Source of the DNA: Kribbella sp. ALI-6-A
GTDB lineage: Bacteria > Actinomycetota > Actinomycetes > Propionibacteriales > Kribbellaceae
Direction: 5' to 3'
DNA: 64,000 nt
NCBI RefSeq assembly: GCF_001984195.1
Contig: NZ_MTQN01000010.1
Coordinates: forward strand, 1,178,001-1,242,000
Shown here: positions 1 through 64,000 of the stretch, piece by piece
Layout of the letters: every line of letters starts with the position of its first letter
Numbering within the stretch: the first letter of the stretch is position 1
Position numbers and translations under genes: made by a program
The notes under the pieces: model-generated
The model's database searches: none
What the model was told of the DNA's origin: nothing
Seen by the model: only the letters and a program-made list of their open reading frames with translations

Positions 1-1801
1 GGTAGATCTCCAAAGTTGCCCCGAGCAACTCTTCGAGCGGCTTGGGCCAGCTGAGCTCGTCGAGCAGCTCCATCCGCTCCTCGTACTCGATGCCGTCGGC
101 CTTCATCGACTGCACCGCCTCGCCCTTGGCGTGGTGCAGCTGGGCCATCAGCACCGCGCGCGGGTCCTCCAGCGTCGCCTCGACGACCGAGACGACGTCC
201 AGCGCATACAAGGGATCTGAAGGATCGAGCAGGTCGAGCGCCGCCAGCGCGAACGTGGACAGCGGCTGGTTCAGCGAGAAGTCCTTCTGCAGGTCGACGG
301 TCAGCCGCAGCGTCCGGCCGAACTCGTCGGGCTCCTCCAACCGCTCAACCACCCCGGCGGTGAGCAGCGTGCGGTAGATCTGGATCGCCCGCCGGATCAG
401 CCGGACCTGCGCCTTGGCGTCCTCGTGGTTGTCGCGCAGCAGGTGCCGCATGCTCGCGAACGCGTCGCCGTCGCGGGCGATCACGTTCAGCAGCATCGCG
501 TGGCTGACCCGCATCTTCGACTGCAGCGGCTCGGGCTCGGCCGCGACCAGCCGGTCGAAGGTGTCCTCGCCCCAGGTGACAAAACCCTCCGGCGGCTTCT
601 TGCGCTGCACCCGGCGCTGCTTCTTCGGGTCGTCGCCGGCCTTCGCGAGCGCCTTGACGTTCTCCACCACGTGGTCGGGCGCCTGGACGACGACCGTGCC
701 CGAGGTGTCGTAGCCGGCTCTGCCCGCGCGTCCGGCGATCTGGTGGAATTCGCGGGCCTTGAGGATGCGCTGCCGGCGGCCGTCGTACTTGCTGAGCGCG
801 GTCAGGACGACGGTGCGGATCGGCACGTTGATACCGACGCCCAGGGTGTCGGTCCCGCAGATCACCTTCAGCAGCCCGGCCTGGGCCAGCTGCTCGACCA
901 GCCGCCGGTACTTCGGCAGCATGCCGGCGTGGTGGACGCCGATGCCGTGCATGACCAGTCGCTGCAGGGTCCGGCCGAACCCGGAGCTGAACCGGAAGTG
1001 CCCGATCAGCTCCTTGATCTTGTCCTTCTCCTCCTTCGTGCAGACGTTGATGCTGGTCAGCGCCTGCGCGCGTTCCAGCGCCGAGGCCTGGGTGAAGTGC
1101 ACGACGTACACCGGCGACTGGTGCGTGACGAGCAGCTCCTGGAGCGTCTCGTGCAGGGGAGTGGTGACGTACTTGTAGACCAGCGGCACCGGGCGCTCGG
1201 CCGACGAGACGATCGCGGTCGGCCGGCCGGTCCGACGGCTCAGGTCGACCTTGAACCGCTCGACGTCGCCCAGCGTGGCCGACATCAGGATGAACTGCGC
1301 GTTCGGCAGCTCCAGCAGCGGGACCTGCCAGGCCCAGCCGCGGTCGGGCTCGGAGTAGAAGTGGAACTCGTCCATCACCACCTGGCCGACGTCGGCGACC
1401 GCGCCCTCGCGCAGCGCGACGTTGGCCAGCACCTCGGCGGTGCAGCAGATGATCGGGGCGCCGGCGTTGACCGAGGCGTCGCCGGTCAGCATGCCGACCT
1501 TGTCGGCGCCGAAGACCTCGCAGAGCGCGAAGAACTTCTCCGAGACCAGGGCCTTGATCGGGGCGGTGTAGAAGGTGCGCTTGCCGTTGGCGAGGGCGGC
1601 GAAGTGCGAGCCGGTGGCGACCAGGCTCTTGCCGGAGCCGGTCGGGGTGGACAGGATCACGTTCGACCCGGTCATCACCTCGATCAGCGCTTCCTCCTGC
1701 GCCGGGTACAACGAGATGCCCTGCGAGCCGACCCAGGTGGCGAAGGCGTCGTACAGGGCGTCGGGATCGGTGGAGTCCGGCAGCTTCTCGGTCAGCGTCA
1801 T
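1..1801 (-). CDS. DEAD/DEAH-box helicase with DUF3516-like C-terminus (C-terminus outside window)
   Basis: ATP-dependent superfamily 2 helicase, probably acting on RNA or DNA; the substrate cannot be told from sequence. The first 600 codons are present and the gene runs off the left edge. Visible motifs are Walker A TPTGSGKS (residues 52-59), motif II DEFH (144-147) rather than DEAD, motif III SAT, and motif VI QIAGRAGRAGYD. The part after the helicase core matches what I recall of actinobacterial helicases carrying DUF3516, which is a family-level inference. The start is the ATG at 1801, giving MTLTEKLPDS. The ATP-grasp gene lies 55 nt upstream on the same strand. Confidence 0.9.
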   Translation of the reverse strand, partial: MTLTEKLPDSTDPDALYDAFATWVGSQGISLYPAQEEALIEVMTGSNVILSTPTGSGKSLVATGSHFAALANGKRTFYTAPIKALVSEKFFALCEVFGADKVGMLTGDASVNAGAPIICCTAEVLANVALREGAVADVGQVVMDEFHFYSEPDRGWAWQVPLLELPNAQFILMSATLGDVERFKVDLSRRTGRPTAIVSSAERPVPLVYKYVTTPLHETLQELLVTHQSPVYVVHFTQASALERAQALTSINVCTKEEKDKIKELIGHFRFSSGFGRTLQRLVMHGIGVHHAGMLPKYRRLVEQLAQAGLLKVICGTDTLGVGINVPIRTVVLTALSKYDGRRQRILKAREFHQIAGRAGRAGYDTSGTVVVQAPDHVVENVKALAKAGDDPKKQRRVQRKKPPEGFVTWGEDTFDRLVAAEPEPLQSKMRVSHAMLLNVIARDGDAFASMRHLLRDNHEDAKAQVRLIRRAIQIYRTLLTAGVVERLEEPDEFGRTLRLTVDLQKDFSLNQPLSTFALAALDLLDPSDPLYALDVVSVVEATLEDPRAVLMAQLHHAKGEAVQSMKADGIEYEERMELLDELSWPKPLEELLGATLEIY

Positions 1802-1856
1802 CGAGAACCATTGTCCCGCATCGCCGGAACCCACGGACTCACCGCCCGCACGAGTG

Positions 1857-2687
1857 CTAGAACAACGCGGAGACGAGGGTGGTGGGGTCCGCAGTGGCCG
1901 GCCAGTCGCTGACCTGGCCGTCGCCGAGTTCCACGACTCGCCACGCTCCGTCCGTACGCCGGATGACGTCGACGGTGACGAAGGGCAGGGCGAGCTCGGC
2001 GACGAGCGGCTCGATCTCGAGCAGGTCCAGTCCGGTGGGCAGGTCGTCGGGAGTGTCCGGATGCGGCGTCGTGAGCACGCAGCGACCGCCGATCCACCAG
2101 GTCCGGGCCTCGGCCCCGGTGAACTCCTCGAACCGGCGTACGACGAACCCGCCGGTGAACGCGTCGTCGCGCAGCTCCAGGAAGCGGGTGCCGATCCGCT
2201 CGACCGCCGCGTCGTCGAGCACGTCGGGCAGGTAGCAGGCCTCGGACCAGTAGTGCTTCATCGACTTCACGTAGTCCCGCAGGACTCCCGCGCCACCGCC
2301 GAGTCCACGCGCCAACTTGACCAGATCGGCCAGGTCCGGCCCCTCGGTACACACCGACTCCGGGGTGACCGGACGCAGAGCCTCGTACCAGCCCGGCAGC
2401 TCGTGGGCCGTGCGGTATTCGTCAGCCGAAGTCCGCAGCCGAACGCCACACGCCTCGAGACCGGCAGCGAAGTCGCCGTACTGGTCCGCCGAGAGCATCC
2501 AGCCGCGATACACCGCGTCGTCCGCTGCAGGCACCCGAAGGACCGCGTCACCTCTGGTCAGCGCGTCGTGGTCGACCCGCGCGACCGGGACGCCGGCCGA
2601 CCGCGCGGCAGCGGCCTGCGCCGCGAAGTGTGGATCGTCGCGACGCGGATTCAGCGGGTCCCCCGGTACCAGCAGCATGCACTGCAT
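1857..2687 (-). CDS. ATP-grasp domain-containing protein (DUF4343-like)
   Basis: A 276-aa soluble protein of the ATP-grasp type, which usually ligates a carboxylate to an amine or thiol using ATP; the substrate is unknown. The C-terminal half has the expected pattern: a strand with FVVRRFEEFTG, an acidic strand around EARTWWIGG, and the terminal WRVVELGDGQVSDW, whose E and D would be metal ligands. There is no signal peptide. The first ATG (2687) has a GGGAG only 1-2 nt away. The in-frame ATG at 2678 (MLLVPGDP) lies 10 nt after that GGGAG and is a fair alternative start. Same strand as the helicase, possibly co-transcribed. Confidence 0.8.
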   Translation of the reverse strand: MQCMLLVPGDPLNPRRDDPHFAAQAAAARSAGVPVARVDHDALTRGDAVLRVPAADDAVYRGWMLSADQYGDFAAGLEACGVRLRTSADEYRTAHELPGWYEALRPVTPESVCTEGPDLADLVKLARGLGGGAGVLRDYVKSMKHYWSEACYLPDVLDDAAVERIGTRFLELRDDAFTGGFVVRRFEEFTGAEARTWWIGGRCVLTTPHPDTPDDLPTGLDLLEIEPLVAELALPFVTVDVIRRTDGAWRVVELGDGQVSDWPATADPTTLVSALF

Positions 2688-2744
2688 TCTCCCGAACGAC
2701 GTGCTGCTTCGCCTCTCGTTTCCGCGCGTTCGCCGGTTCTGGTG

Positions 2745-4745
2745 TCAATTGGGCGACTGGTCGGTCCGCACCGTGTCGAAGTTGATCGTCCAGGTCTTGG
2801 CTCCGGTGTCACCGATCTGGACCCGGCCGACCGGGGTCGTCCCGGTGTTGCTCTGCCACGGCGTACCGCGTTGGGTGCCGTCGAGGTAGAGCGTCCACGA
2901 GCCGGCCGTCCCGACGGTGCCGCACAGTTCGACGGTGTGCCACGCGTTCAGCGTGACCGCGACGCCGGACGAACGCTGCGTGCCGGTCACGTCCGACCGG
3001 AGCCAGAGCACCCGGTTCGCGTCGACGTAGACCCGGACCACCCCGGAGTCCGTTGCCGTCCGCAACCTGATCAGGTCGACGCTCGCGCCCAGCGACGACA
3101 CTCGGACCTGCTGGCTGTGGCACAGGCTCGGATAGGTCCCGCCGAGACCACGATTGGCGAACGCGCGGGCCGCGACGGGATTGCCGCGGGCACTCGGCGC
3201 CGACGGCGAGCCCTGGGTCGTGTCCACGGTCAGTCCGGTGTTCGTGGTCCAGCCGGTGAAGCCGGCCGAGAAATCCGACTCGAAGATCGCCGACGACGCC
3301 TGCTGGACAGTGATCGGCGCCGACGGCCCGGCGGTCGGGCTGATGTTGCCTGCGGCATCGATCGCGCGCACCGAGTAGGTGTGCGTCGACCCGGCCGCGA
3401 GCCCGGAGCGGGTGTAGCTCACCGTCGGACCGGAACTCGTCAGCTCCGCGACCGGGGTGGCCGCCGAATCCTCGAAGACCTGGTAGCGCAACGACGTACT
3501 GGTGTTGTCCGTTGCGGCCGCCCAGCTGAGCGTGATCGTCGAACTGGAGTTGCTCTGGCCCGTCGGGACTCCCGGCGCACTCGGCGGGGTGGTGTCCGGC
3601 TCGGTCACCACGGCCGGGACGTGGGCGATCGTGTGGTCGCGGCCGGCCGAGACCTCGACGGCCCCGGTGATCCCGCCCACCGTCACGGCGCTGGTCCGGT
3701 CGGTCAGGGTTCCGTCGCCCAGTTGGCCGGCGGCGTTCGATCCCCAGGCTCGCAGGGCTCCGCCCGTGACGACCGCGACGGTGTGCTGCCGGCCCGTCGC
3801 GACGGCGGTCGCCCCGGTCACGCCGGCGACGGCGACCGACTGGGTCCGGCGCGTCGTCGTACCGTCGCCGAGTTGGCCGTTGGAGTTCTGGCCCCAGGCC
3901 CGCAGCGTCCCGGTCCCCAGCCGGGCGATCGAGTGGTAGGCGCCGGCGGCGACTTCCACCGCGCCGGTCAGGCCGGTCACCTGGACCGGAGTGAGCCGGT
4001 TGGTCAGGCTGCCGTCGCCGACCTGGCCCTGGGTGTTGTCGCCCCAGGCCCAAACCGTCCCGTCGGAGCGGACCGCGAGTCCGTGGTCACGGCCGCCGGA
4101 GATCGCGGTGATGCCGGCCAGGCTGCCGACCCGGACCGGACGGGTCCGCATCGTCGTCGTGCCGTCGCCCACCTGACCGGTCGTGTTCAGGCCCCAGCCC
4201 CACACGGTGCCGTCGGAGCGCAACGCGTAACTCATGTCGCGGCCGCCCGCGATCGCCACCACCCCGGACAACGGGCTCACCACGACGGGAGTCCGTTGCG
4301 CGCTGGTCGTGGCGCCGTTGCCGAGCTGGCCGAACGAGTTGTAGCCCCAGGCCCGGACCGTGCCGTCCGCGAGCAGCGCAAGGCTGTGATAGTGCCCGCC
4401 GGCGATGTCGACGACTCCGCTCAGCCCACCGACCTGGACGGGCGCCAACCGGTTGGTCGACGTTCCGTCGCCCAGTTGGCCCATCTCGTTGAATCCCCAG
4501 GTCCACACCGTGCCGTCGGAGCGCAAAGCGATCGAGTGCTCGCGCCCTGCTTCCACCTTGGTGACGTTCGTCAGCGACGTGACCGGCGCGGCGTTGCTCC
4601 GGCCGGTGGTCGTCCCGTTGCCCAACTGGCCGGTGCCGTTTCCGCCCCAGGCCCACGCGGAGCCCGGCTCTGCCGCCGCCGCCTCGCTCAGGTGCAGCCC
4701 GGTCGCGAGCAGGCACCCCACAGCAACAAGTCCCCAGCGCATCAT
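2745..4745 (-). CDS. secreted RCC1-repeat protein with FN3 and LamG-like C-terminal domains
   Basis: A 666-aa exported protein. Residues 1-25 form a signal peptide (hydrophobic VAVGCLLATGL, then an Ala-rich cleavage site). Seven RCC1-type repeats follow (about 30-385), each with a core such as AWGGNGTGQLGNGT or TWGFNEMGQLGDGT, so a seven-bladed propeller is expected. Next comes a fibronectin type III domain (about 395-490, ending in a TYSVRAIDAAGN-type strand). A C-terminal concanavalin/LamG-like jelly roll (about 495-666) contains LYLDGTQRGTPW. The start is the double ATG at 4745/4742 after a GGGGAGGGG tract; the frame stays open upstream without a plausible start. Role unknown, probably extracellular binding or adhesion. 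Confidence 0.85.
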   Translation of the reverse strand: MMRWGLVAVGCLLATGLHLSEAAAAEPGSAWAWGGNGTGQLGNGTTTGRSNAAPVTSLTNVTKVEAGREHSIALRSDGTVWTWGFNEMGQLGDGTSTNRLAPVQVGGLSGVVDIAGGHYHSLALLADGTVRAWGYNSFGQLGNGATTSAQRTPVVVSPLSGVVAIAGGRDMSYALRSDGTVWGWGLNTTGQVGDGTTTMRTRPVRVGSLAGITAISGGRDHGLAVRSDGTVWAWGDNTQGQVGDGSLTNRLTPVQVTGLTGAVEVAAGAYHSIARLGTGTLRAWGQNSNGQLGDGTTTRRTQSVAVAGVTGATAVATGRQHTVAVVTGGALRAWGSNAAGQLGDGTLTDRTSAVTVGGITGAVEVSAGRDHTIAHVPAVVTEPDTTPPSAPGVPTGQSNSSSTITLSWAAATDNTSTSLRYQVFEDSAATPVAELTSSGPTVSYTRSGLAAGSTHTYSVRAIDAAGNISPTAGPSAPITVQQASSAIFESDFSAGFTGWTTNTGLTVDTTQGSPSAPSARGNPVAARAFANRGLGGTYPSLCHSQQVRVSSLGASVDLIRLRTATDSGVVRVYVDANRVLWLRSDVTGTQRSSGVAVTLNAWHTVELCGTVGTAGSWTLYLDGTQRGTPWQSNTGTTPVGRVQIGDTGAKTWTINFDTVRTDQSPN

Positions 4746-4837
4746 CTGCGCCCCCTCCCCCTTGTGGTGTCCGTTGTACTCGCGCCCTGGTGATCCGTCC
4801 AGCGCGGAGCATCGAGGGGAGCTGCCCGGCCGCGAGG

Positions 4838-5974
4838 TCAGCGAATGGTGGGCGAGGGCGGGGTGGGACGCTCGTCGGTCCAGCCGGACTCGAGGACGAT
4901 GCTGGCGCCGGCCTTGAGGCCGAGGTACTCCGAGCTCAGCAGGCGACCCGTCGTGGTGTCGACGACATAGCGCGTGCGGCCGTCGTTGAGCATCGTGGGA
5001 TCGTCGCTCGGCCTGGTACCGGCGCGGGACCAGTCGTAGGTGAACGCCGTACCGGGTCGCCCGAGCGCGTCCTTGACGTTCGGCTCGAACTCGGTCCCGG
5101 GCAGCATCGACAGCACCCGCAGGGCCGCGCCGCGCAGCTTCGGCGGCGACGGCATCTCGAACAGCAGCCGCCCGGCGGCGCTGAACACCGTGTAGTCGAT
5201 GTCGTTCTGCGAGGCACCCTTCTGCGCCCCGGCGGCGAGCAGCGCGCGCAGCTTGTCCGGATCGGTCGGCAGCGCCTGGATCTGCTGCGCGGTGACCGGC
5301 TTGATCCCACTCAGGAAGTACCCCGGCGGTACGTCGTCGAAGGTCATCTTGCGCACCACCGGCTTGCCCGGCGCCATCGTCACCGGGTCCACCTCGTGCT
5401 CCACCTGCCAGGACGTCGGGGAGCCCTGCGCCTTCCACTTGGCCGTGTCCGCCGGGCTCGCCGGCCGCGCCCCGAGATCGATCCAGCCGAACCACGACTC
5501 GACGCCCTGCTGGGCCGGCATCCAGCTCTCGGTGATGTTGCGCCGCTCGAGCTGGTACGCCGGCTTGCCGACCTGGGTGGATCTGCGCACCTGCAGGCTC
5601 CGGACCCGGAAGTACTTGCCGGAGACCTTCTCGTTCTGCTCCTGCAGCTCCGCGAGATCCAGCAGCACCTGGCTCGCCGTCACCAGGCGCGGCACCGACG
5701 TCGTACCGGGAACCGGTGCGGCGCCCGGACCTGAACCGGGCGACAGCAGGACCGGGACGGCGAGCGCGGCCAGGGCGACCGTGGCGGCGGTCGCGGTCAG
5801 GGCGATCCCGACTCGCCCGGAGCGCACGGCGGCGTGCAGACGGTGGATCCGGCGACGCGGAGCGGCCTCGGCCCGGACCAGCGCCTCCAGCTCGCGCCGG
5901 GCTCGTGCGGTGGCCTCGGGCGTCGGACCGGGCGGCTCGGGGAAGGCCGAGCGGAGCTTGTCGAGCTCGTCCAT
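4838..5974 (-). CDS. CU044_5270 family membrane-anchored protein
   Basis: A 378-aa protein with a cytoplasmic N-terminus rich in Arg and Glu, one transmembrane helix (about residues 54-77, IALTATAATVALAALAVPVLL) and a long extracytoplasmic domain. The pattern matches the actinobacterial CU044_5270 family, usually encoded right after an ECF sigma factor, as here: the start lies 1 nt beyond the sigma factor stop codon, so the two are almost certainly co-translated. By position and topology it may act as an anti-sigma or sensor partner. No zinc-binding ZAS motif is visible, so that role is inferred from context only. Confidence 0.85.
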   Translation of the reverse strand: MDELDKLRSAFPEPPGPTPEATARARRELEALVRAEAAPRRRIHRLHAAVRSGRVGIALTATAATVALAALAVPVLLSPGSGPGAAPVPGTTSVPRLVTASQVLLDLAELQEQNEKVSGKYFRVRSLQVRRSTQVGKPAYQLERRNITESWMPAQQGVESWFGWIDLGARPASPADTAKWKAQGSPTSWQVEHEVDPVTMAPGKPVVRKMTFDDVPPGYFLSGIKPVTAQQIQALPTDPDKLRALLAAGAQKGASQNDIDYTVFSAAGRLLFEMPSPPKLRGAALRVLSMLPGTEFEPNVKDALGRPGTAFTYDWSRAGTRPSDDPTMLNDGRTRYVVDTTTGRLLSSEYLGLKAGASIVLESGWTDERPTPPSPTIR

Positions 5975-5975
5975 C

Positions 5976-6611
5976 TCAGTCCTCCTCCAGCTTGGTCGGG
6001 TCGGCGTCGCCCAGATGTTCCCGTACGACGCGGCGGGCGCGCGACAGGCGCGAACAGACCGTGCCGTAGGCGATGCCGAGCGCGGCGGCGACCTCGTCGT
6101 AGCTCAGTCCGCCGAGGGCGACCAGCATCAGCACCTCGCGGTCCTTCGCGGACACCTTGGCCAGCGCGGCGGCGAGCTGACGGCCGGCGCTCTCGGCGGT
6201 GACCTGTGCTGCGACGCGCTCCTCGTGCCCGGCGGCCGGAGCGGGCAACGGCAGCTTCGCTGTCGCCTTCCAGGCCCGGACCTCGTCGCGTCGGTGCCGC
6301 CGGATCAGGTTGGTCGCGATCCCGTACAGCCAGGCGCGGACCACGCCGCTGCGGCTGTCGAACCGGTCGCGCTGCCGGAACGCGATCAGGAACGTCTCCG
6401 ACGACAGGTCGTCGGCCAGGTCCGGGCCGAGCCGGCGGGCGACGTACGCGTGCACCTGGGGGAAGTACTTGTCGAAGATCGGCGTGAACCGCTCCGGGCT
6501 ACGCACCGACGACTCGAGGATCCGCCCGTCCTCGTCGGCGACGACCTGGGCCCGGTGCACGATCGGACGGCCCGGCAACGCGACGGTCGCCAGGGCGAGG
6601 TCGGGGGTCAT
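5976..6611 (-). CDS. ECF-type RNA polymerase sigma factor
   Basis: A 211-aa sigma-70 family factor of the extracytoplasmic function type. Region 2 (about residues 27-95) includes FTPIFDKYFPQVHAYVARRL, then DLADDLSSETFLIAF and WLYGIATNLIRRHRR. Region 4 (about 140-200) has DREVLMLVALGGLSYDEVAA, then a recognition helix near GTVCSRLSRARR. The start is the ATG at 6611 with AGGAG 4-5 nt upstream. The frame continues 60 codons further, but that stretch is low-complexity and lacks a good ribosome site. First gene of a two-gene operon with the CU044_5270 protein. Confidence 0.9.
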   Translation of the reverse strand: MTPDLALATVALPGRPIVHRAQVVADEDGRILESSVRSPERFTPIFDKYFPQVHAYVARRLGPDLADDLSSETFLIAFRQRDRFDSRSGVVRAWLYGIATNLIRRHRRDEVRAWKATAKLPLPAPAAGHEERVAAQVTAESAGRQLAAALAKVSAKDREVLMLVALGGLSYDEVAAALGIAYGTVCSRLSRARRVVREHLGDADPTKLEED

Positions 6612-6826
6612 CGGGCTCCTCGCTGGACCGGCCGGGGCAGGCCCCCGGACGGGACCTGTGGCAGCGGCGCTGCCGTTCGGCTCACCCTGTTCTTGTCCGA
6701 TGTCCCCAGAACCCTTCTCGTCCCCGATCACCAGTTGCCGCGACGTTGACGCGCGACCGCGCCGTCCGGAGGACACGACGGGAGAAACCACCCGTCAGCA
6801 GGCGGTGAGAGGCGACGGCCGGACCG

Positions 6827-7159
6827 TCAGGAAGCGTCCAGGAAGCCGCGCGCGGCGGCCTCGTCGGAGGGCCACACGTAGACCGACCAGCCCTCCTTGG
6901 TCCGGGCGGCGGTCGCCTTGATGCCCAGATCCTTCAGCTTGGACACCGCGACCCGGGCCTCGTTGTACGACGCGGTCGTGCGGACGTCGACCAGCAGGCC
7001 GAAGGTGTCCCGGTCGGCGGGGGAGTAGTCGGTCCGGCGGACCAGCGAGCCGCCCTTGGGCCGGGAGAACGCCCAGCGGCACAGCAGCACCACCCCGCCG
7101 ACGAGGGCGATGGCCACCACGGGGAAGAGGAAGTACTGGTCGGCGAACACGCACACCAT
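6827..7159 (-). CDS. small membrane-anchored protein of unknown function
   Basis: A 110-aa protein with one N-terminal transmembrane segment (about residues 8-30, YFLFPVVAIALVGGVVLL). A soluble cytoplasmic domain follows with alternating beta and alpha character (FGLLVDVRTTASYNEARVAVS, then KLKDLGIKATAARTKEGWSV). The second part resembles a small ferredoxin-like fold of the type that takes two paired halves of a sequence; I do not recognise a named family. Start at ATG 7159. It is divergent from the STAS gene, with 121 nt between them. Confidence 0.7.
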   Translation of the reverse strand: MVCVFADQYFLFPVVAIALVGGVVLLCRWAFSRPKGGSLVRRTDYSPADRDTFGLLVDVRTTASYNEARVAVSKLKDLGIKATAARTKEGWSVYVWPSDEAAARGFLDAS

Positions 7160-7280
7160 TGTCGCGCGAAAAGGAAGATCTCGAGCTCTTGGCAACCTTT
7201 CGGGTCGCCATGGAGTCTTTACCAACACACGCTGCAGTGCGGCCAACTCGGGGGCTGCCGGAAGAGCGGAGGGCACGGAC

Positions 7281-7631
7281 ATGCTCGCACCGACCCCACA
7301 CGCAGGTTCGAACGCCGACCTCGACCTCACCGCTGGAAACGTGGTTCGCCTGACCGGACTGCTCGACGTCCGCTCGGTGGGCGACGTTCGTGAAATCCTC
7401 AACGACCTGATCGACCGGACCGACGGCGACGTCGTGGTCGACCTGGGGGCGGTCGACGCGGTCGACGCCACCGGGCTGGGACTGCTGGTCGCCACCCACC
7501 GCCGGACCCAGTTGCTCGGGCGCCGGCTCGTCCTGCGGCACCCGGTGCCCTCGGTCGTCCGCATCCTCGCGGTCACCCGGCTGCACCGGATCCTCGCGGT
7601 CGAGCGGACCCCGCTGCCGATCTCCGCCTAG
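7281..7631 (+). CDS. STAS-domain anti-sigma factor antagonist-like protein
   Basis: A 116-aa single-domain STAS protein. These bind anti-sigma kinases of the RsbW/SpoIIAB type and release sigma factors when unphosphorylated. The diagnostic stretch is DVVVDLGAVDAVDATGLGLL: normally D-S/T-S-G-L-x-L, here D-A-T-G-L, so the Thr would be the phosphorylation site. ATG 7281 has GGAGGG about 7 nt upstream. No cognate kinase is adjacent. The only anti-sigma-type ATPase in this window is at 56571-57488, and pairing them would be speculation. Confidence 0.85.
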   Translation: MLAPTPHAGSNADLDLTAGNVVRLTGLLDVRSVGDVREILNDLIDRTDGDVVVDLGAVDAVDATGLGLLVATHRRTQLLGRRLVLRHPVPSVVRILAVTRLHRILAVERTPLPISA

Positions 7632-7734
7632 CGCTCAGGGGCGTTCCGACGCGGGTCCGCCAGAGGTCGGGGCTGTGATCCATGCCGCTGGTGACACCGG
7701 TCACGAGCTGCGGACTCACAAGCACACACAGTCC

Positions 7735-7740
7735 TACTCT
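7735..7740 (+). promoter_or_regulatory. -10 element (TACTCT) for leaderless ethylmalonyl-CoA mutase transcript
   Basis: TACTCT ends 7 nt before ATG 7748, and no Shine-Dalgarno lies between them. This is the spacing expected when transcription begins at or next to the A of the start codon. A matching -35 is not evident. Confidence 0.5.
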
Positions 7741-7747
7741 CGGGTAC

Positions 7748-9724
7748 ATGACCGCGAAGGACCGACCCTGGGTGATGCGCACGTACGCCGGCCACTCGTC
7801 GGCGGCCGAGTCCAACGCGCTGTTCCGGCGCAACCTGGCCAAGGGCCAGACCGGGCTCTCGGTCGCCTTCGACCTGCCCACGCAGACCGGCTACGACCCC
7901 GACCACCCGCTCGCGAAGGGCGAGGTCGGCAAGGTCGGCGTACCGGTCGCGCACCTGGGCGACGTCCGGGCGCTGTTCGACCAGATCCCGCTGGCGCGGA
8001 TGAACACGTCGATGACGATCAACGCGACCGCGATGTGGCTGCTCGCGCTCTACCAGGTGGCCGCGCAGGAGCAGGGCGCGACGCCGGACGAGCTGACCGG
8101 GACGACGCAGAACGACATCGTCAAGGAGTACCTGTCCCGCGGGACCTACGCGTTCCCGCCGGACGCGTCGCTGCGGCTGACGACCGACCTGATCGCCTAC
8201 ACGGTCACCAACGTCCCGCAGTGGAACCCGATCAACATCTGCAGCTACCACCTCCAGGAGGCCGGCGCGACGCCGGTGCAGGAGCTGGCCTTCGCCCTGT
8301 CGACCGCGATCGCCGTACTGGACCGGGTGCGGGACGGCGGGCAGGTGCCGCCGGAGCGGTTCGGCGATGTGGTGCAGCGGGTCTCGTTCTTCGTCAACGC
8401 CGGGGTCCGCTTCATCGAGGAGACCTGCAAGATGCGGGCCTTCGTGAAGCTCTGGGACGAGATCACCGAGCAGCGGTACGGCGTGACGCAGGCCAAGGCC
8501 CGCCGCCTGCGGTACGGCGTCCAGGTGAACTCGCTCGGCCTGACCGAGGCGCAGCCGGAGAACAACGTGCAGCGGATCGTGCTGGAGATGCTCGGCGTCA
8601 CGCTGTCGAAGAACGCGCGGGCCCGCGCAGTCCAGCTGCCGGCCTGGAACGAGGCGCTGGGCCTGCCGCGGCCGTGGGACCAGCAGTGGTCGCTCCGGAT
8701 GCAGCAGGTGCTCGCCTACGAGTCGGACCTGCTCGAGTACGACGACATCTTCGACGGCTCGCACGTGATCGAGGCCAAGGTCGCCGAGCTGGTCGCCGGT
8801 GCCCGCGAGGAAATCGACCGCGTCCAGGCGATGGGCGGCGCCGTCGCCGCGGTGGAGTCCGGCTATCTGAAGCAGGCCCTGGTCGCGTCGCACGCCGAAC
8901 GACGCCAGCGGATCGAGTCCGGCGAGCACGTCGTGGTCGGGGTGAACAAGTTCGAGAACACCGAGCCGTCGCCGCTGACCGCCGACCTCGACACCGCGAT
9001 CCAGACCGTCGACCCGGCCGCCGAGGCCGCCGCGCTGGAGTCGCTCGAGCGGTGGCGGGCCGAGCGCGACCCCGCGGCGGTCGAGTCGGCGCTCGCCTCG
9101 TTGCGCGAGGCCGCCAAGGGAACGGACAACCTGATGCCGGCCACCCTGACCTGTGTCCGGGCCGGGGTGACGACGGGCGAGTGGGCCGGCGTACTGCGGG
9201 AGGTGTTCGGCGAGTACCGGGCGCCGACCGGGGTGTCGGGCTCGGTCGGCGTGTCCGGCGCCGGGGACGAGATCGCCGCCGTCCGGGCCAAGGTCGCGGC
9301 GACCGCGGAGGAGCTCGGCGGACGGCTGCGGTTCCTGGTCGGCAAGCCCGGCCTGGACGGCCACTCCAACGGTGCCGAGCAGGTCGCCGTGCGCGCGCGC
9401 GACGTCGGCTTCGAGGTGATCTACCAGGGCATCCGCCTGACCCCCGAGCAGATCGTCGCCGCCGCGGTCGCCGAGGACGTGCACTGCGTCGGCCTGTCGA
9501 TCCTGTCCGGCTCCCACATGGAACTCGTTCCCCAGGTGGTCGCCGGGCTGCGCGACGCCGGCCTGTCCGACGTACCGGTCGTGGTCGGCGGCATCGTGCC
9601 CGACGCCGACGCCCGCGCGCTGAAGTCAGCGGGCGTCGCCGCCGTCTACACCCCGAAGGACTACGACCTGACCGGCATGATGTCCGACGTCGTCGACGTC
9701 ATCCGCCACGCCAACAGCCTCTAG
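7748..9724 (+). CDS. ecm: ethylmalonyl-CoA mutase (MeaA-type, B12-dependent)
   Basis: A 658-aa adenosylcobalamin-dependent mutase that converts ethylmalonyl-CoA to methylsuccinyl-CoA in the ethylmalonyl-CoA pathway. The N-terminal barrel begins RTYAGHSSAAESNALFRRNL and has the catalytic-domain signature LSVAFDLPTQTGYD. The P-T-Q-T version is typical of MeaA/Ecm rather than of methylmalonyl-CoA mutase. The C-terminal B12 domain has the lower axial ligand motif D-G-H-S-N-G inside KPGLDGHSNGAEQ. Length fits Ecm (about 650-670), with both halves in one chain. ATG 7748 is used because of the leaderless -10. The crotonyl-CoA carboxylase/reductase at 55082-56413 makes its substrate. Its stop overlaps the stop of the convergent next gene. 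Confidence 0.9.
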   Translation: MTAKDRPWVMRTYAGHSSAAESNALFRRNLAKGQTGLSVAFDLPTQTGYDPDHPLAKGEVGKVGVPVAHLGDVRALFDQIPLARMNTSMTINATAMWLLALYQVAAQEQGATPDELTGTTQNDIVKEYLSRGTYAFPPDASLRLTTDLIAYTVTNVPQWNPINICSYHLQEAGATPVQELAFALSTAIAVLDRVRDGGQVPPERFGDVVQRVSFFVNAGVRFIEETCKMRAFVKLWDEITEQRYGVTQAKARRLRYGVQVNSLGLTEAQPENNVQRIVLEMLGVTLSKNARARAVQLPAWNEALGLPRPWDQQWSLRMQQVLAYESDLLEYDDIFDGSHVIEAKVAELVAGAREEIDRVQAMGGAVAAVESGYLKQALVASHAERRQRIESGEHVVVGVNKFENTEPSPLTADLDTAIQTVDPAAEAAALESLERWRAERDPAAVESALASLREAAKGTDNLMPATLTCVRAGVTTGEWAGVLREVFGEYRAPTGVSGSVGVSGAGDEIAAVRAKVAATAEELGGRLRFLVGKPGLDGHSNGAEQVAVRARDVGFEVIYQGIRLTPEQIVAAAVAEDVHCVGLSILSGSHMELVPQVVAGLRDAGLSDVPVVVGGIVPDADARALKSAGVAAVYTPKDYDLTGMMSDVVDVIRHANSL

Positions 9725-10218
9725 CCCTGGGCCTGCTTGGCGTCGATCAGGTCCTGGACGTCCTTCGGGAGGTTGGTCTCGAAGTCGATCAGCTTGACCC
9801 AGTCCGGGGTGACGGTGATCCGGACCATCTCGTCGTACAGGTCCTTCACGCCCTGGGTCCAGCCGACGTGCTGCTCGGCGGTCATCACCTTCCGGCCGGC
9901 CAGGATGTACTGCTCCGGGACGCCCTGCTCGAGCTTCAGCTCGGCGGTGCCGCGGATCAGCAGGACCTTCGGCGGGAAGCCGTTGGTGTCCAGGGTGAGC
10001 GCGACCCGGGGGTTGTGGTGCAGAGCCTTCACCTTGGCCGACTTCGGCACGGTGAAGATCTGCAGGCGCTCGCCGTCGAAGTGGAAGCCGATCGGCACCA
10101 CCCGCGGGCCGCCGTCCAGGGCGACGTAGGAGAAGCGGGCCGGGGCGGGGGCGAACAGCAGTTCCTGCGCGTACGGCTTGGCCAGGATCTCGGCGATCTC
10201 GTGCTGGTTCATCGTCAT
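9721..10218 (-). CDS. pyridoxamine 5'-phosphate oxidase-like (split beta-barrel) protein
   Basis: A 165-aa member of the PNPOx-like flavin/F420-binding split-barrel superfamily. The pattern is FSYVALDGGPRVVPIGFHFDG, then LQIFTVPKSAKVKALHHNPR and VALTLDT, the usual strand-strand-helix set that cradles a flavin or F420. Substrate unknown; many actinobacterial members are F420-dependent reductases, but I cannot assign the cofactor. The CDS is convergent with the mutase gene. The palindrome CTAG at 9721-9724 supplies the TAG stop codons of both genes. The start MTMNQHE at 10218 allows the second ATG (10212) as an alternative. Confidence 0.85.
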   Translation of the reverse strand: MTMNQHEIAEILAKPYAQELLFAPAPARFSYVALDGGPRVVPIGFHFDGERLQIFTVPKSAKVKALHHNPRVALTLDTNGFPPKVLLIRGTAELKLEQGVPEQYILAGRKVMTAEQHVGWTQGVKDLYDEMVRITVTPDWVKLIDFETNLPKDVQDLIDAKQAQG

Positions 10219-10283
10219 GTCCTTTGTGGTCGTCGGGGTCTGACATGAGGGGGACGAAGCCGCTCGACGGCTCTCGACATCGG

Positions 10284-10289
10284 TAGGTT
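10284..10289 (+). promoter_or_regulatory. -10 element (TAGGTT) of a probable leaderless transcript
   Basis: TAGGTT ends 6 nt before ATG 10296, and no ribosome-binding site is present, so initiation at the start codon is likely. CTCGAC is found twice upstream (10263-10268, 10273-10278); the first lies 15 nt away and could be a weak -35. Confidence 0.45.
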
Positions 10290-10295
10290 GAGAAA

Positions 10296-12314
10296 ATGCC
10301 GGAAATCTTCGCGGTCGGGGCCGGGCAGGTCGAGGTGGGCGGCGACGGGGCGGTCGCGGCGGTGCTGCATCCGACCCGTGGGCACTCGATGCTGCTGTCG
10401 GACAGCGCCTGGCACGACCCGACGCACTACTGGGGCAAGGGCTTCGTGATCACCTCGCGCGGCAGCCACCGCTTCGACGCACCGGCCTTCACGCGGTGGC
10501 GGTCCAGCGGGATCGACCTGCTGTACCGCTTCGGCGAGCTGGAGCTGCGGGTCGGCAGGCGGTTCGGCGAGCGGTGGACCGAGACGTACGAGCTGCGCAA
10601 CACCGGCTCCGACTCGGTGGAGATCGGCTCGCTCGCGATCAGTACGCCGTGGCGCGATCTCTACAGCTCCAGCCGCGAGAGCCTGCGCAGCGCCGTACAC
10701 GCTCATGTCTGGACCGGTGGCGCGGACTCCTGGGTCTGGGCGGTCCCGATGGACGGCAGTGGGCCCGGTCTGGGACTGCGACTGATCGAGGGCGAGCTGT
10801 GGGCGTACTCCGTCGAGTCGCGGGACAGCGTGACCAGCAGCAACAGCCGCGGCCACCTCTACCTGCACGTCACCGACCACGCGCGTTCCCCGCACGCACT
10901 GGGTGGCCAGTCACCTGTTGTGCTGGCGCCGGGGGAGTCCTACCGGTGGACCTGGCAGCTGGAGTGGTTCGACTCGCTGGCCGACTTCCGCGCGAGCTGG
11001 ACGCCGCTGGTCGAGGCGCCGGTGCTCACTGCGCTGGTGGGCGAGTCGCTCGCGCTGGAACTGGCCGATGGCGTCACCGGCCCTTCGACAGTGACCTCCG
11101 CGGAGCCAGGCGTCCAGTACGTCGACGTGACCGACGGCAAGGTCAGCTCCCGGGTCGGTCTGCTCTTCCACGAGCCGCTGCGGGAGATCGTCGAACGCCG
11201 GGTGCGCTTCGTCCTCGACCACCAGCGCCCGGTCGAGCTGAGCGACAGCCGCCGCTTCGCGTTCGTCCCGTACGACGCTCAGACGGGCCTGCGCCTGCTG
11301 TCCGGCGGCTGGCGTGACTGGTCCGACGCGCGGGAGCGGATCGGCACGGCCCTGCTGCTCCAGGAGGCGCGCGACCGTGGCTGGTGCGACCGAGCCGAGC
11401 TGGACGAGGCACTCGCCGGCTACCAGCAGTTCGTATTGGAGCATCTGGTCGCCGCCGACGGCACGGTCGCCGACGACAGCCTGCACGAGAGCCGGACCCG
11501 GCTCTACAACTTCCCCTGGTTCGCCCGCTTCCTGCTCGGCCAGGGCGACACCGCCGGGGCGGTCCGCATCATCGACCGGTACTACGCGCTCGGCGGCGAG
11601 CACTTCCTCGCCTTCGACCTCGGCCCGCTGCTGCGCTCGCTGGCTGCCACGACCGATACCGCGACCGCGGCCCGGATGCGCGAGCACCTGGCCCGGCACG
11701 CTGCCGCGTTCATCGAGTACGGCGACGACCTGCCGCCGCACGAGGTCAACTACGAGCAGTCGATGGTCGCACCCCTGCTGGAGCTCCTGCTGGCGGCGTA
11801 CGAGGAGGGGGCGGTCGAGCTCGCGGAGCTGACTCGTCGCCTGCCGTGGCTGACCGCGTTCGCAGCCGACCAGCCCGACGTACGGCTGCGGCACATCCCG
11901 ATCCGGCACTGGGACGGCTACTGGTTCGGCCTGCTCCGGCTCTGGGGCGACGTGTTCCCGCACTACTGGTCCGTGCTCAGTGCGGCCGTCTACCTGTCCT
12001 GGCCGGACGAGCACCTCCGCCCCGCAGGCGAGGCGATCCTCAGGGCCAACCTGGCCAACTTCCACCAGGACGGCACTGCCACCTGCGCCTTCGTCTACCC
12101 CAGTGCCGTCAACAACCTTTCCGCCCACGTCGCCGACCCGCTCGCCAACGACCAGGACTGGGCGCTCGTCTACGCGCTGCGGCTAGGACTCGACGACGCC
12201 CGCTCGCCCGCGTCGTGGTGGGCAACGGAGGCGATCGGCCGGCTCGGGCCTCGTCAGCACCCCGGCGTGGATAGCCTGCCGCAACGAGACTCTGCGACTG
12301 TTGAGGAGATCTGA
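10296..12314 (+). CDS. uncharacterised protein, possible six-hairpin glycosidase-like fold
   Basis: A 672-aa cytoplasmic protein without signal peptide. The N-terminal third looks like a beta-sandwich (TRGHSMLLSDSAWHDPTHYW; LRVGRRFGERWTETYELRNT; VVLAPGESYRWTWQLEWF), as in the galactose-mutarotase-like domain of many sugar hydrolases. From about residue 330 it becomes helical with repeated aromatic helices (LYNFPWFARFLLGQG; HYWSVLSAAVYLSWP), as in an (alpha/alpha)6 toroid. This layout suggests a glycoside hydrolase or lyase, but no catalytic motif could be pinned down. The last base of its TGA stop is the first base of the next gene's ATG (TGATG at 12312-12316), so the two are translationally coupled. 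Confidence 0.65.
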   Translation: MPEIFAVGAGQVEVGGDGAVAAVLHPTRGHSMLLSDSAWHDPTHYWGKGFVITSRGSHRFDAPAFTRWRSSGIDLLYRFGELELRVGRRFGERWTETYELRNTGSDSVEIGSLAISTPWRDLYSSSRESLRSAVHAHVWTGGADSWVWAVPMDGSGPGLGLRLIEGELWAYSVESRDSVTSSNSRGHLYLHVTDHARSPHALGGQSPVVLAPGESYRWTWQLEWFDSLADFRASWTPLVEAPVLTALVGESLALELADGVTGPSTVTSAEPGVQYVDVTDGKVSSRVGLLFHEPLREIVERRVRFVLDHQRPVELSDSRRFAFVPYDAQTGLRLLSGGWRDWSDARERIGTALLLQEARDRGWCDRAELDEALAGYQQFVLEHLVAADGTVADDSLHESRTRLYNFPWFARFLLGQGDTAGAVRIIDRYYALGGEHFLAFDLGPLLRSLAATTDTATAARMREHLARHAAAFIEYGDDLPPHEVNYEQSMVAPLLELLLAAYEEGAVELAELTRRLPWLTAFAADQPDVRLRHIPIRHWDGYWFGLLRLWGDVFPHYWSVLSAAVYLSWPDEHLRPAGEAILRANLANFHQDGTATCAFVYPSAVNNLSAHVADPLANDQDWALVYALRLGLDDARSPASWWATEAIGRLGPRQHPGVDSLPQRDSATVEEI

Positions 12315-12787
12315 TGCGAGACCACGCTGCTCTGGCCCGAGAGGTGATCGACGCGAATCTCTACCTGGCCCTCGGTACGGCGGACGCCGACGGCAAGCCC
12401 TGGGTCAGTCCGGTGTACTTCGTGCCGGACGAGTACCGGCGCTTCTACTGGGCCTCCTCGCCCACCACCCGGCACTCGCAGAACCTCGCTGTCCGCTCCG
12501 CCGTGAGCCTGGCGATCTTCGACTCGTCGGTGGCGGTCGGCAAGGCCCAGGCCGTGTACGTCGAGGCGACGGCGGCGCAGGTGCCCGATGACGAGCTGGA
12601 GCCGGCTGCCGCGATCTACAACAGCCGGCTCGACGAGGGCCGCGGGTTCGAGCTCGACGAACTGCGTGGCGACGGCCTGTTCCGGCTGTACCGCGCGACC
12701 GCGACGGAGCACTCCGTCCTGATCCGCGGTGGCGACCCGGAGTACGGGACCGGCGCCGACTCCCGCCTGGTCATCTCCCTGGACTGA
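12314..12787 (+). CDS. pyridoxamine 5'-phosphate oxidase family protein
   Basis: A 157-aa split-barrel flavin-binding protein, a second PNPOx-like member distinct from the one at 9721-10218. Typical elements are LYLALGTADADGKPWVSPVYF and FYWASSPTTRHSQNLAVRSAV, with the cofactor-phosphate-binding region expected near the second. GAGGAG lies 6 nt upstream of ATG 12314, inside the end of the preceding gene. The 1-nt overlap with that gene indicates an operon; what a flavin protein does beside a possible sugar hydrolase is not obvious. Confidence 0.85.
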   Translation: MRDHAALAREVIDANLYLALGTADADGKPWVSPVYFVPDEYRRFYWASSPTTRHSQNLAVRSAVSLAIFDSSVAVGKAQAVYVEATAAQVPDDELEPAAAIYNSRLDEGRGFELDELRGDGLFRLYRATATEHSVLIRGGDPEYGTGADSRLVISLD

Positions 12788-12790
12788 CGC

Positions 12791-13495
12791 TCAGCCCAGC
12801 TCGGGCAGGAGCTTGCGGAAGCTGTCCATCAGGTAGCGGTGCAGGCTGGTTCCGTACGAGATCCGAGTCGCGCCGGCCGCGACGAGCTCGGCGCAGGTCG
12901 GCCCGTCCGGCGTCGCATGCGCGTTGAGCGGCCCGCCGATGCCCTCCTTCAGTTCGGCGATCGACTCCACCGGCGCGAGGATCGGGTAGACGCAGTCCGC
13001 TCCGGCCCTGCGATAAGCCCGGCCGCGGGTGATCGCGTCCGCCACCGTGCCGCCCTGCACGAAGGTGTCGATGCGGGCGTTGACGACCAGATCCGCTCCA
13101 GCAGCTGCCCGCACCTCGGCCAGGTAGTCGGCCTGCCGCTCCGGCTCGGTCAGACCGTCGCTGGTCGAGTCCTCCAGGTTGCAGCCGGCCGCTCCGGTCT
13201 CCAGCAACCGCTCCACGAACTCCTGCGGGCTCAGCCCGTACCCGGCCTCCATGTCCGCGGTCACCGGTACGTCGACCGCCCGGACCACCCGGGCGACCGC
13301 GGCGAACATCTCGGCCGCCGGGGTCAGCTGGCCGTCGTCGTACCCGATGACTCGGGCGACCGCGCCACTGCTGGTCGCGACCGCCGGGAAGCCCGCCTCG
13401 GCGACGAGGCGGGCGCTGACCGGGTCCCAGGCGTTCGGCAGCACCAGTGGGGTGTCGCCGTGGTGCAGGGCACGCAGCGTCTCTGCTCGACTCAT
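12791..13495 (-). CDS. isocitrate lyase/PEP mutase family lyase
   Basis: A 234-aa TIM-barrel enzyme of the isocitrate lyase/phosphoenolpyruvate mutase superfamily. The family cleaves or rearranges C-C or P-C bonds of 2-hydroxy or 2-phosphono acids with Mg2+. Motifs: PNAWDPVSARLVAEAGFPAVATSSGAV (substrate-binding start), the Mg-binding run VPVTADMEAGYG and the GCNLEDS strand. The catalytic-loop KKCGH cysteine of true isocitrate lyases is not present, so it belongs to the mutase/2-methylisocitrate-lyase-like side. It starts 6 nt after the CMD gene stops and is read from the same promoter. Confidence 0.85.
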   Translation of the reverse strand: MSRAETLRALHHGDTPLVLPNAWDPVSARLVAEAGFPAVATSSGAVARVIGYDDGQLTPAAEMFAAVARVVRAVDVPVTADMEAGYGLSPQEFVERLLETGAAGCNLEDSTSDGLTEPERQADYLAEVRAAAGADLVVNARIDTFVQGGTVADAITRGRAYRRAGADCVYPILAPVESIAELKEGIGGPLNAHATPDGPTCAELVAAGATRISYGTSLHRYLMDSFRKLLPELG

Positions 13496-13501
13496 CAGGC
13501 C

Positions 13502-13966
13502 TCAGCTCGGGGAGTAGTGGCCGGGCTCGAGGCGTCCGGTGACGCCGATCCGGTTCCACGCGTTGATGGTGATGATCAGGCTGATCAGCTGGGCCAGTTC
13601 CTTGTCGCCGAACTGCTCGGCGGCCGCGTCGTACACCTCGTCGGGCACGTGGTCCACGCTGATCAGCGTGATCGCCTCGGTCAGCGCCAGCGCGGCCTGC
13701 TCCTGCGCGGTGAAGAACTTGCCGGCCTCCCGCCAGGCGGCGACCAGGTGGAGCCGCTGCTCGGTCTCACCCTCGTGCCGGGCGTCCAGCGTGTGCATGT
13801 CGAGGCAGTAGACGCAGCCGTTCAGCTGCGAGGCGCGGATCCGCACCAGGTGGGCCAGCAGTGGGTCCAGCCCGTGCGCGGACTCGGCGTCCAGGGCGAT
13901 CATCGCCCGGTAGAACTCGGGGGCCAGCGAGGCCACCTTCACCCGTCGTCGTGTCGTTGTGCTCAT
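13502..13966 (-). CDS. carboxymuconolactone decarboxylase/AhpD-like protein
   Basis: A 154-aa all-helical protein of the AhpD/CMD superfamily. The redox-active motif CVYCLDMH is present (Cys-x-x-Cys, then His), as in peroxidase-like members that reduce peroxides through a disulfide. It starts VASLAPEFYRAMIALD, as in the alkylhydroperoxidase-like subgroup. ATG 13966 is used because TAGCGT (plus-strand positions 13974-13979) ends 7 nt before it, giving a leaderless start. It is divergent from a MocR regulator, a pairing that often means direct control. Confidence 0.88.
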   Translation of the reverse strand: MSTTTRRRVKVASLAPEFYRAMIALDAESAHGLDPLLAHLVRIRASQLNGCVYCLDMHTLDARHEGETEQRLHLVAAWREAGKFFTAQEQAALALTEAITLISVDHVPDEVYDAAAEQFGDKELAQLISLIITINAWNRIGVTGRLEPGHYSPS

Positions 13967-13973
13967 GCCGACC

Positions 13974-14005
13974 ACGCTATCCGCGCACCGGCCCAGGAGT
14001 ATGGT
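13974..14005. promoter_or_regulatory. back-to-back leaderless promoters of the CMD-like gene and the MocR gene
   Basis: Minus strand: TAGCGT at 13979-13974, 7 nt before ATG 13966. Plus strand: TATGGT at 14000-14005, 8 nt before ATG 14014. The two -10 boxes are 20 bp apart, so each promoter's -35 zone overlaps the other's core. A single bound regulator, such as the MocR protein itself, could switch both genes. Confidence 0.5.
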
Positions 14006-14013
14006 CCACTTCT

Positions 14014-15414
14014 ATGACAGCGCGACGGGCCAATTCCGACGAGCCGCCAGAAGCGGGGGCGGATCTGCATTTGGATCTGACCGGAAGCCGCGGCCGGGCC
14101 GACCTGGTCGCCGCGCTGCACAGCTCGATCCGGAGCGGCCGGCTGGTGCCCGGGACCAGGCTGCCGTCGTCCCGCACGCTGGCGAAGGACCTCGGCATAG
14201 CGCGGAATACCGTCGCGGACGCCTACGGGCAACTGGTCGCGGAAGGCTGGCTGACGGCCCGCCAGGGCTCCGGCACCGTGGTCGCCGGCCGTCCGAGCGC
14301 GGTACCGCCCGCGCCTGCGCCGATCACCAGGCCCAGGAGTTCGGACGTCCGCTACGACCTCAGGCCCGGTTCACCCGACCTCGCCACCTTCCCGCGCGGC
14401 GAGTGGCTCGCGGCTGCCCGCAAGGCGTTGTCGTCGGCACCCAACGACGCCTTCGGGTACGGCGACCCGCGCGGCCGCCCCGAGCTGCGCCGGATGCTCG
14501 CCGACTACCTGGCCAGAGCGCGCGGTGTGCACGCCGACCCGGAGCGCATCCTGGTCTGCTCCGGCTACGTCCAGGCGCTCAACCTGCTCAGCGAAGCCTT
14601 GCGCGACCAGGGCGCCACCACGGTCGCGGTCGAGGAGTTCGGCTACAACCTGCACTGGGACGTGATCAGGACCCGCGGGCTGACTCCGGTCCCGATCCCG
14701 GTCGACGAGTACGGCGTACGGACGGACCAGCTGACCGGTCAGGCCGTCCTGCTCACCCCCGCTCACCAGATGCCGACAGGAGTGCCTCTGGCGCCGGATC
14801 GGCGTACGGCGGCGGTGCAGTGGGCTCGGGAGACCGGTGCGGTCCTGATCGAGGATGACTACGACGGTGAGTTCCGCTACGACCGGCAGACGGTCGGCGC
14901 GCTGCAGACGCTGGACCCGGAGCGAGTCGTCTACACCGGTACGGCAAGCAAGAGCCTCGCGCCCGGGCTTCGGCTGGCTTGGATGGTCGCGCCGCAGCAC
15001 CTGATGGAGCCACTGCTCGCCGCGAAGCGCACCGCCGACCTGCAGACCGCCACGCTCGATCAGCTGATCCTGGCGGAGTACATCGAGTCCGGCCACTACG
15101 ACCGGCACGTACGGCGGTCCCGGCTGCACTACCGGCGTCGCCGCGACCGCCTGGTCGAGCTGCTCGACGTCCGCGCGCCCGGCGTACGGGTCGCCGGCAT
15201 CTCGGCTGGTCTGCACGTTCTGCTCGACGTACCGGGGGACGCGCAGGACATGGTCGACCGGGCGGCCCGGCAGCGACTAGGGCTGGCGCATCTGAACACG
15301 TACCACTTCCACGGCGCTTCGACCCGCGAGGCCCTGGTCGTGGGCTACGGGACGCCGCCGGACCACTCGTACTCCGGCGCGCTCGACCTGCTGTGCCAAG
15401 TGCTCGGCGTCTAA
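14014..15414 (+). CDS. MocR/PdxR-type transcriptional regulator (GntR HTH fused to aminotransferase)
   Basis: A 466-aa regulator. The N-terminal GntR winged helix (about residues 22-95) contains RLPSSRTLAKDLGIARNTV and EGWLTARQGSGT. A fold-type I aminotransferase-like domain (about 115-466) has the PLP-lysine motif TASKSLAPGLR and the cofactor aspartate stretch VLIEDDYDGEFRYD. Such proteins sense PLP or PLP-amine adducts. The start is ATG 14014 in a leaderless arrangement. An earlier ATG at 14001 is out of frame and abuts an AGGAG. Expected targets are its own gene and the divergent CMD/PEP-mutase pair. Its TAA stop overlaps the next gene's stop. Confidence 0.92.
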   Translation: MTARRANSDEPPEAGADLHLDLTGSRGRADLVAALHSSIRSGRLVPGTRLPSSRTLAKDLGIARNTVADAYGQLVAEGWLTARQGSGTVVAGRPSAVPPAPAPITRPRSSDVRYDLRPGSPDLATFPRGEWLAAARKALSSAPNDAFGYGDPRGRPELRRMLADYLARARGVHADPERILVCSGYVQALNLLSEALRDQGATTVAVEEFGYNLHWDVIRTRGLTPVPIPVDEYGVRTDQLTGQAVLLTPAHQMPTGVPLAPDRRTAAVQWARETGAVLIEDDYDGEFRYDRQTVGALQTLDPERVVYTGTASKSLAPGLRLAWMVAPQHLMEPLLAAKRTADLQTATLDQLILAEYIESGHYDRHVRRSRLHYRRRRDRLVELLDVRAPGVRVAGISAGLHVLLDVPGDAQDMVDRAARQRLGLAHLNTYHFHGASTREALVVGYGTPPDHSYSGALDLLCQVLGV

Positions 15415-16334
15415 GCGTTCTTGACCAAGGCAAGCACTTCGTCGGCGCAGCCCCAGGAGAGCGTGACCCCCGAGCCGCCGTGGCCGTAGCAGTGCACAAC
15501 GGTCTGCTCGCCGACGCGGACGCTCTCGCAGCGGACTGCCGGTCGCGCCGGGCGCAGTCCGACCCGGTGCTTGATGATCTTGGCCTGGCGCAGTTCGGGA
15601 ACGTGAACTGCCGCCCGGTCGAGGATCGCCTGGGCCGTGTCCGGCCGGATGCTCAGGTCCCAGCTGTCGGGCTGGCTGGTGCCCCCGATGACGATGTCGT
15701 TGGACCGCGGTACGACGTACGTGAGGTCGGACGGGCTCTGGTCGGCGATCAGCCAGTCGGTCAGGCCGAACTGTTCGACAGTGAGCACCTGGCCGCGGAC
15801 CGGCGTGACGGTTGGGTCCCCGGCGGTGAGCCGGGCGCCGAGTCCCGCACAGTTCACGACGACGTCAGCCGAGTTCGGCAGGCCCGACAGGGCTGCGCGC
15901 GTGAGCGACCCGCCGGCTGCTTCCAGCCGCTTGACCAGGTACTGCAGGTAGAGCGGCATCTCGACCACCGGGGTGGTGAACGACCAGCCGTCCTTGAACC
16001 CCCGCGGCGGTGACCCGACCCGCGCGAAGTCGCCGAGCACGTCGGCCCAGTAGGGGACCGGCCGCGACTCGGTCAGGAACTCCCGGCCGTGCCGCAGCCG
16101 CACCGAAGGCACCGATGCGGCGAGCTCCACCAGTTCGGCGTACGTCGTGCGCGCCCAGCCGGCGATGCGGTCCGGCGGTGCGGAGAGGAACGGGTACCAG
16201 ATCGCGGCCGCCACCGCCGACGTCGTTTCCAGCGGCAGGTCGCGCGCGAACACGCCCACGTCGTACCCGGCCTCGGCCAGCCGCACCGCCGCGCTCAGCC
16301 CGATCACGCCGGCACCCACCACGATCACGCGCAT
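15411..16334 (-). CDS. FAD-dependent D-amino acid oxidase
   Basis: A 307-aa flavoenzyme of the DAAO family, oxidising D-amino acids to 2-oxo acids, ammonia and H2O2. The N-terminal Rossmann motif is VIVVGAGVIGLSAAVRLAE. The C-terminal VVHCYGHGGSGVTLSWGCA carries the glycine-rich FAD contact, with the preceding LRPARPAVR Arg as likely substrate-carboxylate anchor. Length is typical (about 310-345 aa). No signal peptide, so cytoplasmic. It is convergent with the MocR gene, and the last 4 nt overlap. Confidence 0.9.
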   Translation of the reverse strand: MRVIVVGAGVIGLSAAVRLAEAGYDVGVFARDLPLETTSAVAAAIWYPFLSAPPDRIAGWARTTYAELVELAASVPSVRLRHGREFLTESRPVPYWADVLGDFARVGSPPRGFKDGWSFTTPVVEMPLYLQYLVKRLEAAGGSLTRAALSGLPNSADVVVNCAGLGARLTAGDPTVTPVRGQVLTVEQFGLTDWLIADQSPSDLTYVVPRSNDIVIGGTSQPDSWDLSIRPDTAQAILDRAAVHVPELRQAKIIKHRVGLRPARPAVRCESVRVGEQTVVHCYGHGGSGVTLSWGCADEVLALVKNA

Positions 16335-16413
16335 CCACAGATTGTCACCCGTTCACCTCCGTCCCGCCAGTCACAGCGATGTCGCCGAACCACAGCACTA
16401 ATACGATTGGCTG

Positions 16414-16444
16414 TTGACAAAGATTCGCTAGGCCGCATCATAAT
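16414..16444 (+). promoter_or_regulatory. promoter of the sugar ABC permease operon
   Basis: TTGACA (16414-16419), 19-nt spacer, CATAAT (16439-16444). The spacer and both boxes match the promoter at 21752-21782 in 24 of 31 positions, including AAA-N-W-TTCG just after the -35 and CAT before the -10. The AAANWTTCGNT core also occurs at the ROK gene (24789-24799), so it is a candidate operator for that regulator. Confidence 0.65.
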
Positions 16445-16498
16445 CATCCGACGACGCCCCGCCGGGGTGCGACCAGTGGGGATCGAGGAGGCGCCGGG

Positions 16499-17389
16499 AT
16501 GAACGCGGTGAGGCCGAAGCAGCGCGACGACCGGCGGACGGGGTGGCTGTTCCTGCTGCCGGTGATGCTCGGCTTCGCGGTCTTCTACGCCTATCCGACC
16601 GTGCGGGGGATCTGGTACTCGCTGACCGACTTCAGCCTGCTCAACGACCCGGCGTACGTGGGTGCGGAGAACTACCGGCACCTGATCGACGACGACCAGT
16701 TCTGGAACGCGCTGAAGGTCACGGCGTACTACGTCGTGCTGAACATCGTCTCCCAGACCGCGCTCGCGCTGGGGCTCGCGGCGTTGATGCACCGCCTGAC
16801 CCGTTCGGTCGTGCTGCGGGCGGCGCTGCTGGTGCCCTGGCTGGTTCCGAACGTGACGATCGGCCTGCTGTGGGCCTGGCTGCTCGATCCGGACCTCGGC
16901 TTCGTCAACCACCTGCTGCGCGGCGTCGGCCTGGACACCACGCTGTCGTTCAACTCGCCGTTCTGGGCGATGCCATTGGTTGCCCTGGTCAACAGTTGGG
17001 CCTACACCGGCTACACCGCGCTGCTGCTGTACGCCGGGATGCTGCAGGTCCCGCAGCACCTGTACGAGAGCGCGTCGATCGACGGCGCGGGCGAGCTGCG
17101 GATGTTCCGCTCGATCACGCTGCCGCTGCTGCGGCCGGTGCTCGCGCTCGTGCTGGTGGTGTCGCTGATCGGCTCGTTCCAGATCTTCGACACCGTCGCG
17201 GTCGTCTACGGCGGCAAGGCGCCGATCCCGGAGACCCGCGTCATCTACTACTACATCTACCAGCAGGCCTTCACCTACTTCCACATGGGCTACGCCGCGG
17301 CCGTGGCGATGGTGCTCGTGGTCGTGCTCGGCCTGCTGACCGTCCTCCAGATGCGGATGCTGCGCGCGTCCCGCTCGGACCTGGCCTGA
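16499..17389 (+). CDS. carbohydrate ABC transporter permease (MalF/UgpA type)
   Basis: A 296-aa inner-membrane permease with six expected transmembrane segments, starting with GWLFLLPVMLGFAVFYAYP. The cytoplasmic EAA loop is present: YESASIDGAGELRMFRSITLPLL, the site that docks the ATPase. CUT1 family, importing oligosaccharides. GAGGAGG lies 7 nt before ATG 16499. The second permease follows after 8 nt. No ATPase gene is adjacent, so a shared MsiK-like ATPase encoded elsewhere is likely, as is known for actinobacterial CUT1 systems. Confidence 0.92.
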   Translation: MNAVRPKQRDDRRTGWLFLLPVMLGFAVFYAYPTVRGIWYSLTDFSLLNDPAYVGAENYRHLIDDDQFWNALKVTAYYVVLNIVSQTALALGLAALMHRLTRSVVLRAALLVPWLVPNVTIGLLWAWLLDPDLGFVNHLLRGVGLDTTLSFNSPFWAMPLVALVNSWAYTGYTALLLYAGMLQVPQHLYESASIDGAGELRMFRSITLPLLRPVLALVLVVSLIGSFQIFDTVAVVYGGKAPIPETRVIYYYIYQQAFTYFHMGYAAAVAMVLVVVLGLLTVLQMRMLRASRSDLA

Positions 17390-17397
17390 GGAGTCGC

Positions 17398-18279
17398 ATG
17401 TTCTCCGGATCGAAGATCGGCCGAGCCGCCGCCTGGCTCGCTCTGGCCACCGCACTCGTGCTCACCGTCTTCCCGTTCTACTGGATGGTCCGTACGGCGC
17501 TCACGCCCGCCGCCGCCCTCTACGACGGAACCACCTCGCTGTGGCCGCAGGGCGCCACCTTGATCAACTTCCGCCGGGTGCTCGGACTGGTCGGTCCCGA
17601 GGAGGCCCGCGCCGCCGGCGGATCGGGTGCCCACATCAACTTCCTGCGGTACACGCTGAACTCCGTGGTCTACAGCGGGCTGATCGCGACCGTGCAGACC
17701 TTCTGCTGCGCGATGGCCGGTTACGCGTTCGCGCGGCTGCGCTTCCCCGGCCGCGACCTGGCCTTCGGCATCATCATCGCCGCGCTGATGGTGCCGCCGA
17801 TCTTCACGCTGCTGCCGAACTTCGTCCTGGCCAAGCAGCTGGGCCTGCTGAACACGATTCCGGGCCTGGTGCTGCCCAGCCTGCTGATGACGCCGTTCGC
17901 GGTGTTCTTCCTGCGCCAGTTCTTCCTGTCGATCCCGCGCGAGGTGGAAGAGGCCGCGATGCTCGAGGGAGTCGGCCCGTGGGGGATGTTCTGGCGGATC
18001 GTGCTTCCGATGAGCCGCGGCCCGCTGATCACCATCGCCCTGACCACCGTCGTCTGGAGCTGGAAGGACTACCTGTGGCCGCTGCTGGTCGGCAAGGGGG
18101 AGGACACCCGGGTCCTGACCGTGGGGCTCGGCGTGTTTCTCCAGCAGTCCCCGAACCGGGCGCCTGACTGGACGGGCCTGATGGCCGGATCGGTGCTGTC
18201 CGTAGTCCCGGTGCTCCTGCTGCTGATCTTCCTCGGCAAGCGGCTGGTGGAGTCGCTGAACTTCTCCGGCCTCAAGTGA
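17398..18279 (+). CDS. carbohydrate ABC transporter permease (MalG/UgpE type)
   Basis: A 293-aa partner permease with six transmembrane segments, starting with AWLALATALVLTVFPFYWMV. The EAA loop is EVEEAAMLEGVGPWGMFWRIVLPM. The insert LVGPEEARAAGGSGAH in the first periplasmic loop is longer than usual. The start is ATG 17398, with GAGGAG overlapping the upstream TGA. The family, spacing and the nearby binding protein (21847) and GH36 enzyme (23287) suggest uptake of an alpha-galactoside such as melibiose or raffinose; the substrate is inferred from context. Confidence 0.92.
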   Translation: MFSGSKIGRAAAWLALATALVLTVFPFYWMVRTALTPAAALYDGTTSLWPQGATLINFRRVLGLVGPEEARAAGGSGAHINFLRYTLNSVVYSGLIATVQTFCCAMAGYAFARLRFPGRDLAFGIIIAALMVPPIFTLLPNFVLAKQLGLLNTIPGLVLPSLLMTPFAVFFLRQFFLSIPREVEEAAMLEGVGPWGMFWRIVLPMSRGPLITIALTTVVWSWKDYLWPLLVGKGEDTRVLTVGLGVFLQQSPNRAPDWTGLMAGSVLSVVPVLLLLIFLGKRLVESLNFSGLK

Positions 18280-18281
18280 GG

Positions 18282-18311
18282 GTGGGGCGCCCCGGGGTCG
18301 GGGCGCCCCAC
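18282..18311. terminator. strong bidirectional hairpin between convergent genes
   Basis: A perfect 12-bp inverted repeat: GTGGGGCGCCCC at 18282-18293, a 6-nt loop, and its complement at 18300-18311. It sits 2 nt after the permease stop and 3 nt from the stop of the opposite gene. There is no T-tract, as is usual in high-GC actinobacteria. Confidence 0.8.
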
Positions 18312-18314
18312 TTG

Positions 18315-20261
18315 TCAGGTGATGGTGAGCTTGTCGATGTCGGGTGCCCACCCGGTCGGGTTGGCGATCGTGATGGTGTTGTTGCCGGCAACGAGCGGGA
18401 CGGTGAGACTTCGGGTGCCGACCGTGTTCCAGTCAGCGGTGGCCGGGAAGTCGACGCTGGTCGCCGTTCCGCCGTTGACCTTGACGGTCGCCGTCCGGGC
18501 CACCGCGGACAGGTACGACAGCGTCAGCGTGCGGTTCCCCGCGGTCGCGCTGCTCACGGTGGTGAAGACCAGCGTCGCGCCGTTGCCGACGTACCCGACC
18601 TTGGCGCCGCCCGAGCAACCGGAGCAGCTCGCGACGACCGCCCCGCCGGTGAGGGTGTTGGCCGGGTTCTCGGCCTCGACCGTGGTGGCGCCGGCCGCGG
18701 AGCCGACGGTGATCGAACCGAGGCCGAGCCAGCCGTCGGCGTTCTGGGTGGCGTTGGCGAACCGCAGTTTCTTCGCGTTCGCGTTGACCGTCTCCAGCGG
18801 GTTCTTCACCCGCAGGACGAGCTGGTAGCCGGCGTTGGCGACGCCGGACAGGTTGACGGTCGTGTCGAAGTACTGCGCGTACCCGAAGTCGCGGTACGTC
18901 GGGTCGGCGCCGACGCCCCAGTCGGGAAAGGCCCGGATCTTGCGGGGCATCACGGTGCGCAGATCCCAGGGGGTGTCCCAGGTCTTGACGACCGTACCGG
19001 CGCTGTTCTTCAGGCCGAGCGTCACCGTCCACGGGTAGTAGAACGGCGCCACCCCGTCGTTGCTGATCTGTACGCCGATCTTGGCGGTGCCGGACACGGT
19101 GTTCGGGTAGTAGGCGTTGGTGACGCCGAGGTTGTAGCCCATCAGCCGGACGGCGGCCGCGACGTTCGGGTCGGTCGGGCTGTAGTTGGCGCTCTGCTCG
19201 TTCATCTTCCAGGTGGCGTGCTCCAGCTCGATGCACGCCTTCATGTTGTCCACCTGACCCGAGCCGCCCGGCCAGTAGTTGAACGCCTGGGACTGGATCT
19301 CCGGCCGGACCTCACCGCCCATCGAGTTGGTGATCCACTTGTTCTCCACGCCCTGCTCGAGGGCCCGCTGCAGCTGGGAGTAGCTCGCACCGCCGAGCGA
19401 CGCCGGCAGCGTCACCCCGGCGAGCGGACTGCCTTCGCGGTAGCAGAACGAGTCGTCGTGGTAGCCGATGTTCAGGTTCTTCGCCCCGGCGCCACCAGCG
19501 CCGGGGTACCGGACCTCCAGCTTGGTGGTGTTGAACGCGTTGTCGAAGGCCTGCAGGATTTCGGTGCCGTGGGCATCGGTCGGCATGTAGTTCGGATAGC
19601 CGTCCGCGGTGTCGGTGTCGTACGGCCAGGTGTGCCACTCACCCCACAGGCCGATCAGGCCGGTGTGGATGAACCCGATCCGCGGATCCCCGTCGTACCG
19701 GGCGCCGAACGCGGCGATGAAGTTCTTGACAGCGGTCAGCAGGTAGGCGTTGTCGTAGTCGGGACTGGTGGTGTTCCAGTACGCGTTGTTGCGGTAGGCA
19801 ACGTGACCGTCGAAGCAGCGCGGGATCGCGTTGGCGGGATGGGTGCCGGAGCCACCCGGGTACTCCATGTAGAACCGCATCGCGACCTGGTTGCCGTACG
19901 TCGCGCTCTCGTTCAGGGCCTGGTCGACCAGCGACCAGTCGTACGAACCGCAGTTCGAGGCGTTGGTCATGATCTCCGACAGCCCGAAGTACGTCCAGGT
20001 CAGCGAGTGCGGATAGCCCTGGTTCTGGTTGCTGCCGGGGGAGTAGAAGCGCGCGAACCCCTTCAGCGGGTTGTCGATCGGGCCCGGCGCGGCGGTGAGT
20101 GGGTGGACGGTGAGGGACGGGTCGGGGCTCGCGGGAGCCGCGGGCCTGGGCGGCGGACCTTGCGGGGCGGCGGCGACGGGTGCCGTCGACGGCAGCGTCA
20201 GCAGTGCCCCGAGGGCCAGAGCGACAGCAGCGCGGCAGGACCGCGCGAGGAGGGATGGCAT
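18315..20261 (-). CDS. secreted DUF4874/DUF4832 protein with C-terminal CBM-like domain
   Basis: A 648-aa exported protein. Signal peptide about 1-31 (AAVALALGALLTLP, AVAAAP). A putative TIM-barrel region of DUF4874 type (about 60-300) starts NPLKGFARFY and has the invariant GLIGLWGEWHTWP. A DUF4832 region follows (about 300-490) with NIGYHDDSFCY and MGGEVRPE. A C-terminal beta-sandwich (about 515-648) resembles CBM35/CBM6: VEAENPANTL, then a carbohydrate-module-like run to IDKLTIT. Acidic residues in the GEWH and GGEVRPE motifs would suit a glycoside hydrolase, but activity is not established. GGAGGT precedes the ATG. It lies 57 nt after its paralogue in a two-gene operon. Confidence 0.85.
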   Translation of the reverse strand: MPSLLARSCRAAVALALGALLTLPSTAPVAAAPQGPPPRPAAPASPDPSLTVHPLTAAPGPIDNPLKGFARFYSPGSNQNQGYPHSLTWTYFGLSEIMTNASNCGSYDWSLVDQALNESATYGNQVAMRFYMEYPGGSGTHPANAIPRCFDGHVAYRNNAYWNTTSPDYDNAYLLTAVKNFIAAFGARYDGDPRIGFIHTGLIGLWGEWHTWPYDTDTADGYPNYMPTDAHGTEILQAFDNAFNTTKLEVRYPGAGGAGAKNLNIGYHDDSFCYREGSPLAGVTLPASLGGASYSQLQRALEQGVENKWITNSMGGEVRPEIQSQAFNYWPGGSGQVDNMKACIELEHATWKMNEQSANYSPTDPNVAAAVRLMGYNLGVTNAYYPNTVSGTAKIGVQISNDGVAPFYYPWTVTLGLKNSAGTVVKTWDTPWDLRTVMPRKIRAFPDWGVGADPTYRDFGYAQYFDTTVNLSGVANAGYQLVLRVKNPLETVNANAKKLRFANATQNADGWLGLGSITVGSAAGATTVEAENPANTLTGGAVVASCSGCSGGAKVGYVGNGATLVFTTVSSATAGNRTLTLSYLSAVARTATVKVNGGTATSVDFPATADWNTVGTRSLTVPLVAGNNTITIANPTGWAPDIDKLTIT

Positions 20262-20318
20262 GGGCGGTGACCTCCGGTGGTGAGGTGGATGAATCCCCCG
20301 CTGGGTGGACGGACCAGG

Positions 20319-21713
20319 TCAGGAGATCCTGGTCCGGCCGAGCGTGAGCCAGCCGGGCACGGTGGTGTCCTGGCCGGCAGTGGCGAAGCGCAGCGGCAGG
20401 CCGCCTCGCATCGGGTTGGCGGCCCGCAGCACCAACGTGTAGTCGCCCTTGCGCAGGCCGGCGGTGCGAAGGGCCGTGCTGAGCTCGACCGGTGCGCCGG
20501 GCTTGATGCCGCTCAGCTTCCACGGCGTCGTCCAGGTGCGGGCGATCCGGCCGTCGCGGCCGACGGCGGCGACCTGCAGCGGCCAGTCGTAGTAGAACGG
20601 GGCGACGCCGTCGTTCTGGATCCGGACGGAGACGTCCAGGCTGCGGCGCTGGTGGCTGGTCCGCACCGCGGCGACACGCAGCTCGTAGCCGATCGACTTG
20701 GCGGCGGCCAAGGCGTTGTCGTAGGTGGTGCCCGTGTAGCCGGGGCTGAAGGCGTAGTGGTTGAGCAGCCAGGACACGTGGGTCTGGGTGACGCCGTCGG
20801 CGAAGTTGTTGTCGCCGTCACCGCCGCACTGCATCGGTACGGCGAACAGGCAGCCCTGCAGCTCCGGGCGGAGCTCACCGCCGATCGGTGCCTTCAGCCA
20901 CTTGCCGGTGGTCCCCGCCTGCTGCATCAGGTCCATGAAGTGCCAGCCGGGCCCCGGCAGGGTGGAGTAGGCGAAGGAGTCGTCGTGGTAGCCCAGGTCG
21001 AGCGCCGCGTTGTCGGTGCTCGGGTAGCGGACCATCAGCTTGGTCTTGTCGAAGGCCTGGTCGTACGCCTTCAGCACCCTGAGCTGCTGGGCCTGGGAGG
21101 CGAACCAGTTCTCCGTGCCGGGATCGCCGTTGTGCGGCCACGTGTGCCACTCACCCCAGAAGCCGAGCAGGCCGAGCTGGATGAATCCCGCCCGAGGATC
21201 GCCGTCGTACCGCTTGCCGAGCGCCGCGATGAACGTGTCGAGCGCCGCGGCCAGCCGGGGGTCGTCGTAGTCGGGTGACACGCTGAGGCCGTGGTTGTCG
21301 AAGTCGTCGTACGGGCGGGTCAGCAGTCCCTGGTCCAGCAGGAACTGCGGGATGCCGCTGGGCTTGGCCGGGTAGTCGAGGTAGAAGCGGAACGCCGCCT
21401 GGTGGCCGCGGGCGGCGATGGCGTTCAGCTGGTCCTCGAGCGGTTTCCAGTCGAAGCGGTCGGGACCGGTCATCACCGCGTTCAGCGGCAGGTAGAACCA
21501 CTCCATCGAGTGCGGGAACGTCGAGTAGCTGCCCGCGTAGGGGATGAAGCCCTTCAGGGGATTGGCGTCCGGCGCCGCCGCGGCCGGCAACGCTCGCCAG
21601 CCGTCGTCGGGTGGGCCGGCGGCCGAGGACGAGGCCGGCAGCACGAGCGCGACCGCGGTCAATGCCGCGACGACAGCTGTCCGGGCCCGGCGGGAGAGCG
21701 GTGAAAGGACCAT
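20319..21713 (-). CDS. secreted DUF4874/DUF4832 protein (shorter paralogue)
   Basis: A 464-aa exported paralogue of the next gene, lacking the CBM-like tail. Signal peptide about 1-31 (TAVVAALTAVALVLPASSSA). The same landmarks occur in the same order: NPLKGFIPY, GLLGFWGEWHTWP, LGYHDDSFAY, IGGELRPE, and QNDGVAPFYYDWPLQV, which matches the paralogue's SNDGVAPFYYPWTVTL. Start ATG 21713, with GGAGG 5 nt upstream. It is divergent from the sugar-binding lipoprotein, and its promoter must lie in the 133-bp gap that also holds that gene's promoter. Likely extracellular, processing the glycan whose fragments are imported. Confidence 0.85.
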   Translation of the reverse strand: MVLSPLSRRARTAVVAALTAVALVLPASSSAAGPPDDGWRALPAAAAPDANPLKGFIPYAGSYSTFPHSMEWFYLPLNAVMTGPDRFDWKPLEDQLNAIAARGHQAAFRFYLDYPAKPSGIPQFLLDQGLLTRPYDDFDNHGLSVSPDYDDPRLAAALDTFIAALGKRYDGDPRAGFIQLGLLGFWGEWHTWPHNGDPGTENWFASQAQQLRVLKAYDQAFDKTKLMVRYPSTDNAALDLGYHDDSFAYSTLPGPGWHFMDLMQQAGTTGKWLKAPIGGELRPELQGCLFAVPMQCGGDGDNNFADGVTQTHVSWLLNHYAFSPGYTGTTYDNALAAAKSIGYELRVAAVRTSHQRRSLDVSVRIQNDGVAPFYYDWPLQVAAVGRDGRIARTWTTPWKLSGIKPGAPVELSTALRTAGLRKGDYTLVLRAANPMRGGLPLRFATAGQDTTVPGWLTLGRTRIS

Positions 21714-21751
21714 CGAAGCCTCCAGGATGTGCCAGGGTTTACGATCTGCCC

Positions 21752-21782
21752 TTGACAAATTTTCGATGCGCCACATCATTAT
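21752..21782 (+). promoter_or_regulatory. promoter of the sugar-binding protein/alpha-galactosidase genes
   Basis: TTGACA (21752-21757), 19-nt spacer, CATTAT (21777-21782). It is a near duplicate of the permease promoter at 16414-16444, with identical spacing. ACAAATTTTCG just inside the -35 is nearly palindromic around AAATTT, a usual look for ROK-family operators. Confidence 0.65.
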
Positions 21783-21846
21783 TCGAGACAGCCGACCGTG
21801 GCAAGAGGTCAGCCCGGTCCCGCGCCAGATCCAGGAGAGGCACTCG

Positions 21847-23208
21847 ATGATCAAGAGGAAGCAGGTCGGAGCGGCCTTGCTGAGCGGCTTGTTGGCGGCC
21901 ACCGCACTCACCGCCTGCAGCGACTCGACGGGCGGCGACGGGGCCTCCGACGGCCCGGTCACGCTCGACTACTGGCTCTGGGACGACAACCAGCAGGCGT
22001 CGTACCAGGCCTGTGCGGACGCGTTCCACACCGCCAACCCGAACATCACGGTCAAGATCACCCAGACGGCGTGGGCGCAGTACTGGCAGAACCTGACCAC
22101 GCAGCTGGCCGCTGGTGACGCGCCCGACGTGTGGACCAACCAGGTCTCGTACTACCCGCAGTTCGTCTCCAGCCAGCAGATCCTCGACATCCAGCCGAAC
22201 GTCGAGGCCGACAAGGTCGACCTCGGCCAGTACCAGGACGGTCTGGCCGACCTGTGGACCAAGGACGGCAAGCGCTACGGGCTGCCGAAGGACTGGGACA
22301 CCGAGGCGATCGTCTACAACAGCCAGATGCTGGCCAAGCAGGGCATCAAGCCCGCGGACCTGGCGAACCTGACCTGGAACCCCAACGACGGCGGGACGTT
22401 CGAGCAGACCATCGCGAAGCTGACCGTCGACGCGAACGGCCGCAACGGGCTCGACCCCGCCTTCGACAAGACCAAGGTCAAGGTCTACGGCTACCAGCCG
22501 GAGTGGAACGACGGCTCGCAGGGACAGAACGGCTGGGGTGAACTGGCGGCCGCCAACGGGTTCACGTACCTGGACAAGAACCCGTGGGGCACGCAGTACA
22601 AGTACGACGATCCCAAGCTGGTCGAGACGATCGGCTGGTACAAGGCGCTGACGGACAAAGGCTACGCGCCGAGGTTCGACAAGCAGTCGACGCTCGGCAT
22701 CGACGCGGTGATGAACGCGGGCAAGGCGGCGCTGACGATCGCCGGCTCCTGGACGATCAACACCTACCTGGGCGCCGACGCCAAGCAGAAGTTCGCGCTC
22801 GCGCCGCTGCCGGTCGGTCCGGTCGGGCAGCGCAAGAGCGCGATCAACGGCCTCTCGGACGCGATCTGGGCCGGCACCGAGCACAAGGACGCCGCCTGGA
22901 AGTGGGTGAAGTACCTGGGCTCGGCCGACTGCCAGAATCTGGTCGCGGGCAACGCCGTGGTCTTCCCGGCGATCAAATCCGCGACCGACAAGGCGCTGGC
23001 CGCCCACAAGGCCAAGGGCCGCGACGTGCGGGTCTACGTCGACTACACCAAAACTCCCGGCGGCACGTTCCTGCTGCCGATCACTGATCACGGCACCGAG
23101 ATCAGCCAGATCGTGCAGGATGCCATGCAGTCGGTCATTCTCGGCCAGGCCGAACCCGCTGTGGCGCTGACGAAGGCGAACCAGCAGGTCAACGACCTGT
23201 TCCGCTGA
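21847..23208 (+). CDS. sugar ABC transporter substrate-binding lipoprotein
   Basis: A 453-aa extracytoplasmic solute-binding protein of the CUT1 (family 1) type. The lipoprotein signal is MIKRKQVGAALLSGLLAATA followed by LTAC, with Cys at residue 24 as lipidation site. The mature part begins VTLDYWLWDDNQQ and has the usual AAGDAPDVW motif and a late ALTIAGSWTINTYL. ATG 21847 follows AGGAGAGG by 6 nt. It is separated from its presumed permeases (16499-18279) by the two secreted-protein genes on the opposite strand. A hairpin follows it, then the alpha-galactosidase. Confidence 0.92.
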   Translation: MIKRKQVGAALLSGLLAATALTACSDSTGGDGASDGPVTLDYWLWDDNQQASYQACADAFHTANPNITVKITQTAWAQYWQNLTTQLAAGDAPDVWTNQVSYYPQFVSSQQILDIQPNVEADKVDLGQYQDGLADLWTKDGKRYGLPKDWDTEAIVYNSQMLAKQGIKPADLANLTWNPNDGGTFEQTIAKLTVDANGRNGLDPAFDKTKVKVYGYQPEWNDGSQGQNGWGELAAANGFTYLDKNPWGTQYKYDDPKLVETIGWYKALTDKGYAPRFDKQSTLGIDAVMNAGKAALTIAGSWTINTYLGADAKQKFALAPLPVGPVGQRKSAINGLSDAIWAGTEHKDAAWKWVKYLGSADCQNLVAGNAVVFPAIKSATDKALAAHKAKGRDVRVYVDYTKTPGGTFLLPITDHGTEISQIVQDAMQSVILGQAEPAVALTKANQQVNDLFR

Positions 23209-23224
23209 CCGATCCGACCCCGAA

Positions 23225-23264
23225 ACCGTTCGGCGGGCCCGCACCGGCTGTCCCGCCGAACGGT
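23225..23264 (+). terminator. intercistronic hairpin after the binding-protein gene
   Basis: A perfect 13-bp inverted repeat (23225-23237 and 23252-23264; left arm ACCGTTCGGCGGG) with a 14-nt loop. It lies 16 nt after the lipoprotein stop and 22 nt before the alpha-galactosidase ATG. It probably acts as a partial terminator or 3' stabiliser that gives more binding protein than enzyme. Confidence 0.65.
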
Positions 23265-23286
23265 CACTGCTGCTTCAAGGAGATCC

Positions 23287-24780
23287 ATGCCTCTGCTCGT
23301 CGACCTGGCCGACCGTGTGCTCGCGGTGGAGCTGACCGGTTCCGAGCCCCCCGAGTCCGTGCCCGGCGGTCTGGTCCTGCCGCCGGGCCGGGTCGCGATC
23401 CTGCACGGCCTCGGCGACGCGCTGTTCTACCGCCACGGCCAGAACTCCTGGAGCCCGTGCGGCTGGCGGCGGCTCAGCGAGGCCCCGCTGCGCATCGCCA
23501 GTCCCGAGCGCCGCCTCACCGCCGACGACACCACCTGGGACGACCCGGCCCGGCACCACTCGTCGGCGGTGGCCGCGCTGCAAGGCGCCGACGGCCAGGT
23601 GCTGCTGCTCGGTTCGCTCGGGCTCGGGACCCCGCGCCTGAGCGCCGACCAGGACACCCTCGCCGGCTGGTGCGAGGTCGACGGCGCGCCCTGGTTCCTT
23701 GCCTACGGCCCCGAACAGGACGTCTTCACCCAGTACGCCGAACAGCTGGCCGCCCGGCTCGGCAGCAGCGACCGGCGGGCCGGCAACGTGTGGTGCACCT
23801 GGTACGCGTACTACGAGGGCATCACCGAACAGCTGCTGAACAAGGATATCGCCGCGCTCGCCGACCTGCCGTTCGACGTACTGCAGGTCGACGACGGCTG
23901 GCAGCAGGCCGTCGGGGACTGGCAGCCCAACGACAAGTTCCCCTCCGGGATGCGAGCGTTGACCGAGCGGATCACTGGCGCCGGGATGAGTCCCGGGCTG
24001 TGGCTGGCGCCGTTCATCGTGCTGCCGACGTCTTCGATCGCGCGCGAGCATCCCGAGTTCGTGCTGCGGGACGAGGCCGGGGATCCGGTGGTGGCCGGGC
24101 ACAACTGGGGGACAGGGTACTGGGCGCTGGACCTCACGCACTCCGGCGTACAGGCTCATCTGGCGGAGTTGATCCACCGGGTGGTGCACGAGTGGGGCTT
24201 CCGGTATCTCAAGCTCGACTTCATCAACGCGGGCGCCATGCCCGGCGTACGGGAGTCGGGGGTGCATCGGGAACAGGCCTACCGGGACGCGCTCGCGATG
24301 ATCCGGAAGGTGGCGGGACCCGACGTCTACCTGCTGGCCAGTGGTGGTCTGCTGCTGCCTTCGCTCGGACTGGTCGACGGGATGCGCAGCGGCCCGGACG
24401 TCGCGCCGCTGTGGACCAACTACGCCAGCGAGGACCCCTCGGACGCGATGGCCTACAACGCGCTGGTGAACACGTTGCACCGGTTGTGGCAGGCGCCGCT
24501 GGTCGAGGTCGACCCCGATGTCGTGTACTTCCGCAGCCGGCTCAACCTGCTGACCGAGACCCAGATGAGCTGGTTGCAGGACCTGGCCGCGATCTGCGGG
24601 TTCAAGGCGGTGTCCGACCCGCCGTCCTGGCTGATGCCCGAGGAGCTCGAGCGCATGGTCACCTACCTGTCGAAGCGGCCCGAGATCGTCCGGAACGGCC
24701 GGTACGGGTTCAGCATCGACGGGCGACCGGTCGACTTCACCGCCGCGCTGAACCGGGGACAGCAGTATCCGATCTCGTGA
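23287..24780 (+). CDS. GH36-like alpha-galactosidase (cytoplasmic)
   Basis: A 497-aa glycoside hydrolase of clan GH-D, removing terminal alpha-galactosyl residues by retention. A short beta N-terminus is followed by a TIM barrel. The barrel has FDVLQVDDGWQQ, the nucleophile strand YLKLDFINAG (Asp of K-L-D) and the acid/base region MRSGPDVAPLW (R-x-G-P-D). At about 500 aa it is shorter than the classical 700-aa GH36 enzymes, as in the compact actinobacterial group. No signal peptide, so it acts on imported sugar. AAGGAG lies 6 nt before ATG 23287. Confidence 0.88.
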   Translation: MPLLVDLADRVLAVELTGSEPPESVPGGLVLPPGRVAILHGLGDALFYRHGQNSWSPCGWRRLSEAPLRIASPERRLTADDTTWDDPARHHSSAVAALQGADGQVLLLGSLGLGTPRLSADQDTLAGWCEVDGAPWFLAYGPEQDVFTQYAEQLAARLGSSDRRAGNVWCTWYAYYEGITEQLLNKDIAALADLPFDVLQVDDGWQQAVGDWQPNDKFPSGMRALTERITGAGMSPGLWLAPFIVLPTSSIAREHPEFVLRDEAGDPVVAGHNWGTGYWALDLTHSGVQAHLAELIHRVVHEWGFRYLKLDFINAGAMPGVRESGVHREQAYRDALAMIRKVAGPDVYLLASGGLLLPSLGLVDGMRSGPDVAPLWTNYASEDPSDAMAYNALVNTLHRLWQAPLVEVDPDVVYFRSRLNLLTETQMSWLQDLAAICGFKAVSDPPSWLMPEELERMVTYLSKRPEIVRNGRYGFSIDGRPVDFTAALNRGQQYPIS

Positions 24781-24787
24781 GTAGCGC

Positions 24788-24810
24788 TAAAATTTCGCTT
24801 CAATGAAGCG
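24788..24810 (+). promoter_or_regulatory. ROK gene promoter with dyad operator
   Basis: TAAAAT (24788-24793) would be the -10. It overlaps AAAATTTCGCT, the motif shared with the two ABC promoters. A perfect dyad follows: CGCTTC (24796-24801), AAT, GAAGCG (24805-24810). This overlaps the expected transcription start and would allow autorepression. Confidence 0.5.
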
Positions 24811-24826
24811 TAAGGGGGAGTTCGGG

Positions 24827-25990
24827 GTGACCGGTACGGCCGCGTCCGGAGCCGATGTCAGCACGCTCCGCGAGCTCAACTCGATCAGTATCGTGCGGGC
24901 GATGCGTGGGCAGCCGCCGGCCACGGTCACCGAGCTGGCCAGCCGCACCGGCCTGTCCCGCCCCGGGGCGGACGTCGTCGTCCGCGGGCTGGTCACCGAC
25001 GGCTGGGTGAAGATCGTCGAGCCGGACGGCAGCAGCGTCGGCCGCCCGGCCCGGCGCTACCGCTTCAACGCCGACGCCGGGCACGTGCTCGGCGTCGACG
25101 TCGGCGGCCACAAGATCCTCGTGCTGCTCGCCGACCTCGAGGGACAGGTCGTGCACAGCCACCGGCTGCCGGTCGAGCCCGACGCCGACCCGGGCGCGCG
25201 GCTGAAAGCCGTCGACACCGCCATCAGCCAGTGCCTGGCCGCCGTGAAGATGCGGCCCGAGCAGATCTGGGCCGTGACGGTCGGGGTGACCGGCCCGGTC
25301 GACGCCACCGGCCGGACCACTCTGTTCACCCCGCTGCCGGGCTGGGCCAGCGTCTCTCCGGCCGAGCACCTCGCCGCCCGGTTCAGCTGCCCGATCCTGG
25401 TCGAGAACGACTGCAAGCTCGCCGCCGTCGCCGAACGCTGGAAGGGCGCGGCGCAGGACGCCGACGACATCGTCTACATCCTGGCCGGCATGCGCACCGG
25501 AGCGGGCCTCATCCTCGACGGCACGCTGCGGCGCGGCCACGGCGGCGCCGCCGGTGAGATCGGCGCGCTCAAGGCGGTCCGCTGGTTGTCCGCTCCGTCC
25601 CACATCGAGAACTGCCCGGGCGTACCTGCCGACATCCATCCCGACGACAAGGCCGCCTGGGTCTTCAACCAGGCGCGCGAAGGCGATCGCGACGCGAAGA
25701 CCGCGCTGCGCCGCTACGTGAAGGACCTCGCCGTCGGCGCCGCGGCCCTCGTGCTGACGCTCGACCCGCAGGTCGTCGTGCTCGGCGGTGGCTACTCGCG
25801 CTCCGCGGACCTGATCATCGACCCGCTCGCGCAGGAGCTGGGCCGGTTGTGCCTGCGCGTTCCGGAGATCCGGGCTTCCAGCCTGGGCGCCGACAGCGTG
25901 GCTCTCGGTGCGCTGCGCGTCGCCCTGGATCAGATCGACGCGCAGCTGTTCACCGACGGGATGCCTGCGCCGCTGACTGCCTCGTCCTGA
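24827..25990 (+). CDS. ROK family transcriptional regulator
   Basis: A 387-aa regulator. The N-terminal winged helix (about 8-70) includes STLRELNSISIVR and VTELASRTGLSRPG. The ROK sugar-kinase-like domain has the phosphate loop GVDVGGHKILVLL, ENDCKLAAVAERWKG and VVVLGGGYSRS. The zinc motif C-x-C-G-x-x-G-C, usual after the GH motif of ROK proteins, is missing: after RRGHGGAAGEIG the sequence runs to HIENCPGVP instead. GTG 24827 is chosen because AGGGGGAG ends 6 nt before it. The upstream in-frame ATG at 24803 has no ribosome site and sits inside the dyad, but could serve a leaderless message. Likely controls the alpha-galactoside locus. Confidence 0.9.
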   Translation: MTGTAASGADVSTLRELNSISIVRAMRGQPPATVTELASRTGLSRPGADVVVRGLVTDGWVKIVEPDGSSVGRPARRYRFNADAGHVLGVDVGGHKILVLLADLEGQVVHSHRLPVEPDADPGARLKAVDTAISQCLAAVKMRPEQIWAVTVGVTGPVDATGRTTLFTPLPGWASVSPAEHLAARFSCPILVENDCKLAAVAERWKGAAQDADDIVYILAGMRTGAGLILDGTLRRGHGGAAGEIGALKAVRWLSAPSHIENCPGVPADIHPDDKAAWVFNQAREGDRDAKTALRRYVKDLAVGAAALVLTLDPQVVVLGGGYSRSADLIIDPLAQELGRLCLRVPEIRASSLGADSVALGALRVALDQIDAQLFTDGMPAPLTASS

Positions 25991-25999
25991 CGGCCTTCG

Positions 26000-27106
26000 T
26001 CAGTGCAGGTCGACGGCCAGTGAGTAGAGCCGGGTGATCTGGGTGGCGCCGTCGTTGTCGTCGGACAGCAAGTAGAGCTGGCGACGGCCGCCGGGCAGGT
26101 AGCCACCGAGCGCGAGGGCCTCGACGTTGTCCAGCAGCGGGTTGGGCTGCGGCTGCTTGGCGACCGCGCCGGACGGCGGGCAGTCGACCAGGTCGAACAG
26201 CAGCTTCTTCTGGACGAAGTCCTTCGCCGGGGCGCTCGCGATCGATTCACGCCCGCTGACGTCCGGAGCGTGCTTCGTGGAGACCGAGAAAACCCGGATG
26301 GTGTTGCCGACACCCGCGACGAAGGCGCGCTCCATCGACACGAGCCGGTCGCGGCCGACGACCGCCAGCTCGACGAGGTTCAGGCCGGGGTCGGTCTTGT
26401 AGGCGAGCTGTCCGACCGGCTTGTACGCGTGGCCCGGCAGGCCGGCGTACCGGAGGATGCGGTTGCGGCTCCGTCCGTCGGCATCGATGCCGTCAGGGGT
26501 GAGCGCGCCCTCCATGCCGGCGTACAGGGACAGGCCGTCGGGGCTGACGGCAAGCGACTCAAAGGTCTGGTTGGTGGCAGCCTGGCCCGCCGGTGCGACC
26601 AGGAAGCGCGACGGCACCGGCAGTTCGCCGATCTGCCGGCCGTCGGAGAGGCGGAAGCGGCGGATCGACGGCTCGCGCTCCGACGTGGCGAGGATGGTCC
26701 GCGCGCCGCGCTCGACGACCAGGCCCTCGCCGTCGAAGTCAGCACCCGTGTACGGCGTACCGTCGGGGCGGCGCAGGATCGTCATCCCGTCGACGGCGAC
26801 CGTGGGTTTGCTGCTGATCCGCAGGTCGAAGACGCGGGCCGGGGACGTCTGGACGTTGTCGACGAGCGCGACGGCGTGGCCCGGGCGGGTCACGTTCAGC
26901 GCGGACAGGCCGGAGACCTTCTGGCCGGCGTACGTGGTCTTGTCCAGGCTGTCGGTGAAGCCGAGGAACCGCGCGTCGGGAGAGCAGTTCGCCGAGCCGC
27001 CGCCGTCGCCGGGCCGGCTGCTCGCCACCGCGGGTCCGGCGGCGGTCAGGGTTGCGGTCAGCGCGGCGACGGTGGCCGCCGCGGCGAGTGGAGCCTGCCA
27101 GCGCAT
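26000..27106 (-). CDS. exported esterase-like/phytase-like beta-propeller protein
   Basis: A 368-aa exported protein. Signal peptide about 1-29 (MRWQAPLAAAATVAALTATL, AVASS). The rest fits the esterase-like activity of phytase family, a beta-propeller: GLSALNVTRPGHAVALVDN, DFDGEGLVVERG, NQTFESLAVSPDGLSLYAGMEG, and the closing NVEALALGGYLPGGRRQLYLLSDDN. The conserved acidic residues in DFDGEG and ESLA are probable Ca2+ ligands. Whether it hydrolyses phytate or another ester is unknown. It is convergent with the ROK gene, with a gap of only 9 nt. Confidence 0.85.
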   Translation of the reverse strand: MRWQAPLAAAATVAALTATLTAAGPAVASSRPGDGGGSANCSPDARFLGFTDSLDKTTYAGQKVSGLSALNVTRPGHAVALVDNVQTSPARVFDLRISSKPTVAVDGMTILRRPDGTPYTGADFDGEGLVVERGARTILATSEREPSIRRFRLSDGRQIGELPVPSRFLVAPAGQAATNQTFESLAVSPDGLSLYAGMEGALTPDGIDADGRSRNRILRYAGLPGHAYKPVGQLAYKTDPGLNLVELAVVGRDRLVSMERAFVAGVGNTIRVFSVSTKHAPDVSGRESIASAPAKDFVQKKLLFDLVDCPPSGAVAKQPQPNPLLDNVEALALGGYLPGGRRQLYLLSDDNDGATQITRLYSLAVDLH

Positions 27107-27123
27107 GGAAATCCTTCCGAAGT

Positions 27124-27160
27124 CGGTCGTCTAGGGTCCTGATCGAAACCTAGACGACCG
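27124..27160. repeat. perfect 12-bp inverted repeat upstream of the phytase-like gene
   Basis: CGGTCGTCTAGG at 27124-27135 and its exact complement at 27149-27160, with a 13-nt loop. It begins 17 nt before the phytase-like start, so it lies in the promoter or leader. It could be an operator with CCTAG/CTAGG half-sites or a leader hairpin. The glmS gene already has its own terminator hairpin closer by. Confidence 0.7.
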
Positions 27161-27180
27161 AACAACGGATGAACGGCTGC

Positions 27181-27200
27181 GGCTGCAGCTTCCTGCAGCC
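27181..27200 (-). terminator. glmS terminator hairpin
   Basis: GGCTGCAG, 4-nt loop, CTGCAGCC, reading GGCTGCAG-GAAG-CTGCAGCC on the transcribed strand (GNRA-like tetraloop), beginning 6 nt after the glmS stop. No U-tract. Confidence 0.65.
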
Positions 27201-27206
27201 TGGCGA

Positions 27207-29027
<1,821 letters not shown>

Positions 29028-29052
29028 GGGATGGGGTTCCTTTCGCTGTTGG

Positions 29053-29328
29053 TCAGCCGTAGACGATCCGTCGTAGCTGCCGGGCAGAGAGTTCAGGGGA
29101 GCGGACCGGCCAGTGCCGCAGCTCGTCGGCGAGCCGGGCGAAGATCTCGTCGTTGCGCGCGCCGTAGGTCTGCAGCTCGCGGTGCCGGCGCCGGACGTAC
29201 TCCTCGGTGGTCTCGGTGAAGTACGCGAGCACGTCGGCGACCACCCGCCGGGCGTCGTCGGTGCTCAGGCCGGTGGTCCGGCTGACCTGGTCGACCAGCT
29301 CGTCGCTCGGCTGCGTCACCTCACTCAT
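29053..29328 (-). CDS. small conserved-looking protein upstream of glmS, function unknown
   Basis: A 91-aa acidic and helical protein with no signal or membrane segment. Features: TTGLSTDDARRVVADVLAYF (a helix pair), then EEYVRRRHRELQTYGARND and the Arg-rich end LSARQLRRIVYG. I do not recognise a family. ATG 29328 is preceded directly by an in-frame GTG (29331). It is likely co-transcribed with glmS, since the gap is 25 nt. Confidence 0.65.
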   Translation of the reverse strand: MSEVTQPSDELVDQVSRTTGLSTDDARRVVADVLAYFTETTEEYVRRRHRELQTYGARNDEIFARLADELRHWPVRSPELSARQLRRIVYG

Positions 29329-29370
29329 CACCCGGACTACTGTGCCGGTCCGAAGGGTGCTCAGCCAAGG

Positions 29371-29392
29371 ATCTGCCCGAATTCGGGCAGAT
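29371..29392. repeat. perfect 22-bp palindrome
   Basis: A 22-bp self-complementary sequence with no spacer. The left half is ATCTGCCCGAA, and the centre is an EcoRI-type GAATTC. It lies 28 nt beyond the nucS stop and 43 nt before the small pre-glmS gene. It is followed on the plus strand by TATTCTGTTT. It could be a terminator for nucS or, given the lack of a loop, a dimer-binding operator for the glmS operon. Confidence 0.65.
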
Positions 29393-29420
29393 TATTCTGT
29401 TTACTCAGTTTCTGATTGGC

Positions 29421-30080
29421 TTAGAACAGGCGCAGGACGTCGGATTCCATGCCGCGCAGCGCGTCGTAGTCGACCGTCACGCACTCCAGGCCGCGGTCGG
29501 TGGCCAGGAACTGGGCCTGCGGCTTGATCAGCTGAGCGGCGAAGACGCCGCGGACCGGGGCGAGCAGGGGGTCGCGGTTGAGCAGTTCGACGTACCGGGT
29601 GAGCTGCTCGACGCCGTCGATCTCGCCGCGCCGCTTGATCTCGACCGCGACGTGCCGCCCTTCGGCGTCCCGGCAGAGCAGGTCGACCGGTCCGATCGCC
29701 GTCGGGTACTCCCGGCGGACCAGCGTCCACCCCTCGCCGAACGTGGTGACGTGCTCGGCCAGCAGTTCCTGCAGGTGCGCCTCGACACCGTCCTTGATCA
29801 GCCCCGGGTCCAGCCCCAGCTCGTACGACGTGTCGCTGACCACCTCCTCGAAGGTGATCCGCAGTTCTTCGCCGGCCTTGTTCGTGACGCTCCAGACGCC
29901 TTCTTCCTCCGTCAGCTTGCACGGCGGAGACATCCAGTTCAGCGGCTTGTACGACCCACCGTCGGCGTGAATCAGCACCGACCCGTCCGCCTTCACCATC
30001 AACAACCGCGGAGCCATCGGCAGATGAGCGGTCAACCGGCCGGAGTAGTCCACTGAGCAACGAGCAATCACCAGGCGCAC
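29421..30080 (-). CDS. nucS: mismatch-specific endonuclease NucS/EndoMS
   Basis: A 219-aa nuclease that starts non-canonical mismatch repair in actinobacteria lacking MutS/MutL, cutting both strands at G-T and similar mismatches together with the beta clamp. The N-terminal DNA-binding region is [20 protein letters not shown], with [13 protein letters not shown]. The RecB-like catalytic core is [20 protein letters not shown], then IKR (D, E-x-K) and [13 protein letters not shown]. The C-terminus [14 protein letters not shown] resembles a clamp-binding end. GTG 30080 is chosen because it reproduces the family N-terminus MRLVIAxC; upstream in-frame codons look non-coding. Confidence 0.95.
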
Positions 30081-30149
30081 GAGGAGACACCGTAGTCCAA
30101 GAGAGCGGAAAACCTCAGCAGGAGTCGGGCGTGAGCCTCGGCCGAGCAC

Positions 30150-30413
30150 TCATTCGTCCTGGTCAGCGCCCGATGTCAGCTCTCGCTCCAGGCGATCGTG
30201 GAGGTTGTCGATCGCGGCGATCTGTTCCGCCGGCTCGCCGGTCATGGCGAGCACTTTCACGTCGCCCAGCAGCAGCTCGAAGACCTTGTGCACGACGTAG
30301 ATGGACTGGGCGATCGAGTAGCCGGCGGCTCGTAGCCGAGCCAGCTCTTCGACCGGTGTGGCCGAGGACGGTCGCAGCTCCTCCGAAAGCCGATCCAGCG
30401 CCGCTTGGTCCAC
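30150..30413 (-). CDS. small helical protein of unknown function
   Basis: An 87-aa soluble protein with a GTG start at 30413 preceded by AGGAGG at a spacing of about 6. Helical throughout: LDRLSEELRPSSATPVEELA, LRAAGYSIAQSIYVVHKVFE, then a Glu/Asp-rich end. The AAGYSIAQSIYVV stretch suggests a buried helix. No family recognised. It lies 69 nt upstream of nucS on the same strand and may be co-transcribed with it. Confidence 0.6.
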   Translation of the reverse strand: MDQAALDRLSEELRPSSATPVEELARLRAAGYSIAQSIYVVHKVFELLLGDVKVLAMTGEPAEQIAAIDNLHDRLERELTSGADQDE

Positions 30414-30548
30414 CGTGCACCTCCTCGTCAGGAAGACCGTAGTTCCTGGTGAGTGCATGAAGGATGCCTGGTGGGTTCCGGTTGGGTTCATGGTGGCGGC
30501 AGGCGCTCGGTGGCAGGCTGAAAGCACGTCGACTTCGGGGGAGTGCCC

Positions 30549-31430
30549 ATGAATCTGATGTGTCCGGCGCGGTTGGTGCTGTTGCCGCTGGGAGGCGTGA
30601 CCTGGGGTGACCAGCTGGCCGGTGAGCGGGTGGCGGTCGTGTACGCCGAGGTCGCGGGCGCGGGGGAGCTGGCCGAGCGGCTGGGAGCGCCGCTTCAGCT
30701 GTTGCCAGGGGCGGTCAGCGACCTGCAGGAGATCGCCGACCTGCATCGCGGCGAGACCGTTGTCGTCGTGGCGCCGGACGTCGGCGTCGCGTTGCCCGCC
30801 GTGGTCGAACACACCGGGGACGACTGGAGCGTCGTCTCCTCGCTCGACGCGAACGCCGTGACCCTGGCGGCCTACGAGCAGCGCGCCGAGAGCTTCCGGT
30901 CGACGATCCCCCGAGACCCCAACGACAACCTGATCCGCCTCGTCGACGAGGCACTGCCCGCGGGCGGCCACGTGCTGGAGCTCGGCAGTGGCACCGGCCG
31001 CGACGCCGCCGAGCTGGAACGCCGAGGCCACCGCGTACGCCGTACGGACGCGACGCTCGCCTTCGTCGAGATGATGCGCGCCGACGGCGTCGACGCCGAC
31101 CAGCTGAACGCGCTCACCGACGACTACGGCGGCCCGTACGACGTGATCTTCGCCGACGCGGTCTTCCTGCACTTCACCCCCGACCAGCTCGCCACCGTGC
31201 TGCGCAAGTGCGCGAAGGCCGCTCCGCTGCTCGCCTTCACCACCCGCGAGGGCGACGGCGCCGAATGGTCCGACCGCCACCTCGAACTCCCACGCCTCTT
31301 CACGCTCTGGCAGGAGGACCCCCTCCGCGGTCTGCTCACCGAGACCGGCTGGCAGGTCCTGCAACTCCACCGCGGCCAGACCCGATCCGGCGGTTGGTTC
31401 CACATCCTCGCCAAGGCGGTCGACGGGTGA
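30549..31430 (+). CDS. class I SAM-dependent methyltransferase with N-terminal extension
   Basis: A 293-aa protein. The C-terminal two thirds are a Rossmann methyltransferase: motif I VLELGSGTGRDAAELERRGH, the acidic strand end RRTDAT, and the YDVIFADAVFLHF strand. The first 95 residues are a separate small domain (ARLVLLPLGGVTWGDQLAGE through VVVVAPDVGVALPAVVEH) that I cannot name. ATG 30549 has GGGGGAG 6 nt upstream. GTGA at 31427-31430 overlaps the start of the NUDIX gene, so the two are translationally coupled. Confidence 0.85.
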   Translation: MNLMCPARLVLLPLGGVTWGDQLAGERVAVVYAEVAGAGELAERLGAPLQLLPGAVSDLQEIADLHRGETVVVVAPDVGVALPAVVEHTGDDWSVVSSLDANAVTLAAYEQRAESFRSTIPRDPNDNLIRLVDEALPAGGHVLELGSGTGRDAAELERRGHRVRRTDATLAFVEMMRADGVDADQLNALTDDYGGPYDVIFADAVFLHFTPDQLATVLRKCAKAAPLLAFTTREGDGAEWSDRHLELPRLFTLWQEDPLRGLLTETGWQVLQLHRGQTRSGGWFHILAKAVDG

Positions 31431-31879
31431 TCCGCGCCGGCGTCATCCTCGTCACCGACCACGGCGTCGCCGCCATCGAACGCGTCCGCGCCGGCCGCCG
31501 CTACCACACCCTCCCCGGCGGCCGCCTCGAACCAGGCGAGACCTCCGCCGAAGCCGCCGTCCGCGAATCCCACGAGGAGCTGGGCCTGATCGTCAAGCTC
31601 CACGGCCTCGCCGCCGTCGTCAACTTCCAGCACACGACCCAGCACTACTACCTGGCCACACCCCTCAGCGGCACCTTCGGCACCGGCACCGGCCCCGAGC
31701 TGACGTCCCCACCCACCTCCGAATCCGGCACCTACCGAGCCGTCTGGCTCCCGCTGTCCGACCTCACCGCCCAGGACCTTCGCCCTCCGGCCATCGCCAC
31801 CGCCCTCCAGTCCACCGCCACCCCCGACCACCTTCTGCAGACCTGGCTCACCGAGCCCCCGACCTTCGACGAGGTGTGA
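31427..31879 (+). CDS. NUDIX hydrolase
   Basis: A 150-aa pyrophosphohydrolase acting on nucleoside diphosphates linked to some moiety X. The NUDIX box is complete: GGRLEPGETSAEAAVRESHE followed by ELGL, matching G-x5-E-x7-R-E-x2-E-E-x-G. The GTG start at 31427 gives VIRAGVILVTDHGVAAIERV, a normal first strand. It shares 4 nt with the methyltransferase stop. The pairing suggests clean-up or repair of the same nucleotide-like substrate, which is inference only. Confidence 0.88.
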   Translation: MIRAGVILVTDHGVAAIERVRAGRRYHTLPGGRLEPGETSAEAAVRESHEELGLIVKLHGLAAVVNFQHTTQHYYLATPLSGTFGTGTGPELTSPPTSESGTYRAVWLPLSDLTAQDLRPPAIATALQSTATPDHLLQTWLTEPPTFDEV

Positions 31880-31926
31880 GGTTGACCTCCCTGGTGACAC
31901 ACCTCATGGGCAGACCACCTGGTGAC
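31871..31926. promoter_or_regulatory. repeat-rich leader before the 3-hydroxyacyl-CoA dehydrogenase gene
   Basis: Inverted repeat GAGGTGTG (31871-31878) / CACACCTC (31898-31905) enclosing a smaller one (GAGGT-TG-ACCTC, 31878-31889). Direct repeat CCTGGTGAC at 31890-31898 and 31918-31926. The first could terminate the NUDIX transcript, and the direct repeats look like paired operator sites. Confidence 0.4.
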
Positions 31927-31942
31927 TGGCACACTTCGAGCC

Positions 31943-33724
31943 ATGGCGCGTGAACTGCAGACAGTCGGTGTGGTCGGGCTCGGCACGATGGGGGCCGGGA
32001 TCGCGGAGGTGTTCGCCCGGCACGGGTTGACCGTGGTCGGGGTGGAGCGGGACGAGCAGGCGGTCGAGCGTGGCCGCGGGCACATCCAGCACTCCACGGA
32101 CCGGGCGGTCAAGCGCGGCAAGCTGTCGGTCGAGGACCAGCAGGCGCTGTTCGACCGGGTCACCTTCGCCACCGAGCTCGAGGCGCTGGCCGACTGCGAC
32201 CTGGTGATCGAGGCGGTGATCGAGCGGCTCGAGCTGAAGCGCGAGATCTTCTCCGCGCTCGACAAGGTGGTGCGCCAGGACGCGATCCTCGCCACCAACA
32301 CGTCGTCGCTGTCGGTCACCGAGATCTCCGTCGCCACCGAGCGCCCGCGCCGGGTCGTCGGCATGCACTTCTTCAACCCCGCGCCGGTGCAGGAGTTCGT
32401 CGAGGTGATCAAGACCGTGGTCACCGAGCCGGACGTCGTCGACGACGTGCTCGCGCTGGCCCGCCGGCTGGACAAGGTCCCGGTCGTCGCCGCGGACCGC
32501 GCCGGCTTCATCGCCAACGCGCTGCTGTTCGGCTACCTGAACCACGCCGTCTCGATGGTCGAGTCGCACTACGCCACCCGCGAGGACGTCGACGCGGCGA
32601 TGCGGCTCGGCTGCGGCTACCCGATGGGCCCGCTCGCGCTGCTCGACCTGATCGGCCTCGACACGGCGTACGAGATCCTCGACACGATGTACAAGCAGGG
32701 CCGCAACCGGCTGCACGCGCCGGCGCCGATCCTCAAGCAGATGGTCACCGCGGGCCTGCTCGGCCGCAAGACCGGCCGCGGCTTCTACACCTACGAGGCC
32801 CCGGACTCCCCGGTCGTGGTCGACGACGACCTGACCCCGCGCCCGAACGGCGACGCGTCCGCCGTCCGTCCGATCAAGCAGATCGGCATCGTCGGCTCCG
32901 GCACGATGGCCGTCGGCATCATCGAGGTCTGCGCCAAGGCCGGGTACGACGTGCTGTACGTCGCCCGCGGCACGGAGAAGGTCGACCGGGTCCGCGCCGG
33001 CCTGGAGCGCTCGCTGGAGAAGGGCGTCCAGCGCGGCAAGCTGTCGTCGGAGGAGCGGGATGCTGCTCTGACCCGGATCGTCGGCACCGCCAAGCTCGAC
33101 GACCTCGCCACGGCCGACCTGGTCATCGAGGCGGTCGTCGAGGAGCTCAGCGTCAAGCAGGCCCTGTTCGAGACCTTCGACGAGATCTGCAAGCCCGGCG
33201 CGATTCTCGCCACCACCACCTCGAGCCTGCCGGTGATCGACCTGGCGATGGCCACCAAGCGCCCTGCGGACGTCGTCGGCCTGCACTTCTTCAACCCGGC
33301 GCCGGTGATGAAGCTGGTCGAGGTGGTCAGCACGGTCAGCACCAAGCCCGAGGTCGCCGACGCGGTCGCCGCCGTGGCCGTTGCCGCTGGCAAGCACCCG
33401 GTGCGCTGCGGCGACCGGGCGGGCTTCATCGTCAACGCCCTACTCTTCCCGTACCTGAACGACGCCGTCCGGATGCTCGAAGCCCACTACGCCGGCGTGG
33501 ACGACATCGACGCCGCGATGAAGCTGGGCTGCCGCCTGCCGATGGGGCCGTTCGAGCTGCTCGACGTGGTCGGCCTGGACGTGTCGCTGGCGATCCAGCG
33601 GACGCTGTACCTGGAGTTCCGCGAGCCCGGGTTCGCGCCCGCGCCGCTGCTCGAGCACCTGGTCACCGCCGGGTACCTGGGCCGCAAGACGGGCCGCGGC
33701 TTCCGCGACTACACCACCGCATAA
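31943..33724 (+). CDS. duplicated 3-hydroxyacyl-CoA (3-hydroxybutyryl-CoA) dehydrogenase
   Basis: A 593-aa protein made of two complete head-to-tail 3-hydroxyacyl-CoA dehydrogenase units (about 1-285 and 300-593). Each has an NAD Rossmann motif (VGVVGLGTMGAGIAEVFARH; IGIVGSGTMAVGIIEVCAKA), the catalytic-His strand GMHFFNPAPV / GLHFFNPAPV and the Asn-containing DRAGFIANALL / DRAGFIVNALL. Both units end GLLGRKTGRGFYTY / GYLGRKTGRGFRDY. Single-unit bacterial enzymes are about 285 aa, so this is a fused dimer. Likely role: reduction of acetoacetyl-CoA or beta-oxidation, feeding the crotonyl-CoA used by Ccr (55082-56413). ATG 31943; no clear Shine-Dalgarno. Confidence 0.9.
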   Translation: MARELQTVGVVGLGTMGAGIAEVFARHGLTVVGVERDEQAVERGRGHIQHSTDRAVKRGKLSVEDQQALFDRVTFATELEALADCDLVIEAVIERLELKREIFSALDKVVRQDAILATNTSSLSVTEISVATERPRRVVGMHFFNPAPVQEFVEVIKTVVTEPDVVDDVLALARRLDKVPVVAADRAGFIANALLFGYLNHAVSMVESHYATREDVDAAMRLGCGYPMGPLALLDLIGLDTAYEILDTMYKQGRNRLHAPAPILKQMVTAGLLGRKTGRGFYTYEAPDSPVVVDDDLTPRPNGDASAVRPIKQIGIVGSGTMAVGIIEVCAKAGYDVLYVARGTEKVDRVRAGLERSLEKGVQRGKLSSEERDAALTRIVGTAKLDDLATADLVIEAVVEELSVKQALFETFDEICKPGAILATTTSSLPVIDLAMATKRPADVVGLHFFNPAPVMKLVEVVSTVSTKPEVADAVAAVAVAAGKHPVRCGDRAGFIVNALLFPYLNDAVRMLEAHYAGVDDIDAAMKLGCRLPMGPFELLDVVGLDVSLAIQRTLYLEFREPGFAPAPLLEHLVTAGYLGRKTGRGFRDYTTA

Positions 33725-33752
33725 TCGCGTGCGGGCCGCGCCGGTCCGCACC

Positions 33753-33758
33753 TACGCT
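33753..33758 (+). promoter_or_regulatory. -10 element (TACGCT) of a probable leaderless transcript
   Basis: TACGCT ends 6 nt before ATG 33765. Just upstream, the imperfect inverted repeat GTGCGGGCC (33729-33737) / GGTCCGCAC (33743-33751) may end the preceding transcript. Confidence 0.45.
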
Positions 33759-33764
33759 CCGACC

Positions 33765-34841
33765 ATGCAATCCCGGACGCCGCCGAAGCCGCGGTCGCTG
33801 TACAAGGACGCCGAGGGCCACTGGGTACGCCGGTGGACCGGCGCCGACTGGTTCGCCGCGGCCGACGCGTGGGTGCGGTCCCAGCTGGCGGTCGCCGGGA
33901 TCGCCGTCACCGGCGACCCGGTGCCGTACAAGATCCGCTTCTGGGCGGCGGTCTGGTGCTACCCGACCGACCAGGGGTTGTACTGGTTCAAGGAGAACAA
34001 CCCCGGTCAGTCGTTCGAGGCCGCCCTCGTCGACGCGATGGCGCGCGAGCTCCCGCAGCACGTGATCGCCCCACTCGCGATCGAGGCCGCCCGCGGCTGG
34101 ATGCTCACCGCCGACCAAGGTGTGACGCTCGGCGAGCAGCCGGCCCAGGTCGATCCGCTGGTGCTGTGGCGTCGCCTGGCCGTCGAGTACGCCGGTTTGC
34201 AGCGCGACACGGTCCCCGCCGAACAGGCCTTGCTCGCCAGCGGGTTGACTCCGATCGGCCCGGATCAGCTCGGCAGCACGGTGCACGGCATCGCGGACTG
34301 GTTCGGGCGGTTCGACGACGGGCATCCGCTCGCGATCGGCGGCAAGGTCACCGACCTGCACCGGGCGGCCGACACCCTGGACGGCTGGAGGACGCGGTTC
34401 TGCGGCGCGATTCCGATGGCGCTCGACCAGAACGACCTGCACGCCCACAACGTGTTCGCGGCCGGTCCGACCGCGCCGTTCCGGTTCTTCGACTTCGGCG
34501 ATTCGCTCTGGGGACATCCGTTCGTCACGCTGGCCTGCGTACGCGACGCGCTCGTCAACCCGGACGACCCGAACAGCTGGGCCGAGGACGATCCCCGCCT
34601 CACCGAGATCACCGACGCTTATCTGCAGCAGTGGAGCGATCTCGCACCGCTCGACGTGCTCCGCGCCGAACTGCAAGCAGCGCTGCCGGTGCACGTCGTC
34701 CACCGACTGATCTCCTGGCACCGGCTCCTGGTCCACGCCGACGAGAAGGAGGCGGCCGCGTGGGCGTTTTCGCCCCACCACTGGGTGGCCGAAGTCATTC
34801 GCCTCTTCGCCAACGGTACGAACCCGCCGACCACCGCCTGA
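33765..34841 (+). CDS. phosphotransferase (aminoglycoside phosphotransferase-like kinase fold)
   Basis: A 358-aa protein of the APH/choline kinase-like superfamily. The catalytic loop is variant: MALDQNDLHAHNVFAAG, where most members have HGDLHxxN; the Asp and Asn are kept. The metal-binding DFGD is present as FRFFDFGDSLWGHP. Upstream, GLYWFKENNPG has the ATP-binding Lys. The substrate is not known, and this subfamily is not a proven resistance enzyme. Leaderless start at ATG 33765. Confidence 0.82.
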   Translation: MQSRTPPKPRSLYKDAEGHWVRRWTGADWFAAADAWVRSQLAVAGIAVTGDPVPYKIRFWAAVWCYPTDQGLYWFKENNPGQSFEAALVDAMARELPQHVIAPLAIEAARGWMLTADQGVTLGEQPAQVDPLVLWRRLAVEYAGLQRDTVPAEQALLASGLTPIGPDQLGSTVHGIADWFGRFDDGHPLAIGGKVTDLHRAADTLDGWRTRFCGAIPMALDQNDLHAHNVFAAGPTAPFRFFDFGDSLWGHPFVTLACVRDALVNPDDPNSWAEDDPRLTEITDAYLQQWSDLAPLDVLRAELQAALPVHVVHRLISWHRLLVHADEKEAAAWAFSPHHWVAEVIRLFANGTNPPTTA

Positions 34842-34867
34842 CCTGAGCCGCGTGCCACACTCCCGGC

Positions 34868-36238
34868 ATGCCCAGCCAGTCCCTTCGATCCGACGCGGTG
34901 GACGTCGTTCGCACCGTGAGCTTCCCGCTCCTGCTCGTCGTCACCGGGATCGGCCTGCTGCTGATGCCGAGGCTCGTCGGCGCCGACTGGCCCGGCTACA
35001 GCTTGGCGATGATCCTGGTGGTGCTCGTCGCCCTGCCCGCGACCTTCACCCTGACCCTGCTCTCCCTGAAGCCGAGCCGCTTCGCCCGCTGGATCACGGT
35101 CCTCGCGATCGGCGCGTGCGTGATCCGCGTCGTCTGGAGCCTGTACGACGCGGGCGAGCGTGCGACGTACGCCGCGATCGCGCTGGCGCCGTTCCTGCTG
35201 ATTCTCGGGATCGCCGTCGTCCTGCTCGCGTATTCGTGGCCGAAGGCAACCACGCGGGAGCTGGCCGAGGCCGCTCGGCGCAACGGCTGGCAGGTTTTCC
35301 GCGAGTTCCCCGATGGGCGTCGGGCGGCTGCTCGGCCGGTAGTCTCCGGCGTCTACGGCGAAGTGCCCAGATCGTCCTCGATCCCGTCCGGCGCCGAGGG
35401 ATCCACGGCGCCCCAGCCTGGCGCGGGAGACACCAGGGCCCTCCAGCCTGGCGTCGACGGCACCGGAATGCTCACCCTGCCCTCCACCCCGCTCCCGCTG
35501 CCCATCGGACGGCGCCCGGTCGTGCGCAACGTCGTACTGGCTGACCAGGGCCTCGCCTTCGAAGCGCGCTGGCTGGAGTGGCACGGCATTGTGTGCCGTC
35601 GACGACGACTCGCGGTGTTCGTCGGCCGACCGTTGGAGCGGGAGCTGCCGGCACTGGAGGTCCGCCCCGGACGTGGCCTGACACGCTCGGATCTGTCACT
35701 TGAGAGCGCCGAGTTCAACCGTTCGTACGACGTGATCGGCGAGGACGCGCGGTACCTGATGGCGATGCTGCAGCCGCGAGTGATGCAAGCGTTGCTCGAC
35801 AGCAACCCGATCGGTCTCGTCGTCGACGGCGACGCACTTGTCGCCTACACCGAGCGGCGCCTCGACGTCGGCACGCTGACCCGCGGCATGACCCTCATCG
35901 CACGCCTCAACGGCCTGATTCCGCAGCACGTCTACGGCCAGTGGGGCGGAAGCAAACCGTCGCCAACCTCGAAGCTGCGATTCGCCGGCCGCGGCACCGC
36001 GCTCACGATCGGCAAGGTCCTGCTGCGATGCCTGGCACTCTCGACCGGCCTCCTGGGCCTCGCCCTCGCCGCCTGCCTGGCAGCCGCAGCAGCCGAGGCC
36101 CAAGCCACCAATACGCCCTTCACCCCACCCCGATCACTCAGCTCCCTGCTGATCGCCATCGCCGTCCTCGCCGGCCTGTGCACCGCCGCAGGCCTCGCCT
36201 CAAGACCCCGATCGGCTCACGGCTCCGCATCGGCGTAG
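34868..36238 (+). CDS. multi-pass membrane protein of unknown function
   Basis: A 456-aa protein. Three or four transmembrane segments lie in the first 115 residues (FPLLLVVTGIGLLLMPRL; SLAMILVVLVALPATFTLTL; ITVLAIGACVIRVVW; FLLILGIAVVLLAYSW) and two at the C-terminus. The large central soluble part contains SAEFNRSYDVIGEDARYLMA and MLQPRVMQALLD, a pattern I have seen in DUF3137-like actinobacterial membrane proteins. A low-complexity linker (about 175-210) has two PQPGAG/LQPGV-type copies. ATG 34868. The last 22 nt overlap the convergent PhyH gene. Confidence 0.75.
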   Translation: MPSQSLRSDAVDVVRTVSFPLLLVVTGIGLLLMPRLVGADWPGYSLAMILVVLVALPATFTLTLLSLKPSRFARWITVLAIGACVIRVVWSLYDAGERATYAAIALAPFLLILGIAVVLLAYSWPKATTRELAEAARRNGWQVFREFPDGRRAAARPVVSGVYGEVPRSSSIPSGAEGSTAPQPGAGDTRALQPGVDGTGMLTLPSTPLPLPIGRRPVVRNVVLADQGLAFEARWLEWHGIVCRRRRLAVFVGRPLERELPALEVRPGRGLTRSDLSLESAEFNRSYDVIGEDARYLMAMLQPRVMQALLDSNPIGLVVDGDALVAYTERRLDVGTLTRGMTLIARLNGLIPQHVYGQWGGSKPSPTSKLRFAGRGTALTIGKVLLRCLALSTGLLGLALAACLAAAAAEAQATNTPFTPPRSLSSLLIAIAVLAGLCTAAGLASRPRSAHGSASA

Positions 36239-37017
36239 TCCCCACACGGCCCACCCCCGACCGCCGCGGCGATGGACACCGTCCGCCGATCCGGCCGCAC
36301 CAGCGGGTCGTAGAACGCCGCGATCTCAGTGCTTGCCTCTGGCACGTAATGGAAGATCAGTGACCGCCGGAACCGGTCGGCGCTGGTGTTCGGCCGCGAC
36401 CCGTGCACGACGCTGCCGTGGAAAAACAGCACGTCCCCTGCCGTCATCTTGGTCTGCACCTTGCGCATTCCAGCCGGCACCGGAACCTCGACGTCGGTGA
36501 ACGACTCGCTCAGATCCGCCGGCTCCGGACACACCAGCTCGGTCCGATGCGACCCCGGGACGACGGCCAGGCCGCCGTTGTCCGCGTCCACGTCGTCGAC
36601 CGCGATCCACGCGGCCAGGCAGGTCTCCGGGTCGGCGCGCAGGAACGTGTTGTCCTGGTGCAGCGCCTGTCCGCGGGCGCCCGGCGGCTTGAAGTAGAAC
36701 ATCGACTGGGCCCCGAGCGCGGGCCCGATCAAGGCGGTCACGACATCGAGGATCCGGCTGTCGAGCATCAGCTCCAGCGACAGCCGGCCGGCCTCGATAT
36801 CGGTCCGCCGGTGGGGGTGCACGAAGCGCGGGTACTTCGCCAGGGGGTCCGTCACGGGCACCCCATCGTCGATCGCCAGCGAATGATCGACCGCGACCTG
36901 GTGCATGAAAACGGTTCTGATCCGCTCCACTTCAGCCGGGCTGATCAGCCCAGGGACCTGCACGACTCCTTCCCGCTGATAGACGTCGGCCAGGGTCTCG
37001 GATGCGGTGCTCGTCAT
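36217..37017 (-). CDS. phytanoyl-CoA dioxygenase (PhyH) family Fe(II)/2-oxoglutarate oxygenase
   Basis: A 266-aa non-heme iron dioxygenase. The iron-binding triad is visible: QALHQDNTFL (H-x-D) and the distal His in FFHGSVVHGSRPN, followed by RFRRSL, whose Arg would bind 2-oxoglutarate. LAAWIAVDDVDADNGGLAVV is the usual core stretch. Substrates vary widely (phytanoyl-CoA, hydroxylated secondary metabolites, sugars), so none is assigned. It starts divergently from an AraC regulator, with 49 nt between them, a very common pairing for this family. Confidence 0.9.
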   Translation of the reverse strand: MTSTASETLADVYQREGVVQVPGLISPAEVERIRTVFMHQVAVDHSLAIDDGVPVTDPLAKYPRFVHPHRRTDIEAGRLSLELMLDSRILDVVTALIGPALGAQSMFYFKPPGARGQALHQDNTFLRADPETCLAAWIAVDDVDADNGGLAVVPGSHRTELVCPEPADLSESFTDVEVPVPAGMRKVQTKMTAGDVLFFHGSVVHGSRPNTSADRFRRSLIFHYVPEASTEIAAFYDPLVRPDRRTVSIAAAVGGGPCGDYADAEP

Positions 37018-37052
37018 GGTTCGAGTCTGCGCGTCCGCGCCGGGGGAGTGGA

Positions 37053-37058
37053 TAACCT
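37053..37058 (+). promoter_or_regulatory. -10 element (TAACCT) of the leaderless araC-type gene
   Basis: TAACCT ends 8 nt before GTG 37067. It lies only 36 nt from the divergent PhyH start, so both promoters share this 49-bp gap. Confidence 0.45.
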
Positions 37059-37066
37059 ATCGAACT

Positions 37067-37885
37067 GTGAACCTTCGAGATTCTGCTAGACCTGACTCGT
37101 TCACGCCGACCGTCCGGCGGTTGATGGTCGGCGAGTTCGACGAGGGCCCGGACTACTCGACGTACCGGCGCCGTGGCACCACCGACTGGCTGCTGATCCA
37201 CACCCTGGGCGGCCGCGGGCGCTTCGGTACGGCGTACGAGGACGTGGTCGCCGATCCCGAGAGCCTCACGCTGGTTCGCCCCGGCACGCTGCACGACTAC
37301 GGCGTCGAGTCCGAGTTGCGGCACTGGCACTTCCTCTTCGCCCACTTCCACCCCAAGCCGGACTGGTTGCCCCTGCTCGACTGGCCCGAAGCCGCGCCGG
37401 GCATCCTGCAGCTCCACCCGAGCGAGCACGCCGCCGACCGGATTGCGAGCAACCTCGCCGCGGCCGTCCGCCACCAGTCCAGCGTGCTGGCGCAGGGAGA
37501 GCTGCTCGCGCTCAACGCACTGGAGGCCGCCCTGCTCTGGGCCGACACCCAGAACCCAAAGGCGATCCGGATCGACGACCGCCTGCTGCGCGCGATCGAG
37601 CTGGTCGACCGCGACCTCAAGGCTGACCTCGGCGTCCCGCGGCTGGCCCGGGCGGCCAGTCTGTCGCCGTCCCGCTTCGCCCACCTGTTCCGCGCCCAGC
37701 TCGGCGTGACGCCTCAGCAGTTCGTCGAACGCCGCCGGCTCGAGGCGGCGCGCCGCCTGCTCGAGCTGACCACGCGCCCGATCTCCTCGGTCGCCGCGGA
37801 GGTCGGCTTCACCAACCCGCTCTACTTCTCCACGCGCTTCCGGCACCACACCGGCGCCACTCCCACGGCGTACCGGAGGGGCTGA
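37067..37885 (+). CDS. AraC family transcriptional regulator
   Basis: A 272-aa regulator with a cupin-like sensor domain (about 15-160: LLIHTLGGRGRFGTA, LTLVRPGTLHDYGVE, HWHFLFAHFHP) and a C-terminal double helix-turn-helix (about 175-272: GVPRLARAASLSPSRFAHLF, then ISSVAAEVGFTNPLYFSTRF). The sensor probably binds a sugar or similar small ligand. GTG 37067 is favoured by the leaderless spacing; an upstream in-frame ATG (37007) would overlap the divergent gene. Probable activator of the PhyH gene. Confidence 0.9.
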   Translation: MNLRDSARPDSFTPTVRRLMVGEFDEGPDYSTYRRRGTTDWLLIHTLGGRGRFGTAYEDVVADPESLTLVRPGTLHDYGVESELRHWHFLFAHFHPKPDWLPLLDWPEAAPGILQLHPSEHAADRIASNLAAAVRHQSSVLAQGELLALNALEAALLWADTQNPKAIRIDDRLLRAIELVDRDLKADLGVPRLARAASLSPSRFAHLFRAQLGVTPQQFVERRRLEAARRLLELTTRPISSVAAEVGFTNPLYFSTRFRHHTGATPTAYRRG

Positions 37886-37906
37886 GCGCGGTACCGATCA
37901 GGAACT

Positions 37907-37920
37907 CCCGGTGCACCGGG
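37907..37920. terminator. perfect 14-bp palindrome after the AraC-type gene
   Basis: CCCGGTGCACCGGG, 21 nt past the stop. It may end the regulator's transcript, but it is short and lacks a loop, so an operator for the next operon is also possible. Confidence 0.35.
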
Positions 37921-37987
37921 TCGGCATTCTTCGCGCACTTCGCGTCCGAAAGGGCGAGATCGGGCGACCGTTGGGGGTGCCGGGCTC

Positions 37988-37993
37988 TACTCT
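37988..37993 (+). promoter_or_regulatory. -10 element (TACTCT) of a probable leaderless ABC-transporter operon
   Basis: TACTCT ends 6 nt before ATG 38000. It is the same hexamer and nearly the same spacing as at the ethylmalonyl-CoA mutase gene (7735-7740). Confidence 0.5.
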
Positions 37994-37999
37994 GCTGGC

Positions 38000-38860
38000 A
38001 TGAATCTTCGGACTGCCGTGGCGATGCTCGCCACCCTGGTCGTTGTCGGGCTCTCCGCGTGCGCGCCGGAGGACGAGTCGTCCGGTACGCCGAGCACGCC
38101 GTCCGGGCCCAATGCCTGCAGCAAGGAGAAGCTCGCGCTGAAAACGCCGGGCGCGTTCACGGTCGGCACCGACAAGCCGGCCTACGCCCCTTGGTTCGTC
38201 GACGACGACCCGAGCAACGGCAAGGGGTACGAGTCGGCGGTGACGTATGCGGTCGCCGAGCACCTCGGCTTCGCGGCGAGCGAGGTGAAGTGGCTGACCG
38301 TGCAGTTCAACGCGGCGTTCGCGCCCGGGCCGAAGAAGTTCGACCTGGACGTCAACCAGATCTCGATCTCGGAGGACCGGCGCAAGGCGGTCGACTTCTC
38401 CTCCGGGTACTACGACGTCCGGCAGACCGTGATCACGACGGCCGGCAGCAAGATCGCCGGTGCCAAGTCCGTCGCCGAGCTCGCCGACGCCAAACTCGGC
38501 GCGCAGGTCGGCACGACCAGCTACACGGCGCTGCGCGACGTGGTCAAGCCGAAGCAGACCCCGGCGGTGTTCGACACCAACGACCTGGCGGTGCAGGCGC
38601 TGAAGAACAAGCAGATCGACGGCATCGTGGTCGACCTGCCCACCGGCTTCTACATGACCGCCGCCCAGCTCGACAACGGCGAGATCGTCGGCCAGCTCCC
38701 GGCCGGCGGCCAGTCCGAGCAGTTCGGCTTCGTCCTGGAGAAGGGATCGGCCCTGACACCGTGCGTGTCCCGGGCCGTTGACGCGCTGAAGGCCGACGGC
38801 ACCCTCGCGAAACTGCAGCAGCAGTACCTCACCGCCGAAGGCGCCCCGGAACTCTCGTGA
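38000..38860 (+). CDS. polar amino acid ABC transporter substrate-binding lipoprotein
   Basis: A 286-aa family 3 solute-binding protein. The lipoprotein signal is LVVVGLSAC, with Cys at about 21. The mature domain shows GAFTVGTDKPAYAPWF, GYESAVTYAVAEHLGF, DLDVNQISISEDRRKAVDFS and KLGAQVGTTSYTAL, as in GlnH/FliY-type binding proteins. First gene of a three-gene operon: GTGA overlaps with the permease start, and ATGA joins permease and ATPase. The amino acid cannot be named from sequence. Confidence 0.92.
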   Translation: MNLRTAVAMLATLVVVGLSACAPEDESSGTPSTPSGPNACSKEKLALKTPGAFTVGTDKPAYAPWFVDDDPSNGKGYESAVTYAVAEHLGFAASEVKWLTVQFNAAFAPGPKKFDLDVNQISISEDRRKAVDFSSGYYDVRQTVITTAGSKIAGAKSVAELADAKLGAQVGTTSYTALRDVVKPKQTPAVFDTNDLAVQALKNKQIDGIVVDLPTGFYMTAAQLDNGEIVGQLPAGGQSEQFGFVLEKGSALTPCVSRAVDALKADGTLAKLQQQYLTAEGAPELS

Positions 38861-39708
38861 GCGAGTGGCAACCGTCGGCGCTGCAACAGGAGCGCCTGGC
38901 GTACCGGCGTCGACGGACGGTTCGGTCGGGGGTGATCGCCGCCGTCAGCACCGTCGTACTGGTCGGACTGCTGGTGGTCGGGGTCGGCTCCACGCCCGGC
39001 TGGCCCCGGGTGCGTGAGACCTTCTTCGACGTCGAGCGCGGTTGGGAGGCGCTCCCGGTCGTTGCCCAGGGCCTCTGGTTGAACGTCCGGGTGATGCTGG
39101 TCTGCGCCGTCCTGATCGTCGTCCTCGGTCTGACGCTGGCGATCCTGCGGACCCTGCGCGGCCCGATCTTCTTCCCGCTGCGCATCTTCGCCGCGGCGTA
39201 CACCGACATCTTCCGCGGTCTCCCGCTGCTGCTGGTGATCTTCCTACTCGGCTTCGGCGTCCCCGCTCTCCAGTTGCGCGGCCTGCCCAACCAGGCGGTG
39301 ATCTGGGGTGGCGCGGCGTTGGTGCTGACCTACTCGTCGTACGTCGCCGAGGTCTTCCGCGCCGGCATCGAGTCGATCCATCCGTCCCAGCGCGCCGCCG
39401 CGCGATCGCTCGGGCTCTCGCACCGGCAGACCCTGCGCTTCGTCGTACTGCCGCAAGCCGTTCGCCGCGTCCTGCCGCCGCTGCTCAACGATTTCGTCTC
39501 CCTGCAGAAGGACTCCGGCCTGATCGCCGTGCTCGGCGTGATCGACGCGATCCGCGCCGCCCAGTTGGAGACCGCCGAGGACTTCAACTTCACCCCGTAC
39601 GTCGTGGCGGGCATCCTGTTCGTCGCACTGACGATCCCGTTGACCCGCCTGACCGACTGGGTCGCGCGCCGGCAAGGCTGGTACGGCGGAGGAGGTGGTC
39701 CCGTATGA
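38857..39708 (+). CDS. amino acid ABC transporter permease
   Basis: A 283-aa HisM/GlnP-type permease. An N-terminal cytoplasmic stretch (QERLAYRRRRTVRSG) is followed by about five transmembrane segments (VIAAVSTVVLVGLLVVGVG; LWLNVRVMLVCAVLIVVLGL). The EAA-type loop AARSLGLSHRQTLRFVVLPQ is present. The GTG start at 38857 overlaps the previous TGA by 4 nt. The first transmembrane helix lies far from the first EAA-bearing part, as usual in family members with an extended N-terminus. Confidence 0.92.
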   Translation: MSEWQPSALQQERLAYRRRRTVRSGVIAAVSTVVLVGLLVVGVGSTPGWPRVRETFFDVERGWEALPVVAQGLWLNVRVMLVCAVLIVVLGLTLAILRTLRGPIFFPLRIFAAAYTDIFRGLPLLLVIFLLGFGVPALQLRGLPNQAVIWGGAALVLTYSSYVAEVFRAGIESIHPSQRAAARSLGLSHRQTLRFVVLPQAVRRVLPPLLNDFVSLQKDSGLIAVLGVIDAIRAAQLETAEDFNFTPYVVAGILFVALTIPLTRLTDWVARRQGWYGGGGGPV

Positions 39709-40448
39709 CCCTGCTGTCACTGCGCGGCGTGCGCAAGACGTACGGCGCGAACGTGGTGCTCGACAACTTCGACCTGGACGTCGAAGCGGGCCAGTGCGTG
39801 GTCCTGATCGGCGCTTCCGGCTCCGGGAAATCCACCTTACTGCGCTGCGTCAACCTGCTGGAAACCGTCGACGACGGCGTGATCGAACTCGACGGCGAGG
39901 ACATCACCGACCCCCGGGCCGACGCCGACCGGATCCGCTCCGGCATCGGCATCGTCTTCCAGTCCTACAACCTGTTCCCGCACCTGTCGGTCCTCGACAA
40001 CGTCACGCTCGCCCCGATCCGGGTCCACGGCGTCCCGAAAGCCGAAGCCCGCAGCCGAGCCCTCGCGATGCTCGACCGAGTAGGCCTCGCCGACAAGGCC
40101 ACCGCCCGCCCCGACAATCTCTCCGGCGGCCAGCAACAACGCGCCGCCATCGCCCGGGCCCTGGTCAACAACCCGAAACTGATGCTGCTCGACGAGGTCA
40201 CTTCAGCCCTGGACCCCGAACTCGTCGGCGAAGTCCTCGACCTGCTGCGCGAACTCAAGTCCGACGGCATCACCATGCTCATCTGCACCCACGAAATGAC
40301 CTTCGCCCGCCAGGTCGCCGACCAGGTCTGCTTCCTCGACCAGGGCAGACTCCTCGAGTCCGGCCCACCGTCCCAGGTCCTCGGCCAACCTCGCGAACCC
40401 CGCACCCAGGAGTTCCTCAGCCGAATCATCAACGCGGGCCGCCTGTAG
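39705..40448 (+). CDS. amino acid ABC transporter ATP-binding protein
   Basis: A 247-aa ATPase of the GlnQ type. Walker A GASGSGKST (about 34-42), Q-loop GIVFQSYNLFPHLSV, signature LSGGQQQR, Walker B LMLLDEVTSALDPE and the switch His in ICTHEMTFA are all intact. ATGA at 39705-39708 overlaps the permease stop. Twelve bases after its TAG stop (position 40460) a 14-bp tandem repeat array begins. Confidence 0.95.
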   Translation: MTLLSLRGVRKTYGANVVLDNFDLDVEAGQCVVLIGASGSGKSTLLRCVNLLETVDDGVIELDGEDITDPRADADRIRSGIGIVFQSYNLFPHLSVLDNVTLAPIRVHGVPKAEARSRALAMLDRVGLADKATARPDNLSGGQQQRAAIARALVNNPKLMLLDEVTSALDPELVGEVLDLLRELKSDGITMLICTHEMTFARQVADQVCFLDQGRLLESGPPSQVLGQPREPRTQEFLSRIINAGRL

Positions 40449-40459
40449 AGCTTGGCTCG

Positions 40460-40585
40460 AAGTACAAAGACAGAAGTACAAAGACAGAAGTACAAAGACA
40501 GAAGTACAAAGACAGAAGTACAAAGACAGAAGTACAAAGACAGAAGTACAAAGACAGAAGTACAAAGACAGAAGTACAAAGACAG
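40460..40585. repeat. nine perfect tandem copies of a 14-bp AT-rich unit
   Basis: Unit AAGTACAAAGACAG, repeated nine times without a mismatch (126 bp), 5/14 GC in a genome near 70 percent GC. The array starts 11 nt after the ABC ATPase stop. The unit has no stop codon in any frame of either strand. Because 14 is not a multiple of 3, all frames of one strand give the same 14-residue peptide cycle in different phase. There are no spacers, so it is not CRISPR. It looks like a VNTR or an iteron-type binding array. Confidence 0.97.
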
Positions 40586-40807
40586 AGGTTCCTGGTTGCC
40601 GCTGCCCTGATGGTGACCGTGAGCTGCGGGGCGCGGCAACCCCCCACGGCGTGTGGGCTGCTGCGTGGTGCGGTGTCATCGCGGACATGTTGGTCGGCTG
40701 GAGAACGCGGCGCCCGCAACGTTGCGGTCAGCACCAGCTGCCGCTGCATTCGTCGCGCGTGTGCCGGTCGACGAACTGCGTGCGCGCTCGGTGCGGACCG
40801 CGTGGAC
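40586..40807. other. gene-poor stretch between the repeat array and the HxlR gene
   Basis: About 220 nt of normal high-GC sequence. The plus strand is open and reads VAAALMVTVSCGARQ just after the repeats, which looks like a lipobox, but the frame runs antisense into the HxlR gene and has no start of its own. No gene is called here. Confidence 0.5.
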
Positions 40808-41188
40808 TCACGGCCGCGGCATCGCCGCGGCGTCCTGGTGGTCGACCATCTGGATCTGCTGGCGGCGGATTCGGCTCGAACCCCACTGGCCGAGCGGCGT
40901 GAGTGCTGCGTTGAGGGCGCGGCCGTCGTCGGTCAACGAGTACTCGACGCGTGGCGGCACCTCGGCGTACACGGTGCGGATGACGAGGCCGTCCTCTTCC
41001 ATCTCGCGCAGGTGCTGGGTCAGCATCTTCTCGCTGACGCCGGGGAGCCCGCGGCGCAGTTCGGCGAAGCGGCGGATGCCGTGTTCGTCGAGTTCCCAGA
41101 GGATCAAGCCTTTCCACTTGCCGCTCACGACGTCGAGGGCCGCGTCGATGCCGCAGATGTACGGACCCTGCCGAGCTGACTTCGCCAT
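40808..41188 (-). CDS. HxlR family transcriptional regulator
   Basis: A 126-aa winged-helix regulator. It has the family N-terminus with a lone Cys in YICGIDAALDVVSGKWKGLI, then LWELDEHGIRRFAELRRGLP, GVSEKMLTQHLREMEEDGLV and a beta wing with VPPRVEYSLTDDG. HxlR proteins often sense electrophiles or redox state through that cysteine. ATG 41188; GAGG lies 6-7 nt upstream. It is divergent from the imine-reductase-like gene, its probable target, with 114 nt between. Confidence 0.93.
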   Translation of the reverse strand: MAKSARQGPYICGIDAALDVVSGKWKGLILWELDEHGIRRFAELRRGLPGVSEKMLTQHLREMEEDGLVIRTVYAEVPPRVEYSLTDDGRALNAALTPLGQWGSSRIRRQQIQMVDHQDAAAMPRP

Positions 41189-41204
41189 GGTCGTCCTCAC
41201 TAAC

Positions 41205-41240
41205 CAAAAGGTAAGTATCGCAGTAAATAGTAGGTACTTC
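41205..41240. promoter_or_regulatory. AT-rich divergent promoter/operator region of the HxlR and reductase genes
   Basis: An AT-rich island containing AAGTA (41213-41217) and its complement TACTT (41235-41239), plus GGTA twice. HxlR dimers usually bind such inverted pentamers. Exact -35/-10 boxes could not be fixed. Confidence 0.35.
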
Positions 41241-41302
41241 CCAGACTTCAGGCTACAGCCCAGCATGGTGGTGACGACCTGAACCACTGAACGAGGAGCC
41301 AC

Positions 41303-42193
41303 ATGCCCCACGCCGACCGCACCCCCGTCACGCTCATCGGCCTCGGCCCGATGGGTCAGGCGATGACCCGCACGCTGCTCGCGGCCGGACACCCGGTGAC
41401 CGTCTGGAACCGGACCCCCGCCCGCGCCGCCGACGTCGTGGCCGAGGGCGCCGTACTCACCGCGACCCCGGCCGAAGCCGTCGAAGCCAGCGAGCTGGTC
41501 ATCCTCAGCCTCACCGACTACCAGGCGATGTACGACGTACTCGGTCCGGCGACCGGCTCGCTGAAAGGCCGGACCGTCGTCAATCTCAGCTCCGACACCC
41601 CGGATCGCACCCGCGAGGCCGCGGAGTGGGCTGCCGAGCACGGCGCGACCTTGCTGACCGGTGGCGTGATGATCCCAGCGCCGATGGTCGGCACCGAGGA
41701 GGCGTTCGTCTACTACAGCGGCCCGAGCGAGGTCCTCGAGCAGCATCGGGCGATCCTGTCCCTGATCGGTACGCCGCGGTTCCTGGGCGAGGACCCGGGC
41801 CTGGCGCAGCTGATGTACCAGGCGCAGCTCGACGTCTTCCTGACCACGCTGTCGTCACTGATGCACGCGACGGCTCTGCTCGGCACGGCGGGTGTGACCG
41901 CGTCCGAGGCGCTGCCCGAGCTGATCGGAATGGTCCGTGGCATCCCGTCGATCATGGAAGCGGGCGCCGAGAACCCCGGCGCGGACATCGACGCCGGCAA
42001 GCACCCCGGCGATCTGAGCACGATCACCATGATGGGCGCGACCGCCGATCACATCGTCGGCGCGAGCGAAGCCGCCGGCGTCGACCTCGGCCTGCCGCGG
42101 GCGGTGCAGGCGCACTACCGCCGCGCGATCGAGGACGGCTTCGGCGGGGACAACTGGACGCGGATCATCGACGGTATTCGCAACCCGCGCTGA
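41303..42193 (+). CDS. NAD(P)-dependent oxidoreductase, imine reductase-like
   Basis: A 296-aa protein of the 6-phosphogluconate/3-hydroxyisobutyrate dehydrogenase superfamily. Rossmann start VTLIGLGPMGQAMTRTLLAA, then VTVWNRTPARA, whose Arg residues suit the NADP phosphate. In place of the usual catalytic Lys of beta-hydroxyacid dehydrogenases it has YQAQLDVFLTTLSSLMHATA, with Asp at the position used by many imine reductases. AACGAGGAG lies 6 nt before ATG 41303. Probably cytoplasmic and induced through the divergent HxlR protein. Confidence 0.85.
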   Translation: MPHADRTPVTLIGLGPMGQAMTRTLLAAGHPVTVWNRTPARAADVVAEGAVLTATPAEAVEASELVILSLTDYQAMYDVLGPATGSLKGRTVVNLSSDTPDRTREAAEWAAEHGATLLTGGVMIPAPMVGTEEAFVYYSGPSEVLEQHRAILSLIGTPRFLGEDPGLAQLMYQAQLDVFLTTLSSLMHATALLGTAGVTASEALPELIGMVRGIPSIMEAGAENPGADIDAGKHPGDLSTITMMGATADHIVGASEAAGVDLGLPRAVQAHYRRAIEDGFGGDNWTRIIDGIRNPR

Positions 42194-42277
42194 TTCCGGC
42201 GATCGACGCCGGCGGACTGCGGCGACGTCTCCCTGCGCGACCGTGGCGGCGGCCGCGCGGGAGACGGCCACGACGTA

Positions 42278-42802
42278 CTAAGCGAAACCCCCGAGCCGCA
42301 CAACGGTCGCCGCCCCGAGGTCGACCACCTGCGCGTCAGGAAACCGCAGATCCGCCCAGAACGCGCCGGGGTCGTCCAGGCCGATAGTTGCTGTCAGCCA
42401 CAAGGTCATCGCCATGCCGTGCGTGGCGATGACCAACGGCTGACCACCAGCCGCCGCGAGCTGTTCCGCGACCCCGGCCCCGAAGCGCTCGACGACCTCA
42501 CCCCTGGCCTCCCAGTCGGCGTGGTCCGCGCCTTGGACGTACGCCAACCGCTGCGTCCGAAAGTCGTCGTCGTACGCCTCGACCCGCGAGATCTCGTCGA
42601 ACCGAGGATCCTGGACAACCTCCCCAGCCGGCTCGACCGTTCCGATCGCCTTCGGCTCCGAACTCGCGACGAGCCGCGCCCCGGTCGGAAGCAGCGAGCA
42701 CAGCTCCCGCGCCGCCTCCCGTCCCTCAGGAGCCAGGACCCAGTCACGCGCAGGCGTGTCAGGACCATGAGCCGGCATCGCGTGGCGCACGAGAATCAGC
42801 AT
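42278..42802 (-). CDS. histidine phosphatase family protein
   Basis: A 174-aa phosphoglycerate mutase-like phosphatase. The nucleophile motif is LILVRHAMPAHG (R-H). The second catalytic His sits in PLVIATHGMAMTLWL, and the phosphate pocket Arg/Glu region is at DPRFDEISRVEAY. Short form, comparable to SixA/CobC-type members. ATG 42802 is chosen; an upstream in-frame TTG at 42814 adds four residues. It is followed closely upstream by the VOC gene on the same strand. Confidence 0.85.
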   Translation of the reverse strand: MLILVRHAMPAHGPDTPARDWVLAPEGREAARELCSLLPTGARLVASSEPKAIGTVEPAGEVVQDPRFDEISRVEAYDDDFRTQRLAYVQGADHADWEARGEVVERFGAGVAEQLAAAGGQPLVIATHGMAMTLWLTATIGLDDPGAFWADLRFPDAQVVDLGAATVVRLGGFA

Positions 42803-42821
42803 CGGCCCAGCCAACCACCGA

Positions 42822-43307
42822 CTACGGGTGAGGCTGCAACGACCCCAGGTACGCCATCACGCGGGCCTGGATCTCCTCCTGCGAAAGCTCGTTCTCGCGC
42901 AGCTCCTCCAGCCACGACGTCAAGATGGCGTACGGCGCGCTGAACTCGAGCGCGATCCCGTCCGGGTCGCGGAAGTTCAGGTGGTAGGCGAACTCCATGT
43001 CACGGATCGGCGTGTACACCACCCCGTACTCGTCGAAGCGGCGCTCCCAGTCCTCCAGTTCCTCCCGCGTGTCAGCGGCGAAGCCGAGATGGTCGAGACC
43101 GGTGGTGAGCTCGGTGAACTGCCCACCGACGCCGGCTTCGTGCTGGACCACCGAAAGCATGAATCCGCTCGGCCGGTCCAGGAACAGCCGGGCGTACCCG
43201 AAGTCCATCAGCGGCATCAGACCCAGGACGTCGACGTAGAACCGCTCGCTGCGGTCCAGATCGGTGACCGAGAAACTGACGTGGTCGACACCCTTGAAAG
43301 CAGGCAT
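42822..43307 (-). CDS. VOC (glyoxalase/dioxygenase) family protein
   Basis: A 161-aa vicinal oxygen chelate protein with paired beta-alpha-beta-beta-beta units. First metal His in FKGVDHVSFSVTDLDRSERF, second in GLDHLGF, and Glu in DPDGIALEFSAPY. The AYHLNFRDPDG motif is the typical end. Many such proteins are lyases, epimerases or resistance proteins; none can be chosen here. The start codon is ATG 43307, with a GGGGG tract upstream. Confidence 0.85.
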   Translation of the reverse strand: MPAFKGVDHVSFSVTDLDRSERFYVDVLGLMPLMDFGYARLFLDRPSGFMLSVVQHEAGVGGQFTELTTGLDHLGFAADTREELEDWERRFDEYGVVYTPIRDMEFAYHLNFRDPDGIALEFSAPYAILTSWLEELRENELSQEEIQARVMAYLGSLQPHP

Positions 43308-43368
43308 CGCGACCCCCTTCCCCCGAAGGCAATGTAACCCCGGGGGAGTGGTCGCGGACAGCGCGAAC

Positions 43369-43785
43369 TCAGCCCAGGGGGTTGAGTTCCTGATAATCGG
43401 CCTCGTCCATCACCCGGCGTACGCCGATCGGCTGCTGCAGCGGCACGCCCCCAGGCCCCGGGACCTGCGACACGAGCGCCGCGATCTCGATCGCCCGTTC
43501 CTCGGACTCGACGTCGATCACCTGGAAGCCGGCCAGCAGTTCCTTCGACTCCAGGAACGGCCCATCGGTCACCACCGGCGCGGCCACCCCGTCGGACGTC
43601 ACCGACTTGGCCAGCTCCGGCCCGGTCAACGCCTCGCCGCCGATCAGCTCGCCGGACTCCCGCAGCTCGGCGTTGAGCTTGTCGTAGTAATCCATGTGCG
43701 CCTTCACGTCCTCCGGCGACCACTCGGTCATCGGGGTGTCGATCGCGCCGCCGTTGTAGTCCACGATCAGCAGGAACTTGGTCAT
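43369..43785 (-). CDS. YciI-like (YCII-related) protein
   Basis: A 138-aa member of the YCII superfamily with a ferredoxin-like fold. Start TKFLLIVDYNGG, then KAHMDYYDKLNAELRESGEL, and TDGPFLESKELLAGFQVIDV, the conserved active-site-like His/Asp region of the family. These proteins are often encoded beside ECF sigma factors, though none is adjacent here. ATG 43785 has GGAG with 6-nt spacing; an ATG 12 nt further up lacks one. Function unproven in the family. Confidence 0.82.
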   Translation of the reverse strand: MTKFLLIVDYNGGAIDTPMTEWSPEDVKAHMDYYDKLNAELRESGELIGGEALTGPELAKSVTSDGVAAPVVTDGPFLESKELLAGFQVIDVESEERAIEIAALVSQVPGPGGVPLQQPIGVRRVMDEADYQELNPLG

Positions 43786-43875
43786 CGTTGTCTCCATCTG
43801 TTCAGCACCCGTCCGGTGCTCTCACCCGGGGGACGAACCCGACGCTACGTCCTCGACATCCCCGCAGAAAGAATC

Positions 43876-45120
43876 TCAGCTGGCCCGGATCGGTGGGCCG
43901 AGCAGAGCGGTCAGGTCGTCCCGTACCACCGCGAGGAGGTCGGCGCCGAACACGCACAGTGTGTCCTCCCAGGGGTGACCGAAGGTGCCGAGGCGCAAAT
44001 CCGGGGTGACGTTCAGGTAATAGTCGCCGTCGGGGTAGGCGACTCCCGGCCAGTCGGGATACTCGGCACGCCCGACGCGAGAAGGGTCGAACTCGAAGCC
44101 GACGTGCTGCCAGTCCAGGAAACGCAGCAGTTCGCCGGGCCGCACGGCCGCCCGCAGGCCGCGCTCGACGATCGCCTCGAGCCGGTCGTCGTCGACCACG
44201 TCGAGGTGCCAGGTCATCGAGGGACTGGGATCGACCTTGCCAGGAAACTCATGGACGCTCGGCTTGAACGAGAAGTGCTCGTAGACGGCGTCCCAGATCT
44301 CCCGGTACTCCGGGTTCGCGATCAGCATCCGTACCGGACGGGTCCGCGGTCCCGGATCGGGCGGCGACCAGTGGTAGGTCCGAACCGTCGAGACCTCCTG
44401 GAAGCCGGCCGCCACGAGTACGTCGTACGACGGCCCGTCGACCTCGGCGACGAAGAACCTCGGCTCGGGCCTGTTCCCGCCGAGGTAGCGGTAGCGACCG
44501 CGTGGTGACCACGCGATCCAGTACGGCAGGAATTCGGTCGTGTGCTCGCCGACCAAGCCGCAGATCTCGATGAACTCGGTCTGCCCGAGCTGGTGAGCCC
44601 ACCCGAGCTCGACGACCTGACCGGCCCGCCGGCGAGCCAGGACACACACCTCGTACGGCGCTGTTCCGTCCGCGTCGAGCTCGTCGAGCGGCGTCCGGTG
44701 TGGACCTCCGGTTCGTGCCATGCGCCGTGCCTGCTCGTGGTCACCGTGCGGGTCGATGCCGACGTCGTGGACGTCTCCGGGAACCGGTCCACGGAAGTCG
44801 TCGACACTGGCAATCAGGAGTGGCCGTTGCCACCCCGGCGTGAACCCGTGATCCAGCAGGGCCGCCGTCAGCGCGGGGTCGTCGTGACCGTAGGCCTTCC
44901 ACTCGACCGGTTCGCCATGGGCGGCGAAGGCCTCCTGCTGGCGTCGTACCGGGCCAGAAGGATCAGGCCCGAGCGGTCCGACGAGATCGACCTGTCCATG
45001 GGTCCCCGCATGGATCCGGACGACCGGCCCGTCGGTCACCACCGACTTGCCGACCCCCGGGTACGGCGCCTGCCGGCGGACCTGTTTCTCGTGCTCGGCG
45101 AGGAGCAGCATTCGATCCAC
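43876..45120 (-). CDS. fusion of GNAT acetyltransferase-like domain and DUF2716 domain
   Basis: A 414-aa two-domain protein. Residues about 1-255 read like a tandem GNAT region: QARRMARTGGPHRTPLDELD, APYEVCVLARRRAGQVVELG, TEFLPYWIAWSPRGRYRYLG, VAAGFQEVSTVRTYHW. Residues about 270-414 match DUF2716: EYREIWDAVYEHFSFKPSVH, MTWHLDVV, YYLNVTPDLRLGTFGHPWED, TLCVFGADLL. The start is not certain: TTG 45126, GTG 45120 and ATG 45111 are in frame and none has a good ribosome site. If TTG 45126 is used it overlaps the response-regulator stop by 4 nt. Confidence 0.75.
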   Translation of the reverse strand: MDRMLLLAEHEKQVRRQAPYPGVGKSVVTDGPVVRIHAGTHGQVDLVGPLGPDPSGPVRRQQEAFAAHGEPVEWKAYGHDDPALTAALLDHGFTPGWQRPLLIASVDDFRGPVPGDVHDVGIDPHGDHEQARRMARTGGPHRTPLDELDADGTAPYEVCVLARRRAGQVVELGWAHQLGQTEFIEICGLVGEHTTEFLPYWIAWSPRGRYRYLGGNRPEPRFFVAEVDGPSYDVLVAAGFQEVSTVRTYHWSPPDPGPRTRPVRMLIANPEYREIWDAVYEHFSFKPSVHEFPGKVDPSPSMTWHLDVVDDDRLEAIVERGLRAAVRPGELLRFLDWQHVGFEFDPSRVGRAEYPDWPGVAYPDGDYYLNVTPDLRLGTFGHPWEDTLCVFGADLLAVVRDDLTALLGPPIRAS

Positions 45121-45122
45121 GG

Positions 45123-45767
45123 TCAACGCGACGACAAGTACGTGAGCACCGCCATCACGCGCCGGTTGTCGTCTTCGGACGGCGGCAGATCGAGCTTCGC
45201 GAAGATGTTGTTCGTGTGCTTGCTGACAGCCTTCTCCGTGACGAACAAAGCCGCGGCGATCGCGGCGTTCGAGCGGCCTTCGGCCATCAGGCCGAGGACT
45301 TCGGACTCGCGGGGGGTGAGGCGGCTGACGGGGGAGTCGCGGGTGCTGCGGGCCAGGAGCTGGCCGATCACGTCGGGGTCCATCGCGGTGCCGCCGGTGG
45401 CGACGCGGCGGACGGAGTCGAGGAAGTCGGCGACGTTGGAGACGCGGTCCTTGAGCAGGTAGCCGACGGCGCCGCCGCCGGTGAGCAGTTCGCGGGCGTA
45501 GAGCTGCTCGACGTACTGCGACAGCACCAAGATCGGCAGGCCGGGGACCTGGCGGCGGGCCTCGATCGCGGCCTTCAGGCCCTCGTCGGTGAAGGTGGGC
45601 GGCAGCCGGACGTCGACGACGGCCACGTCCGGGCGGTGCTCGACGAGCGCCGGGACCAGCCGGGGGCCGTTGTCGACGGCTTCGACGACGGTGAAGTCGT
45701 GGGCTTCCAGCAGCCGGATCAAGCCGTCCCGGAGGAGGGCGTGATCTTCAGCGATGAGGACTCGCAA
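45123..45767 (-). CDS. NarL/LuxR-type response regulator
   Basis: A 214-aa response regulator. Receiver domain: EDHALLRDGL (acidic pair), phosphoacceptor Asp52 in VAVVDVRLPP, and Lys in GYLLKDRVSN. C-terminal LuxR helix-turn-helix: LTPRESEVLGLMAEGRSNAA, then IAAALFVTEKAVSKHTNNIF. The start is TTG 45767 with GGAG 6 nt upstream; it reproduces the family N-terminus MRVLIAEDHA. The first 49 nt overlap the end of the histidine kinase gene, so expression is coupled. Partner of that kinase. Confidence 0.92.
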   Translation of the reverse strand: MRVLIAEDHALLRDGLIRLLEAHDFTVVEAVDNGPRLVPALVEHRPDVAVVDVRLPPTFTDEGLKAAIEARRQVPGLPILVLSQYVEQLYARELLTGGGAVGYLLKDRVSNVADFLDSVRRVATGGTAMDPDVIGQLLARSTRDSPVSRLTPRESEVLGLMAEGRSNAAIAAALFVTEKAVSKHTNNIFAKLDLPPSEDDNRRVMAVLTYLSSR

Positions 45768-47020
45768 GGCAACTCCATGATCACGGTGGTCGGCCCGCCG
45801 GTCGGGCTGACCACGGTCAACGTACCGTCGAAGGCGGCCAGTCGCCGCTGGATTCCGTACAGCCCGCCGCCCGGCGTCACCGTCGCTCCACCGACCCCGT
45901 CGTCACCGACCAGGATGTGCAGCCGCTCGTCCTCATGGGTGATCTGGATCCAGGCGTTCGTCGCGGCCGAGTACTTGACCGCGTTGGCCAGCGCCTCGGC
46001 GACCGCGAAGTACGCGGCGGACTCGACCGGCGCCGGCGGCCGCCCAGGTACGTCGTACATCACGTCGACCTTGAACGGGCAGGTCAGCGCGAGCGCCTTG
46101 ATCGCGCCGTCCAGTCCCCGGTCGGCGAGCACCGGCGGGTGGATGCCACGGACCAGGTCGCGCAGCTCCGACAGCGCCGTACTGGCTGATTCGCGGGCCT
46201 CGGTCAGCAGCGCCGCGGCCTGCTTCGGGTCGCGGGCCACCATCTCCTCGGCCATGCCGAGGTTCATGCTCAGCGCGGCCAGCCGGGCCTGGGCCCCGTC
46301 GTGCAGGTCGCGCTCGATCCGGCGCAGCTCGGCCGCCTGGGTGTCGACGGTCTCGGCGCGTGACTCGGCCAGCTCACGGACCCGGATCGCCAGCTGCGCG
46401 CTCTCGGTCGGGCCGAGCAGCGACTTGGCCAGGTAGGCGTTCGCCCGCAGCAGCCGCTCACCGGACGCTGACCAGATCAGGAACGCGACCAGCCCGAGCG
46501 GGACCATCGCGAACGCGGTCACCGGGTTCAGCTGGAACAGCCCGCCGAACGGCCGGTCGAACACCCCGTCCGGCGTCACCCAGACCAGGAAGGGGTAGAT
46601 CAGGTAGAACAGCGACGCCAGGAACAGTACGGCGGACAGCAGATTCAGGGTGAAGCCGATCACGGCGTTCACCAGCAGCCAGGCGATGTCGCGCCAGGTG
46701 GCCGGGTCGGACAGCGTGGTCCGCAGCCACATCAGTACGCCGGGCATCGGCGGCTTGCGGTACGGGCGCTCGATCCGTACGCCGAGGAAGCCGGACAGGA
46801 TCGTCCGGTGGCAGTTCGCGAACCAGCGCACGCACGGCACGAAGACCAGCAGCATCGGGATGCCGACCCAGACCGCGATCAGCGGGACCGAGACCACGTT
46901 GAGCACGAAGAAGGCGATGCCGATCTCGGCCAGAACGGCCAGCCCGAGCGCGACGAAGGGCTGCGCCACTCGCGGGAACCGCACCGGCGGCGCCTTGGCG
47001 GCGGTCTGGATGGTCGTCAT
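45719..47020 (-). CDS. DesK/NarL-type sensor histidine kinase
   Basis: A 433-aa membrane kinase. Two transmembrane helices at about 20-63, two more at about 113-148 and one at about 165-184 form an actinobacterial sensor domain without a large outside loop, which suggests that it senses the membrane itself. HisKA_3 dimerisation motif RIERDLHDGAQARLAALSMN with His240. HATPase: ALANAVKYSAAT (N box) and VGDDGVGGA (G box). It lies 258 bp from a divergent fatty-acid desaturase, like the Bacillus DesK-DesR-Des system. ATG 47020. Confidence 0.92.
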   Translation of the reverse strand: MTTIQTAAKAPPVRFPRVAQPFVALGLAVLAEIGIAFFVLNVVSVPLIAVWVGIPMLLVFVPCVRWFANCHRTILSGFLGVRIERPYRKPPMPGVLMWLRTTLSDPATWRDIAWLLVNAVIGFTLNLLSAVLFLASLFYLIYPFLVWVTPDGVFDRPFGGLFQLNPVTAFAMVPLGLVAFLIWSASGERLLRANAYLAKSLLGPTESAQLAIRVRELAESRAETVDTQAAELRRIERDLHDGAQARLAALSMNLGMAEEMVARDPKQAAALLTEARESASTALSELRDLVRGIHPPVLADRGLDGAIKALALTCPFKVDVMYDVPGRPPAPVESAAYFAVAEALANAVKYSAATNAWIQITHEDERLHILVGDDGVGGATVTPGGGLYGIQRRLAAFDGTLTVVSPTGGPTTVIMELPCESSSLKITPSSGTA

Positions 47021-47278
47021 CGTTTTTCTCCCGTGGTCCGGCGGCCGGCCCTCGAAGGTCCGGCCGAAGCGGGCCGTACCGGCTCGCTCCCACCATGATG
47101 ACCGAGTGCCGGGTCCGGATCGGTGGTGCTAGGTCCACTCCTTGCCGGGTGGTGGATCCCACTCGATCCGGGGGTTATCACTCATGTATTCGGGCACCGG
47201 ATCGACCAGAGTCAATGCCGTACGCCGGCCGCGGCCAGGACGCCTAGGCCCCCACCCCGCACATCGAGATGAGGTCCT

Positions 47279-48325
47279 ATGGCTCAGCCCATGGTGCTCC
47301 CCCCTGCCCGCACCGCATCGAAGGGCAGCGACTTCGCACCCCTGCTGCGACAGGTCCGCGACGCCGGTCTGCTCGAACGCCGGACGGCGTCGTACGCGAT
47401 CGCGATCGGGCTGAACATCGCGTTGATCGCGGCGACCTGGGCCGGTGTGGTCCTGCTGGGCAACTCCTGGCTGCAGCTGCTGCTGACGATCCCGCTCGCG
47501 ATCCTGACCACCCGGGCGGCCTTCTTCGGGCACGACGCCGGGCACCAGCAGATCGGCAAGTCGCGCAAGCTGCACGACCTGATCGGGCAGTTGCACGGCA
47601 ACCTGGTCTGCGGGATGAGCTACGGCTGGTGGAACGACAAGCACAACCGCCACCACGCCAACCCGAACCACACCGACAAGGACCCGGACGTCGGTGAAGG
47701 CGTCCTGGTCTGGACGCTGGAGCAGGCCGAGGGCCGGACCGGTCTGCACGGCTGGCTGAGCCGCCACCAGGCGAAGATCTTCTTCCCGCTGCTCACCCTC
47801 GAGGGCCTCAACCTCAAGGTGTCGAGCGTGCTGTTCCTCCTCGGCCGCCGGAACCGGCACGAGGCCCGGGTCGAGCTGATGCTGATGGCCGCGCACCTGG
47901 CGATCTACTTCACCGCGCTGTTCCTGATCATGTCGCCGGGCAAGGCGATCGCGTTCGCCGCGCTGCACCACGCGCTGTTCGGGCTGCACCTGGGCAGCGT
48001 GTTCGCCCCGAACCACAAGGGCATGGAGATGCCGGACGACGACAGCAACTGGGGTCACCTGGAAAAGCAGGTGCTGACTTCGCGCAACGTCAACGGCGGC
48101 CTGGTCACCGACTGGATGATGGGCGGGTTGAACTACCAGATCGAGCACCACCTGTTCCCGAGCATGCCGCGCGCCAACCTGCGGTTCGCCCAGCCGATGG
48201 TCCGCGCGTACTGCGAGAAGATCGGTATGCCGTACCTGAGTACCGGCCTGGTCGAGTCGTACCGGATGGGCCTGGGACACATGCACGCGGTCGGCAGTGA
48301 ACTGCGGGCCGAGCGAGCGAAGTAG
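47279..48325 (+). CDS. membrane fatty acid desaturase (DesA3-like)
   Basis: A 348-aa integral-membrane diiron desaturase adding a double bond to acyl chains of lipids or acyl-CoA. All three histidine boxes are present: HDAGH (85-89), HNRHH (122-126) and QIEHH near residue 290. Hydrophobic pairs lie at about 40-78 and 190-225. Length and boxes match acyl-CoA/phospholipid desaturases of actinobacteria. ATG 47279 with a GAGATGAGG purine run upstream. The divergent two-component pair suggests temperature or membrane-fluidity control. Confidence 0.92.
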   Translation: MAQPMVLPPARTASKGSDFAPLLRQVRDAGLLERRTASYAIAIGLNIALIAATWAGVVLLGNSWLQLLLTIPLAILTTRAAFFGHDAGHQQIGKSRKLHDLIGQLHGNLVCGMSYGWWNDKHNRHHANPNHTDKDPDVGEGVLVWTLEQAEGRTGLHGWLSRHQAKIFFPLLTLEGLNLKVSSVLFLLGRRNRHEARVELMLMAAHLAIYFTALFLIMSPGKAIAFAALHHALFGLHLGSVFAPNHKGMEMPDDDSNWGHLEKQVLTSRNVNGGLVTDWMMGGLNYQIEHHLFPSMPRANLRFAQPMVRAYCEKIGMPYLSTGLVESYRMGLGHMHAVGSELRAERAK

Positions 48326-48454
48326 GTCCGCGCTCTGTGCTTTGCCTCGCTTCGTTCGGCGGGTCGTGGGGCCTCGGCTCCCGGACTCCTTCCACGGAGG
48401 CCCTTCGTCGGTTAGGTTTCCAGGTCTCGGGGCCGACCTGTGAGGGAGACCTGT

Positions 48455-49849
48455 ATGACCGAACGATCTGGTCTGAGTCGTCGCGGCCTGCTCGGAGCCG
48501 TCGCCGGAGCGACCGCCGCCACCGCTCTGTCCGCCGCCACTCCCGCCTGGGCCGCGGACGACCCGCGGCCCGGCGCCGTCCGCCCGCCGACGCTCGACTC
48601 GTACGACCGGCAGCTCGTCAAGAGCCTGTCCTCGGACCGCGCCTTGGAACACCTGAAGGTGCTGTCCGAGCAGATCGGGCCGCGGATCGGCGGCACGGTC
48701 AGCGAGAAGCGGGCGGCGGACTACCTGGCCGGCCAGCTCGACAAGTTCGGCTACCGCACCCGGCTCGAACCGTTCCCGGTCGCGGACAAGTTCACCGCCG
48801 AGATCGGCGACCTGCGCAACGTGCTGCCGAACGACATCTGCTGGCAGGCGGGTGCCGCGCCGGGAGGCAAGCTCAACGTGACGGTTCAGGGCCCGGCGCG
48901 CGACGTCGGGCCCGCGACCGCTCCGGTGTGGCCGGCCGACGTCGCCGGTGCGGTGGTGCTCGCCGACGACACCGCCGCGGTCCGGGCCGCGTTCGTCGCC
49001 GAGGCGGCCTCCCGCGGTGCGGTGGCAGTGATCCTGCTGCCCGCCGACCAGACGTTCCCGCGGCGGGCCTCGGCGTTCGCGCCGAGCGGTCTCACCGACG
49101 CGCCGATCCCGGTGATCGGGGTCGCCCAGGTCCAGAAGCGCTTGCTGCGCGAGGCGCTCGCCGTGGTCACCTCGTTGCCGCTGTCGATCAGTACGACGGC
49201 CCACCGCGGCCTGATCTCGAACAACGTGATCGGCGAACGGCGCGGCAAGGGCAGCAACCCGCCGATCGTGATGGTCAGCGGTCACTACGACACGGTGATC
49301 GGTGCGCCGGGCGCGAACGACGACGGCTCCGGCACGGTCCTCACGCTCGAGGTGGCCCGCGTCCTGGCGAAGTTGCCGACTGAGGCGACGCTGCGGTTCG
49401 CGCTGTGGGGATCGGAGGAGCAAGGGCTGATCGGTTCGCGGTATCACGTCGCACAGCTGGCGCAGGACCAGCGCGACCGGTACCGCGCGGTGTTCCAGAA
49501 CGACATGGTCGCGACCAGTTGGGACCCGGCGATCGTGTACTGGCTGCTGTCGTTCACCGGCCTCGCGAACACCGCGACCGACGCCGTCCGGGCGTCCGGG
49601 CAGCGGCTCGGGTACGACGCGCAGATGGTCGGCCCGGTCACCCGCGGAGCCAGCGACCACCAGTCGTTCCAGGAAGTCGGCATCGCGGCCGCGAACTTCT
49701 CCTGGCGGGGCGAGTCGTCACCCGCGCTGCTCGAACCGCCGTACCACTCGCCGGAGGACACCATCGCCAAGAACATCAGCCTGGAGCGCCTGCAGGTCTC
49801 GATGGAACTGATCGGCACCGCCGCGTACGCCGTCGCCCGGCGCCGCTGA
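48455..49849 (+). CDS. exported M28 family zinc aminopeptidase
   Basis: A 464-aa secreted peptidase. A Tat signal peptide (SRRGLLGAVAGATAATALSA) covers residues 1-36. A PA-type insert occupies about 145-235. The M28 core has zinc ligands in VSGHYDTV (His), GANDDGSG (Asp), WGSEEQGL (Glu pair, the first catalytic), QNDMVA (Asp) and PYHSPEDT (His), the full co-catalytic set. It would trim N-terminal residues from peptides outside the cell. ATG 48455 follows GAGGGAGA by 6 nt; an upstream in-frame GTG (48440) is less likely. Confidence 0.92.
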   Translation: MTERSGLSRRGLLGAVAGATAATALSAATPAWAADDPRPGAVRPPTLDSYDRQLVKSLSSDRALEHLKVLSEQIGPRIGGTVSEKRAADYLAGQLDKFGYRTRLEPFPVADKFTAEIGDLRNVLPNDICWQAGAAPGGKLNVTVQGPARDVGPATAPVWPADVAGAVVLADDTAAVRAAFVAEAASRGAVAVILLPADQTFPRRASAFAPSGLTDAPIPVIGVAQVQKRLLREALAVVTSLPLSISTTAHRGLISNNVIGERRGKGSNPPIVMVSGHYDTVIGAPGANDDGSGTVLTLEVARVLAKLPTEATLRFALWGSEEQGLIGSRYHVAQLAQDQRDRYRAVFQNDMVATSWDPAIVYWLLSFTGLANTATDAVRASGQRLGYDAQMVGPVTRGASDHQSFQEVGIAAANFSWRGESSPALLEPPYHSPEDTIAKNISLERLQVSMELIGTAAYAVARRR

Positions 49850-49899
49850 GTCATCCCGTGCGCGGAGGGCTCGGCGCCGACAGCTAGGCTCGAGGGGAC

Positions 49900-50199
49900 A
49901 TGTCACCTCGTCGGCGCAAGCCCTCCAAACACACGCGGCCGGTCAGCGACCGGCCGCTGCTCGGTGGTACCCAGGAACGGCAGAGCCGCCTGGACGGCGA
50001 CTGGATCGTCCGCCGGGTCAGCGGTACGGCGTCGACGAAGGCGTACCGCTGCCCGGGCTGCGACCAGCAGATCCTGCCGCACACCCCGCACGTGGTGGTC
50101 TGGCCGGAGAACCCGAGCCTGCTCGCGGCGATCGGTGGCGCCCAGTCGCTGGACGAGCGCCGGCACTGGCACACCGCCTGCTGGCAACGCCGGCGCTGA
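49900..50199 (+). CDS. small zinc-ribbon-like conserved actinobacterial protein
   Basis: A 99-aa basic protein. The Arg/Lys-rich N-terminus (MSPRRRKPSKHTRP) is followed by a compact region with CPGC (about 51-54), HVVVW, and HWHTACW near the end: four Cys/His groups arranged like a treble-clef zinc site. I have seen similar proteins in actinobacterial genomes labelled as ATP/GTP-binding, with no evidence for that. It starts 50 nt after the peptidase gene; TAGGCT lies 9 nt before the ATG, and GAGGGG is also present. Confidence 0.75.
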   Translation: MSPRRRKPSKHTRPVSDRPLLGGTQERQSRLDGDWIVRRVSGTASTKAYRCPGCDQQILPHTPHVVVWPENPSLLAAIGGAQSLDERRHWHTACWQRRR

Positions 50200-50217
50200 A
50201 CTCCACGAAAGGTCGCG

Positions 50218-50982
50218 ATGAAGCTGCCCGTCACGTCGTACGGCGAATCTGGCACACCCGTCGTGGTGATGCACGGCCTGTTCGGTTCCGGCCGGAACTG
50301 GATGACCGCCGCCCGCCGCCTCGCCGCGTCGCACCAGGTCTACGCGTTCGACCTGCGCAACCACGGCAACTCCGAGCATGTGCCGACGATGAGTTACCCG
50401 GAGATGGCCGAGGACGTTCGCGAGACGATCGAGTCGCTGGGCGTCGGCCCGGTCGCCCTGGTCGGGCACTCGATGGGCGGCAAGACGGCGATGCTCACCG
50501 CGCTGCGGCATCCCGAGGTGGTCGAGCGGCTGGTCGTGGTCGACGCGGCGCCGGTGTCGTACCCGCCGCAGTTCGAGCAGTACGCCCAGGCGATGCGCAC
50601 CGCCGACCTGTCGAACATCCAGCGCCGTGCGGAGGTCGACGCGCAGCTGGCCGACGCCGTACCGACGCCGGGCACCCGCGCCTTCCTGCTGCAGAACCTG
50701 ATCCTCGACGACGACGGCGCGCGCTGGCGGCCGAACCTGCCGGTGATCGAGGCGTCGCTGCCGCAGATCTCCGGCTGGCCCGACGACGTCACCGGCTCGT
50801 ACGACGGCCCGACGCTGTTCGTGTACGGCGGCAAGTCGGACTACGTCCAGCAGGATCACCGGGCCGCCATCGAGGCGTTGTTCCCGCAGGTCCGGTACGA
50901 GGTGATCGCCGAGGCGGGCCATTGGGTGCACGCCGAGCGGCTGGACGACTTCCTCGCCGTCCTGACGCCGTTCCTGCCGTAA
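50218..50982 (+). CDS. alpha/beta hydrolase (YbfF/ABHD11-like esterase)
   Basis: A 254-aa serine hydrolase. Oxyanion loop VVMHGLFGSGRNW, nucleophile elbow VALVGHSMGGKTA, acid in FVYGGKSDYV and the catalytic His in AEAGHWVHAERLDDF. The start and order of motifs fit YbfF/ABHD11 esterases, which hydrolyse acyl-CoA or lipid esters. It follows the zinc-ribbon gene by 18 nt, with GAAAGG before ATG 50218. Cytoplasmic. Confidence 0.9.
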   Translation: MKLPVTSYGESGTPVVVMHGLFGSGRNWMTAARRLAASHQVYAFDLRNHGNSEHVPTMSYPEMAEDVRETIESLGVGPVALVGHSMGGKTAMLTALRHPEVVERLVVVDAAPVSYPPQFEQYAQAMRTADLSNIQRRAEVDAQLADAVPTPGTRAFLLQNLILDDDGARWRPNLPVIEASLPQISGWPDDVTGSYDGPTLFVYGGKSDYVQQDHRAAIEALFPQVRYEVIAEAGHWVHAERLDDFLAVLTPFLP

Positions 50983-51058
50983 GGCCAAGTCCGTGAGTCG
51001 TTGACCGTTCGCGTAGGGTCTAGGTAACTTTCTACCCAGACGCGAGCGGGAGGTGCCG

Positions 51059-51751
51059 GTGAACCGATCAGTGCTGGCCGTCGGTGGTCACATCGGAGAC
51101 ATGGACCTGGCGGCCGGGCCGACACTGGCCAAACTCGCGCTGGAAGGCGCGAACGTGACGATCGTGGCGTTGACGCCGGGGGAGCGCGGGCACCCCCGGC
51201 TGTCGCCCGCGGAGTACCAGCAGCAGAAGGTCGCCGAGGGCGAGGCGTTCGCCACCGCGATCGGCGCCGACTTCATGGTGCTCGGCTACAGCGAGGGCTT
51301 CCTGCCCGACAGCGACGACGTCGCCCTGGAGCTGGCCACGATCATCCGGGAGAAGCAGCCCGACACCGTGATCACGCACTGGCGGCACAGCAGCCAGCGC
51401 GACCACGAGCACGCCGCGCGGGTGACCGAGCGGGCGGTGTACCTGGCCGACCTGCCGATGGAGCACGAGCTGCCGCGGCACGCCGTACGGACGCTGGTGC
51501 ACACCGAGCACGCCGAGGACCTGCGCGACTTCGCGCCGTCGGCGTACGTGCCGATCCCCGACGACGCGTTCTACCGCTGGGTGGGCGCGATCCGGCACCA
51601 GGCCTTCGCACGCGGCGAGACCGACGGCTTCCGGCACATCGACTACTACACGGCGCTGATGACGATGCGCGGCTGCCAGGCGGGCTATCCGCGCGCGTGC
51701 GCGTTCTTCGACCCGAGCGGCCCGGAGGTCACGAAGCTCGCGGCGTCCTAG
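51059..51751 (+). CDS. PIG-L deacetylase family protein with altered active site
   Basis: A 230-aa member of the GlcNAc-PI de-N-acetylase/MshB fold. Zinc motif near the N-terminus: family A-H-P-D-D, here GGHIGDMD, so the His and second Asp are kept but the first Asp, the general base in MshB, is Gly. The second metal His is in QRDHEHAARV. DTVITHWRH is the conserved strand. GTG 51059 has GGGAGG 5 nt upstream; another GTG at 51053 is in frame. It may be a deacetylase with another base, or a non-catalytic relative. Confidence 0.85.
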   Translation: MNRSVLAVGGHIGDMDLAAGPTLAKLALEGANVTIVALTPGERGHPRLSPAEYQQQKVAEGEAFATAIGADFMVLGYSEGFLPDSDDVALELATIIREKQPDTVITHWRHSSQRDHEHAARVTERAVYLADLPMEHELPRHAVRTLVHTEHAEDLRDFAPSAYVPIPDDAFYRWVGAIRHQAFARGETDGFRHIDYYTALMTMRGCQAGYPRACAFFDPSGPEVTKLAAS

Positions 51752-51786
51752 CCTGAAACCTGGGCCGTCGTCGAGGACCCACGGGG

Positions 51787-51834
51787 GACCGGGTGCTGGG
51801 CCGTGGCCCAATCCGTTGCCGTCGGCACCCGGTC
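51787..51834. terminator. bidirectional terminator between convergent genes
   Basis: Perfect 10-bp inverted repeat GACCGGGTGC (51787-51796) / complement (51825-51834), with a second hairpin TGGGCC-GT-GGCCCA (51797-51810) directly inside. It sits 35 nt past the PIG-L stop and 12 nt past the stop of the transporter gene. Confidence 0.75.
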
Positions 51835-51845
51835 TCCGCGCGGGC

Positions 51846-53195
51846 TCAGGACGCGTCGGCCTTGCGGACCCAGACCTCGCGGATGATCAGCAGGACGGCG
51901 GCCGCGGTCGGGATCGCCAGCAGCGCGCCGACGACACCGAGCAGTGCGCCGCCGAGCAGTGCGGCGATCACCGTGACGGCGCCGGGGATGTCGACCGCGC
52001 GACGCATGATCCGCGGCGCGACGACGTAGTTCTCGACCTGCTGGTAGATCACGCCGTAGATCAGGCAGGCGACGCCGACCCAGAGCCCGTCGGTGAAGCC
52101 GATCGCGGCCACCAGCACGACACCGATCAGCCCACCGACCATCGGGATGAACGCGGTGAACATCACCACGATCGCCAGCGCCACGGCGTACTGGTTGAGG
52201 CCGACGATCTCCAGGAACACGAACATGAAGAACCCGGCGCACAGCGCGACCAGGAACTGACCGCTGACGTAGCCGCCGACCCGGCCGAGCACCTCGTCGC
52301 CGAGGATCGAGACCCGGTTGCGCCGGCTGGCCGGGACCAGGCTGTACGCCGCGCGCTTGACCGACGGCAGCGAGGCCAGGAAGTACAGCGTCAGGATGAG
52401 GACCGTGAAGCCGGAGAACAGCGCGTTCGCGACCACCTTGCCGACGCCGAGCACACCGCCGAAGGCGCGCTGGGCCAGCGCCGGGTCCTGAACGTAGTCC
52501 TTCGCCTTGTCGATGAACTGGTAGCGCTGGTCCAGCTCCTCCAGCGTCTTCGAGTTGTTCAGCAGGTCGAGCCAGTCAGGCGCGTTCTTGATCAGGCCGT
52601 TGATCTGCTCGGTGACCACCGGCACGATCGCGAACCCGACGCCGGCGACCGCGAGGATCATCAGCAGGAACACCACACCGACCGCGAGCCCACGCTTCAG
52701 CCCGCGCCGCATGAACCACTCGACCAGCGGGTTCAGCCCGACCGCGATGAACATCGACACGACCAGCAGGATCAGCACCGACCGGGCCTGGCCGAGCGCG
52801 TTCCACAGTCCCCAGGCGACCAGGACGCCGAGCGCCGCGAAGAACCCGAAAACGAACGGGTTCGACCGGTGGATCGGGGGACCGGGCCGGCCCATGCCTT
52901 CGTCCGGGTGGCGCTCGTCCATCAGCAGCTGTCCGGCGAAGTTGTCGTCCGCCTCGCTCTGCGCGGCCGCCCGGGTGCGCACGGCCAAGAGCTCCGCCTG
53001 GTCGGCCGCGTCGTCCGCGTCGTCCGCTGACTCGTCCGCCCGCTCCGCCGCTCGCTCGGCCTGCAGCGCGGCGGCCTTGGCTTCGCGAGCAGCAGCCACC
53101 GCCTCGGAGTCACTCACCTCTTCGGCAGAGGCCGGCTCCGGGGTGCCGGCCGCCTTGCTGTCTTCTGTGGAGTTGTCGTCGCCGGCTGGCGTCAC
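51846..53195 (-). CDS. AI-2E family transporter with acidic coiled N-terminal extension
   Basis: A 449-aa membrane protein of the AI-2E/PerM family. Residues 1-105 form an extra, cytoplasmic, Ala/Glu/Asp-rich helical segment (AAALQAERAAERADESADD). The membrane core has the usual eight helices, with VLILLVVSMFIAVGLNPLVE at the start and ALLGGALLGVVGALLAIPTA at the end. The family exports small molecules or works as a Na+/H+ antiporter; the substrate is not known here. The GTG start at 53195 overlaps the stop of the DivIVA-domain gene, so the two are co-translated. Confidence 0.88.
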   Translation of the reverse strand: MTPAGDDNSTEDSKAAGTPEPASAEEVSDSEAVAAAREAKAAALQAERAAERADESADDADDAADQAELLAVRTRAAAQSEADDNFAGQLLMDERHPDEGMGRPGPPIHRSNPFVFGFFAALGVLVAWGLWNALGQARSVLILLVVSMFIAVGLNPLVEWFMRRGLKRGLAVGVVFLLMILAVAGVGFAIVPVVTEQINGLIKNAPDWLDLLNNSKTLEELDQRYQFIDKAKDYVQDPALAQRAFGGVLGVGKVVANALFSGFTVLILTLYFLASLPSVKRAAYSLVPASRRNRVSILGDEVLGRVGGYVSGQFLVALCAGFFMFVFLEIVGLNQYAVALAIVVMFTAFIPMVGGLIGVVLVAAIGFTDGLWVGVACLIYGVIYQQVENYVVAPRIMRRAVDIPGAVTVIAALLGGALLGVVGALLAIPTAAAVLLIIREVWVRKADAS

Positions 53196-54889
53196 TTCTG
53201 GTCCTTCGGCCTGCGCTTGGTCTCAACGGCGGACTCGTCCTGGCCGCCCTTCGGCGCGAACGGGCTCTCCGCGGTGATCCGGGTCTCCTCGTTGGCCAGG
53301 TCCTCGAGCCGGAACTCGTCGATCTTGGTCGAGTCCTTCGGCTCGTCGGCCGCCGCCGGCTTCGTCTCCTTGTCGAGCAGCTCCGGGTCAACCTTCAGCG
53401 CGGTGTCGATCCGCGTCTCGTCGACCCGCGCCGCACCGGCGTCCGGCCCCGCGAACGGGCTCCGTCCGGTGAACACCGTCTTCTCCTCCGGCGCCTCCGC
53501 CTTCGGGTCGACCGGGTAGGAGTTGTCACCCGGCGCCTTGTACGACGAGTCCACCGGGTACGCCGTGGCACCGGCCGGTGCCGCGAACGGGTTGTTCTTC
53601 GGGGCGTCGGCGAACGGATTCGCCGACGAGTTCTCCGCGGCGGAGTCGCCCGGCGCGAACGGGCCGGCCGACGCGCCCGCGGCGAACGGGCTGGACGCCT
53701 TCGAGGACGAGTTGTCCGCCGACGAGTCGGCCGGTGCGTCCGCGTCGTTGGCCGGCGCGTCGTTGCTCGGCGCGGCGTACGAGCTGGGCTGGTACGACTT
53801 CGGCGCCGCGAACGGGTTCTCGTACGCCGGTGCGGCCGTCTCGGAGTCGAGCTCGGCGGCCTGGCGGGCGATGTTGCTCGCGATGTCGTTCAGCCCGGCG
53901 ATCTGCGCCAGGATTCCGTCGCGCCGCTTCGCCAGCCGCTCGGTCTCCCGGGCGACGATCGTCCGCGACCGCTCGGCCTCGTCGGCCGCGCTGGCCAGCT
54001 CCGCCTCGGCCCGCGTGCGCGCCGCCGTCAGCACCTGCTCGGCCTCACGCCGGGCGCGGGTCAGCGTACGCTCGGCCGACTCCTCGGCCTCGGCGCGAAT
54101 CTTGCGCGCCTGCGCGGTCGCCTCCGCGACCCGCCGCTCGGAAGCCTCGGCGGCCTCCTTCATCTGGGTCGTCAGGTTCTCGGTGTCGGCAGCGATCTGC
54201 GCGTGCTTGTCGGCCAGCTCCTTGGCCTGCTGCTCACGCTCGTCGGCCAGCCGTGCCCGCAGCGCCGCCGACTCGCGCTGGATCGCGGTCCGGATCTTCT
54301 CGGCCTCGTGCAGCGCGCCGTTCTTCAGCGTGCTCGACTGCGACTCGGCGGTCAGCTGCAGCTGCTCGGCCTTGCGCCGGGCGGCCTGCAGCACTTCCTG
54401 CGCCTCGGTCTCCGCCGTCCGGCGGATCTCCGCCGCGTCACCCTCGGCGGTCCGGCGGATGCTGTCGGCCTCGTTCAGCGCGACGGTCCGGATGTCCTGT
54501 GCCTCACGCTCACCGGTCGCCCGGGCCGCGGCCGCCTCCTTGGCCGCGGTCGACCGCAGCTCCTGGGCCTCGCGGCGGGCCTCCTCGAGCGCTTCCTGCG
54601 CCTGGTCCTGGGCGAGCCGCAGGATCTGCGCGGCCCGGTCACCCAGACCGGCGTACGACGGGTTCGCGCTGGCCTCGAGCTGCCGCTTGGCTTCCTCGAG
54701 CTGGCGCTGCAACGGCGCGGCGTTGGTCTGCAGTTCCTCGGCCTTGCTCCGTGCCTCGGCCAGCTGCGCCTCGAGCGCACGGACGTAGTCGTCCACCGCG
54801 TGTTTGTCGTACCCACGGCGCGCGACGGGGAATCCCCCGGCCGCGGTCGCCGTACGGTCGAAGAACGGCAGGCTCGACTCGTCGCCCAT
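53192..54889 (-). CDS. DivIVA-domain coiled-coil protein with PFA-repeat tail
   Basis: A 565-aa cytoskeleton-like protein. The N-terminal DivIVA-type domain (about 1-60) includes GFPVARRGYDKHAVDDYVRA, the part that binds curved membrane. A long Ala/Glu/Arg coiled coil (about 60-350) has regular heptads. The tail (about 355-565) is disordered, Pro/Ala/Asp-rich, with seven copies of a PFA motif (NPFAA, SPFAA, GPFAP, NPFAD, NPFAA, SPFAG, SPFAP). Long DivIVA/FilP-like proteins organise the cell pole of filamentous actinobacteria. ATG 54889 is chosen as the first one leading into the DivIVA motif. Confidence 0.85.
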   Translation of the reverse strand: MGDESSLPFFDRTATAAGGFPVARRGYDKHAVDDYVRALEAQLAEARSKAEELQTNAAPLQRQLEEAKRQLEASANPSYAGLGDRAAQILRLAQDQAQEALEEARREAQELRSTAAKEAAAARATGEREAQDIRTVALNEADSIRRTAEGDAAEIRRTAETEAQEVLQAARRKAEQLQLTAESQSSTLKNGALHEAEKIRTAIQRESAALRARLADEREQQAKELADKHAQIAADTENLTTQMKEAAEASERRVAEATAQARKIRAEAEESAERTLTRARREAEQVLTAARTRAEAELASAADEAERSRTIVARETERLAKRRDGILAQIAGLNDIASNIARQAAELDSETAAPAYENPFAAPKSYQPSSYAAPSNDAPANDADAPADSSADNSSSKASSPFAAGASAGPFAPGDSAAENSSANPFADAPKNNPFAAPAGATAYPVDSSYKAPGDNSYPVDPKAEAPEEKTVFTGRSPFAGPDAGAARVDETRIDTALKVDPELLDKETKPAAADEPKDSTKIDEFRLEDLANEETRITAESPFAPKGGQDESAVETKRRPKDQK

Positions 54890-54966
54890 CCCTGAGTGTC
54901 CCTTCTGGCGGAGCGGATGAATCCCCCAGCGTAAGCCTGTCAGAGACCGGGCCCACAAACCTAACC

Positions 54967-55071
54967 GGCGGACGTGCACCACTGATCAACCCACCCAGGA
55001 GCGCCCCGCGAACCCGAATCGAGCGTGGCCCGGCTCAGGAGCGGGAGGTTGGTCAGTGGTGCATGTCCGCC
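54967..55071. repeat. 25-bp near-perfect inverted repeat (105 nt span)
   Basis: Arms 54967-54991 and 55047-55071 match at 23 of 25 positions. The two exceptions are G-U pairs in a plus-strand RNA, so the stem is unbroken in that strand only. The loop is 55 nt. It starts 10 nt after the ccr stop and lies upstream of the DivIVA-domain gene. It could terminate ccr or form a structured RNA. Confidence 0.75.
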
Positions 55072-55081
55072 TGAACGCCCT

Positions 55082-56413
55082 CTACTTGTCGCGGAAGCGG
55101 TTGATCTTGTCCAGGTGCCGAGCTCGCAGCTCCTCGTCGCGCACCCCGAGCCCTTCGGTCGGCGCCAGCGTGAGCACGCCGACCTTGCCCTGGTGCAGGT
55201 TGCGATGCACGTCGTACGCCGCCTGGCCGGTGTCCTCCAGCGAGTAGACCCGGCTCAGCGTCGGGTGCACCATGCCCTTGGCGATCAGCCGGTTCGCCTC
55301 CCAGGCCTCGCGGTAGTTGGCGAAGTGCGAGCCGATGATGCGCTTGAGGTTCATCCACAGGTACCGGTTGTCGTACTCGTGCATGTAGCCCGACGTCGAC
55401 GCGCAGGTGACGATCGTGCCGCCGCGCCGGGCGACGTACGTCGACGCGCCGAAGGTCTCCCGGCCGGGGTGCTCGAACACGATGTCCGGGTCGTCGCCGC
55501 CGGTCAGCTCGCGGATCCGCGCGCCGAACCGCTTCCACTCCTTCGGGTCCTGCGTCGCCGGGTCCGACCAGAACCGGTAGTCCTCGGCGTTGCGGTCGAT
55601 GATCAGCTCGGCGCCCATCGCGCGGCAGATCTCCGCCTTCTCCGGCGACGACACGACACACACCGGGATCGCGCCGCCGTTCAGCGCGAACTGCGTGGCG
55701 TACGACCCGAGCCCGCCCGACGCGCCCCACACCAGCACGACGTCGCCCTGCTTCATGTTCGCGCCGTTGGCCGAGACCAGCTGCCGGTACGCCGTGCTGT
55801 TGACCAGCCCCGGCGACGCGGCCTCTTCCCACGTGAGGTGCGCGGGCTTCGGCATCAGCTGGTTCGACTTCACCAGCGCCAGTTCGGCCAGTCCGCCGAA
55901 GTTGGTCTCGAAACCCCAGATCCGCTGCTCCGAGTCGAGCATCGTGTCGTTGTGGCCGTCGGGGGACTCCAGCTCGACCGACAGGCAGTGCGCGACGACC
56001 TCGTCGCCGGGCTTCCACGCGTTGACGCCGGGGCCGGTCCGCAGGACGACGCCGGCCAGGTCGGAGCCGACCACGTGGTAGGGCAGGTCGTGCCGGGCGG
56101 TGAGCGGCGAGAGTTTGCCGTACCGCTTGAGGAAGGAGAACGTCGACACCGGCTCGAAGATCGACGTCCAGACGGTGTTGTAGTTGATCGCGCTGGCCAT
56201 CACCGCGACCAGCGCCTCGCCGGGACCGAGCTCCGGCGTCGGCACGTCGTCCAGGTGCAGGCTCTTGCGCGGATCCTTCTCCCGGGTCTCCAGACCCTCG
56301 AACAGTTCGGTCTCGTCGGCGTGCACGGTGATCCCGCGATAGTGGTCGGGCACGTCGAGAGAGCCGACGGCGGCGCTGTCACCGGCGAGGATCGCGTCGA
56401 GGATCTGCTTCAC
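55082..56413 (-). CDS. ccrA: crotonyl-CoA carboxylase/reductase
   Basis: A 443-aa NADPH-dependent enoyl-CoA reductase of the MDR family that carboxylates crotonyl-CoA to ethylmalonyl-CoA. CO2-pocket residues known from this family are present: Asn in ASAINYNTVWTS, Phe/Glu in IWGFETNFGG, and His in IIGSHFANYREA. This indicates the carboxylating enzyme rather than a plain Ccr-like reductase. NADPH site: VLVWGASGGLGSYATQFAL. The GTG start at 56413 has AGGAGGT 7 nt upstream. An ATG between them is out of frame and stops at once. It supplies the mutase at 7748-9724. Confidence 0.94.
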   Translation of the reverse strand: MKQILDAILAGDSAAVGSLDVPDHYRGITVHADETELFEGLETREKDPRKSLHLDDVPTPELGPGEALVAVMASAINYNTVWTSIFEPVSTFSFLKRYGKLSPLTARHDLPYHVVGSDLAGVVLRTGPGVNAWKPGDEVVAHCLSVELESPDGHNDTMLDSEQRIWGFETNFGGLAELALVKSNQLMPKPAHLTWEEAASPGLVNSTAYRQLVSANGANMKQGDVVLVWGASGGLGSYATQFALNGGAIPVCVVSSPEKAEICRAMGAELIIDRNAEDYRFWSDPATQDPKEWKRFGARIRELTGGDDPDIVFEHPGRETFGASTYVARRGGTIVTCASTSGYMHEYDNRYLWMNLKRIIGSHFANYREAWEANRLIAKGMVHPTLSRVYSLEDTGQAAYDVHRNLHQGKVGVLTLAPTEGLGVRDEELRARHLDKINRFRDK

Positions 56414-56570
56414 GTCATACCTCCTGGAGCGGCGGTCGGGTGAGCGGAACTTACCGCCGAGTATGCCCGGGTCGCTGTGCTGCGTGACACAGTTCGCGGC
56501 CGGTGAGACGACCGTCACTTTTTCAGTCCACCGATGACAGTGGTCTTATCGCGGGGACTGTCCTTCGATG

Positions 56571-57488
56571 TCAGCGCACACGGGTGTGCAGCCGGACCTG
56601 GGTTCCCGCGCTCCCGGAGCGGACCTGGACCAGGTCGCACAGCTGGTTGGCCAGCCAGACGCCCCGGCCGCCGAGTCCTTCGGCCGGTGGAAGCACCCGT
56701 CCGACCAGCAGGTTGTCGATCCGGCCGCTGTCGGCGACGTCGCAGATCAGGTGGCCGTCGGCCGGCCACCACGACAGCGTCCCGCTGCCGCCACCGAAGC
56801 GGACGGTGTTCGTGCAGATCTCGTGCAGGGCCAGCTCGAGATCCTCGACCCGTTCCTCGGGCAGGCCGAACGCCCGAGCCGCCGCGTTCACCCGCTGCCG
56901 TACGACGTTGAGATCGCCCCGGCCGAACTCCTGCCGCTCGGCCCGTGCCGGTACGGCGGGAAGCGGGCTCCGGAAAGCGGCTTCGGCGGAGTCCCGGGCA
57001 TCGCCCGTCGCGGCCAGGTGAACGTCGTCCGGGTCGAGCGGGAGCGCGGCCGAGTACGGGCAGCGCAGGTGGAACCGGCCGGGCACCTCGTCAAAGGCGA
57101 CGTCGAGCAGCAGCTCGTGCAGCGCCGCCTCCTCCAGTTCGGCGGACGAGCGGCCCGGGTACGCCGGCTCGCCGAGGCCGCGCAGCGGGATGTCCGGCGC
57201 CTGCTCGAGCAGCGTGCGCCACAGCGGGATGATCCGCGCCGGGTTGCGGCCGAGCTGGGTCATGTCGAGAAAGATCACCTGGTCGGCGATGCCTTCGAGC
57301 GCCTTGCGCAGCAGGCTGTTGCGCTCCTCGGGCAGTACGGCGACCACGGTCTCGCCCGTGGCCAGACCGTCCCGCGCGTAGGCGCCGGCCTGCCGGACGA
57401 AATCGTCCTCATCGGTGTAGACGAAGGCATCGTGCCGGAACCCCGCCGGGGCGGGGTCGTGGTGGCCGAGATCGCTGCCGATCAGCAC
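56571..57488 (-). CDS. MEDS-domain sensor with anti-sigma-type (HATPase_c_2) kinase domain
   Basis: A 305-aa soluble regulator. The N-terminal MEDS domain (about 1-165) has RHDAFVYTDEDDFVRQAGAY, GETVVAVLPEERN and the PALINDROME-like loop of the family around IIPLWRTLL. The C-terminal RsbW-like ATPase (about 200-305) has ELALHEICTNTVRFGG (N box), ICDVADSG (G1) and GGRGVWLANQLCDLVQ (G2). These proteins control sigma factors or phosphatases in partner switching. No sigma gene is adjacent. ATG 57488. It lies 157 nt upstream of ccrA on the same strand. Confidence 0.88.
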   Translation of the reverse strand: MLIGSDLGHHDPAPAGFRHDAFVYTDEDDFVRQAGAYARDGLATGETVVAVLPEERNSLLRKALEGIADQVIFLDMTQLGRNPARIIPLWRTLLEQAPDIPLRGLGEPAYPGRSSAELEEAALHELLLDVAFDEVPGRFHLRCPYSAALPLDPDDVHLAATGDARDSAEAAFRSPLPAVPARAERQEFGRGDLNVVRQRVNAAARAFGLPEERVEDLELALHEICTNTVRFGGGSGTLSWWPADGHLICDVADSGRIDNLLVGRVLPPAEGLGGRGVWLANQLCDLVQVRSGSAGTQVRLHTRVR

Positions 57489-57581
57489 CTCAACAGATTA
57501 GCCCCGTATTCACCCGTTGTGACCGTCTGAGGTGAGTCTTCGCAAGATCTTCACGCTGTGTCAGCAACTGAATCGAGTGGG

Positions 57582-58013
57582 TCAGCGCGCGGGTTCGACC
57601 AGCTCGACCAGGACTCCGCCCGCGGACCGGGGGTGGAGGAAGTTGACCCGCGAGCCGGCGGTGCCGCGGCGCGGTTCGTCGTACAGGAGCTGGGCGCCGC
57701 GTTCGCGCAGGACCGCGGAGACCTCGTCGAGGTTGCCGACCCGGTAGGCGAGCTGCTGGATGCCGGGGCCGTTGCGGTCCAGGAACTTGGCGATCGGCGA
57801 GCTGTCCGACAGCGGCGCGAGCAGCTGGATCGACGAACCCGAGTCACCGACCGACAGCATCGCCTCGCGCACGCCCTGCTCCTCGTTGACCTCCTCGTGC
57901 GCGACCGTCATGCCGAAGGTCTCGGCGTAGAACCGGACGGCCTCGTCGAAGTCGGCGACCGCGACACCGACGTGGTCGATCGCCTCGAACAGGGTCTTGG
58001 TGACTGGCTCCAT
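57582..58013 (-). CDS. mce: methylmalonyl-CoA epimerase
   Basis: A 143-aa VOC-fold enzyme interconverting (2R)- and (2S)-methylmalonyl-CoA, also used for ethylmalonyl-CoA. Metal ligands: His in [18 protein letters not shown], His in the bacterial version replaced by Gln-rich [11 protein letters not shown], and Glu in GVLVELVEP. The family motif [17 protein letters not shown] is complete. Its divergent neighbours encode acetyl-CoA acetyltransferase and MeaB, so this is a C4/C3 acyl-CoA cluster. ATG 58013; only 94 nt to the divergent thiolase start, so the promoters are shared. Confidence 0.92.
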
Positions 58014-58107
58014 GCGACCAAGAGTGGCCTGGCCGGTGGTCGGATGCCAACGAGTGTGGCCGACGCGACACCGTCGTACCAGTGTTCTCGCAGGTATCGT
58101 GAAGAGC

Positions 58108-59325
58108 ATGTCTGACACCTCCTCCAGCTCGCAGAGCGAAACCGTCATCGTCGCCGGCGCCCGGACCCCGATCGGGCGGCTGCTGGGCGGCCTCAAGGGC
58201 TTCACCGGCGCCGAGCTCGGTGGGTTCGCGATCAAGGGTGCGCTGGCCAAGGCCGGCCTCGCGCCCGAGCAGGTCGAGTACGTGATCATGGGCCAGGTGC
58301 TGCAGGCCGGCGCCGGCCAGATCGCCGCGCGCCAGGCCGCCGTCAAGGCCGGCATCCCGATGAACGTCCCGGCGATCACCATCAACAAGGTCTGCCTGTC
58401 CGGTCTGAACGCGATCGCCCTGGCCTCGCAGCTGATCCGGGCCGGCGAGTACGACGTCGTGGTGGCCGGCGGCATGGAGTCGATGACCAACGCGCCGCAC
58501 CTGCTGCCGAAGTCGCGCGAGGGCTTCAAGTACGGCGACACGACGCTGGTCGACTCGATGGCCTTCGACGGCCTGTGGGACGCGTTCACCGACCAGGCGA
58601 TGGGCGCGCTGACCGAGCAGCACAACACCGACGGCCTGAAGCTGTCCCGCGAGGAGCAGGACCAGTTCAGCGCCCGGTCGCACCAGTTGGCCGCCGAGGC
58701 CTGGAAGAACGGCGTGTTCGCCGACGAGGTGGTCCCGGTCGAGGTGCCACAGCGCAAGGGCGACCCGGTCGTCGTCGACACCGACGAAGGCATCCGCGGC
58801 GACACGACCGTCGACACCCTGTCGCGGCTGCGTCCGGCGTTCGGCAAGGACGGCACGATCACCGCCGGTTCGGCGTCGCAGATCTCCGACGGTGGCTGCG
58901 CCGTGGTCGTGATGAGCAAGAAGAAGGCCGAGGAGCTCGGCCTGACCTGGATCGCCGAGATCGGCGCGCACGGCTCGGTCGCCGGCCCGGACTCGTCGCT
59001 GCAGAGCCAGCCGGCCAACGCGATCGCCAAGGCCTGCGCCAAGCAGGGCATCGACCCGGCGTCGCTGGACCTGATCGAGATCAACGAGGCGTTCGCCGCG
59101 GTCGGCATCGCCAGCGCCCGCGAGCTGAACGTCGACCTCGACAAGGTCAACGTGAACGGCGGCGCGATCGCACTCGGCCACCCGATCGGCATGTCCGGCG
59201 CCCGTCTCGTCCTGCACCTGGCGCTGGAGCTTCAGCGCCGCGGCGGCGGGACCGGAGCGGCCGGGCTGTGCGGTGGTGGCGGTCAGGGCGACGCGCTGAT
59301 CATCAGCGTTCCGGCCAAGGGCTGA
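58108..59325 (+). CDS. acetyl-CoA C-acetyltransferase (thiolase)
   Basis: A 405-aa biosynthetic thiolase condensing two acetyl-CoA to acetoacetyl-CoA. Nucleophile Cys96 in [11 protein letters not shown], His in the [17 protein letters not shown] region, and the second Cys in [11 protein letters not shown] are all in place. Length is standard (about 390-405). ATG 58108 with GAAGAG a few nt upstream. It begins the route acetoacetyl-CoA to crotonyl-CoA to ethylmalonyl-CoA together with the duplicated dehydrogenase at 31943 and ccrA. The next gene (meaB) begins 34 nt later. Confidence 0.94.
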
Positions 59326-59359
59326 CGGCCCCGCCATCGCCAGGGCCGATACTGACCTG

Positions 59360-60316
59360 ATGTCACGACGTACGCCGCCGGTCGCCGAACTCGTCGAACG
59401 CGCCCGGGACGGTGAGTCCCGGGCCGTCGCGCGGCTGATCTCGCTGGTCGAGGACGAGTCGCCGCTGCTGCGCGAGGTGATGGCCGCGCTCGCCCCGCAC
59501 GCGGGCCGGGCGCACATCGTCGGGATCACCGGGTCGCCCGGCGTGGGCAAGTCGACGTCCACGTCGGCGCTCGTCACGGCGTACCGGGCGACCGGCAAGC
59601 GGGTCGGCGTACTGGCGGTGGATCCGTCGTCGCCCTTCTCCGGCGGGGCGTTGCTCGGCGACCGGGTGCGGATGCAGGAGCACGCGACGGACCCCGGGGT
59701 GTTCATCCGGTCGATGGCGTCGCGCGGTCACCTCGGTGGCCTGGCCTGGACGACGCCGCAGGCGCTGCGGGTGCTCGACGCGGCCGGCTTCGACGTCGTC
59801 CTGGTGGAGACGGTCGGGGTCGGGCAGTCGGAGGTGGAGATCGCCGGGATGGCCGACACGACGCTGATTCTGCTCGCGCCCGGGATGGGCGACGGGATCC
59901 AGGCGGCCAAGGCCGGCATCCTCGAGGTCGGCGACATCTACGTGGTGAACAAGGCCGACCGCGACGGCGTACAGAACGTCACCCGCGACCTGCGCGCGAT
60001 GCTCGCGCTGGCCGACCGGGAACCGGACGCGTGGAAGCCGCCGATCCTGAAGACGGTCGCGAGCCGCAACGAGGGCGTCGACGAGGTGGTCGAGGCGATC
60101 GAGCAGCGGCTGGAGTGGATGCGCGGGTCCGGCGTACTGGAGGAGCGGCGGCGCAGCCGGGCCCGGGACGAGATCGAGGCGATCGCGATGACGGCGTTGC
60201 GGTCGCGATTCGGGCATCTGCACGGGGACGCGCGGCTCGATGTGCTGGCGGCGAAGGTGGCGGCGGGGTCGACCGATCCGTACTCGGCGGCGGACGAGCT
60301 GATCTCGGCGTTGTGA
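59360..60316 (+). CDS. meaB: MeaB/ArgK-type GTPase chaperone of B12-dependent mutase
   Basis: A 318-aa G3E-family GTPase that loads and protects adenosylcobalamin on methylmalonyl-CoA or ethylmalonyl-CoA mutase. Walker A GSPGVGKST (58-66), switch region VLAVDPSSPFSGGALLGDRV and MEMBRANE-independent core VLVETVGVGQSE, NKADRDG (G4). The family C-terminal dimerisation arm ends DPYSAADELISAL. The target could be the mutase at 7748-9724 or a methylmalonyl-CoA mutase outside the window. ATG 59360; GATACT ends 7 nt before it, so the message may be leaderless if it is not read through from the thiolase. Confidence 0.94.
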   Translation: MSRRTPPVAELVERARDGESRAVARLISLVEDESPLLREVMAALAPHAGRAHIVGITGSPGVGKSTSTSALVTAYRATGKRVGVLAVDPSSPFSGGALLGDRVRMQEHATDPGVFIRSMASRGHLGGLAWTTPQALRVLDAAGFDVVLVETVGVGQSEVEIAGMADTTLILLAPGMGDGIQAAKAGILEVGDIYVVNKADRDGVQNVTRDLRAMLALADREPDAWKPPILKTVASRNEGVDEVVEAIEQRLEWMRGSGVLEERRRSRARDEIEAIAMTALRSRFGHLHGDARLDVLAAKVAAGSTDPYSAADELISAL

Positions 60317-60543
60317 GTTCTGGGTCGACCGGGGGCGCGGTGCGACAGTCGAGTACGCTCTGTCACACTGTGGCCGGTAGCGGTTGGATCAGCCCGAATC
60401 CGGGCAGGCATCCGGCGCTGCCGTCCGGTGAGCGACCTCCGTCTCACGGCGGCGCGCCGGTGGCTGCCATGCCCCCCGATCCGTTACAGAATGGATCTTG
60501 TCGCCGGTGATCCCGTAGGGTGAGCTGTGTTCAGACAGTGACA

Positions 60544-60556
60544 GATAGTGACTATC
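60544..60556. promoter_or_regulatory. short dyad in the 289-bp gap before the small membrane protein gene
   Basis: GATAG-TGA-CTATC, a perfect 5-bp dyad, with TGACA and AGTGAC copies just before it. It may be a regulatory site for the gene at 60606. The rest of 60317-60605 shows no gene or further clear signal. Confidence 0.35.
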
Positions 60557-60605
60557 CGTGATACAAACGCAGCGACCGAGTTGCCTGCGCACAAGGAGTG
60601 GTGAC

Positions 60606-60764
60606 ATGCCGAAGAAGCTGCTGATCTGGTCGGTCATCGCGTTTGCCGCCTTCTACCTGTTCACGCAACCGCAAGGGGCCGCTGACGCGGTCGGCGGGGC
60701 GTTCTCTGCTGTCGGCGACGCGTTCGGCAGTGTGATCACGTTCCTCACCGCGCTGTTCAACTGA
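60606..60764 (+). CDS. small single-pass membrane protein
   Basis: A 52-aa protein. Lys-Lys start, then LLIWSVIAFAAFYLFTQPQG (a membrane helix at about 5-18 ending in a small turn) and a second amphipathic, Gly/Ala/Phe-rich helix (FSAVGDAFGSVITFLTALF). AAGGAG lies 7 nt before ATG 60606. Its own hairpin terminator follows, so it is a separate transcript. No family function is known to me; this kind of short protein is easily missed by gene finders. Confidence 0.75.
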   Translation: MPKKLLIWSVIAFAAFYLFTQPQGAADAVGGAFSAVGDAFGSVITFLTALFN

Positions 60765-60776
60765 TCTTCGAATCGG

Positions 60777-60807
60777 GTGTCCCGCCACGAGCGTTCGTGC
60801 GGGACAC
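60777..60807 (+). terminator. terminator hairpin after the small membrane protein gene
   Basis: GTGTCCCGC-C-ACGA, loop GCGT, TCGTGCGGGACAC: a 13-bp stem with one bulged C, followed by TTGG. It starts 13 nt after the stop. Confidence 0.75.
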
Positions 60808-60864
60808 TTGGTGTGACGATCATGGCCGGGTGGCCGACAGCGGGGTGAACAGGGGAGTGAGCGG

Positions 60865-61587
60865 ATGGCCGCAATAGGCCTGTTCCGGGCCTTCGATCCG
60901 AAGGTCCGGCGTCACCTCATCTCGGACGAGGGCGAAGTCGTCATCGACGAGGTGCGGCACCACTGGGTGGTGTTCGTCGTACCCATGCTGGAGATCGCCC
61001 TGGCGGCCGTGCTCCTGGTGGTCATGTTGTGGAAGAACCTGGGCGACGCCGCCTACGTTCTGCTCGCACTGGTGCTGGTGCTGCTCGGACACGCGTTCTG
61101 GCAGTTCCTCACCCAGCACCGCGACCGCTTCGTGGTCACCAACATGCGAGTGATGCGGATCCGCGGCGTCTTCTCCCAGACCGTCGCGACCACCCCGATC
61201 GCCCGAATCCTCGACATCACCCTGCAGAAACCGATCGTCGGCCGGTTCCTCGGCTACGGACACTTCGTCTTCGAGTCCGCCGCGCAGGACCAGGGTTTCC
61301 GCGAGATCAGATTCGTCAGCCGGCCCGACGACCGTGACCTGACCATCCAGCGCGTCATCCAGCGCACCGGTCTGCGCGCCTCCGCCAGCGTCGACGTCGT
61401 CCAGTCCGACGACGACGACACCGACGACGACGGCACGGGCCCGATCGGGATGGACTCCGCCCAGGAGGTCACCACCACCATCCCGCGGACCGCTCCCGCC
61501 GGATCGACTCGGATGGCGAGCAGCAGCTCCAAGTCGATCTTCAACAGCGAACGAGCCAACTGGACGGACCAGGAGCACGAGGAGTAG
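60865..61587 (+). CDS. bacterial PH (bPH2) domain membrane protein
   Basis: A 240-aa protein. Two transmembrane helices at about 34-75 (HWVVFVVPMLEIALAAVLLV; AAYVLLALVLVLLGHAFWQF). A bacterial pleckstrin-homology domain (about 80-165) has DRFVVTNMRVMRIRGVFSQT and ARILDITLQKPIVGRFLGYG. The acidic, Ser/Thr-rich tail has an Asp cluster (SDDDDTDDD). The family is common in actinobacteria and thought to be a membrane scaffold. ATG 60865; GGGGAGTGAG runs up to 5 nt before it. Confidence 0.88.
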   Translation: MAAIGLFRAFDPKVRRHLISDEGEVVIDEVRHHWVVFVVPMLEIALAAVLLVVMLWKNLGDAAYVLLALVLVLLGHAFWQFLTQHRDRFVVTNMRVMRIRGVFSQTVATTPIARILDITLQKPIVGRFLGYGHFVFESAAQDQGFREIRFVSRPDDRDLTIQRVIQRTGLRASASVDVVQSDDDDTDDDGTGPIGMDSAQEVTTTIPRTAPAGSTRMASSSSKSIFNSERANWTDQEHEE

Positions 61588-61688
61588 TTCCGTACGTCGG
61601 GAAGTGCTTTTCCCCACGCGCGACTCCTACCGGGGTCCCGCCATCATCGGGGTCCGCAAGAACTACGCGTGAGGGCGGACGTGAACCG

Positions 61689-62051
61689 TCAAGACACCTG
61701 CTGGCTCAGGAACGCGGTGAGGGCATCCCTGGCCTCGAGGAGTCGACGAGCCTTGTCGTCCATCTCGTCGCGGATCTCTGCCACCCGGGCCAGGATCCCA
61801 GAACACTCCCCCTCGAGCGGACCGGCATCGCCCGTGCACGGCAGGACGCGTTCGATCAGTGTCATGGGGAACCCGAGCTCCAGCAGTGACTTGATGGTCG
61901 AGACCAGACCCACCGTCGCCTCGTCATAGTCACGATACCCATTGGGCTGCCGGACGGAAGTGATCAATCCGAGCTCCTCGTAGTACCGCAGGGACCTCGG
62001 ACTTGCTCCGGACGCCCGACTCAGCTCACCGATCTTCAACCCGAGGCCCAC
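61689..62051 (-). CDS. MerR family transcriptional regulator
   Basis: A 120-aa regulator. Helix-turn-helix and wing LKIGELSRASGASPRSLRYY, then EELGLITSVRQPNGYRDYDE. A dimerisation helix follows and a C-terminal region with LPCTGDAGPLEGECSG, where two Cys could bind a metal or an electrophile. GTG 62051 is chosen; TTG 62039 (KIGELSR) is an alternative. It is divergent from the epimerase gene and faces a promoter with the 20-nt spacer that MerR proteins act on. Confidence 0.9.
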   Translation of the reverse strand: MGLGLKIGELSRASGASPRSLRYYEELGLITSVRQPNGYRDYDEATVGLVSTIKSLLELGFPMTLIERVLPCTGDAGPLEGECSGILARVAEIRDEMDDKARRLLEARDALTAFLSQQVS

Positions 62052-62057
62052 TTCCAA

Positions 62058-62089
62058 TTGACATTGACACTGATGTGAGAGTTTAGCGT
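62058..62089 (+). promoter_or_regulatory. MerR-type elongated promoter of the epimerase-hydrolase pair
   Basis: TTGACA (62058-62063), repeated at 62064-62069, then TAGCGT (62084-62089). The spacer from the first box is 20 nt, with the dyad CAC-TGAT-GTG (62068-62077) inside. That is the layout twisted into an active form by MerR activators. Confidence 0.65.
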
Positions 62090-62127
62090 GATTCCCGACA
62101 GCGACACCGCTGAGGAACGGAATCACC

Positions 62128-63027
62128 ATGAAGGTCTTCATCACCGGCGGGACGGGTTATCTCGGCACTGTCCTCGTCGAGCATTTGGTCACGGCCGGAC
62201 ACCATGTCGCAGCCCTTGCCCGCTCGGACGTCAGCGCCGCCCGCCTGCAGGAGGCGGGTGCCACACCTGTGGCTGGGTCGCTCAGCGACACCGCCGTCCT
62301 CACCAGCGCTGCAGCAGCGGCCGATGCCGTCATTCATGCAGCGGTCGACTACACGATGACCGACGAATCGACGGCGACGGAGCTGGCCGCAGTCGAGGCG
62401 CTGGTTGCCGGCGCCGCGTCCGGGACTGTCCCGAAGCCGTTTGTCTTCACCAGCACCGGGCTGGTCTACGGGTTCGAGGAGGACCAGGACACGTCGGAGG
62501 ACGCTGTTCTGCCGGAGGTCAGCGCGCAGCCGGTGAAGGTTGCAGCCGAACGCATCGTCCGCGGCGAGGCGGGCATCTCCGGCATCGTGGTCCGCGCCGG
62601 GCTGATCTTCGGCCGCGGTGGCTCCGCGCTCGTGACGGGGCTGATCCGGTCCACCCAGCACAGCGGCACGTCGATCTACGTTGGAGACGGGGAGAACGCA
62701 TGGACCCCCATCCACGTCGACGATCTCGCCGACCTGTACGTCGCGGCGCTCGAACGCCCGGTCTCTGGTGTCTACAACGCTGTCGGCGCCGTGCCGTTCA
62801 CGTTCCGAGCGCTCGCTGAAGCGATCGGAGATCTGACCGGGAATCCGGTGGCATCCGTGCCGCTCAAGGTCGCGGAGCAGAGCTTCGGGCCGGCCGCCCG
62901 CACCCTGACGACGACGAGCCGCCTCGATGCATCCAAGGCCCGCGACACCTTCGGCTGGAGTCCCGCGCCGCGATCGCTGATCGACGATGTCCGTTCCGGC
63001 TCCTACGCCGAGACCGCTACGAGATGA
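62128..63027 (+). CDS. NAD-dependent epimerase/dehydratase family protein
   Basis: A 299-aa extended short-chain dehydrogenase. NAD motif FITGGTGYLGTVLVEHLVTA (G-x-x-G-x-x-G). In place of the usual Y-x-x-x-K it has VSAQPVKVAAERIVRGEAGI, so the catalytic Tyr is absent, pointing to an atypical, NmrA-like or reductase-like role. FVFTSTGLVYGFEED is the usual Ser strand. ATG 62128; GAGGAACGGA upstream. The GC content and Ala/Val codons are slightly less biased than in the rest of the window. ATGA overlap with the next gene. Confidence 0.87.
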   Translation: MKVFITGGTGYLGTVLVEHLVTAGHHVAALARSDVSAARLQEAGATPVAGSLSDTAVLTSAAAAADAVIHAAVDYTMTDESTATELAAVEALVAGAASGTVPKPFVFTSTGLVYGFEEDQDTSEDAVLPEVSAQPVKVAAERIVRGEAGISGIVVRAGLIFGRGGSALVTGLIRSTQHSGTSIYVGDGENAWTPIHVDDLADLYVAALERPVSGVYNAVGAVPFTFRALAEAIGDLTGNPVASVPLKVAEQSFGPAARTLTTTSRLDASKARDTFGWSPAPRSLIDDVRSGSYAETATR

Positions 63028-63893
63028 GTCCGAGCCTGCAGAGCCGGCTGCTCGCCGGCGCCATGACGTTCATGCGTGCTCGAGAGCAGTTCAACCCGAA
63101 GAGGTTCACCACGGAGCCGAGCACCGCGGCCCAGTATTCGCCGCCGCCGTCCTTCGAGAAGACGGTGACCATAACGCGGAGCACGTTCCGCGGCTGGCCG
63201 GTATTCACGCTCACGCCGGAGACACCGTCCGGGAAGCAAGCCCTGTACCTGCACGGCGGGGCATGGGCAGCGGAGATCCAGGCCGGGCACTGGAACCTCA
63301 TTGCCGAGCTCACTGTCCGCACCTCGCGGACCTTCGTCGTACCGATCTTCCCCCTCGTTCCAGCAGTCACCCACCGGGACATCACCCCCATCCTCACGGA
63401 GCTGTGGATGGCGACCGCAGGAGAGGCGCCGACAGCACTCGTCGGCGACTCAGCGGGAGCGACAATGGCGCTGAACCTGCTCGTCGCCCTCCCCGAGGGG
63501 TCGCCCGCGCAGGATGCGACAGTGCTGCTGTCCCCGTCGTTCGATCTCACGTTCGCGAACCCAGAAAGTGCCCGCATCGCTCCCCGCGATCCGCTGCTGA
63601 AGCTCGACTACATCCGTGCTCTCGCCGCCAGCTACGCAGGCCCCGACGGGCCCGACAGTGGACTGGTCAGCCCTGTTCATGCCCGGGTCGACCACCTCGG
63701 GGCGATCACTGTCTTCACCGGCACCAGAGACCTCCTGAATCCGGACGCTCACCTCTACGCCGACCTCGCCCAGGACGCCCTCGGCACGCAGGTGACCATT
63801 TCAGAGACCGCCGGTATGGTCCACGACTGGATGTTGATGCCGATCCCCGAAGCGAAAACGGCCCGTGCCCACATCGCCTACCTCCTGCGGTAG
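63024..63893 (+). CDS. alpha/beta hydrolase (hormone-sensitive-lipase-like)
   Basis: A 289-aa esterase of the HSL group. Oxyanion motif ALYLHGGAWAAEIQ (H-G-G), nucleophile elbow VGDSAGATMALNLL (G-D-S-A-G), acid near TGTRDLLNPDAHLYADLA and His in AGMVHDWMLMP. The ATG at 63024 overlaps the epimerase TGA by 4 nt, so the two enzymes are made together under the MerR promoter. Substrate unknown; they may handle the same xenobiotic or secondary metabolite. Confidence 0.9.
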   Translation: MSPSLQSRLLAGAMTFMRAREQFNPKRFTTEPSTAAQYSPPPSFEKTVTITRSTFRGWPVFTLTPETPSGKQALYLHGGAWAAEIQAGHWNLIAELTVRTSRTFVVPIFPLVPAVTHRDITPILTELWMATAGEAPTALVGDSAGATMALNLLVALPEGSPAQDATVLLSPSFDLTFANPESARIAPRDPLLKLDYIRALAASYAGPDGPDSGLVSPVHARVDHLGAITVFTGTRDLLNPDAHLYADLAQDALGTQVTISETAGMVHDWMLMPIPEAKTARAHIAYLLR

Positions 63894-63931
63894 GCAGGCG
63901 GCGGTCGAGGCACGGCCGGCGCGACTGCAGG

Positions 63932-64000
63932 TCATTCGGCAACGAACGCCCTGCGCTCGAACTGCGGGGCCGGCACACAGCTGCCGCCCGACGTCCTGGC
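63932..64000 (-). CDS. possible C-terminus of a gene entering from the right edge
   Basis: Twenty-two codons and a TGA (63934-63932), reading ARTSGGSCVPAPQFERRAFV then AE. The frame is open to the window edge and its composition looks like a protein end, but it is too short to identify. Confidence 0.3.
   Translation of the reverse strand, partial: ARTSGGSCVPAPQFERRAFVAE

What the first reader, a model, noticed from the sequence alone, without database searches (positions are those of the whole stretch)
40460..40585. Perfect 9 x 14-bp AT-rich tandem array right after an ABC transporter operon
Nine identical copies of AAGTACAAAGACAG, about 36 percent GC in a genome near 70 percent. Zero mismatches point to recent expansion or active homogenisation. 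The unit lacks stop codons in all six frames; the minus-strand cycle (CLCTSVFVLLSLYF) is hydrophobic. The array starts 11 nt past the stop, where a terminator is expected. Options: a variable-number repeat, an iteron-like protein-binding array, or an RNA decay/termination element.
Basis: partly seen in the sequence, partly recalled or inferred. Interest (0 to 1): 0.6.

Follow-up and report, generated by a model that had tools for sequence, protein, structure and literature searches.

The report
Purine-rich minisatellite family in Kribbella
A perfect block of nine short repeats behind a transporter gene is real and belongs to a small family of such blocks in a few soil bacteria, probably made by copying slips of a short sequence at gene ends, with no function shown.

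Summary
The array is real: nine identical AAGTACAAAGACAG copies at 40460-40585 (exact tract 40459-40586, 128 nt), 10 nt after the stop of an ABC ATPase. The genus is Kribbella, inferred from best hits. Dimers of this unit were found in no other of 38 genus genomes and no other of 396 phylum genomes. It is not a lone oddity. Kindred perfect purine-rich arrays, with units of 8, 12, 13, 14 and 17 nt sharing GAAG(A/T)ACA, occur in 3 of 38 genomes, mostly from 2 nt inside to 57 nt behind a stop codon. A motif near TGGTTGCYGTYGGCT follows several copies; ours fits 12 of 15 (p about 0.003), but a model and free alignments do not recover ours. One array is shared by two close species with different copy number and identical units, although the flank differs by 11%. 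One- and two-unit copies exist. Best reading: minisatellites expanded in place by slippage, kept uniform by turnover, probably neutral. Copy number in this draft may be collapsed. A Rho-loading or mobile-element role is possible, untested.

The parts
39705..40448 (+). ABC transporter ATPase gene whose 3' end carries the array
   Evidence: Pfam ABC_tran 2.6e-36; relatives at 79-94% identity in 32 other genomes of the 38, that of G001 covering residues 1-177 only
40459..40586 (+). Perfect tandem tract, 9.1 copies of a 14-nt unit (GAAGTACAAAGACA in the family register)
40587..40624 (+). Right-hand neighbour; CCTGGTTGCCGCTG resembles the motif to the right of other family arrays
   Evidence: 12 of 15 positions, p 0.002-0.003; not recovered by local alignment of 450-nt flanks, by nhmmer or by model R1
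40587..40807 (.). Non-coding stretch between the array and the HxlR gene, without a match in the genus
40808..41188 (-). HxlR-family regulator gene, convergent to the ATPase
   Evidence: Pfam HxlR 1.4e-31
40449..43368 (.). Segment of 2.9 kb between the ATPase and a YCII gene (HxlR, reductive aminase-like dehydrogenase, histidine phosphatase and glyoxalase genes); the array is at its left edge
   Evidence: absent between the two genes in G010 and G009; the two genes abut in G008 (overlapping stops) and G030 (1 nt between stops)

Best explanation
The array is one locus of a small family of dispersed purine-rich minisatellites in a few Kribbella species. The seed is a short A/G-rich stretch containing GAAG(A/T)ACA that lies mostly just behind gene ends and is followed, in several copies, by a shared motif (TGGTTGCYGTYGGCT...). 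At some loci the seed expanded in place by replication slippage or unequal exchange into arrays of identical units, each locus fixing its own unit length (8, 12, 13, 14, 17 nt). Continuing gain and loss of units keeps each array uniform. It persists because it lies outside genes, and most likely it has no selected function. Shown: the array, the sister arrays, copies with one and two units, the orthologous array with changed copy number, the position at gene ends. Inferred: slippage as the mechanism, neutrality, and descent of all units from one seed.
For: Family: ACAGA-spaced pattern and BLAST with a composite of the units; units share GAAG(A/T)ACA. Graded copies: one unit at G000:C6:403095-403145 (found by nhmmer at E 0.079; direct copy of the nearby element, z 7.7), about 1.2 units (G010) against about 2 (G000) behind an ispE-like gene, then 9 to about 64 units. 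Turnover: the G000:C6 array (132 nt) and a G010 array (195 nt) have left flanks 89% identical over 1466 nt and identical 12-mers throughout. A static array would have gathered about 18 changes in the two lineages (5.5% of 327 nt, my arithmetic). Position: 8 of 9 independent loci begin between 2 nt inside and 57 nt behind a stop codon, purine strand as coding strand. Tandem arrays in non-coding DNA are ordinary here: 27 of 65 arrays in 2.06 Mb (rough gene calls).
Against: Slippage alone does not explain the shared motif to the right of copies at unrelated loci, nor why full arrays are limited to 3 of 38 genomes. The purine orientation relative to the upstream gene could mean selection. The only two 100% perfect arrays of 4 or more copies in 1.66 Mb of the own genome both have family units. 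Our own unit differs from the others (GAAGTACA, with a T), and its right flank is only weakly like theirs, so its place in the family rests mainly on the core shared with the G007 17-mer.
Confidence: 0.6

Rival explanations
1. The array works as a Rho-loading segment on the antisense strand. Transcripts running leftwards from the convergent HxlR gene would carry (CUGUCUUUGUACUU)n, pyrimidine-rich and poor in G, and would be ended before they invade the ATPase gene.
For: Minus-strand 78-nt stretches of the five unit types hold 6-12 G and more C than G; 96 of 194142 overlapping windows of the contig (both strands, the arrays' own included) do so. The HxlR gene is convergent. ORF lists put minus-strand ORFs to the right of several other copies, with rival plus-strand ORFs at some.
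Against: The property follows from composition and was not predicted in advance. For our unit C exceeds G only 16 to 12. The next gene called right of G000:C5:258300 is on the plus strand. No transcript data.
Confidence: 0.14
2. Array plus right-hand motif is the end of a small mobile element, or a breakage point beside which foreign segments are inserted.
For: Shared right motif. The array is the left edge of a 2.9-kb segment. At the cyanophycinase-like locus the left flank is conserved in two close species and the right flanks are unrelated beyond about 45 nt. A second copy lies in direct orientation about 0.9 kb further on C6.
Against: No strong inverted partner of the motif in 7 loci tested; the best, at C6:404093, has z 3.2 with 1 of 100 shuffles as good. 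No further significant copies in 38 genomes, though only 150 candidates a genome were scored. No hits in phages or viral contigs. No recombinase search was made. Right flanks behind the ispE-like gene differ between the 12 genomes compared, with or without the element, so one-sided synteny is common here.
Confidence: 0.12
3. An iteron-like array bound by a protein that recognises GAAG(A/T)ACA.
For: The eight-base core is kept while the rest of the unit varies in length and sequence.
Against: Core spacing is 8, 12, 13, 14 or 17 nt, without a common helical phase. Common descent from one seed explains the core as well. No candidate protein was sought.
Confidence: 0.06
4. The array is an artefact of assembly.
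For: Tracts of 126, 128 and 132 nt in the 12-contig genome against longer ones in the single-contig relative. In G007 the same array sits about 150 nt from the ends of two contigs.
Against: The single-contig genome holds arrays of the same kind, one at an orthologous place. Only the copy number is in doubt.
Confidence: 0.03
5. Captured product of a repeat-adding reverse transcriptase (as in DRT10).
For: DRT10 makes tandem-repeat cDNA from a template with A-B-A' layout, with variable motif length (PMC12632851, passages read).
Against: Several different units in one genome, and graded one- and two-unit copies, point to expansion in place. No reverse transcriptase was sought in this genome.
Confidence: 0.03

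Closest known systems
TAACTGA direct repeats of marine Beggiatoaceae and some cyanobacteria (PMC4679880; abstract and passages read)
   Same: Short tandem repeats dispersed between genes, variable copy number, patchy distribution, some overlapping or next to stop codons, function unknown
   Different: One fixed 7-nt unit, 169 sets with 2-6 copies in one genome, mostly directed toward start codons; here units of 8-17 nt, a handful of loci, up to about 64 copies, mostly behind stop codons
GGGNATC repeats of Xanthomonas and Nostoc (PMC4692102; abstract read)
   Different: G-rich quadruplex formers with a preference for four units; here A-rich without G runs of four, higher copy number
MIRU/VNTR minisatellites of mycobacteria (recalled, no paper read)
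   Same: Actinobacterial intergenic tandem repeats near stop and start codons, variable copy number
   Different: Units of about 50-100 nt as recalled for MIRU; here 8-17 nt and purine-rich
STRR heptamers of cyanobacteria (recalled; one search gave a listing only)
   Same: Dispersed short tandem arrays limited to a lineage
   Different: Heptamers; no one-sided neighbour motif known to me

Membership tests
Bacterial minisatellite / VNTR | Head-to-tail copies of a short unit | tested here: met
   9.1 copies, 100% matches
Bacterial minisatellite / VNTR | Copy number varies between relatives | tested here: inconclusive
   Seen for a sister locus (132 against 195 nt) and behind the ispE-like gene; the array in question is absent from the relatives and one strain only is held
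Kribbella purine-rich family described here | Unit contains GAAG(A/T)ACA | tested here: met
   GAAGTACA in ours and in G007; GAAGAACA in the other G000 and G010 arrays
Kribbella purine-rich family described here | Followed by the right-hand motif | tested here: inconclusive
   12 of 15 positions near the array end, p about 0.003 (region chosen after seeing the copies); no alignment at the motif and not among the 8 rows of G000
Iteron array | Binding protein with constant helical spacing | tested here: not met
   Spacing 8-17 nt over the family; no binding protein was sought
Intrinsic terminator | GC-rich hairpin followed by a T run at the array | tested here: not met
   Only 4-bp GUAC pairings in the array on either strand, centroid unpaired; no T run on the + strand
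CRISPR array | Repeats separated by unique spacers | tested here: not met
   Units adjoin
Transposable element | Terminal inverted repeats or linked transposase | tested here: inconclusive
   No strong inverted partner in 7 loci; transposase genes not surveyed

The most novel reading that the evidence does not exclude
Array and right-hand motif together form a small active element that settles behind stop codons, expands its own A/G-rich end by repeat addition, and marks the place where foreign segments are exchanged on its right side.
Probability: 0.08. Interest if true: 0.78.

Novelty: new variant of a known kind. Interest (0 to 1): 0.42.

Why it matters
It replaces a lone curiosity by a testable family: perfect A/G-rich minisatellites in a 70% GC genus, with different unit lengths around one core, a neighbour shared on one side, and one- and two-unit copies that may show how such arrays begin. 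If neutral, they would serve as strain markers and as a natural record of slippage in an actinobacterium. If the orientation and neighbour motif are selected, they would be a new kind of 3'-end element.

Tried and rejected
Lone chance array: rejected, sister arrays exist. Phage origin: the 14-mer dimer and the 12-mer trimer have no exact match in viral contigs. A stretch of the 8-mer matches one AT-rich environmental contig, judged unrelated by its surroundings. The 13- and 17-mer were not searched there. Plasmid and phage matches of 40440-41300 lie over the HxlR gene in the rows listed (20 of 120 plasmid records, 2 of 2 phage records). RNA family: one Rfam match in 8 loci, to a miRNA family, E 0.066 at 28.6 bits against a gathering score of 96, over the terminator hairpin of another locus; taken as chance. 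Reading the right motif as a lipoprotein signal (LVAVGC; ours LVAAALMVTVSCG) was noticed by eye; I saw no start codon in frame and stops in two copies; not pursued.

Results against my reading. Model R1, trained on seven copies, found no new significant copy in 38 genomes: the seven best rows are the training copies, the rest have E 0.015 or worse, and our own copy is not among the 8 matches of G000 at E up to 1; only 150 of about 4000 first-look candidates a genome were scored. nhmmer with six copies did not list ours either. Of 45 pairs of right flanks, 10 had 2 or fewer of 200 shuffles as good, and only 6 of these align at the motif; ours aligns there with none. The 15-base test used a region chosen after I had seen all copies, so its p values are not corrected for that choice; G007 and the C3 stretch fit at p 0.06, G010 ispE and G020 not at all. 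The gene caller mislabels the HxlR region as a plus-strand gene; ORF and Pfam results were used instead. A notebook entry calls the gene before C5:258300 TetR-like; Pfam says glycyl-tRNA synthetase beta subunit, and the entry is wrong.

Literature: Kribbella with tandem repeat gave 0 papers; Kribbella with repeats or minisatellite gave no Kribbella paper among the 10 of 1,759 listed. Nothing else supports a statement that the family is not in print.

Rows left out of counts: the 8 of 9 loci merge the G000 and G010 copies behind the ispE-like gene and at the cyanophycinase-like locus (the exception); G020 (27-nt match) is counted in; the non-repetitive A-rich stretch behind a tRNA-Leu gene (G000:C3:400599) is left out.

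Full report
What is there. The window holds nine exact head-to-tail copies of AAGTACAAAGACAG at 40460-40585. The periodic tract is 128 nt, 40459-40586. It begins 10 nt after the stop codon of an ABC ATPase gene, the last of a solute-binding protein, permease and ATPase operon, and is followed by about 220 nt of non-coding DNA and a convergent HxlR gene. The unit has 36% GC in a contig of 70%. The best hits of the search for related loci are Kribbella, and I take that as the genus; the genome itself is unnamed and has 12 contigs.

Not in relatives at this place. The dimer of the unit with up to 3 mismatches is found in 1 of 38 genus genomes and 1 of 396 phylum genomes, each time the own one. 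Of 29 relative loci searched with 40380-41320, 16 gave a match at E up to 0.001; their matches to the gene end at or before 4 nt past the stop, and one locus has a separate weak HxlR match; 13 gave none, the query holding only the last 69 nt of the gene. A YCII gene was found convergent to the ATPase in 5 of the 29 loci, which reach 1.5 kb past the match. In G008 the two stop codons overlap and in G030 1 nt separates them; G010, G009 and G007 have about 0.7, 0.9 and 1.1 kb between the genes. The own genome has 2.9 kb, with the array at the left edge.

A family. TRF over 1.66 Mb of the own genome found two 100% perfect arrays of four or more copies: ours and a 12-mer array (GAACAGAGAGAA, 126 nt) at C5:258300-258425. 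The second stands behind an apparent terminator hairpin, 57 nt after the stop of a glycyl-tRNA synthetase gene. The own genome has a third array at C6:404093-404224 (same 12-mer, 132 nt). G010, the closest relative by ATPase and a single contig, has arrays of 12-mer (195 nt), 13-mer (254 nt) and 8-mer (519 nt, one interruption). G007 has a 17-mer array of 105 nt seen near the ends of two contigs. In one register the units are GAAGTACAAAGACA, GAAGAACAGAGA, GAAGAACA, GAAGAACAGAGAA and GAAGTACAGGAAAGACA: a core GAAG(A/T)ACA with a tail of 0 to 9 bases. A pattern for the 12- and 13-mer type was found in 2 of 391 genomes of the order, G000 and G010; it does not match the 8-, 14- and 17-mer arrays.

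Where they sit. In 8 of 9 independent loci the array or single unit begins between 2 nt inside and 57 nt behind a stop codon, purine strand as coding strand. The upstream genes include the ABC ATPase, a GHMP kinase (ispE by my reading), glycyl-tRNA synthetase, a periplasmic binding protein and a LacI regulator. The exception lies upstream of a peptidase S51 gene (cyanophycinase-like). Non-coding arrays near gene 3' ends are not rare in these genomes (27 of 65 TRF arrays of at least 2.8 copies were wholly or partly non-coding by a rough gene caller), so position alone proves little.

The right-hand neighbour. Just right of three G010 arrays a segment TGGTTGCYGTYGGCT... is shared. With a 15-base consensus from those three, the G000 copies fit near their array ends at 12 (ours), 12 (C5:258300), 11 (C6:404093), 11 (C5:395555) and 11 (C6 single unit) positions, chance values 0.002, 0.002, 0.013, 0.013 and 0.013 from 200,000 random places and slightly higher behind gene ends; G007 and a C3 stretch fit at 10 (0.064), G010 ispE and G020 do not. 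The region was chosen after seeing the copies, and C6:404093 is an orthologue of one of the three. Free local alignment of 450-nt flanks supports the sharing among the G010 copies and the two C6 loci; ours, C5:395555 and G007 do not align there, and C5:258300 aligns with a G010 copy only further right. No strong inverted partner stands out, and model R1 found no new copies and did not find ours.

How it changes. The C6 array of the own genome and one G010 array have left flanks 89% identical over 1466 nt, the same 12-mer without any difference, and different lengths; their right flanks are unrelated beyond the motif. Had the arrays stood still, about 18 substitutions would be expected over both (my arithmetic). 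Behind the ispE-like gene the own genome has about two units and G010 about 1.2; in ten other genomes I saw none. One C6 locus has a single unit plus motif. This series suggests growth in place from a short pre-existing element, with turnover keeping arrays uniform.

Copy number. The tracts of 126, 128 and 132 nt in the 12-contig genome are close to each other and shorter than those of the single-contig relative. Short-read assembly may have shortened them. The assembly method is unknown, and an exact k-mer collapse at 127 would not give 126, so this stays a suspicion.

Function. The array RNA folds better than shuffles on both strands through repeated GUAC pairings, but the centroid is unpaired. 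The antisense strand is G-poor and pyrimidine-rich, as Rho-loading sites are (recalled), and such windows are rare in the contig (96 of 194142), but this follows from composition. No binding, transcript or strain data are at hand. I take neutrality as most likely.

Compared with the known. Dispersed short tandem repeat families are known in bacteria: TAACTGA repeats of Beggiatoaceae (PMC4679880, abstract and passages) and GGGNATC repeats of Xanthomonas and Nostoc (PMC4692102, abstract). This family resembles them in kind but differs in unit length, purine content, number of loci, a core with a variable tail, and a neighbour shared on one side. Hence a new variant of a known kind, of moderate interest.

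Noticed in passing
G000:C5:157968-158018 (L138): GCTCGACC repeated about six times begins directly after a gene's stop, between convergent genes; GC-rich, not of the family.
   Followed up: partly
L053:5728-5787, L080:5729-5796, L075:5713-5778: Relatives of the same ABC ATPase in other genera have short GC-rich tandem arrays that begin at or over the end of the gene.
   Followed up: partly
L095:2387-3044 (G003): About 650 nt of imperfect C-rich repeats begin about 150 nt after the ATPase gene in another genome of the genus.
   Followed up: no
G000:C3:400599-400638 (L274): An A-rich stretch without clear repeats lies behind a tRNA-Leu gene and is followed by ATAGTTGGCAGTC, faintly like the family motif.
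   Followed up: partly
G007:C92:152-256 and G007:C64:145-249 (L264, L268): Two contigs share the same 17-mer array and flanks near their ends, a sign that such arrays disturb assembly.
   Followed up: no
G000:C6:403095-403145 (L256): Single unit plus motif directly behind the stop of an ORF that stands between two direct copies of the element; Pfam finds no family for that ORF.
   Followed up: partly
window 40587-40640: The frame right of the array reads RFLVAAALMVTVSCGARQ, like a lipoprotein signal by eye, without a start codon seen; perhaps a gene remnant.
   Followed up: no
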